26,128 bases of DNA from positions 1 through 26,128 of IMG/VR virus record IMGVR_UViG_3300031951_001065, one strand, 5' to 3'. Source of the stretch: a virus. Below, piece by piece: positions 1-26,128 of this stretch; the stretch's first letter is position 1, and each line of letters opens with the position of its first letter. A program made the position numbers and the translations under genes. The notes beneath the pieces are model-generated. The model saw nothing but the letters and a program-made list of their open reading frames with translations. It did no database searches and was not told the origin of the DNA.

Positions 1-1398
1 ATGCGCAAGGCAGCAGGATTACCTGTTGTGGAAAGCCGCAATGCAGAAGGCAGTGAATACATTGACGAACTAGTGGGCAAGATTTTGGCATTAGAGAAAC
101 CAGGTATGAGCACAGACTCAGATAACGATGATTTCTACAAAGCTGTATACGACGAATTAATCGAAATAGGCATGACCCCAAAGGCAGCTCGTTACAAAAT
201 CAACTACGACGAAGACTTCATAAGTGACGTAGCATCAGCATATCATCACTTTATGAAACACCCTGAAGGTAATGAAGGCATGCTAGACGAAGTTGATTTT
301 GACTCTCTAAATCAAATGGCTTCTCACGCAGTTAACGTTTTGGGACAAGGCGGCGCAGGCACCGCAGCGGCAGCAACAGGCGCGGCACTTGGCGGGCTAG
401 TTGGCAAAGGTATTGAAAAAACTGCTAACTATTTCCAAAAGAAAAAACAAGACAAAGCATACGATAATCTAAAAAAACAAGCGGCTAACGAAAGCAGTTG
501 CAACATGACCATGGAAGGTGAATACTGCCCAGAACACGGGCTCATGGAGTGCGGCAGCATGTATGAAGGGTGGAAAAGTGAACTTGCTGGTGGCACCCTG
601 GGTGGCGTAGGCGGAACAGTTGCTGGATCTGCATTGGGTGCATTAGCAACCGGGAGCCCAATTGGAGCGGCAATAGGTGGAGTTGTAGGTGGCGCAGCCG
701 GTGGGACTGCTGGACAGATGGCAGGTAGAGAGTTAACTAAAGAAGAACAACTAAATGAAATTGCTCCATTGTTGGCAGCAGGTGCAAGAGCTGTCATACC
801 ATTGTTGTCTAAAGTTGGTCCAGCACTGGGTCGTATGGCATCGGGTGCAGGCAAAGCTGTTACTGGAAAAACAGCCGCTGATATTGGCCGCGGCACTGCC
901 GATGTTGCCAAATCAGCCGCACAATCAGCCGCACAAAATGCAGATAAAATCGGTATTGGGTTAGGTGCATACCAGGCCATTACCGATGTGGCAAACAACA
1001 CAATGGGTGGTGTAGGCGAAGTGTACCGTGACGTTGGTAAAGCTGCTGGAGCAATAACACAATCAGTTGGTAATGCAATCGATGGAAAAACCATTGCCGA
1101 ACTAGCAAGCACCGCAGTTAAGTATTCAATTCCAATTGGTATAATATTGGCTGTATTATACGGTGGCAAAAAACTCATTGACCAGGTAATGGATGAAGGC
1201 TTAGTAGGTGGTGCAATTGGCACCGCATTAGGCGGCCCTGTAGGTGGTATGATTGGAAGTGCTATGATCGGTAACGCAGTAGGTGAAGGTCATGACGATC
1301 CCATGAACAGCAACAGTGCTATCACTGGTGCCTACTATGAAAGCAAATCTGATGATGCATTGCTGGCTAGAATAAAAAGTCTGGCCTTGATAAAATGA
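1..1398 (+). CDS. Glycine-zipper-rich putative virion protein (5' end at window edge)
   Basis: The reading frame is open from the first base, so the true start may lie upstream. The acidic N-terminal ~100 residues carry no motif I can name. Three blocks rich in small residues follow (about residues 116-138, 196-242 and 400-427) with repeated GxxxG spacing, the glycine-zipper pattern seen in membrane-inserting or helix-packing proteins. A hydrophobic segment near residues 374-388 (IPIGIILAVLYGG) could span a membrane. Between the first two blocks lies a short Cys-containing patch (EYCPEHGLMEC). A virion or membrane-penetration role, such as an ejected internal protein, is plausible in a phage, but this is inference. 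The coding region is real: long, with composition like its neighbours; the opposite-strand frame across it is a shadow. Confidence 0.7.
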   Translation: MRKAAGLPVVESRNAEGSEYIDELVGKILALEKPGMSTDSDNDDFYKAVYDELIEIGMTPKAARYKINYDEDFISDVASAYHHFMKHPEGNEGMLDEVDFDSLNQMASHAVNVLGQGGAGTAAAATGAALGGLVGKGIEKTANYFQKKKQDKAYDNLKKQAANESSCNMTMEGEYCPEHGLMECGSMYEGWKSELAGGTLGGVGGTVAGSALGALATGSPIGAAIGGVVGGAAGGTAGQMAGRELTKEEQLNEIAPLLAAGARAVIPLLSKVGPALGRMASGAGKAVTGKTAADIGRGTADVAKSAAQSAAQNADKIGIGLGAYQAITDVANNTMGGVGEVYRDVGKAAGAITQSVGNAIDGKTIAELASTAVKYSIPIGIILAVLYGGKKLIDQVMDEGLVGGAIGTALGGPVGGMIGSAMIGNAVGEGHDDPMNSNSAITGAYYESKSDDALLARIKSLALIK

Positions 1399-1400
1399 TT

Positions 1401-1406
1401 TAAATA
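1401..1406 (+). promoter_or_regulatory. T4-late-like TAAATA box for the first oxygenase gene
   Basis: TAAATA lies just after the stop of the preceding gene and matches the 3' part of the T4 late consensus TATAAATA. The ATG at 1406 overlaps the box; the in-frame ATG at 1412 lies five bases after it, where transcription should begin. This favours 1412 as the start and a leaderless message. Confidence 0.4.
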
Positions 1407-1411
1407 TGGGC

Positions 1412-1993
1412 ATGCTAAACTTTAGTAATGCCCAACAAATCCTTCCTACAGTCTGGCGTTTGCCAGACTTTTTCTTGGACTTTGAATCTGTACGTCACAG
1501 CTATCGCAGTCCGGAACAATCATGGACAACACAATATCCCAATCGATTGTTGACACCGTGGGGCTCTAATGCCACATTGGAGTCTGCACTGGCACAAGCA
1601 CCTGCACAGATCAAACAATTGACACATCATTTGGTGCAACCACAAGTGATCTATTCAAGTGTTGATCTGTCAGGCAGCAAGATTATGATGCATAGACTAC
1701 ACCCAGATATCAAATGTTTTATTCAAGTGTACATGGGGGAAGATCCTGCACCTGAACTATCCAGTGTGTTCTGCAACAACTTAACAGTTAATGCTGATCA
1801 CCCTAGCGACTATGCAGATATTTCTGAATTCAAGCCTGAAGATTTGATCAAAATAAAATACCGTCCCAACGAAGCCTGGTTAATGATCAATCAACCTAGA
1901 TGTTTCTTTGGAACGGCACATGCTGTGGCACCTAATGCGGTGCGCGAAACTGTGAACTTACACTTTGGCGCGGAATTGCCAGCAAGCACTTAA
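1412..1993 (+). CDS. Putative 2OG-Fe(II) oxygenase-like protein, copy 1
   Basis: A 193-residue protein with the layout of a small double-stranded beta-helix dioxygenase. It has a candidate iron-binding HxD at H97-D99 (LHPD) followed by a beta strand (CFIQVYMG), then a distal histidine at H170 and an arginine at R178 that could bind the 2-oxoglutarate carboxylate. The same order and the same 8-residue H-to-R spacing occur in the convergent gene ending at 1958, which supports paralogy. Its 3' end overlaps that gene by 36 bases on the opposite strand. I chose ATG 1412 over 1406 because of the TAAATA box at 1401-1406. The fold is inferred from motifs only; the substrate is unknown (protein, nucleotide or glycan hydroxylation are all possible). 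Confidence 0.65.
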   Translation: MLNFSNAQQILPTVWRLPDFFLDFESVRHSYRSPEQSWTTQYPNRLLTPWGSNATLESALAQAPAQIKQLTHHLVQPQVIYSSVDLSGSKIMMHRLHPDIKCFIQVYMGEDPAPELSSVFCNNLTVNADHPSDYADISEFKPEDLIKIKYRPNEAWLMINQPRCFFGTAHAVAPNAVRETVNLHFGAELPAST

Positions 1994-2497
1994 TCGTGTG
2001 CCAGTGATAGTATCTACATGATGCTCTTTGAGATCACTGTTTAGATTGATATAACCAGTGTTGGGTACAAAATCAAATCGTGTGCGTGGATTGCTGTGTG
2101 TAAACTCAGTACCATGCACATCGCCATGTGTCCACAAGTACACTTGATAGGTTACTACCAGCAACCCTGCATCTGAGTGATACGGACAATGCCACCCACT
2201 CAAATCCAGCCACATTTTGCATTCTGCAGGCATGAGCTTGATGCCAGTAATCTGTTCCAGAGAAGGCATTATTGTAGGACCCATGTCTTGTAGTTGTTTT
2301 AGTGTAGGCGACTCGGGTGTGAGTTGCAGTCGATACTCCAAACAGTCTGGATGACGGTGCCATGAATCTGCATGATTCAAATGGGTGGTGGATAGCTCTC
2401 GAAACGTTTCATCGCCAAAACAGTTTTTTACTTCCCAAAGATGGTGAGCAACTGAATGAACTTCGGAATCTGCGTCGTATATTCGGTGTGTGGTCAT
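1958..2497 (-). CDS. 2OG-Fe(II) oxygenase-like protein, copy 2
   Basis: A 179-residue protein with a clear candidate metal triad: H107-x-D109 (YHSD) after the strand KMWLDLSGWH, and a distal histidine at 159/160 (EHHVD) with R168 eight residues later. The segments LLVVTYQVYLW and GYINLNSD look like core strands of the jelly roll, and similar small phage proteins are usually classed as 2OG-Fe(II) oxygenases. It is convergent with, and resembles, the gene at 1412-1993. The start is ATG at 2497; a TAAATA box ends five bases before it. The substrate cannot be read from sequence. Confidence 0.75.
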   Translation of the reverse strand: MTTHRIYDADSEVHSVAHHLWEVKNCFGDETFRELSTTHLNHADSWHRHPDCLEYRLQLTPESPTLKQLQDMGPTIMPSLEQITGIKLMPAECKMWLDLSGWHCPYHSDAGLLVVTYQVYLWTHGDVHGTEFTHSNPRTRFDFVPNTGYINLNSDLKEHHVDTITGTRLSACWQFRAKV

Positions 2498-2502
2498 AAC
2501 AA

Positions 2503-2508
2503 TATTTA
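2503..2508 (-). promoter_or_regulatory. T4-late-like TAAATA box, leaderless spacing
   Basis: On the reverse strand TAAATA is followed by five bases (TTGTT) and then the ATG at 2497. With the T4 late geometry, transcription would begin at or next to the start codon. No ribosome-binding site is present. Confidence 0.45.
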
Positions 2509-2545
2509 CTTTGGAAACAGCTCGTGACCGTTTTTATAGTTTGTT

Positions 2546-3676
2546 CTAGAGCAAACTTCGGTGTAAAAAATTCTTGATGTTGTTGAATTCATCGCTGGTC
2601 CAGGATTGTATCAATCGATGATTGTGTTCTAACACATCACGAAATTCTGGATAAATGTTCCTAGCATCGGTATGATAGAGTTTTCTAATCTCGTGCCATG
2701 CCATGGTAAATCTCTTTTGATCATTTGGTTCATCGTCATAACTTTCGTTGATAATGTTCCCGTGAAATGTTCGAAACCCTAATTTACGTAGATTTTTTAA
2801 CAATCCAGCAGAGTTGAACATTATAAAGATACGTTTGGCAAACAAGCACTTGGCAACTTTTTCAGTTAGAAAGTTTAAATTGTTGCCAGTGTCGCTGTCT
2901 TCGCACACTATGCTGTACCACGAACACTGATAAATGTGCCATGGCACCTGTAACCATTGGTCTGGCGCATTAACATACGATGGAGGTTTTTCAATACTTT
3001 CTAAAGCTGAACTGGTATATTTTTTAATTTGCCCATTGCGCAGATACCCCACAGGATCCAACATGTAGATTTGATCCCAGTCGTACTCACTCTGCGCTGG
3101 CTCCATTTCGGCCAAGGTAGCACTCATTTCATTGGCTTCTAAGATCCTGTACAACAAGTGTAATCGACTGGTGTTAACTGGTCCCATTATTGCGTCGAAC
3201 ATGTATTTTCGAAACGGCGTATTAACCTCGTCAACATTTTGGAATACATTGGCCTGTACCGTCATTCCAAATCTTGGTTGCGAGTTGCAGTACATAATTT
3301 CTGCCGGAGGCATGGTATCTTGCCATCTTCCAGAAAATATACATCGAATTTTTTCTGTTCTTAGTTTTTCACACAATTGTCCATACACAACAGGCCAACG
3401 GCTCTGCATGGCACAGTCGGTGTAGGTCACAACTAGATCCGCCCAGGACAAGTCCATTGCAGAATCAATTTGTTCATAGCACAACCAAACAATTTTTCGA
3501 TACGACTCTACAGTGGCTGAGTCACACCTTGCTGACAACTCATCAGGATCTTGAACCAGTTTGATGTTGGGAAACAACTGGTCAAACGGCAGTACTGGCG
3601 ACTCTGCAGTCCAGTAGAGGTGTGGATCCCAGATGTAAAAGTCTACTTTGGGTAACGGTAATAGTTCTTGGGTCAT
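2546..3676 (-). CDS. Putative glycosyltransferase-like protein
   Basis: A 376-residue protein. The N-terminal two thirds carries no motif I recognise. The C-terminal part has the pattern FLTEKVAKCLFAKRIFIM, then LLKNLRKLGFRTF and NESYDDEPNDQKRF. This resembles a C-terminal domain common in phage and bacterial surface-glycan proteins (a TEK motif, then a hydrophobic strand, L..L+.LGF+TF, and ESYD), distantly like the nucleotide-sugar-binding half of GT10-type fucosyltransferases. That assignment comes from memory of the motif and is not a search result. It is the only gene on this stretch of the reverse strand and sits back to back with gp32 (154 bases apart). A glycan role would match the island at 7924-14849. 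Confidence 0.65.
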   Translation of the reverse strand: MTQELLPLPKVDFYIWDPHLYWTAESPVLPFDQLFPNIKLVQDPDELSARCDSATVESYRKIVWLCYEQIDSAMDLSWADLVVTYTDCAMQSRWPVVYGQLCEKLRTEKIRCIFSGRWQDTMPPAEIMYCNSQPRFGMTVQANVFQNVDEVNTPFRKYMFDAIMGPVNTSRLHLLYRILEANEMSATLAEMEPAQSEYDWDQIYMLDPVGYLRNGQIKKYTSSALESIEKPPSYVNAPDQWLQVPWHIYQCSWYSIVCEDSDTGNNLNFLTEKVAKCLFAKRIFIMFNSAGLLKNLRKLGFRTFHGNIINESYDDEPNDQKRFTMAWHEIRKLYHTDARNIYPEFRDVLEHNHRLIQSWTSDEFNNIKNFLHRSLL

Positions 3677-3688
3677 GGTGTAGTGTGA

Positions 3689-3694
3689 TATTTA
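3689..3694 (-). promoter_or_regulatory. T4-late-like box upstream of the reverse-strand glycosyltransferase-like gene
   Basis: The reverse strand reads AATAAATA here, seven of eight matches to the T4 late consensus TATAAATA. Twelve bases separate it from the ATG at 3676, giving a predicted leader of about six bases without a clear Shine-Dalgarno sequence. Confidence 0.45.
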
Positions 3695-3720
3695 TTTGGC
3701 AAAAGTCTTGCCTTTTACTA

Positions 3721-3749
3721 TTGCGATGCTAAATACATTCGTATACAAT
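3721..3749 (+). promoter_or_regulatory. Sigma70-type promoter of gp32
   Basis: TTGCGA (3721-3726), a 17-base spacer and TACAAT (3744-3749) form a reasonable sigma70 promoter. It gives a leader of about 75 bases before ATG 3831. The early transcribed sequence contains ACTTGTAT, also found just after the -10 boxes of the promoters at 15158 and 15389. A TAAATA at 3730-3735 inside the spacer could serve as a late start. Confidence 0.55.
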
Positions 3750-3764
3750 ACAACTTGTATGCAC

Positions 3765-3813
3765 AGGCAACTAAGCATCTAAATTATTAGATAGGCATAT
3801 AACATAGGCAACT
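3765..3813 (+). promoter_or_regulatory. gp32 leader: small hairpin flanked by direct repeats
   Basis: A perfect 6-bp stem (ATCTAA/TTAGAT, 3777-3792, 4-base loop) lies in the leader, flanked by two copies of AGGCAACT (3765-3772 and 3806-3813). The second copy is shortly before the Shine-Dalgarno sequence. T4 gp32 represses its own translation by binding its leader, so this is a candidate operator. The link is inference; the hairpin is short and AT-rich. Confidence 0.3.
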
Positions 3814-3830
3814 TAACAAGGAGAAACACT

Positions 3831-4844
3831 ATGGCATCATTAGCAGAAATCAGAGCACGACTACAGGCAGCAGAAGGCAACAAAGGCGGACAAGGTTCGC
3901 AAGGTGGCGGAGACAAATCGATCTACCCGCACTGGAATATGGAAGAAGGCCAATCGGCTACATTACGCTTCCTCCCTGATAGTAACACAAAAAACACATT
4001 CTTCTGGCAAGAACGAGCAATGATTCGTTTGCCTTTCAACGGCATCAAGGGAGAAATGGATTCAAAACAGGTCATGGTACAAGTACCCTGTGTTGAGATG
4101 TGGGGCGACGCTTGCCCAATCTTGGCAGAAGTACGTACATGGTTCAAGGACAAGAGCCTTGAAGATATGGGTCGTAAGTACTGGAAAAAACGCAGTTATA
4201 TTTTCCAAGGCTTTGTTCGCGAAAACCCAATTGGTGACGACAAGACCCCGGACAATCCTATTCGCCGATTCATCATTGGCCCTCAATTGTTCACACTAAT
4301 CAAAGGTGCGTTGATGGATCCTGAACTGGAAGAATTGCCAACAGACGCCATGCGTGGTCTGGATTTCCGTATCACAAAAACACAAAAAGGCGGCTACGCT
4401 GACTACAACACTTCAAAGTGGGCACGTAAGGAATCTGCGCTGACAGAAACTGAACAAGCCGCAATTGAAGCACACGGCTTGTTTGACTTGAGCACATTCT
4501 TGCCTAAGCGTCCAACAGACGTGGAGTTAAAGGTAATCAAAGAGATGTTTGAAGCATCAGTAGATGGTCAGCCGTACGACACAGAGCGTTGGGGTCAATA
4601 CTTCCGTCCAGCAGGTGTTAACGCACCAGCAGGTGGCAACAGTGGCGTTACTGAAGACGACATTGTGGCTGCAAGTGCACCAGTAGCTAAGGCTGCTCCG
4701 GCACCTGCTCCAGTAGCAAGTGCATCACCATTTGACGAAGAAGATGATGTGCCAGTGGCATCAGCACCAGTTGCTAAACCAGCGGCTACAGGGCAAAATG
4801 CACAAGACATTTTGGCTATGATTCGTGCTCGTCAAAACAAATAA
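3831..4844 (+). CDS. 32: Single-stranded DNA-binding protein gp32
   Basis: A 337-residue T4-type single-strand binding protein that coats ssDNA during replication, recombination and repair and interacts with UvsX, UvsY and polymerase. A basic N-terminal arm (SLAEIRARL) fits the cooperativity domain. The core runs to about residue 265, with WNMEEGQSATLRFLPD, the aromatic and basic stretch YWKKRSYIFQGFV, and GYADYNTS. T4 gp32 holds zinc through one His and three Cys; only C87 and C95 are visible in the equivalent place, so the zinc site may be altered. The C-terminal ~70 residues are an Ala/Pro/Val linker with an acidic patch (FDEEDD), where T4 gp32 has its acidic protein-interaction tail. It ends with IRARQNK, echoing the N-terminal IRARL. 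A strong Shine-Dalgarno (AAGGAG) precedes ATG 3831. Confidence 0.93.
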   Translation: MASLAEIRARLQAAEGNKGGQGSQGGGDKSIYPHWNMEEGQSATLRFLPDSNTKNTFFWQERAMIRLPFNGIKGEMDSKQVMVQVPCVEMWGDACPILAEVRTWFKDKSLEDMGRKYWKKRSYIFQGFVRENPIGDDKTPDNPIRRFIIGPQLFTLIKGALMDPELEELPTDAMRGLDFRITKTQKGGYADYNTSKWARKESALTETEQAAIEAHGLFDLSTFLPKRPTDVELKVIKEMFEASVDGQPYDTERWGQYFRPAGVNAPAGGNSGVTEDDIVAASAPVAKAAPAPAPVASASPFDEEDDVPVASAPVAKPAATGQNAQDILAMIRARQNK

Positions 4845-4859
4845 TTGACACTACACATC

Positions 4860-4891
4860 ACGCAAGGGGAGACACCTCTTGCGTTTCTTTC
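4860..4891 (+). terminator. Rho-independent terminator after gp32
   Basis: A 10-bp stem (4860-4869 with 4875-4884, one G-T pair) and a 5-base loop are followed by a T-rich tract (4884-4891). It lies 15 bases after the gp32 stop and would separate the abundant gp32 message from uvsX. Confidence 0.8.
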
Positions 4892-4897
4892 TATACA
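4869..4897 (+). promoter_or_regulatory. Weak candidate promoter of uvsX inside the terminator
   Basis: GAGACA (4869-4874, four of six matches to TTGACA) lies in the terminator loop. It is followed by a 17-base spacer and TATACA (4892-4897). Predicted transcription would start about four bases before ATG 4908. The spacing is good but the -35 is weak; readthrough from gp32 is the alternative. Confidence 0.3.
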
Positions 4898-4907
4898 TAG
4901 GTGATAT

Positions 4908-5963
4908 ATGGGAAAACCATTTGACGTAAGCAAGTTCCGCAAGGAAATTACAAAAAGCATTGACGGCCTAAGCATTGGCTTCAATGATCCTACAGATTGG
5001 ATCAGTACAGGCAACTATGCCTTGAACTATTTGATCTCTGGCGACTTCAACCGCGGTATTCCGCTGGGCAAAGTCACTGTGTTTGCTGGTGATTCAGGCG
5101 CAGGCAAATCATATATTTGTTCAGGCAATATTGTTAAACACGCACAAGAACAAGGTATCTTTGTGGTGTTGATCGACAGTGAGAACGCACTGGATGAAGA
5201 CTGGCTCAAAGCATTAGGTGTTGACACTGGCCCAGACAAACTTCTTAAACTGAGTATGGCCATGATTGATGATGTGGCAAAAACAATCTCCACATTCATG
5301 AGCGACTACAAAGCACTACCAGACGGCGAACGTCCCAAGGTCATGTTTGTGATTGACTCATTGGGTATGCTGTTGACACCCACAGACGTTAATCAATTTG
5401 ATGCAGGTGAAATGAAAGGTGACCTGGGTCGTAAACCCAAAGCACTCACAGCACTTGTTCGCAATTGTGTCAACATGTTTGGTAGCTACAATGTAGGCCT
5501 GGTTTGTACCAATCACACATATGCAAGCCAGGACATGTTTGATCCAGATGACAAGATCTCCGGCGGCCAGGGCTTTATCTACGCATCAAGCATTGTGGTT
5601 GCCATGAAGAAGATGAAACTCAAAGAAGATGAGGATGGCAACAAAGTATCCGAAGTCAACGGTATCCGTGCAGGCTGTAAAGTTATGAAAACACGCTATG
5701 CCAAACCCTTTGAAGGTGTGCAAGTTAAAATTCCGTACACAACAGGTATGAGCCCTTACTCAGGTCTTACTGACTTGATTGAGAAAAAAGGCCTGCTCAA
5801 GAAAGAAGGCAACAGTCTTGTGTTTACCACAAGTGCTGGAGAGATCATCAAGAAGTTCCGTAAAGGGTGGGAACGCAACGATGACTCGTGCCTGGATGTT
5901 GTGATGAAAGACTTTGGTAATCAGAAGGCAGAGGTAACTACAGTCGAGGAGGATGCAGAATGA
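4908..5963 (+). CDS. uvsX: UvsX RecA-like recombinase
   Basis: A 351-residue RecA/UvsX-family ATPase that forms filaments on ssDNA and carries out strand exchange, working with gp32 and UvsY. Walker A is GDSGAGKS (61-68). The LIDSEN segment (88-93) includes the candidate catalytic glutamate, and Walker B is VMFVIDS (145-151). The ISGGQGF segment fits the DNA-binding loop 2 region, and CTNHTYAS is a typical UvsX stretch. The length is slightly below T4 UvsX, and the C-terminus is acidic (VEEDAE). ATG 4908 is preceded by AGGTGAT as a Shine-Dalgarno sequence. Its stop overlaps the next gene by 4 bases (ATGA), indicating translational coupling. Confidence 0.93.
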   Translation: MGKPFDVSKFRKEITKSIDGLSIGFNDPTDWISTGNYALNYLISGDFNRGIPLGKVTVFAGDSGAGKSYICSGNIVKHAQEQGIFVVLIDSENALDEDWLKALGVDTGPDKLLKLSMAMIDDVAKTISTFMSDYKALPDGERPKVMFVIDSLGMLLTPTDVNQFDAGEMKGDLGRKPKALTALVRNCVNMFGSYNVGLVCTNHTYASQDMFDPDDKISGGQGFIYASSIVVAMKKMKLKEDEDGNKVSEVNGIRAGCKVMKTRYAKPFEGVQVKIPYTTGMSPYSGLTDLIEKKGLLKKEGNSLVFTTSAGEIIKKFRKGWERNDDSCLDVVMKDFGNQKAEVTTVEEDAE

Positions 5964-6229
5964 GTGAAGTAGTAGCAAGCGAGATTTGGGGCGAACTCAA
6001 ACGTTTTGTAAACACAGTGGATCGTGCAGAAGCTGCAGAAACTGTGGTTCAGATCTTGATGGACAATGATTCAGACGTAGAAGATATCCGTACAGCTTTC
6101 AAAGGCGATTCAGATATCAAACGTGCATTGACTGCATATCTTGACAACGACAAAGACTATGTTGAAGAAGAAGACGCAGAGGAAGATGAAGATTTTGACG
6201 ACTTTAATGAGGATGACTGGGAAGATTAA
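5960..6229 (+). CDS. Small acidic protein coupled to uvsX
   Basis: An 89-residue protein. The N-terminal half looks helical (WGELKRFVNTVDRAEAAETV). The last 25 residues are almost entirely Asp and Glu (EEEDAEEDEDFDDFNEDDWED). The extreme acidity and the ATGA overlap with uvsX suggest a partner of the recombination module or a DNA mimic, but no known domain is visible. The stop overlaps the next start (TAATG), so uvsX, this gene and the radical SAM gene form one coupled unit. I recall similar proteins beside uvsX in other T4-like phages of aquatic bacteria, without being able to confirm it here. Confidence 0.8.
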   Translation: MSEVVASEIWGELKRFVNTVDRAEAAETVVQILMDNDSDVEDIRTAFKGDSDIKRALTAYLDNDKDYVEEEDAEEDEDFDDFNEDDWED

Positions 6230-7473
6230 TGTCCAAGACATACTTTCCAATTCGTACTGCAACAAGTTGTCAATTAAAATGGAATTGGACTGCTCTGTAT
6301 CTCAATGGCGGATTTTCTCGAACGTGTCATCGCACCGCTGAAACACCTCTGACTCCGGAAAATTTTAATAATTTTCATAATACTGAAGTTGTGTTAGATG
6401 ATCGTACAAGAATGTTGCAAGGGTTGTGGCCCGAAACTAGTTGTTTGTATTGTAGAAATATTGAAGAGTCTGGCGGAGTAAGTGATCGGCTACGTCAAAT
6501 TAACGCACCAGATTTATCGCCGCCAGAGCTTGTTGATGATGCTTCTGCAATTCAAGTTAGTCCTACAATACTAGAAGTATTTTTTAACAACACTTGCAAT
6601 CTAGGATGTTTGTATTGTACTCCAGTATTAAGTTCGGTAATAAACGCAGAGAATCAAAAATTTGGTAGTTTTGAAAAAAACAATGTATCGTTAATATCAA
6701 TTGACACACATTACAAAGACTTGTCGCCAAATTTTTGGTCTTGGTTTCCTACAGGATTTGTCAAACTCAAACGATTTGGAGTGTTAGGCGGTGAGCCGTT
6801 CTATCAAAAGGAGTTTGAAAAACTGCTAGATATGATAGAACAGCATCCTAACCCCAATTGCGAACTCAACATCATTACCAATCTCATGGTGTCAACGGAT
6901 AGATTAAACATGTTTGTTGACAGACTCAAGCAATTGTTATTGACAAAAAAATTAAAAAGAGTGGACATTACCTGCAGTATAGATTGTTGGGGACCACAAC
7001 AAGAATATGTAAGGTGGGGGCTTGATCTTGCTCAGTGGCAGAGCAACTTTGAAACACTAATCATGAACAAATGGCTCTACATCAGTATCAATCAGACTAT
7101 CACTGCTCTCACCATCAAGACCATGCCTGAGTTGTTGATCAAATTAAAAAAGTGGAATACTATACGACCAGTGCATCATCACTTTAGTGGACCCGCACCA
7201 GGGCCAAGCTATTTCAATGCTGGTATATTAGGTGGCAATCAATTCAAACAAGACTTTGATCAAATATTGTCACTGATGCCACAAAGCACAGATGAGGACA
7301 AAATAACATATGACTATATGTTGGGCATAGCAAACAACATTATTGCCTCAGATATTGACCCACAAGAAATCTCTAAACTATTAACGTATCTTGATGAAAA
7401 AGATCGCAGGCGCAACACCAATTGGGAAGTGTTATTTCCTTGGCTAACTGAGTATAAAAAATATGTGGTATAG
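6229..7473 (+). CDS. Radical SAM protein, phage twitch-type
   Basis: A 414-residue radical SAM protein. The cluster motif CxxxCxxC is at C123, C127 and C130 (CNLGCLYC), preceded by the strand ILEVFFNNT. The SAM-binding GGEP motif is at 187-190. Further strands (NIITNLM, DITCSIDCWG, SINQTITALT) fit the partial barrel. Extra cysteines upstream (C14, C33, and C72/C75 in CLYC) could bind a second iron-sulfur cluster. Such proteins use a 5'-deoxyadenosyl radical to modify peptides, RNA or small molecules; the substrate is unknown. Its place between uvsX and uvsY, with overlaps of 1 base upstream and 11 bases downstream, is notable because recombination genes are not otherwise tied to radical chemistry. 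Confidence 0.88.
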   Translation: MSKTYFPIRTATSCQLKWNWTALYLNGGFSRTCHRTAETPLTPENFNNFHNTEVVLDDRTRMLQGLWPETSCLYCRNIEESGGVSDRLRQINAPDLSPPELVDDASAIQVSPTILEVFFNNTCNLGCLYCTPVLSSVINAENQKFGSFEKNNVSLISIDTHYKDLSPNFWSWFPTGFVKLKRFGVLGGEPFYQKEFEKLLDMIEQHPNPNCELNIITNLMVSTDRLNMFVDRLKQLLLTKKLKRVDITCSIDCWGPQQEYVRWGLDLAQWQSNFETLIMNKWLYISINQTITALTIKTMPELLIKLKKWNTIRPVHHHFSGPAPGPSYFNAGILGGNQFKQDFDQILSLMPQSTDEDKITYDYMLGIANNIIASDIDPQEISKLLTYLDEKDRRRNTNWEVLFPWLTEYKKYVV

Positions 7474-7915
7474 TAAAGTTACAGCAGACCTTGGTCTTCT
7501 TCCAGATTTTGTTGCATACTACGAACACGAACTGGATGCAGCCAAAAAAGACTGTCGCATTGGTGGTATAGTAGAAAAAAACATTACTGCACTACCAGGA
7601 ATCACAGAACATCGTTTCAATCAACTGCAAGAAATTGAGGCAGTGCTTAACTTTCTCAACATACAATTACGCAAGATTCGACGCCGACATTTTCAAAAGT
7701 ATCTCGAAGGATATGCAAGAGCGTTAACTAGTAGAGATGCTGAAAAATATGTAGACGGTGAGGACGAAGTTATTGATATGGAAACTCTCATTAATGAAGT
7801 TGCATTGCTTCGCAATAGGTGGCTGGGTATTATGAAAGGCCTGGATACCAAACAGTGGCAAATGGGTCATGTGGTCAGGCTAAGAACTGCAGGCATGGAA
7901 GACATACAGGTGTAA
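7463..7915 (+). CDS. uvsY: UvsY-like recombination mediator
   Basis: A 150-residue mainly helical protein. Its size, charge pattern and C-terminal half (LRNRWLGIMKGLDTKQWQMG, then a helix ending near the C-terminus) resemble T4 UvsY, the mediator that loads UvsX onto gp32-coated ssDNA. The basic stretch RKIRRRHFQKYLEGYARAL matches the DNA-binding helical region. Downstream position in the uvsX unit supports the call. The start at 7463 overlaps the radical SAM gene by 11 bases. The family match is from pattern memory and weaker than that for UvsX. Confidence 0.65.
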   Translation: MWYSKVTADLGLLPDFVAYYEHELDAAKKDCRIGGIVEKNITALPGITEHRFNQLQEIEAVLNFLNIQLRKIRRRHFQKYLEGYARALTSRDAEKYVDGEDEVIDMETLINEVALLRNRWLGIMKGLDTKQWQMGHVVRLRTAGMEDIQV

Positions 7916-7918
7916 ATA
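7913..7918 (+). promoter_or_regulatory. T4-late-like TAAATA box overlapping the uvsY stop
   Basis: The TAA stop of the uvsY-like gene forms the first half of TAAATA. Five bases then lead to ATG 7924. This gives leaderless spacing for the first gene of the glycan island; no Shine-Dalgarno sequence is visible before that ATG. Confidence 0.45.
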
Positions 7919-7923
7919 TCTGT

Positions 7924-8679
7924 ATGAAAATTGTACTTGTAACTGGCGGCTTTGACCCCATCCACTCTGGACACCTTGCCTACTTTCAGGCAGCAAAACA
8001 ACTAGGAGATAAACTTATAGTTGGTCTCAACTCAGACGAATGGCTTACTCGTAAAAAAGGCAAGCCATTCATGCCCATGAGCGAAAGATTTGCATTGGTC
8101 AGTGCATTGAAGATTGTAGACGAAGTTGTTGTTTACAATGACAATGACGGGTCAAGTTGTGATGCTATCCAACTGTTAAAAACACATTATCCCAAAGATC
8201 AAATTGTGTTTGCCAACGGGGGTGATCGCACCAAGGACAATATTCCTGAAATGGTCATTGACGATGTGGAGTTTGTGTTTGGTGTTGGCGGCGAAAACAA
8301 AATGAATTCCAGTTCGTGGATACTGGAAGACTGGAAAAAACCCCGGACCACTCGTGCCTGGGGATTCTATCGTGTGTTACACGAAGTAGGTCCTAATACC
8401 AAACTCAAAGAACTCACAGTCGCCCCCAAGACCTGCTTGAGCATGCAACGACACGATCATCGTGCTGAGTTTTGGTTTGTAGCCGAAGGCAAAGCCGCTG
8501 TGTACACCCTAGACAATTCTAGTGATCACGATCTCGTTGGTCATTTTGGAGTACATGAGCATATCTGGATCAAACAGAATCAGTGGCACATGTTGTGTAA
8601 CGAAACAGACCAGCCGCTTAAACTGATTGAAATTCAGTTTGGCGAGAACTGTGTGGAAGAAGACATCGAACGCCGATGA
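7924..8679 (+). CDS. Cytidylyltransferase-cupin fusion protein
   Basis: A 251-residue two-domain protein. Residues 1-130 are a nucleotidyltransferase of the cytidylyltransferase type: VTGGFDPIHSGH has the HxGH motif (14-17), followed by VGLNSDEW and RFALVSALKIVDEVV, as in HldE/RfaE C-terminal and glycerol-3-phosphate cytidylyltransferases. Residues about 145-240 are a cupin like the C-terminal domain of ManC-type mannose-6-phosphate isomerases. It begins WGFYRVLHEVG, with metal-ligand candidates H177, H179, E182 (QRHDHRAEF) and H222. The fusion would link activation of a sugar or alditol phosphate with isomerisation or binding of the sugar. ATG 7924 was chosen because the HxGH domain begins there; the frame upstream to 7819 lies inside uvsY. 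Confidence 0.88.
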   Translation: MKIVLVTGGFDPIHSGHLAYFQAAKQLGDKLIVGLNSDEWLTRKKGKPFMPMSERFALVSALKIVDEVVVYNDNDGSSCDAIQLLKTHYPKDQIVFANGGDRTKDNIPEMVIDDVEFVFGVGGENKMNSSSWILEDWKKPRTTRAWGFYRVLHEVGPNTKLKELTVAPKTCLSMQRHDHRAEFWFVAEGKAAVYTLDNSSDHDLVGHFGVHEHIWIKQNQWHMLCNETDQPLKLIEIQFGENCVEEDIERR

Positions 8680-9359
8680 AAGCCATACCAGTTTATGTTG
8701 GGTACGACCCAAGAGAAGCTATTGCTTTTCACACCTGTGCCAACTCAATCATACGGCATGCATCAAAGCCAGTGGCTATTATTCCTGTGGCCTTAAACTT
8801 GTTTCGAGACTACGAAGAAACACACACAGATGGCAGCAATCATTTTATCTACACACGTTTTCTAGTACCACACCTGCAAGAATACACAGGCTGGGCCATT
8901 TTCATTGATGGCGATATGATTGTGCGTGATGATATCGTGAAGTTATGGGAACTGCAGAATCCGTATAACGATGTCATGGTGGTCAAACATGACTACAAAA
9001 CCCGGATGCCTGTAAAATACCTAGGATCAAAAAATGAAGACTATCCTCGAAAAAATTGGAGTAGTGTTATTCTGTGGAATTGTAATTCTTTTCCTAACAG
9101 GCAACTTACTCCCCAGTTCGTCCAACACGCCACGGGCAGTGAGCTCCACCGCTTCTCGTGGTTAGAAGATTCTCGCATTGGAGAGCTACCACCAGAATGG
9201 AATTGGTTGCCTGATGAATATGGCGTTAATAAGGATGCCAAGTTACTGCATTATACTCTGGGCACACCTTGTTTCCAGGAGTTTGCCGACACACCACAAG
9301 GTGATGAATGGCACAGAGAGCGTATTCTAACTGAATACTGCTTGCAAAGGAACATATGA
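8676..9359 (+). CDS. GT-A glycosyltransferase, DxD type
   Basis: A 227-residue protein resembling small GT8-like transferases. It has an N-terminal VYVGYDPREAIAFHTCANSI motif, common in phage and bacterial members of this group, and a metal and nucleotide-sugar-binding DGD at 78-80 (AIFIDGDMIV). A later HYTLGTPCFQEF segment is in the place where GT8 enzymes have a third metal-binding histidine. It overlaps the stop of the fusion gene by 4 bases (ATGA) and the next gene by 4 bases, so the three are translated as one unit. The acceptor is unknown. Confidence 0.85.
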   Translation: MKAIPVYVGYDPREAIAFHTCANSIIRHASKPVAIIPVALNLFRDYEETHTDGSNHFIYTRFLVPHLQEYTGWAIFIDGDMIVRDDIVKLWELQNPYNDVMVVKHDYKTRMPVKYLGSKNEDYPRKNWSSVILWNCNSFPNRQLTPQFVQHATGSELHRFSWLEDSRIGELPPEWNWLPDEYGVNKDAKLLHYTLGTPCFQEFADTPQGDEWHRERILTEYCLQRNI

Positions 9360-10402
9360 CATTACCACTGGCAGTTGTTGAACGCTGTCCTATGGAGGAA
9401 TACAAACTCCAGCACAACAATTTGGTTGATGCACTCAAGCACATTAATCGAGATGCGGTGGCCTTGTATCACGAACTACAAGATCTAAGAACTCAATTTC
9501 GTAAAACCGCCGACAAAGACGATAAACGTTTTGATAAGAATCTTGACGTAGTGATACGAGACAAAGAAGAACGACTGTTTAGACTGATCAAGTTCAACGA
9601 TTATCCTGCCATGGTCATGGCATCATATCCTGATGCAAAATTTATCAATAGCTACGATTATAAACGTGCTCGAAAAACCATCACAGATGATATCATAATA
9701 CGTGGCATCTCATCGGGCGATTATGCTAAACATGCATTAGAGACCAATCGTAATTTTTACTTTATCGAAACTGGATACCTAGGTAACTATCGTTGTGAAA
9801 ACAACATGACAGGTAGAAAAATATATCACCGAATAGAAAAAAATTCCATGCAACAGAGTCGGATCATGGATGTGCCCGATGATCGGTGGCGTGACCTGTG
9901 TGCGTTTAATCCCAAGTTACGTTATCAAGGATGGAAAAAACCAGGCAGTAAAATATTGCTGATCATGAGCACCGAAAAACCATTTGAATACTATGGTACT
10001 ACCAAGAATGAATGGGTCAATTCAACTATTGATACTTTACGTCAACACTCTGATAGAGAGATTGTGATACGTGAGAAAGCCAGCCGTGGTGAGCGTACCA
10101 ACGATACTATCTATGATGCATTAGACGAGGATATCTACGCTGTAGTAACCTACAACAGTATAGCTGCCGTTGAAGCAATTCAATATGGTATTCCTGCACT
10201 CTGTACAGCACCCACTGCGGCCAGTGCAGTGACCACTGCTGATTTCGCACAAATTGAAAACCCACCTAAGCTGAGCGAAGATATTATCTACAAATGGCTA
10301 TCTAGTGTGGCTTATGGACAGTTTAGTTTAGATGAAATTTTAACAGGTCGTGCCTGGAGTTTGGTACAAGAGAATGATGCACGGTCAACCTTTAGTTATT
10401 AA
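9356..10402 (+). CDS. Putative GT-B-like transferase, paralogue A
   Basis: A 348-residue protein. The N-terminal ~65 residues look coiled coil (LYHELQDLRTQFRKTADK). The C-terminal half has the sugar-nucleotide-type motif AVVTYNSIAAVEAIQYGIPA, then DFAQIENPP and a final FSLDEILTGRAW. This pattern is like the C-terminal half of KpsS/capsule and CDP-glycerol transferase-type GT-B proteins. The genes at 10374 and 13312 share it: a C/YNS motif, a helix, G(V/I)PA or GVRP, then ADxxxxExP and a terminal F/L-xELxxGxxW. I call all three members of one family. Polysaccharide or teichoic-like transfer is inferred. Confidence 0.7.
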   Translation: MTLPLAVVERCPMEEYKLQHNNLVDALKHINRDAVALYHELQDLRTQFRKTADKDDKRFDKNLDVVIRDKEERLFRLIKFNDYPAMVMASYPDAKFINSYDYKRARKTITDDIIIRGISSGDYAKHALETNRNFYFIETGYLGNYRCENNMTGRKIYHRIEKNSMQQSRIMDVPDDRWRDLCAFNPKLRYQGWKKPGSKILLIMSTEKPFEYYGTTKNEWVNSTIDTLRQHSDREIVIREKASRGERTNDTIYDALDEDIYAVVTYNSIAAVEAIQYGIPALCTAPTAASAVTTADFAQIENPPKLSEDIIYKWLSSVAYGQFSLDEILTGRAWSLVQENDARSTFSY

Positions 10403-11324
10403 AAGTTATCTAGGTAGCTTGCCCAAGCATATCAACGGCGAAGAAAAGATCAATGCCTTAACGTTCTTTGCCGAAGGTGCTGCTAAGTGTGGTGACCACG
10501 CTGTGACAACACAATCTCAAACCTACGAAACATGCGATGTTGGAGCAATCATCGGCAATGCATTTGATGCCAACCCGGGCAAAGTAAATCTTCCGCACTA
10601 CAAGGTGCGTAAGATGGTCATGGAAACGCAGGCATCTCGCAATCGTTATTGGCTCAGCATCGACAGCAATGTGTTTATTTACAAGGACAAGCTGAATCCA
10701 CATCGTTATCTACGGTATAGTTTCAATGGTGTGTTTCCTGCTACAGGAATTTATTGTAACAATACTCCTGGTATTGAAAATTGGAATAACATTCGTAGAC
10801 ATTACAACATGGACTTGAAGCCTTGGCGATCAACGGGAAGTCATATCTTGATCACGTTACAACGTCCCATGGGGTGGAGCATGCGTGGACAGAATCTAAT
10901 GGCCTGGCTTGAGAATACGTTCGCTAACATACGTCGTTACTCAGACAGACCCATTATAATTAGATGGCATCCTGGTGATTGGAAAAACTACCCCAAATAT
11001 GATGCTGTGCTTAAGAAGTATCGTGTAACTATCAGTCCACAAGAACGACACATCACACAGGATCTTGTGAATTGTTGGGCGTTGGTGTGTCACAATTCAA
11101 CACCCAGTGCAGTGGCACCTATTGAAGGTGTTCCTGCGTTTATCACAGATGACCCTAGATACAGTCAAGGCGGAGACATTGCCAACACAGACTTTAGTAG
11201 ATTGGAAAATCCACTCTTGCCTGATCGGGAGCAGTGGATTATGAAGCTAGCCCAGTGTCACTGGAGTTTTGAAGACCTGCGTTCAGGACGTTGCTGGGCT
11301 CACATGAGACAATGGGTTGTTTAG
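10374..11324 (+). CDS. Putative GT-B-like transferase, paralogue B
   Basis: A 316-residue relative of the preceding gene, overlapping it by 29 bases. The conserved parts are ILITLQRPMGWSMRG, PIIIRWHPGDW (a basic and His motif also found as VRPHPR in paralogue C), ALVCHNSTPSAVAPIEGVPA, DFSRLENPLL and WSFEDLRSGRCWA. ATG 10374 is followed by another in-frame ATG at 10377; a GTG at 10350 would add 8 residues but lacks support. Its 3' end overlaps a reverse-strand methyltransferase by 86 bases. The acceptor is unknown. Confidence 0.72.
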   Translation: MMHGQPLVIKSYLGSLPKHINGEEKINALTFFAEGAAKCGDHAVTTQSQTYETCDVGAIIGNAFDANPGKVNLPHYKVRKMVMETQASRNRYWLSIDSNVFIYKDKLNPHRYLRYSFNGVFPATGIYCNNTPGIENWNNIRRHYNMDLKPWRSTGSHILITLQRPMGWSMRGQNLMAWLENTFANIRRYSDRPIIIRWHPGDWKNYPKYDAVLKKYRVTISPQERHITQDLVNCWALVCHNSTPSAVAPIEGVPAFITDDPRYSQGGDIANTDFSRLENPLLPDREQWIMKLAQCHWSFEDLRSGRCWAHMRQWVV

Positions 11325-11913
11325 AAAATACCATTCGTTGTTTTTTAGTACCCCAGCGTCTAAGTGCCTTGCAATGAACAAAACCAAAATCTTCAAGCAT
11401 TGAGGTATTTTGATATTTTATTCGAGTGTCAATTATTATTGTACTAACAGTGCCACTATTGTTTTCAAGAAACAGCTGATACTGTTCTAGTGGATAATGG
11501 AATCCCCATGAATTCAAACTGATTAATGTATCACATTCAATTATCAACGCAGGATCAGCTGGCAGGAACTCTACACTAACATTGTTAGATTTAAAAAAAT
11601 CTTGCGCCACTTGATTGTCTGAATAAAATGCAATGTTGTCTCGGTAACCATAATGTTCTCCATCGACCACCCCATTGCCATCTAGTAATGTGATAGATAT
11701 GTTTGGATTATAGATCTTGATTAAGTAGTCGATACCTCCAACCCCTGCGCCAACATCAACAATGTGTACTGAGTTAACAATGTAATTTTTAATATCTTTG
11801 TAATCTTGATTAACGTCTTGAATGTACGCATTAAATATTTCTTCGTTGGTTGTGCCAGCAATGTAAGGTCTTTGCAATTTAAGCAAGTGAATGTATTGTT
11901 CAGTTAAATTCAT
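11239..11913 (-). CDS. SAM-dependent methyltransferase
   Basis: A 224-residue protein with a class I methyltransferase motif I, VHIVDVGAGVGG (about residues 49-60), and an acidic loop after the next strand (ITLLDGNG). The later DTLISLNSWGFHY fits motif IV of a small-molecule or sugar methyltransferase. The last ~30 residues lie beyond the expected core and are encoded in the 86-base overlap with paralogue B on the other strand. Its start overlaps the FkbM gene upstream by 14 bases, so both are read from the same reverse-strand message. O-methylation of a glycan is a reasonable guess from context. Confidence 0.75.
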   Translation of the reverse strand: MNLTEQYIHLLKLQRPYIAGTTNEEIFNAYIQDVNQDYKDIKNYIVNSVHIVDVGAGVGGIDYLIKIYNPNISITLLDGNGVVDGEHYGYRDNIAFYSDNQVAQDFFKSNNVSVEFLPADPALIIECDTLISLNSWGFHYPLEQYQLFLENNSGTVSTIIIDTRIKYQNTSMLEDFGFVHCKALRRWGTKKQRMVFSKQPIVSCEPSNVLNAGLQNSSDTGLAS

Positions 11914-12517
11914 GTTTATAAATGTAATCGTGTTTTATACTATTAACAAGTTGGTATCCCCAACTCAATAATAATGTGTGTGCTTCTGCTCGTGATTCTT
12001 GTTCAACAACCAATACAGGATATGATTTCTTGATATAGTTTTCGCCGCCTTGTAATACGTACAGTTCAAATCCTTCTACATCAATCTTAACAAAATCTGC
12101 TGGTGGCAAATCTAGATCATCGAGACGTTGTACCAGTACTTCAAAATCACCGTTTGAGTTCACACGAGTCTTGCCGTAGTTGTCTGGAAATCGTTGCATC
12201 ATCACTGTACCAGTTTCTGTACCCAATGCAGTCTGGAATATTTGAGTAGCTGGAGCATTCAGTTTCAAATAGTCGCAATGTAATTGCACAGGCTCTACCG
12301 CAAAATTACGTGCAAACTTTTGTTCTAGTGTATGACTCCACAGACCAAAATTAGCACCAATATCTACACTAACACCAAAGGTAGAAACATATCCTAATGC
12401 CAATCTACGTACAGGACCTTGATATTCTGCAGGCTCCCCTACTTTGGCATTGCGTTCAATAAACTTGCTAAAGTGTGATTCGTCGTCTGGCAACCAGTAG
12501 TTATGAAACTGTTTCAT
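11900..12517 (-). CDS. FkbM-family methyltransferase
   Basis: A 205-residue protein with family-specific signatures: SVDIGANFGLWSHTL (motif I), AVEPVQLHCDYLKLN, the glycine and Thr-rich ALGTETGTV, DFVKIDVEGFELYVLQGG and PVLVVEQES. FkbM-type enzymes methylate hydroxyl groups of sugars and other natural products and often sit in surface-polysaccharide clusters, which fits here. The start ATG at 12517 overlaps the stop of the glycosyltransferase gene by 4 bases (ATGA), so it is translationally coupled to it. Confidence 0.9.
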   Translation of the reverse strand: MKQFHNYWLPDDESHFSKFIERNAKVGEPAEYQGPVRRLALGYVSTFGVSVDIGANFGLWSHTLEQKFARNFAVEPVQLHCDYLKLNAPATQIFQTALGTETGTVMMQRFPDNYGKTRVNSNGDFEVLVQRLDDLDLPPADFVKIDVEGFELYVLQGGENYIKKSYPVLVVEQESRAEAHTLLLSWGYQLVNSIKHDYIYKHEFN

Positions 12518-13299
12518 TGATATTTTGCCTGTTCACGCTTGAAAATTTCAAGTTCTTTGCGTTTGCCCTTGGCTGACCATATGGCACTTTCAGGGCGCAT
12601 AGCCCAGTCAATATAGCTCATGGGCAACAGACCTTTTTTGTACTGCGGCACAATGGCATCCAGTATGAATTGATCCAAAAACCAGTACAGGTCATCTTGT
12701 GTGATACTGGTACGCAATTGTTGAGCATATTGTTGCAAGAAATCATTGCTACGACCTGTGCCTGTAAACAACATGGCACCTGCAAGGTGAGTACCGTCCT
12801 TGGGTTTTTCGTAAAGGTAAAAGTCCTGTTGCCCTAGTTGTGAATTAAAAGGGCCGCGTATCAGGCCATCAACATCGATTGCCAGGCATTGACTACCACG
12901 TGGCAATATTTCTGCCAACCTTACAAATCTTGCGCAGGCATAATATGTTTGTTGAACCAACTTGCGTAGTTCATATACTCCGTTGGTTTGTCCTTTTTTG
13001 TACATTTGCCTCTGTCGATCATTGGCAAACTCTCTGCGGCTTGCCCAATATTGAGTGATACGATCAAACTCTACAGAGTCGGTGTACTCATAGGTACAAC
13101 TCACCCCTGGGCGATTGCAAAATTCAATTTGATCTGGTCGCGGATCGTATATGTGGATGTGGCATCCGTATTCGGGAGTGTTTTTCAAAATGCTATTGAT
13201 TAGTGGTCGAGCATGCACATCAAAATACACAGTGTCTGCGGCTGCAAAAATAAAAAAACGATCTTGGGTTAACTTTCCGTTGAGTTGGGGGAATAACAT
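12514..13299 (-). CDS. GT-A glycosyltransferase-like protein, DxD type
   Basis: A 261-residue protein with a GT-A-like layout. It has an N-terminal strand and helix (FFIFAAADTVYFDVHARPLINS), a CLAIDVDGLIRGPF segment with DVD at 142-144 as the likely Mn2+ and nucleotide-sugar site, and a hydrophobic HLAGAMLFTGT segment typical of the acceptor side. The last stretch (MSYIDWAMRPESAIWSAKGKRK) is reminiscent of other phage transferases. It is the first gene of a reverse-strand three-gene unit (glycosyltransferase, FkbM, methyltransferase). It is divergent from the gene at 13312, with only 12 bases between the start codons. Confidence 0.75.
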   Translation of the reverse strand: MLFPQLNGKLTQDRFFIFAAADTVYFDVHARPLINSILKNTPEYGCHIHIYDPRPDQIEFCNRPGVSCTYEYTDSVEFDRITQYWASRREFANDRQRQMYKKGQTNGVYELRKLVQQTYYACARFVRLAEILPRGSQCLAIDVDGLIRGPFNSQLGQQDFYLYEKPKDGTHLAGAMLFTGTGRSNDFLQQYAQQLRTSITQDDLYWFLDQFILDAIVPQYKKGLLPMSYIDWAMRPESAIWSAKGKRKELEIFKREQAKYQ

Positions 13300-13301
13300 A
13301 G

Positions 13302-13311
13302 TAAATATTTA
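13302..13311. promoter_or_regulatory. Palindromic bidirectional TAAATA late-type box
   Basis: The 10-base palindrome TAAATATTTA fills the space between two divergent genes and provides a TAAATA box in each direction. The box for the reverse gene (13311-13306) is six bases from ATG 13299; the forward one (13302-13307) is four bases from GTG 13312. Both would yield leaderless transcripts. Confidence 0.45.
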
Positions 13312-14148
13312 GTGATCAGAAACATAGCCTATTATCCTTTGCACCGTGCTCTTAATGCTCAAGCACCAATGACTGCTATGTTGTCAGCACTGACTCAAGC
13401 CGGAATAACACCGCATGCTAACAGCATGGATTCTGATGCTGTGCTGATCTGGTCAGTGCTATGGTCTGGACGTATGGCAGCTAATCAAGCAGTGTACGAG
13501 CATTATAGATCCCTGGGACGCCCTGTCATTGTAGCTGACATAGGTGCTCTGCAACGTGGCACAACATGGAAGGTTGCAGTGAACAACATCAATGCACAGG
13601 GCTACTATGGACATTTGGATCGTTTGGATTGGGATCGTCCTAAAAAACTAGGCTTGAGTTTGAAAACTCCTGCAAAACCGAAACCACACATAGTCATTGC
13701 GTCCCAACATGCCAAAAGCGAGCAAACAGCCGGAGTAGATTTGAATCAATGGGTAAGAGAACAAATTCAATGCTTGAAGAATGTCACTGACAGACCCATA
13801 CATGTGCGACCCCATCCAAGATGTCGTTTAGACGTTGCAGGACTAGGAGTCACAGTTGAACGCCCTGCAAAGATACCTGGCACCTATGACAGCTTTGATT
13901 TGGCACTGGATTGCCATGCTATTGTAAACTACAACTCTGGACCAGGTATACAAGCCGCCATAGCAGGAGTGCGACCTGTAGTTGACATGTCCAGTTTGGC
14001 CTATCCTGTAAGCGTTGGATTTGCTGACATAGAACAGCCGTACGTTACCAACAGAGATTTATGGCTTGCACAAATCAGTTACACAGAATACACACTAAAT
14101 GAACTGGAACAAGGCCTATGGCTAAACAGAATACACTCAGCCTTGTAG
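13312..14148 (+). CDS. Putative GT-B-like transferase, paralogue C
   Basis: A 278-residue third member of the family at 9356 and 10374. It shares PIHVRPHPR, AIVNYNSGPGIQAAIAGVRP, FADIEQP and YTLNELEQGLWL. It begins at GTG 13312, and the next residues (IRNIAYYPLHRALN) look like a genuine N-terminus. An in-frame ATG at 13369 would remove that strand, so GTG is preferred. The gene is shorter than paralogue A because it lacks the coiled-coil N-terminus. It overlaps the next gene by 31 bases. Confidence 0.72.
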   Translation: MIRNIAYYPLHRALNAQAPMTAMLSALTQAGITPHANSMDSDAVLIWSVLWSGRMAANQAVYEHYRSLGRPVIVADIGALQRGTTWKVAVNNINAQGYYGHLDRLDWDRPKKLGLSLKTPAKPKPHIVIASQHAKSEQTAGVDLNQWVREQIQCLKNVTDRPIHVRPHPRCRLDVAGLGVTVERPAKIPGTYDSFDLALDCHAIVNYNSGPGIQAAIAGVRPVVDMSSLAYPVSVGFADIEQPYVTNRDLWLAQISYTEYTLNELEQGLWLNRIHSAL

Positions 14149-14849
14149 ATTGTGCGTGTGTGATACACGGCACTGGATATGATTGGATCTACGTAGAACG
14201 ACTGTATAATATGCTAAGTCGTAATCTTCCCAACGGCATAAGGTTCCATGTGTACACCGAACATGACAGACCAGTGCCAGATCACATGATCAAACATGTG
14301 TTGACCAACTGGCCTGAAATATCTGGACCCAAACGATCATGGTGGTACAAACTACAACTGTTTAACTCTGAACATCATCAAGGCAACTTGTTGTATTTTG
14401 ATCTTGACACTGTGATACTTCGTGACATCTCCTGGATCACACAACTGCCCACAGAATATCTCTGGGGTGTCAAAGATTTTAAGCACCTACAACGTCCAGG
14501 TTACTCAACATTAAACAGCAGTGTGATGTGGTGGAACGTTGAAAAGATGTCTTGGATATGGGATCAGTTTAACACCACCAATGTGGACACCACTTCAAGG
14601 CAGTACCCAGGCGATCAAGACTACATAAACGCCGTGCTTGGTCACAACAGAATTAGATATTTTGAAGACAGTCAAATGCAAAGTTGGCGTTGGCAATGTC
14701 TAGATGGTGGCTACAACTTTAACACTAGACGCCACAAAATTCCTGGTCAAGGCACACAAATTCCAGGTAGTACTTCAGTATTAGTTTTTCATGGCAAGCC
14801 AAAGCCACACGAAATTAACGACAAAGTAGTACAAGATCTTTGGCGCTAA
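14118..14849 (+). CDS. GT-A glycosyltransferase, DxD type
   Basis: A 243-residue transferase. The FHVYTEHDRPVP segment is followed by WWYKLQLFN and LLYFDLDTVIL with DLD at 95-97, the usual metal-binding motif; LNSSVMWWNVEKM and YPGDQDYINAVL fit the acceptor and catalytic parts. The C-terminal VLVFHGKPKPHEI contains a histidine in the position typical of GT8-like enzymes. It is the last gene of the glycan island and overlaps paralogue C by 31 bases. Five bases after its stop comes the first of the repeated sigma70 promoters. Confidence 0.88.
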   Translation: MAKQNTLSLVDCACVIHGTGYDWIYVERLYNMLSRNLPNGIRFHVYTEHDRPVPDHMIKHVLTNWPEISGPKRSWWYKLQLFNSEHHQGNLLYFDLDTVILRDISWITQLPTEYLWGVKDFKHLQRPGYSTLNSSVMWWNVEKMSWIWDQFNTTNVDTTSRQYPGDQDYINAVLGHNRIRYFEDSQMQSWRWQCLDGGYNFNTRRHKIPGQGTQIPGSTSVLVFHGKPKPHEINDKVVQDLWR

Positions 14850-14854
14850 AAAGG

Positions 14855-14883
14855 TTGACCAATAATTCCCATTTTGCTACAAT
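14855..14883 (+). promoter_or_regulatory. Repeated sigma70 promoter, copy 1
   Basis: TTGACC, a 17-base spacer and TACAAT (14878-14883). The first 17 bases (TTGACCAATAATTCCCA) are identical to copies 2 and 3. An AAGGAG Shine-Dalgarno follows at 14902-14907, before ATG 14914. Confidence 0.8.
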
Positions 14884-14913
14884 AGAAGTATTGTAAGAAA
14901 TAAGGAGTCCAAA

Positions 14914-15123
14914 ATGGGTTACAAGGTTGTTGATACCACAGACATGATGCGTACCAAGTACGAGCCCCGTAAAGGCTTGGAAGGTCCGTTCAACTTCTCA
15001 GGCCAAGTGTTGTATTATGACAACAAAGAGGGCGCCTACTACGATCCCACTACAGATTTCTACGTTTCCAAAGAGGAAATGGACATTATCAACCAGCGTT
15101 TTTACGAAGTGCTTAAAAAATAA
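14914..15123 (+). CDS. Small protein of unknown function (69 aa)
   Basis: A 69-residue protein with a compact hydrophilic and aromatic sequence (VLYYDNKEGAYYDPTTDFYVS) followed by a C-terminal helix (KEEMDIINQRFYEVLKK). It has a dedicated sigma70 promoter and a strong Shine-Dalgarno (TAAGGAG), so it is clearly expressed, probably early. No domain is recognised. Soluble, with no signal peptide or membrane segment. Confidence 0.85.
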   Translation: MGYKVVDTTDMMRTKYEPRKGLEGPFNFSGQVLYYDNKEGAYYDPTTDFYVSKEEMDIINQRFYEVLKK

Positions 15124-15157
15124 GCAGTTTTGTTGTAAAAAAGCCACATTTTACCAT

Positions 15158-15186
15158 TTGACCAATAATTCCCAAACTGCTATAAT
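15158..15186 (+). promoter_or_regulatory. Repeated sigma70 promoter, copy 2
   Basis: TTGACC (15158-15163), a 17-base spacer and a perfect TATAAT (15181-15186). AAGGAG follows at 15205-15210 before ATG 15217. Confidence 0.85.
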
Positions 15187-15199
15187 ACTTGTATAGTAA
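15158..15199 (+). repeat. 42-base promoter repeat, unit 1
   Basis: These 42 bases are identical to 15389-15430. They cover the whole promoter and the first transcribed bases (ACTTGTATAGTAA). Confidence 0.95.
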
Positions 15200-15216
15200 T
15201 TAAAAAGGAGCCAGAG

Positions 15217-15399
15217 ATGCAGATAGCCACAGCGATTGCCCAACTCAACAAAGAACAAGAGTTTTTGGGCATGGGATTTTTAGAACTCTTGCAAGACATT
15301 CAGCAGAATGGTGCAATGGTCTACAGCGAAAAAACCATGGCAGCTTTCAGGGTATTCATGGTGCAGGGTAGCAAGTTGTTTGCCCCGGTTGACCAATAA
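15217..15399 (+). CDS. Small protein of unknown function (60 aa)
   Basis: A 60-residue, probably helical protein (IATAIAQLNKEQEFLGMGFLELLQDI) with a hydrophobic C-terminal half. AAGGAG lies seven bases before its ATG. Its last codons (Val-Asp-Gln-stop) are encoded by the -35 region of the next promoter, so the gene end and promoter are superposed. No known domain; no signal peptide. Confidence 0.8.
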   Translation: MQIATAIAQLNKEQEFLGMGFLELLQDIQQNGAMVYSEKTMAAFRVFMVQGSKLFAPVDQ

Positions 15400-15417
15400 T
15401 TCCCAAACTGCTATAAT
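15389..15417 (+). promoter_or_regulatory. Repeated sigma70 promoter, copy 3
   Basis: TTGACC (15389-15394), a 17-base spacer and TATAAT (15412-15417). The -35 and the first spacer bases overlap the stop codon of the preceding ORF (TAA at 15397-15399). Confidence 0.85.
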
Positions 15418-15430
15418 ACTTGTATAGTAA
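15389..15430 (+). repeat. 42-base promoter repeat, unit 2
   Basis: Identical over 42 bases to 15158-15199; the copies diverge upstream and just before the Shine-Dalgarno sequence. Confidence 0.95.
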
Positions 15431-15445
15431 CTAAACGGAGCCACA

Positions 15446-15835
15446 ATGCAAAACTGGACTGACAAAGTCATCCATTGGAATCAACTGCCCGGAACAGAAG
15501 TCAAACGTCTGTTAGCTACCTGGGGCAAGACTCCAGCAGAGATTGCCAAGTATGACAAGAAGCATGGATTTGTCAATGCCGCACCTAAGTCGGTAGCACC
15601 AATCCCTACGGCAGTGCCTGCCAAAGCAGAAAAGCCTGCTAAGACAGTGACAGCCAAACCAGCCGCTCGTCAAAAGCATACAGGTGCAGACGGTGAGATC
15701 AAGTTTGTAGCACACAGACATCTCTATGTGGGGTTCATGGGCGGCAAGGTTGTGGTAACCAAACGCACCGTAGATGCCTGCCGTGTGGTGTTGCTCGAAC
15801 AGTTTGGAATTGAAGGTGTCAAGGTTGACGCTTAA
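15446..15835 (+). CDS. Small protein with Ala/Pro/Lys linker (129 aa)
   Basis: A 129-residue protein in three parts: an N-terminal helical segment (residues 1-45, with TWGKTPAEIAKYDKKHGFVN), an Ala/Pro/Lys-rich linker (about 46-80, with repeats like VPAKAEKPAKTVTAKPA), and a compact basic C-terminal part (FVAHRHLYVGFMGGKVVVTKR). The layout suggests two small domains joined by a flexible tether, possibly DNA- or RNA-binding given the charge; no family is recognised. CGGAG precedes ATG 15446. The next promoter's -35 overlaps its stop. Confidence 0.82.
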   Translation: MQNWTDKVIHWNQLPGTEVKRLLATWGKTPAEIAKYDKKHGFVNAAPKSVAPIPTAVPAKAEKPAKTVTAKPAARQKHTGADGEIKFVAHRHLYVGFMGGKVVVTKRTVDACRVVLLEQFGIEGVKVDA

Positions 15836-15853
15836 TTCGACTTCTGCTATAAT
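15825..15853 (+). promoter_or_regulatory. Sigma70 promoter, diverged copy 4
   Basis: TTGACG (15825-15830), a 17-base spacer and TATAAT (15848-15853) drive the AAA+ gene. The spacer keeps the TAATTC core and the TGC before the -10. The -35 encodes the last sense codons of the preceding gene. AAGGAG follows before ATG 15884. Confidence 0.82.
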
Positions 15854-15883
15854 TTAATTTTAACGCACAACAAGGAGCCAACC

Positions 15884-16906
15884 ATGAGTGCCATTCGTAT
15901 CATTAAGGGTGAGTATCGTAACAAGCCCGTCCGCAATATTGCTTTTACTTTAGTGTCAGGCTATGCCTCTGGCGCCAAAGGCAATTATGTTACTGTCAAG
16001 AATGATGGTAACTTTCCCAACTGCCCTGACACCGTGCGTGTCAAGGTAGATTCCATCCAAGATTTTGAATATGTAACAGGAGATGCCGTGCAAGACAATA
16101 CAGTACATTTTGAGAAGCCCACAGTAGTCGAGACAGATGACGAGGCTATGGATCGTATCCGTGAGCGTTTTGACATCCTACACGAGATGACAAAGGCCAC
16201 TGTATCTGGTGATATCCGTGCTATGATTGTGAGCGGCCCTCCAGGTGTAGGCAAGAGCTACGGCGTCGAGACAGAGATTGAGAAAGCCTGCTTGTTTGAC
16301 AAGTTGGCAGGCAAGCGACTCCGTGCAGAGGTAGTTAAAGGCAGTGCCACTCCTATTGGACTGTACCAAACTCTGTACAAATACAGTGACGCCAACAGTG
16401 TTGTAGTATTTGATGACTGTGACAGCATCTTGTTAGATGACGTTGCTCTTAACTTGCTCAAGGGTGCCTTGGACTCAGGCAAGAAGCGTGTTATCTCCTG
16501 GTTGTCAGAATCCAGTGCCTTGCGCCGTGAAGGTATCCCAGACCGTTTTGAGTTTAAAGGTAGCGTTATCTTTATTACAAACTTAAAGTTTGACAAAATG
16601 AAAAGCCAAAAGTTGCGTGACCACTTGGACGCCCTCCAAAGTCGTTGCCACTACTTGGACTTGACATTGGACACCATGCGTGACAAGTTGTTGCGTATCA
16701 AACAGATTGCCAAAGATGGCGTGTTGTTTGCAGACTATGACTTAAATGAGTATGCACAAGATGACATTATTGACTTTATGCATGCCAACAAAGATCGTTT
16801 GCGTGAGGTATCCTTGCGCATGGCGCTCAAGATTGCAGACTTGCGCAAGAGCTTCCCTAACAACTGGAAGCGCATGTCAGAGACCACTTGCATGAAGAGT
16901 GCCTAA
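15884..16906 (+). CDS. AAA+ ATPase of unknown role
   Basis: A 340-residue protein. The N-terminal ~85 residues look like a small beta-rich domain. An AAA+ module follows: Walker A GPPGVGKS (118-125), Walker B VVVFDDCD (173-180) and sensor-1-like VIFITNLKF. Arginines around residues 228-255 could include an arginine finger. This is not gp44: the clamp-loader signatures are missing and the acidic Walker B (FDDCD) with a short lid region suggests a different phage AAA+ group. It is driven by its own promoter and stands at the end of a row of small early genes. Its partner could be a remodelled protein or DNA; I cannot say which. Confidence 0.88.
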   Translation: MSAIRIIKGEYRNKPVRNIAFTLVSGYASGAKGNYVTVKNDGNFPNCPDTVRVKVDSIQDFEYVTGDAVQDNTVHFEKPTVVETDDEAMDRIRERFDILHEMTKATVSGDIRAMIVSGPPGVGKSYGVETEIEKACLFDKLAGKRLRAEVVKGSATPIGLYQTLYKYSDANSVVVFDDCDSILLDDVALNLLKGALDSGKKRVISWLSESSALRREGIPDRFEFKGSVIFITNLKFDKMKSQKLRDHLDALQSRCHYLDLTLDTMRDKLLRIKQIAKDGVLFADYDLNEYAQDDIIDFMHANKDRLREVSLRMALKIADLRKSFPNNWKRMSETTCMKSA

Positions 16907-16907
16907 C

Positions 16908-16997
16908 ATGGCTTGGGTGGGTGTCATACTGTTAATCCTAGTAGGGCACCCACTGCTGGCAGTCTTATTAGCCTTTTTAATTTTAGTTTTTGGATAA
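16908..16997 (+). CDS. Tiny single-span membrane protein (29 aa)
   Basis: The sequence from ATG 16908 to TAA 16995-16997 encodes MAWVGVILLILVGHPLLAVL followed by LAFLILVFG, which is almost wholly hydrophobic and could span the inner membrane once. It starts one base after the stop of the AAA+ gene, as in a coupled operon. Hydrophobic short ORFs arise by chance, but position and lack of charge inside make it a fair candidate for a small phage membrane protein. Confidence 0.5.
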   Translation: MAWVGVILLILVGHPLLAVLLAFLILVFG

Positions 16998-17009
16998 CTG
17001 GAGTGCCAA

Positions 17010-17111
17010 ATGTACAAGATTTATGATGGTGATTTGTTTCTGTTTGCTGTGGACACCCAGTATGAGGCAGACGAACAACGAGAACAAGGTTTTCGCGTGG
17101 TAGTTGGTTAG
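17010..17111 (+). CDS. Tiny soluble protein (33 aa)
   Basis: The frame from ATG 17010 to TAG 17109-17111 encodes MYKIYDGDLFLFAVDTQYEA then DEQREQGFRVVVG. A TGGAG Shine-Dalgarno (16999-17003) sits seven bases upstream, and the protein ends just before a strong terminator. Its size and lack of any known domain leave function open. Confidence 0.55.
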   Translation: MYKIYDGDLFLFAVDTQYEADEQREQGFRVVVG

Positions 17112-17165
17112 TTCATTTTGTTTCCTTTTTTCCTGGGAGTAGGTTGGCTCCGGCCCAGGCTTTAT

Positions 17166-17199
17166 GACAGACACCCTTAAAAAAGGTGTCTGTCTTTTT
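17166..17199 (+). terminator. Strong rho-independent terminator
   Basis: A perfect 10-bp stem (GACAGACACC at 17166-17175 with GGTGTCTGTC at 17185-17194), a 9-base loop and a TTTTT run (17195-17199). It closes the early unit that begins at 14855. The T-run overlaps the -35 of the next promoter. Confidence 0.92.
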
Positions 17200-17226
17200 G
17201 ACTTTTGCTTGCAATAAGTATATACT
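17198..17226 (+). promoter_or_regulatory. Sigma70 promoter of uvsW, leaderless
   Basis: TTGACT (17198-17203), a 17-base spacer and TATACT (17221-17226). Six bases follow the -10, then ATG 17233, so predicted +1 is the A of the start codon. Its -35 shares bases with the preceding terminator. No Shine-Dalgarno sequence is present. Confidence 0.75.
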
Positions 17227-17232
17227 GTTAAC

Positions 17233-18693
17233 ATGAAACAATGCACAATACAAATACGTGATGAGGTCAATATCAAGCTAGAGGGTCTTGACCTAGATGT
17301 GCGTAAGAAACTGGTCAGTACTTTTAAGTACGAGAATCCGGCAGCAAGGTATTTGCCTGCTGTGAGACTGGGACGGTGGGATGGTAAGATTGCCTACTTC
17401 CAACTTGGTGGTAGCACTTATACCAATCTGTTGCCAGAGATTATTCCTATCTTGGAACAGTACAACTACGACATTGAACTAGATGACCAACGTGAATACT
17501 CAACCACATTTGAGTTTGCTGAGATGCGAGAGGATACGTTTGCTGACACAATGTGGCCCAAAGGACATCCACAAGAAGGAGAACCCATTGTGTTGCGAGA
17601 CTACCAAGTAGAGATCATCAACAACTATCTGCAGAACCCGCAGTGCATACAAGAAGTGGCCACAGGCGCAGGCAAGACTATCATGACAGCGGCCTTGAGT
17701 TGGAACGTACAACCCTATGGTAGGTCAATTGTTATTGTGCCCAACAAGAGCTTGGTAACACAAACAGAAAAGGACTATGTTAACTTGGGCCTGGATGTGG
17801 GTGTGTACTTTGGTGATCGTAAAGACTACGGCAAGACACATACCATTTGCACTTGGCAAAGTCTAAACAACTTGCTCAAAGACTCCAAAGACGGCACAGC
17901 AAAATTCACTATACAGGACTTCATGGAAAATGTGGTATGTGTTATTGTAGACGAAGTACACATGGCCAAAGCAGACGCACTCAAAACTCTGCTGACAGGC
18001 ATCATGGCTAGAGTGCCAATTCGGTGGGGATTGACAGGAACAATACCCAAAGAGAAGTTTGAAAGTCAAGCCTTGTTGGTTGGACTAGGTCCTGTTGTTA
18101 GTAAACTGTCAGCAAGTGAACTACAAGATCGAGGTGTGCTAGCACAGTGCCACGTTAATATTGTGCAGTTGGTAGATCACGTGGAGTATTCCAACTATCA
18201 AAGCGAGCTTAAATACTTGCTTGAGGAATCGGGTAGATTGGATACCATGGCGGACCTTGTGCGCCGTGTAAACGAAACAGGCAACACACTTGTGTTAGTA
18301 GACAGAACAGAATGCGGTAGACAACTAGTAGAACGACTAGGTGATGGTGCTGTGTTTGTGTCCGGAGCAACAAAAGCAAAAGCGAGACAAGACGAATATG
18401 ATGAAGTGGCTGACGCAACAGGTAAAATCATTGTGGCAACTTATGGTGTGGCTGCTGTTGGTATTAACATTCCCCGTATTTTTAATCTGGTACTCATTGA
18501 GCCTGGTAAGAGCTTTGTTAGAGTTATTCAGTCGATTGGTCGTGGCATACGTAAAGCGGAAGATAAAGACCATGTTCAGATCTGGGACATAACATCAACC
18601 TGCAAGTTTGCCAAACGACATTTAACCAAGCGCAAACAGTTTTACAAAGAAGCCAACTATCCTTTTTCAGCAGAGAAATTAGAATGGAAATAA
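17233..18693 (+). CDS. uvsW: UvsW DNA/RNA-DNA helicase
   Basis: A 486-residue superfamily 2 helicase of the UvsW type, which unwinds R-loops and branched recombination intermediates and helps switch from origin- to recombination-dependent replication in T4-like phages. The N-terminal ~110 residues match the UvsW substrate-binding part (RLGRWDGKIAYFQLGG). Then follow the Q-motif-like LRDYQ (121-125), Walker A ATGAGKT (143-149), DEVH (240-243), LTGT (267-270) and the motif VI QSIGRGIR (433-440). All helicase motifs are intact. The only start with sense is ATG 17233, which is also the predicted transcription start. Its 3' end overlaps the next gene by 10 bases. Confidence 0.93.
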   Translation: MKQCTIQIRDEVNIKLEGLDLDVRKKLVSTFKYENPAARYLPAVRLGRWDGKIAYFQLGGSTYTNLLPEIIPILEQYNYDIELDDQREYSTTFEFAEMREDTFADTMWPKGHPQEGEPIVLRDYQVEIINNYLQNPQCIQEVATGAGKTIMTAALSWNVQPYGRSIVIVPNKSLVTQTEKDYVNLGLDVGVYFGDRKDYGKTHTICTWQSLNNLLKDSKDGTAKFTIQDFMENVVCVIVDEVHMAKADALKTLLTGIMARVPIRWGLTGTIPKEKFESQALLVGLGPVVSKLSASELQDRGVLAQCHVNIVQLVDHVEYSNYQSELKYLLEESGRLDTMADLVRRVNETGNTLVLVDRTECGRQLVERLGDGAVFVSGATKAKARQDEYDEVADATGKIIVATYGVAAVGINIPRIFNLVLIEPGKSFVRVIQSIGRGIRKAEDKDHVQIWDITSTCKFAKRHLTKRKQFYKEANYPFSAEKLEWK

Positions 18694-19421
18694 AAACATT
18701 ATACACTTGTGGCTGCAGTTTTATGTCTATGGGTTTAGTACATCGCGGTGTAACTAGTTTTTTAGATTTATATGCAAAAGAAAAAAATTTTAATCATGTT
18801 AGTTTGGGTAGATCTGGGGCAACAAATTTTTTAATTAGACTACAAATAGAAGAAGCTATTAGTCAAGACGCCGACTATGTTATCATTGGGGCCACTAGCT
18901 CAGACAGAATAGATTTCCCTCTATTAGACAAAGAAGATCAGCTTGGCAATCATGTTACCATACATGATGTTGAATATCGAGGATACAATAGTTTTAGTGA
19001 AAATAATGTATCTTATAACGATACAAAGATGATTAGCGATAGTATTAGTAATTTTACCTATGAAAAAAATTATAAATTGATTCATAATAATCAGGGTCGA
19101 CGAGAGATTACTCCAGAGATGATTACTGCTATGCATCATTATTTGGCATACCTACACAGTAATAAAATACAAATAACAAAAGATTATTTTATGATTAGTG
19201 ATGGACTACGTAAGTTACAAGCACTAAACAAACCTTTTATTTTTATAGACGGGCCATTGCGCCACGGAGATTGGACATTTCTTGGAGATAAACATTGGAA
19301 AGGTCTGCAACCGTGGGATATGCCTTATGGGTTTAGTGACGCTACAATTACTCATAATCCACAAATAGCGCACAATGATTTCCTGCAAACTTTATTAGAT
19401 TTAACACCTGATTGGAAATAA
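18684..19421 (+). CDS. SGNH-hydrolase-like protein, member 1
   Basis: A 245-residue protein with candidate SGNH blocks: TCGCSFM (nucleophile Ser in block I), LGRSGATNF (block II Gly and block III-like Asn), VIIGATSSDR, and IAHNDF near the C-terminus with a possible catalytic His. Related proteins act as esterases or O-acyl hydrolases, including on polysaccharides. The second such gene lies at 20330. It is clearly more AT-rich than its neighbours, with many AAT, TTA and ATT codons, hinting at separate acquisition. The start overlaps uvsW. Activity is unproven because the final Asp-x-x-His is not clear. Confidence 0.6.
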   Translation: MEIKTLYTCGCSFMSMGLVHRGVTSFLDLYAKEKNFNHVSLGRSGATNFLIRLQIEEAISQDADYVIIGATSSDRIDFPLLDKEDQLGNHVTIHDVEYRGYNSFSENNVSYNDTKMISDSISNFTYEKNYKLIHNNQGRREITPEMITAMHHYLAYLHSNKIQITKDYFMISDGLRKLQALNKPFIFIDGPLRHGDWTFLGDKHWKGLQPWDMPYGFSDATITHNPQIAHNDFLQTLLDLTPDWK

Positions 19422-19449
19422 AGCGGTCGCATTACTTACAACAATCCTA

Positions 19450-19455
19450 TATAAT
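19450..19455 (+). promoter_or_regulatory. -10 box for the gene at 19462, leaderless spacing
   Basis: A perfect TATAAT is followed by six bases and then ATG 19462, the same geometry as uvsW, the gp62-like gene and primase. No good -35 lies 17 bases upstream (TCGCAT), so the promoter may be weak or activator-dependent. Confidence 0.5.
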
Positions 19456-19461
19456 AACAAA

Positions 19462-19962
19462 ATGAGAATACTAACACTAGACAATCAACACTACGACCTT
19501 GACCATTTGCCTGAAGAGGTAGATGACATGAGGTTTGCTATCTTAGACAACTCTAATCCAGCAGATCCTGACTATCACTTTATTCCGTTAATTTTTCTTG
19601 AGAGTTTCAACTCACCAGCATTGGTGTTGCGCATAGGCGACAACACAATCAAGATGCCCATGGACTGGCAAGTGTTAATTGGTGAACCAGAGATTGGTGA
19701 TCTAGAAGTTCTACCACTAACCAGCATCAATGATCGAGGATTCAAAGTATTCCAATTCAATCCTCTTACCAGCTTCAGACCCAGCTTTCCTGACATTGAG
19801 ATCCTGGATGTGTATCATGAAGTATCATGGTATGCCCCTAAACTCAAAAATGGACAGATGCTAGCAGTGCCTATTACTGATGGTGATGAGCCTGAATGTG
19901 TGTATTTTGTCAAAGACATTAGTCGCAACTGCGAGATTGTGGATTACAACAAGGCTTGGTAA
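19462..19962 (+). CDS. Conserved-looking phage protein of unknown function (166 aa)
   Basis: A 166-residue mostly beta-rich protein with acidic segments. The middle (LEVLPLTSINDRGFKVFQFN, then PLTSFRPSF) and the end (WYAPKLKNGQMLAVPI) look like well-folded, conserved sequence, and I recall similar proteins in cyanophage-type genomes. No enzyme motif is visible. It has its own -10 box. The next ORF begins at its stop (TAATG), so the two are coupled. Confidence 0.82.
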   Translation: MRILTLDNQHYDLDHLPEEVDDMRFAILDNSNPADPDYHFIPLIFLESFNSPALVLRIGDNTIKMPMDWQVLIGEPEIGDLEVLPLTSINDRGFKVFQFNPLTSFRPSFPDIEILDVYHEVSWYAPKLKNGQMLAVPITDGDEPECVYFVKDISRNCEIVDYNKAW

Positions 19963-20108
19963 TGACCTACACTGAACCCGAAGTATTTGAAATAATTAAT
20001 CGATTGAGTCGAATCTATCTGGAAAGCTATCCAGATGATCGAGAAGGCCTAGAGCGATTCCTACGTTGGGCACATAATCAATACGGCTACAAGTATGGGC
20101 AGTCTTGA
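19962..20108 (+). CDS. Small protein of unknown function (48 aa)
   Basis: From ATG 19962 (overlapping the preceding stop as TAATG) to TGA 20106-20108 the frame encodes MTYTEPEVFEIINRLSRIYL then ESYPDDREGLERFLRWAHNQ and YGYKYGQS. It looks helical and amphipathic. It overlaps the next gene by 14 bases. The tight coupling on both sides supports a real gene. Confidence 0.6.
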   Translation: MTYTEPEVFEIINRLSRIYLESYPDDREGLERFLRWAHNQYGYKYGQS

Positions 20109-20337
20109 TCCAGGTGTTACTTACATATATGAACGAGTAGACAATCGTATCTATGCTCGAGAAATAGGCAAAACCAATCGACACTTGGTGGGCTGGACTG
20201 ATCACGACAGCATTGCCATGAGAGAATATCGTAGCAAAATAAACCATGTGTTGACCATGTGCGAAACAGATCCAGCCATGAAGGAGTTGCTGGATCAGTT
20301 GTTTATGTTGTATAATTTAAAAAAACTCAATGAGTAA
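20095..20337 (+). CDS. Small protein of unknown function (80 aa)
   Basis: An 80-residue protein beginning MGSLDPGVTYIYERVDNRIY, a motif I associate with small conserved T4-like phage proteins, followed by YAREIG and a helical C-terminus (MKELLDQLFMLYNLKKL). It overlaps the gene before (14 bases) and the one after (8 bases). Soluble, without a known domain. Confidence 0.75.
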   Translation: MGSLDPGVTYIYERVDNRIYAREIGKTNRHLVGWTDHDSIAMREYRSKINHVLTMCETDPAMKELLDQLFMLYNLKKLNE

Positions 20338-20983
20338 CATAAAGTTAGCCATTTGTGGCGACAGCTATATGACTACTGATCAAACTGGCATTCATTGGAC
20401 TGACCAATTGCCACCTGACCTACATAAAAAAATATTAGCAGTAGGTGCATGTTCAAATGTTTTGATTGCAAATCAAGTACGTTATGCAGTAGCACTTGGG
20501 TACAATCATGTGGTTGTGAGTTTTACTAGAAATTCTAGATTTGAATTTGATCGAGACTCTGCACATTCGGTGGTAGTTACTCCGGATCTAACTTTAAATG
20601 AGCACTATGCCAAACGGTGGAAACATTCGATAATGCCTGATGCATATCCTGTGGAAAAAAAATTTGTAGATCATTATTATGGGTTGGTAGCAACAGATTT
20701 TTTAGCACTACAGTCATATCATGTTGTGCTGTCTACTTTGAATTTTTTAAAAGCAAACAACATAACATTTGCTTACACACTTGGCGGTACTGAATTGCCA
20801 GAACATGTGTTCAAAAATATGAGCATACCAAACGAGTTAGAGCAATACCTTGCAAACAAGATATCCGCAAATCTTTGGGATTACCCCAATCCCACATTAC
20901 ACGGCTATCACGTGTATGATTGTGATTGGCAAGATAAGTTCAAGCAAGCGGTAGGAGAAACACTGGGTATTGACTTTTGTTAA
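20330..20983 (+). CDS. SGNH-hydrolase-like protein, member 2
   Basis: A 217-residue protein with the block I motif ICGDSYM (GDS with candidate nucleophile Ser), AVGACSNVLIANQ (block II), and VVVSFTRNSRFEF in the position of block III. A C-terminal HGYHVYDCDWQDKF could carry the catalytic His. It differs from the gene at 18684 but shares the layout. Possible roles are deacylation of host surface glycans or of the phage's own glycan; both are inference. It overlaps the preceding gene by 8 bases. Confidence 0.6.
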   Translation: MSNIKLAICGDSYMTTDQTGIHWTDQLPPDLHKKILAVGACSNVLIANQVRYAVALGYNHVVVSFTRNSRFEFDRDSAHSVVVTPDLTLNEHYAKRWKHSIMPDAYPVEKKFVDHYYGLVATDFLALQSYHVVLSTLNFLKANNITFAYTLGGTELPEHVFKNMSIPNELEQYLANKISANLWDYPNPTLHGYHVYDCDWQDKFKQAVGETLGIDFC

Positions 20984-20997
20984 CATAGTGTTATAAT
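20970..20997 (+). promoter_or_regulatory. Sigma70 promoter of the gp62-like gene, leaderless
   Basis: TTGACT (20970-20975), a 16-base spacer and a perfect TATAAT (20992-20997), then six bases to ATG 21004. Predicted +1 is the start codon. The -35 lies within the last codons of the preceding gene. Confidence 0.75.
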
Positions 20998-21003
20998 AGT
21001 AAT

Positions 21004-21456
21004 ATGACTGATAAACTAAGCATTGCTAACGAGATGAAAATGTTTGACCACAAGGTCAGAGACTTCTATGACGAGTTGTCAGAAGACGAGCGCAAGAAGT
21101 TTGCTCCATTCCTTATGATACGATGGGGATCGGCAGTAGAAGGTTCGAGAGATCTACAGGAGTTCTATGTTATTTCTACAAATGAACGTTTAAACAAAAA
21201 CTTCTTTAACATTAACTCAACTCGACATCGTAAACTGCAATGGCTCATGGCCACAACTGTGAGTCCAGGACTGGGCTCAATGAGACACAACTGGATTGCT
21301 CCCAAGAAAAAAGAAGCAGGTGTTGGTAGCATAAAAAAACAATTGGCAGAGCTGTTTCCGCACTACAAGTCAGACGAGATAGACGTCATGGCAGCAATAA
21401 CAACCAAAAAAGAACTTGATCAATACATTAGAGCACATGGCCGAGACAACAAGTAA
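21004..21456 (+). CDS. 62: gp62-like clamp-loader small subunit (putative)
   Basis: A 150-residue protein matching the pattern of short gp62 proteins from T4-like phages of aquatic bacteria: KFAPFLMIRW, then TNERLNKN, a HRKLQWLMATTV helix, HNWIAPKKK, and a C-terminal SDEIDVMAAITTKKELDQYI helix pair. In T4, gp62 works with the gp44 ATPase to load the gp45 clamp. No gp44 is seen in this window. The match is by motif memory and is moderate. It has a dedicated promoter with no leader. It overlaps the zinc-finger gene by 20 bases. Confidence 0.6.
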   Translation: MTDKLSIANEMKMFDHKVRDFYDELSEDERKKFAPFLMIRWGSAVEGSRDLQEFYVISTNERLNKNFFNINSTRHRKLQWLMATTVSPGLGSMRHNWIAPKKKEAGVGSIKKQLAELFPHYKSDEIDVMAAITTKKELDQYIRAHGRDNK

Positions 21457-22126
21457 GTTTACATGTGAGTTTTGCAAGAAAGAGTTTGCACGTGAAAGCT
21501 CTATTGCAGTACACATGTGCGAGCCCAAGCGCAGGCGCATGGAACAAAGTGAGCGTGGTGTACAATTGGGATTCCAGGCCTACATCAAGTTTTATGAAAT
21601 GGCACAAGGTAGTGCCAAACTCAAAACATTTGAGGACTTTTGTGACAGTCCTTATTATCGAGCCTTTGTAAAGTTTGGTCGTTATTGTGTAAACACACGA
21701 GCTATTAACCCTGCACAGTTTATGACCTGGTTGCTTAAGAACAACAAGAAAATTGACCATTGGTGCAGTGACAAAATCTACACAGAGTACTTGTTGTTCT
21801 ATTTGAAGGTAGAAGCTGTAGCAGATGCCTTGGCCCGTGCAGTAGAGTACAGCATTGACTGGCATGAGAAGACCGCGCATCCAGCACACGACTGTTTAAG
21901 ATATGGCAATACCAATGCGTTATGTCATGCTGTAACAACAGGACGCATCAGTCCCTGGGTAATCTACAACTCAGCGTCAGGCCAAGAGTTCTTGAACACA
22001 CTAGATACCTCACAGATCACAATGATATGGCCATACATTGATTCAGATGCATGGCAAAAGAAATTTCATGACTACTCAGCAGACCAAGAGTATGCCAAGG
22101 AAATTTTAAAACAAGCAGGATGGTAA
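21437..22126 (+). CDS. C2HC zinc-finger phage protein
   Basis: A 229-residue protein. The N-terminus is a single zinc finger, FTCEFCKKEFARESSIAVHM with ligands C10, C13, H26 and C28, followed by a basic patch (KRRRM). The rest is a conserved-looking helical domain (FQAYIKFYEMAQG, FEDFCDSPYYRAFVKFGRYC, DHWCSDKIYTEYLL). I recall this combination in T4-like phages but know no function; DNA or RNA binding is likely. ATG 21437 fits the start of the finger and lies in the end of the gp62-like gene. The final codons (ILKQAGW) are followed one base later by the next start. Confidence 0.82.
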   Translation: MAETTSKFTCEFCKKEFARESSIAVHMCEPKRRRMEQSERGVQLGFQAYIKFYEMAQGSAKLKTFEDFCDSPYYRAFVKFGRYCVNTRAINPAQFMTWLLKNNKKIDHWCSDKIYTEYLLFYLKVEAVADALARAVEYSIDWHEKTAHPAHDCLRYGNTNALCHAVTTGRISPWVIYNSASGQEFLNTLDTSQITMIWPYIDSDAWQKKFHDYSADQEYAKEILKQAGW

Positions 22127-22127
22127 C

Positions 22128-23029
22128 ATGATTCAGATTGACTTTCAAGGTGGGGCACACGGCAACTATCTTGAATTTGTCTGCAATACCATGTGCGGAG
22201 TAACAGAAGGCATTCCCTTTAACTCAGCAGGCGCCTCGCACTTAAAAAAAGTACACTAGCAGAAAAGTTTTCTATGCCGATCACTATTCGTATCAGGGCA
22301 AGGATCTAGGAGAAAAAGTTGTTAGTATTCAAATAACCAAAAATGACTTGCTGCCGTTATTGCAGATCAGTTTGTTGCGAGCTGGTGATTATGGTTATGA
22401 TAACAACAACCTCGAAGTTGACACTTACAACAAACTCAACAATTCAGATTATCGGTGGGCACTGGATAAACTTATTGATGGATTTTTCAAAGATCAAGTA
22501 CAACAAAGTTATAATAATGTACGAGATCCGGCGTGGCCTGACATCAAAACAATCAACGACTATAATGCGTTGCCTGTACACATTCAACATGAATGCAACA
22601 CTATACACAAATTAGAACTACTTGAACTATCTGAAAACTATCCCAACTGCCCAAGATCAGTACTGAGAGAATTTTTTTCAAATAGGGTTTGAACATCCAG
22701 GCCAACAGGGATTTATGCATCGCCAAAACACCATGGTTAATTATGGCACACGATCGGTGTGTGTATTTCCTTTTGAGTGTTTCTACAACATTGATCAGTT
22801 TGTGCATCAACTCAAACGCATTGCATCTTGGGCAGGAATACAGTATAATCAACATGATAGGATTGTGGAAATGCATGAAGAGTTTTTAAAACGGCAACCA
22901 TATGCACATAGTAAAACTAGATGTGATGCTATGGTGCAAAACATAATACAAAATCAACCAGCCGATGATGTTAGAGATTTACTAGAAGAAGCGTATGTAA
23001 ACGCACAATTAAAAAAAGTACGGACATGA
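22128..23029 (+). pseudogene. Phage protein of unknown function interrupted by two +1 frameshifts
   Basis: One gene of 299 codons is split over three frames. Part 1 begins at ATG 22128 (MIQIDFQGGAHGNYLEFVCN) and hits a stop shortly after a run of seven A (22244-22250). Removing one A joins it to frame 2 with KKYTSRKVFYADHYSYQG and then DLLPLLQISLLRAGD. A second run, seven T (22672-22678), needs one T removed to continue as FFQIGFEHPGQQGFMHRQN and VCVFPFECFYN up to 23029. The repaired protein is continuous and plausible over its whole length. Similar proteins occur in T4-like phages; function unknown. Either the gene is dead, the shifts are bypassed, or the two homopolymers are sequencing errors. 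Confidence 0.82.
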
Positions 23030-23592
23030 GTGCAGATATTGACATTGACTTTGCTGACAGAGATCTTGTGCTGAAGTTGATTCGGCACACTCCGGCACGG
23101 CAAGTGACACAAGGTCAAGTACGCCGACACAACTCAGGTGTGTATGTTACAGACATTCCACATGATCCCATAAATGGGTGTGCAGCCATAGACTATGAAC
23201 AAGCAGAACAACGTGGCTACTTCAAACTAGACTTCTTGAATATGAGTGTTTATCAGCTAGTTAAAAGTCCTGAACACTATCAAGAGATGTTGGCAGCCAC
23301 ACCTCCTTGGAATAGACTTTGGCAAGATACCAATTGGTCCAAGCAGTTGGTTCACGTGGGAAATTACACAGACTTGTTGAAGAACATGCGCCCATCAACT
23401 ATACCACAGATGGCAGCGTTTATCAGTATCATTAGACCAGGCAAAGCTCACTTGCAGAATCAGCTCTGGGCGGATGTGTTTGCTACAGTATGGGACGGCG
23501 ACGACTCACAAGGATACACGTTTAAAAAGTCACATGCTGTAAGTTATGCAGCCTTGGTTGCATTGCATATGAATTTAATTGACAATCATTGA
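23026..23592 (+). CDS. Miniature DnaE-like (PolIII alpha palm) protein
   Basis: A 188-residue protein with, in order, the landmark motifs of bacterial DNA polymerase III alpha. DIDIDF (D4, D6, D8) fits the palm motif holding the first two catalytic aspartates. HNSGVYV (35-41) fits the HxxGVVI motif. GYFKLDFLNM with D69 fits the GLVKFDFLGL motif holding the third catalytic aspartate. IPQMAAFISIIRPG (126-139) fits the LAxxxALYRPGP motif, and YTFKKSHAVSYAAL (164-177) fits FNKSHAAAYAL. The PHP, most of the fingers, and the beta-binding and OB parts are absent; a normal alpha subunit is over 1000 residues. A polymerase, regulator or clamp-binding mimic role is inference. It overlaps the broken gene by 4 bases and the reverse-strand gene by 18. 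Confidence 0.75.
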   Translation: MSADIDIDFADRDLVLKLIRHTPARQVTQGQVRRHNSGVYVTDIPHDPINGCAAIDYEQAEQRGYFKLDFLNMSVYQLVKSPEHYQEMLAATPPWNRLWQDTNWSKQLVHVGNYTDLLKNMRPSTIPQMAAFISIIRPGKAHLQNQLWADVFATVWDGDDSQGYTFKKSHAVSYAALVALHMNLIDNH

Positions 23593-24372
23593 CCGATGCC
23601 AGTGTGTTCCAAATGCATCAACAGACTCAGGTGCATTGATAAATGGAAGCATGGCATTCCAATAGTCATGTGCTCTTTTTTGTGCTGTAGTTCCTAGCAT
23701 CTTGCATAGATAATGGCTACCACCTGGTTTGAAAAGTTCTGCATAGTCAAGGTCAATTGGCAGTAGAGGTGCCAACTTTTTATAAAACATCAAGTAATTT
23801 AATTGATTGTTATCCGGTAATTGTTGATCAGTTATTGCCATGTCAATTTTATTGTTGATATAATCAATAGCGTAGTTGTTGGTTACAAATTCTGAAGTAT
23901 CGAATAGATTCCCAACAAATCTAATTTTATGTTGTCGAAAGTGGTTGTTGTATTCCATGCCAATACACAGATGTACTTTGACCAATCGATCCCAATGATA
24001 TTGTATCATGTCTGCACGGCTCAAATCAATCCCGGCTATTGTTAAGATTCCTGAATCAACTAAGTTGGCTAATCTGTTTATGTTGCTATCACTAGTACTA
24101 ACATCGTTGTCAATGTGGCACGATATTGCTAACGTACAATTAACAGTTGGATCGATGATCAAATCACCACAATCGATACTATCAAGTAATAAAGTGACTG
24201 ACCATTGAGCAGTATTAATCCTACTGTACCCTACTAATGGATCAATGATCCAAGGAGTTCTTACACTCCCGTTGCACAGGCCAAGCCAACCACAAACAAA
24301 GTCTTTTCTTGCTCCTGCACTACCAACAGTTATTATAATTTTAGAAACTCTTAAATTATCACACGGATTCAT
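23575..24372 (-). CDS. Phage protein of unknown function with P-loop-like N-terminus
   Basis: A 265-residue protein. The N-terminus has a hydrophobic strand followed by a glycine-containing loop (KIIITVGSAGARKDFVCGWL) that resembles a P-loop, though without a canonical GxxxxGK[ST]. The rest is rich in Asp, Asn and Ile (LLLDSIDCGDLIIDPTVNC, INNKIDMAITDQQ). I recall SAGARKDF-type proteins in phages, possibly kinase- or sulfotransferase-like, but cannot place the family. It follows a smaller gene on the same strand by one base, and its 3' end overlaps the mini-DnaE gene. Confidence 0.75.
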   Translation of the reverse strand: MNPCDNLRVSKIIITVGSAGARKDFVCGWLGLCNGSVRTPWIIDPLVGYSRINTAQWSVTLLLDSIDCGDLIIDPTVNCTLAISCHIDNDVSTSDSNINRLANLVDSGILTIAGIDLSRADMIQYHWDRLVKVHLCIGMEYNNHFRQHKIRFVGNLFDTSEFVTNNYAIDYINNKIDMAITDQQLPDNNQLNYLMFYKKLAPLLPIDLDYAELFKPGGSHYLCKMLGTTAQKRAHDYWNAMLPFINAPESVDAFGTHWHRSMIVN

Positions 24373-24373
24373 G

Positions 24374-24751
24374 TTAATCTAATTTTCTGACCAATGTTAT
24401 GCTCTTTCTTTTGATTTTTTTGCGAGCAATGTCCAGCAGGCTACATGCAGGCCCGTGTATGATTTCTAGATCTTTGTTGACAAATGTTCGTAAAGTGTAG
24501 CGGAATTTGTCCCAATCTCCGCGCAAGAATATGTTTATGGGCACACTACGATTGCTTTCCCACCACCAGGTGGTAGCTAGCTCTAAAAACTGTAGTTTAT
24601 CCTCTTGTGCAAGTACACTACCAAAGTCGTAGATAGTTGTAACAGCATCGTCTCTGTTTTGTACAACCCCAACATACTCGGTGTTGGCATAAACGCAAAG
24701 CGTAACAAACGGATACTTTTCCGTGAGTTTTTCAAAAATATTGTTACCCAT
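24374..24751 (-). CDS. Conserved-looking small phage protein (125 aa)
   Basis: A 125-residue protein with a helical start (NIFEKLTEKYPFVTLCVYAN), an acidic middle and the very recognisable WWWESNRSVPINIFLRGDW segment, then HGPACSLLDIARKKIKRKSI with a basic C-terminus. I recall close relatives in T4-like phages of cyanobacteria and other aquatic hosts; function unknown. It is divergent from the virion gene at 24772, only 20 bases away, and the late-type box lies over its start codon. Confidence 0.82.
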   Translation of the reverse strand: MGNNIFEKLTEKYPFVTLCVYANTEYVGVVQNRDDAVTTIYDFGSVLAQEDKLQFLELATTWWWESNRSVPINIFLRGDWDKFRYTLRTFVNKDLEIIHGPACSLLDIARKKIKRKSITLVRKLD

Positions 24752-24756
24752 AAATA
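24749..24756 (+). promoter_or_regulatory. T4-late-like promoter box of the virion gene
   Basis: CATAAATA matches seven of eight bases of TATAAATA. It is followed by a 15-base gap containing GAGGA (24763-24767) before ATG 24772, so this late message has a short leader with a Shine-Dalgarno sequence, unlike the leaderless accessory genes. Confidence 0.6.
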
Positions 24757-24771
24757 CTTGTCGAGGATCCT

Positions 24772-25842
24772 ATGTATTCAACCACTGCTTACTTATATCA
24801 GCAAATTACCAGAGTATTATTGATTGACACCAGTGGTGGCTATTTCACAGCGAGGTACGACCCAGTGTACGCAAAACAATTAACCGTTAACAAAGGTGTA
24901 GATAATGTTCTACTCTTTGAATTTATCAACCAAGATCAAAAGCCTGTAAACGTTACAGGCAGCACATTTGTGTTCCGCATGATCAGCCAAAATGGCGATG
25001 AATTACTGCTCAGCAAAGAGATGGAAATACTCAGTGCCGCAACTGGCAGAGTCAAAGTAGTGCTGACAGGCGAGGACACTATTGATTTAATAGCACAGCC
25101 TGCCAGCTACAGTATTCAGCGTACATCAGGCAACTATGTGCAAGCTGTGTACACAGATGCTAACTCACAAGCACGAGCAGACTGCAACATCGTAGACTCA
25201 GTGTTGCCGCAGTTTCAAGACAGCGCCAACTTGACCATACCCACAATTTACGGCCCTATGAGTTGGCCACAGAATCCGCCTAGTGGTTGGCCTGATTGGG
25301 CATTGAATCCGCAACCTATTAACTATACTCAAACTACAGAATTCTACTCCAGCCAGATTCCTACTGTGGGTGCTAGCTTGACCACAGTCAAAATGGATCT
25401 AACACATTTTACTGGCACAATCAAAGCACAAGGCGCACAGGATTATGAAGCACCTTGGTATGATGTAACCACATCTACTTCGTATCTAAATGCCACAGAA
25501 ACCATTTATCTCAACATTGTGGGATTCCATCCGTTAATCCGTGTGGCATTTAATCAAAGTCAAGGCTGGGGCGCCACTGCCACTGCCACGGTGGTTGATG
25601 GTGTGGTCACAGGAATCACTGTGAACAATCCTGGATACTATTATGTTGCTCCTCCAAATGTGTTGATTGTGGGCAACGGTGCAGGAGCCAAGGCCACAGC
25701 CACTCTGGGTGCTGATGGCGGATGCGGACCAATCACAGTGACCGATGGCGGTTCAGGTTACTTGCCAATTACATTTGGTAATCCTGTGTATGCCAATGTT
25801 GTCATAAACAACGGCACTGTTACCAATTTGATGTATCGCTGA
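24772..25842 (+). CDS. Putative virion protein with BppU-like N-terminus and C-terminal GSGY repeats
   Basis: A 356-residue protein. Residues about 28-125 (ARYDPVYAKQLTVNKGVDNV, PVNVTGSTFVFRMISQNGDE, TGRVKVVLTGEDTIDL) resemble the N-terminal domain of baseplate upper proteins that anchor tail fibres. The centre is Pro/Tyr/Trp-rich. The C-terminus contains two degenerate beta-repeats of the type [A-rich]-V..G.V..I.V...G.GY..-P..V.I.G, ending NPGYYYVAPP and GGSGYLPITF; this repeat is common in phage fibre and baseplate proteins. Late promoter plus Shine-Dalgarno fit a structural gene. Which virion part it belongs to is not determined. Confidence 0.75.
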   Translation: MYSTTAYLYQQITRVLLIDTSGGYFTARYDPVYAKQLTVNKGVDNVLLFEFINQDQKPVNVTGSTFVFRMISQNGDELLLSKEMEILSAATGRVKVVLTGEDTIDLIAQPASYSIQRTSGNYVQAVYTDANSQARADCNIVDSVLPQFQDSANLTIPTIYGPMSWPQNPPSGWPDWALNPQPINYTQTTEFYSSQIPTVGASLTTVKMDLTHFTGTIKAQGAQDYEAPWYDVTTSTSYLNATETIYLNIVGFHPLIRVAFNQSQGWGATATATVVDGVVTGITVNNPGYYYVAPPNVLIVGNGAGAKATATLGADGGCGPITVTDGGSGYLPITFGNPVYANVVINNGTVTNLMYR

Positions 25843-25871
25843 TTGATCTTTGTCGATTAATCTGTTATACT
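25843..25871 (+). promoter_or_regulatory. Sigma70 promoter of primase, leaderless
   Basis: TTGATC (25843-25848), a 17-base spacer and TATACT (25866-25871), then six bases to ATG 25878. The -35 starts on the base after the preceding stop codon. Predicted +1 is the A of the start codon. Confidence 0.72.
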
Positions 25872-25877
25872 AAACAG

Positions 25878-26128
25878 ATGCTAGACATTGTCTCCTACTT
25901 ACCCGGCAAACGCAAACACACTCCATCTGGATGGATCAGCTTCAATGCGGTGTGTTGCCATTACAATGTTGGCAGTGTTGACAAACGCAGCCGTGGTGGA
26001 CTCAAGGCCTCTGAACAGGGCTGGAGTTATCACTGCTTCAACTGTGGATACACCGCCAGCTTTATCCTTGGCCGCTCAGTGAGCTACAAGGCCCGTAGGC
26101 TCTTGAACTGGTTTGGTGTACCCGATGC
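25878..26128 (+). CDS. 61: DNA primase gp61, 5' part
   Basis: The first 83 codons of a gene that runs off the window. The start ATG 25878 is followed by WISFNAVCCHYN (C26, C27, H28) and WSYHCFNCGYTASF (C53, C56), the zinc-ribbon layout of the N-terminal domain of T4 gp61-type primases. These make short RNA primers together with the gp41 helicase. The spacing with SRGGLKASEQGW between the Cys pairs is as in phage primases. There is no stop codon before the window end. Its promoter abuts the stop of the virion gene. Confidence 0.85.
   Translation, partial: MLDIVSYLPGKRKHTPSGWISFNAVCCHYNVGSVDKRSRGGLKASEQGWSYHCFNCGYTASFILGRSVSYKARRLLNWFGVPD

Follow-up and report, generated by a model that had tools for sequence, protein, structure and literature searches.

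A stand-alone C-terminal half of a predicted split DNA polymerase III alpha in the replication block of an uncultured T4-like phage

Group 2.2 jumbo phages are predicted to encode, besides a family B polymerase, a minimal DNA polymerase III (Pol III) alpha subunit that is split over two distant genes, with an NTP-binding N-terminal half and a Mg2+- and template-binding C-terminal half (Iyer et al., 2021; PMC7824862). The same article suggests synthesis of one strand or repair as the task of the split enzyme. Earlier genome papers had recorded a truncated alpha in phages CBB (172 aa) and Atu_ph07 (gp316), both of which are, by their coordinates, the N-terminal half (hereafter N-half, and C-half for its counterpart). 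Subsequent experimental work on the split polymerase was not found in the literature searched, which left out the majority of subscription journals and preprints. A reduced enzyme has also been described in family X, in which a minimal viral polymerase consists of NT fold and fingers only (PMC11646218). Compared by description only, it resembles the phage protein studied here in being a viral NT-fold polymerase reduced to palm and fingers, whereas the phage enzyme belongs to family C and is split, and the family X enzyme is one polypeptide. The full-length DnaE of phages (PHROG 405), to which similarity is detectable for both halves, differs in being a long single protein with a profile of 1190 positions.

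The window analysed here is a 26,128-nt stretch of DNA from an uncultured phage (IMG/VR record IMGVR_UViG_3300031951_001065), and it encodes a 188-aa protein (Table 1) that matches the phage family PHROG 11778, labelled "DNA polymerase", with an E-value of 2e-54 (residues 3–187 on profile positions 7–193 of 197). The likeness to the group 2.2 system (PMC7824862) is close: a stand-alone C-terminal half, a distant gene for the N-terminal half and a family B polymerase, the latter two known here from relatives. There is no difference in kind; the present C-half comes from a fragment of an uncultured phage. The initial annotation had read the 188-aa product as a mini-DnaE that keeps all three catalytic aspartate motifs. 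The product is indeed a relative of the palm and fingers of Pol III alpha with intact catalytic aspartates, and all five motifs quoted in that annotation were found in the ATG-initiated ORF, running in the same order as in DNA polymerase III alpha. In addition to the residue pairs given in Table 1, motif alignment with E. coli DnaE equates D8 with D405, H35 with H511, G38 with G514, and L71 with L557, and K758 of DnaE is also among the aligned residues. The active site of family C enzymes also includes a GRGS motif; this is absent from the C-half and sits on a second protein.

Table 1. Features in and around the C-half gene (positions in the 26,128-nt window).
Feature	Position	Strand	Remarks
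UvsW helicase	17233..18693	+	upstream neighbour of the C-half in 124/132 related loci with room
C2H2-like protein (PHROG 11058)	21416..22126	+	upstream neighbour of the C-half in 130/132 related loci
C-terminal half of split minimal DNA polymerase III alpha (PHROG 11778; predicted)	23026..23592	+	188 aa; catalytic D4, D6, D69
First palm motif ADIDIDF	23032..23052	+	D4, D6 = E. coli D401, D403; immediately past the break point
Second palm motif KLDFLNM	23224..23244	+	K67, D69 = E. coli K553, D555
Finger motif ISIIRPG	23422..23442	+	R137-P138 = E. coli R639-P640
Finger motif FKKSHAVSYAA	23521..23553	+	H170, Y174 = E. coli H760, Y764
PHROG 11637 protein	24374..24751	-	convergent downstream neighbour of the C-half in 118/120 related loci
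Protein in the slot annotated as virion structural protein in named relatives	24772..25842	+	
gp61-type DNA primase, start only, truncated by the window end	25878..26128	+	downstream neighbour in 116/120 related loci

Searches with the single sequence gave matches of insufficient strength for an identification and were set aside: the Pfam family DNA_pol3_finger matched the 188-aa protein at an E-value of 0.073, which does not reach the cut-off, and phmmer against the PDB gave an E-value of 1.6 with unrelated rows ranked higher. A PDB profile search with the C-half alignment placed Pol III alpha at the top, but with an E-value of only 0.028, while hhalign of the C-half family against E. coli DnaE gave 0.003–0.005, compared with 0.033 for the best of 20 shuffled DnaE sequences. 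An AlphaFold2 model built from 72 homologues has a pLDDT of 92.5 and a pTM of 0.83, and a Foldseek search with this model returned exclusively Pol III alpha or PolC structures in places 1–14. In VIA-align, the model was aligned with Taq alpha (3e0d) at Z 9.6 over 186 of its 188 residues; comparison with E. coli alpha (2hnh) gave Z 8.4 and an rmsd of 3.6 over 182/188 residues spanning positions 399–778, and the best unrelated structure reached Z 3.7. These Z values are moderate, yet the top rows stand apart and span the entire model. The predicted fold is that of Pol III alpha, and an unrelated fold, which would have contradicted the initial annotation, was not obtained. Glyoxalase/FosA-like and other folds were rejected, as they scored below Z 4 and covered residues 1–78 only, a small part of the C-half. 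The identity of the C-half is secured by the PHROG 11778 match together with the structure comparison.

In several named phages, the C-half is labelled hypothetical or "putative membrane protein", the latter in the GenBank records of GAP32, CBB, and several Erwinia phages (L086:7947-8597, L091:7950-8600). The membrane label is contradicted by the predicted globular Pol III fold.

Like DnaE and PolC, the family C enzymes of bacteria, the C-half combines a palm and finger fold with three catalytic aspartates and the RP and FxKSH motifs, and the GRGS motif also exists, but on its partner. In contrast to bacterial alpha subunits of more than 900 aa, the palm is incomplete in one chain and the active site is distributed over two polypeptides; the C-half starts at E. 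coli residue 399 and covers the region up to 778 with about half as many residues. The PHP, thumb, clamp-binding, OB, and tau-binding domains are absent, and processivity would need another source. The N-half (PHROG 11127, ~170 aa, bearing the GRGS motif) was modelled with a pLDDT of 86.9 and matches E. coli alpha 279–393 at Z 9.9, with a best Z of 12.2 and an unrelated Z of 2.2; for its first ~70 residues, the comparison reported no structural counterpart in alpha. The two models therefore tile the palm and fingers of E. coli alpha without overlap.

The N-half was looked for independently with Pfam PF07733. One copy was found in 14 of 15 phage records with a C-half, all but a 95-kb fragment, and the family B polymerase (PolB) is present in the same 14. 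All three genes occur together in 11/11 named jumbo phages and in the 141-kb circular Alishewanella phage Slicko01, giving 12/12 complete named phages searched. In a second set of 15 IMG/VR contigs, three of them shared with the first, the N-half and PolB were found in all, and the C-half in 11/11 contigs of at least 176 kb; the four contigs without it measure 111–159 kb. PolB was found in all complete or large relatives, in line with the statement of the initial annotation that T4-like phages use a polymerase of family B. The 26-kb window, a genome fragment, contains neither the N-half nor a detectable family B polymerase, and we infer the N-half partner of its C-half from the relatives for this reason. 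No fused halves, and no two halves together within 8 kb, were found at 172 C-half and 110 N-half loci (282 in total). In Slicko01, the C-half, a gp44-type clamp loader, and the primase/helicase lie in one block; no N-half lies within 6 kb of the C-half, and it is located ~11 kb away. The occurrence of both halves in this 141-kb phage indicates that the split system is not confined to jumbo phages.

The ends of the two halves agree closely across the family. Among the N-half ORFs, 94/110 terminate exactly after EFL[x], and a Met stands 1–6 residues ahead of DxDxD in 165/172 C-halves, which places the break at residues 393/401 in E. coli alpha. GRGS, which corresponds to E. coli 361–364, is invariant in 101/101 non-redundant N-halves. 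Together, the end positions indicate a break point common to the family that falls past the GS motif but ahead of the first catalytic strand and so divides the nucleotidyltransferase signature.

Among 154 non-redundant C-half homologues, 15 positions are completely invariant (D4, D6, D8, H35, G38, P45, K67, D69, L71, W95, R137, P138, K140, H170, and Y174), and 12 of the 15, including the catalytic aspartates, are identical in E. coli alpha; FKK is near-invariant. The alignment thus sustains the aspartate assignment of the initial annotation, with D4, D6, and D69 kept in 154/154. The lengths of the homologues are uniform, and the dN/dS is ~0.12 against the two closest relatives, values against more distant relatives being based on saturated dS. 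Full-length relatives were detected by tblastn in 63 phage records, mostly of 280–490 kb and of the RaK2, 121Q, GAP32, CBB, PA5oct, Atu_ph07, SCTP-2, and XacN1 kind, and at least 570 confirmed relatives were found in each of two scans of viral contigs. When genomes of bacteria and archaea were scanned, 11 contigs were returned (L299–L309), every one of them in metagenome-assembled genomes. They are interpreted as phage contigs that were placed in the bins of hosts, for example as Natrialbaceae or Pacearchaeota, and the bins that hold them are probably contaminated.

The gene order in the window, which ends within gp61, is the same as in related C-half loci, where the gp41 helicase follows downstream in 107/120 loci with room. 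The N-half has a fixed position of its own: in 74/74 loci with room, it is followed on its strand by a GroES-like gene and then by the clamp loader gene gp44, an order that also occurs in seven annotated phages. In these phages (L310–L316), the gene between the N-half and gp44 is named chaperonin, Co-chaperonin GroES, or head morphogenesis.

Several further features of the window were observed. The gene directly upstream of the C-half (22126–23029) is broken over several frames, with pieces at 22128, 22348–22692, and 22715–23029, the last of which shares the letters ATGA with the start of the C-half. A single intact ORF of ~300 aa occupies this place in the closest relative (L001), and the break represents either sequencing errors or a pseudogene. 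Between the C-half and the PHROG 11637 gene, a 265-aa ORF on the minus strand (23575–24372) overlaps the end of the C-half in a tail-to-tail arrangement; it had no family matches, and similar genes in only five related loci point to a variable insertion site. Farther upstream, a 414-aa ORF (6229–7473) carries the radical-SAM-like cysteine motif CNLGCLYC, and the region from UvsX to UvsW (7819–14849) holds, on both strands, ORFs whose translations, judged by eye, are sugar-nucleotide/glycosyltransferase- and methyltransferase-like.

Homology, predicted fold, residue conservation, co-occurrence, the common break point, and gene linkage all point to a two-subunit minimal family C polymerase whose halves would assemble and synthesise DNA, a reading to which we assign a probability of about 0.68, the assembly and the activity being what we infer. 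The C-half would bring all three Mg2+-binding aspartates and reduced fingers, the N-half, encoded near the gp44 clamp loader, would bring the initial palm segment that includes GRGS, and the two would associate into one active site. The complex would then polymerise DNA at the phage replication fork alongside the family B polymerase, probably for short stretches of synthesis, for instance in primer extension, on the lagging strand, or in gap filling, the specific task being a guess. The loss of the thumb and of the clamp-binding regions points to low processivity if accessory proteins of the phage do not assist. Several points count against the two-subunit reading: the absent alpha domains, the first ~70 residues of the N-half for which alpha has no reported counterpart, the distance between the two genes, which are never fused, the presence of a family B polymerase in these phages, and the lack of the N-half from the 26-kb window. 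The reading agrees with the independent prediction for the group 2.2 phages (PMC7824862).

The lack of the alpha thumb and DNA-holding domains, together with the separate family B polymerase of these phages, would also suit halves that form a Pol beta fold nucleotidyltransferase that is no longer template-directed, such as an enzyme for untemplated end modification or for signalling. This is unlikely, since the fingers have been kept besides the palm, with RP, H170, and Y174 invariant and FKK near-invariant, and the genes lie within replication blocks that also encode primase, helicase, and clamp loader.

Interference with host replication is common among phages, and the C-half resembles the host alpha, so that it could act as a dominant negative, a mimic that binds host Pol III partners or the primer-template. 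Such a role would not need invariant aspartates and a partner GRGS across very different hosts and would leave catalytic conservation on two genes unexplained; the domains through which alpha contacts host partners are absent, the locus is fixed in the phage replication block, and we consider an inhibitor of this type distinctly improbable.

The initial annotation had also proposed a complete minimal polymerase in the C-half alone, and one protein does hold all three catalytic aspartates in a confidently predicted stand-alone fold. The proposal did not hold up, as the GRGS triphosphate motif and the first palm part reside on the N-half, a separate protein that accompanies the C-half in every complete or large relative examined, and a self-sufficient C-half now seems very unlikely. 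Hardly more can be said for a phage replisome subunit with a structural, non-catalytic role and an ancestral fold, which would account for the strict synteny with replisome genes, whereas the metal-binding residues rank among the most conserved positions. Decay of an acquired dnaE, to which the loss of most of alpha might point, can practically be dismissed, as the initial annotation had argued, given the invariant motifs, uniform length, dN/dS of ~0.12 against the two closest relatives, and at least 570 homologues in one viral collection.

Compared with the two-subunit enzyme already predicted in print (PMC7824862), the C-half of the window is a new intact member. Relative to the accessible part of that article, the new elements are the exact common break point, the fixed place of the C-half beside UvsW, the gp61 primase, and the gp41 helicase, the constant position of the N-half ahead of the clamp loader gene gp44 (74/74), and the presence of both halves in a 141-kb non-jumbo phage. 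The published prediction gains strength from the gene linkages, the break point, and the non-jumbo phage. With the N-half tied to the clamp loader and the C-half to the primase-helicase, the polymerase may form only where these meet at the fork. That a large T4-like lineage, not only jumbo phages, has a second replicative-type polymerase with an active site split in this way, formed only at such a meeting point, is a tentative and rather doubtful proposal.

The C-half protein has been widely overlooked in phage annotation. If the two halves assemble, they would constitute an extremely small family C polymerase, a replicative-type enzyme with an active site shared by two gene products that exists beside a family B enzyme. 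It would then provide a test of how little Pol III alpha catalysis requires and of why large phages retain two unrelated polymerases.
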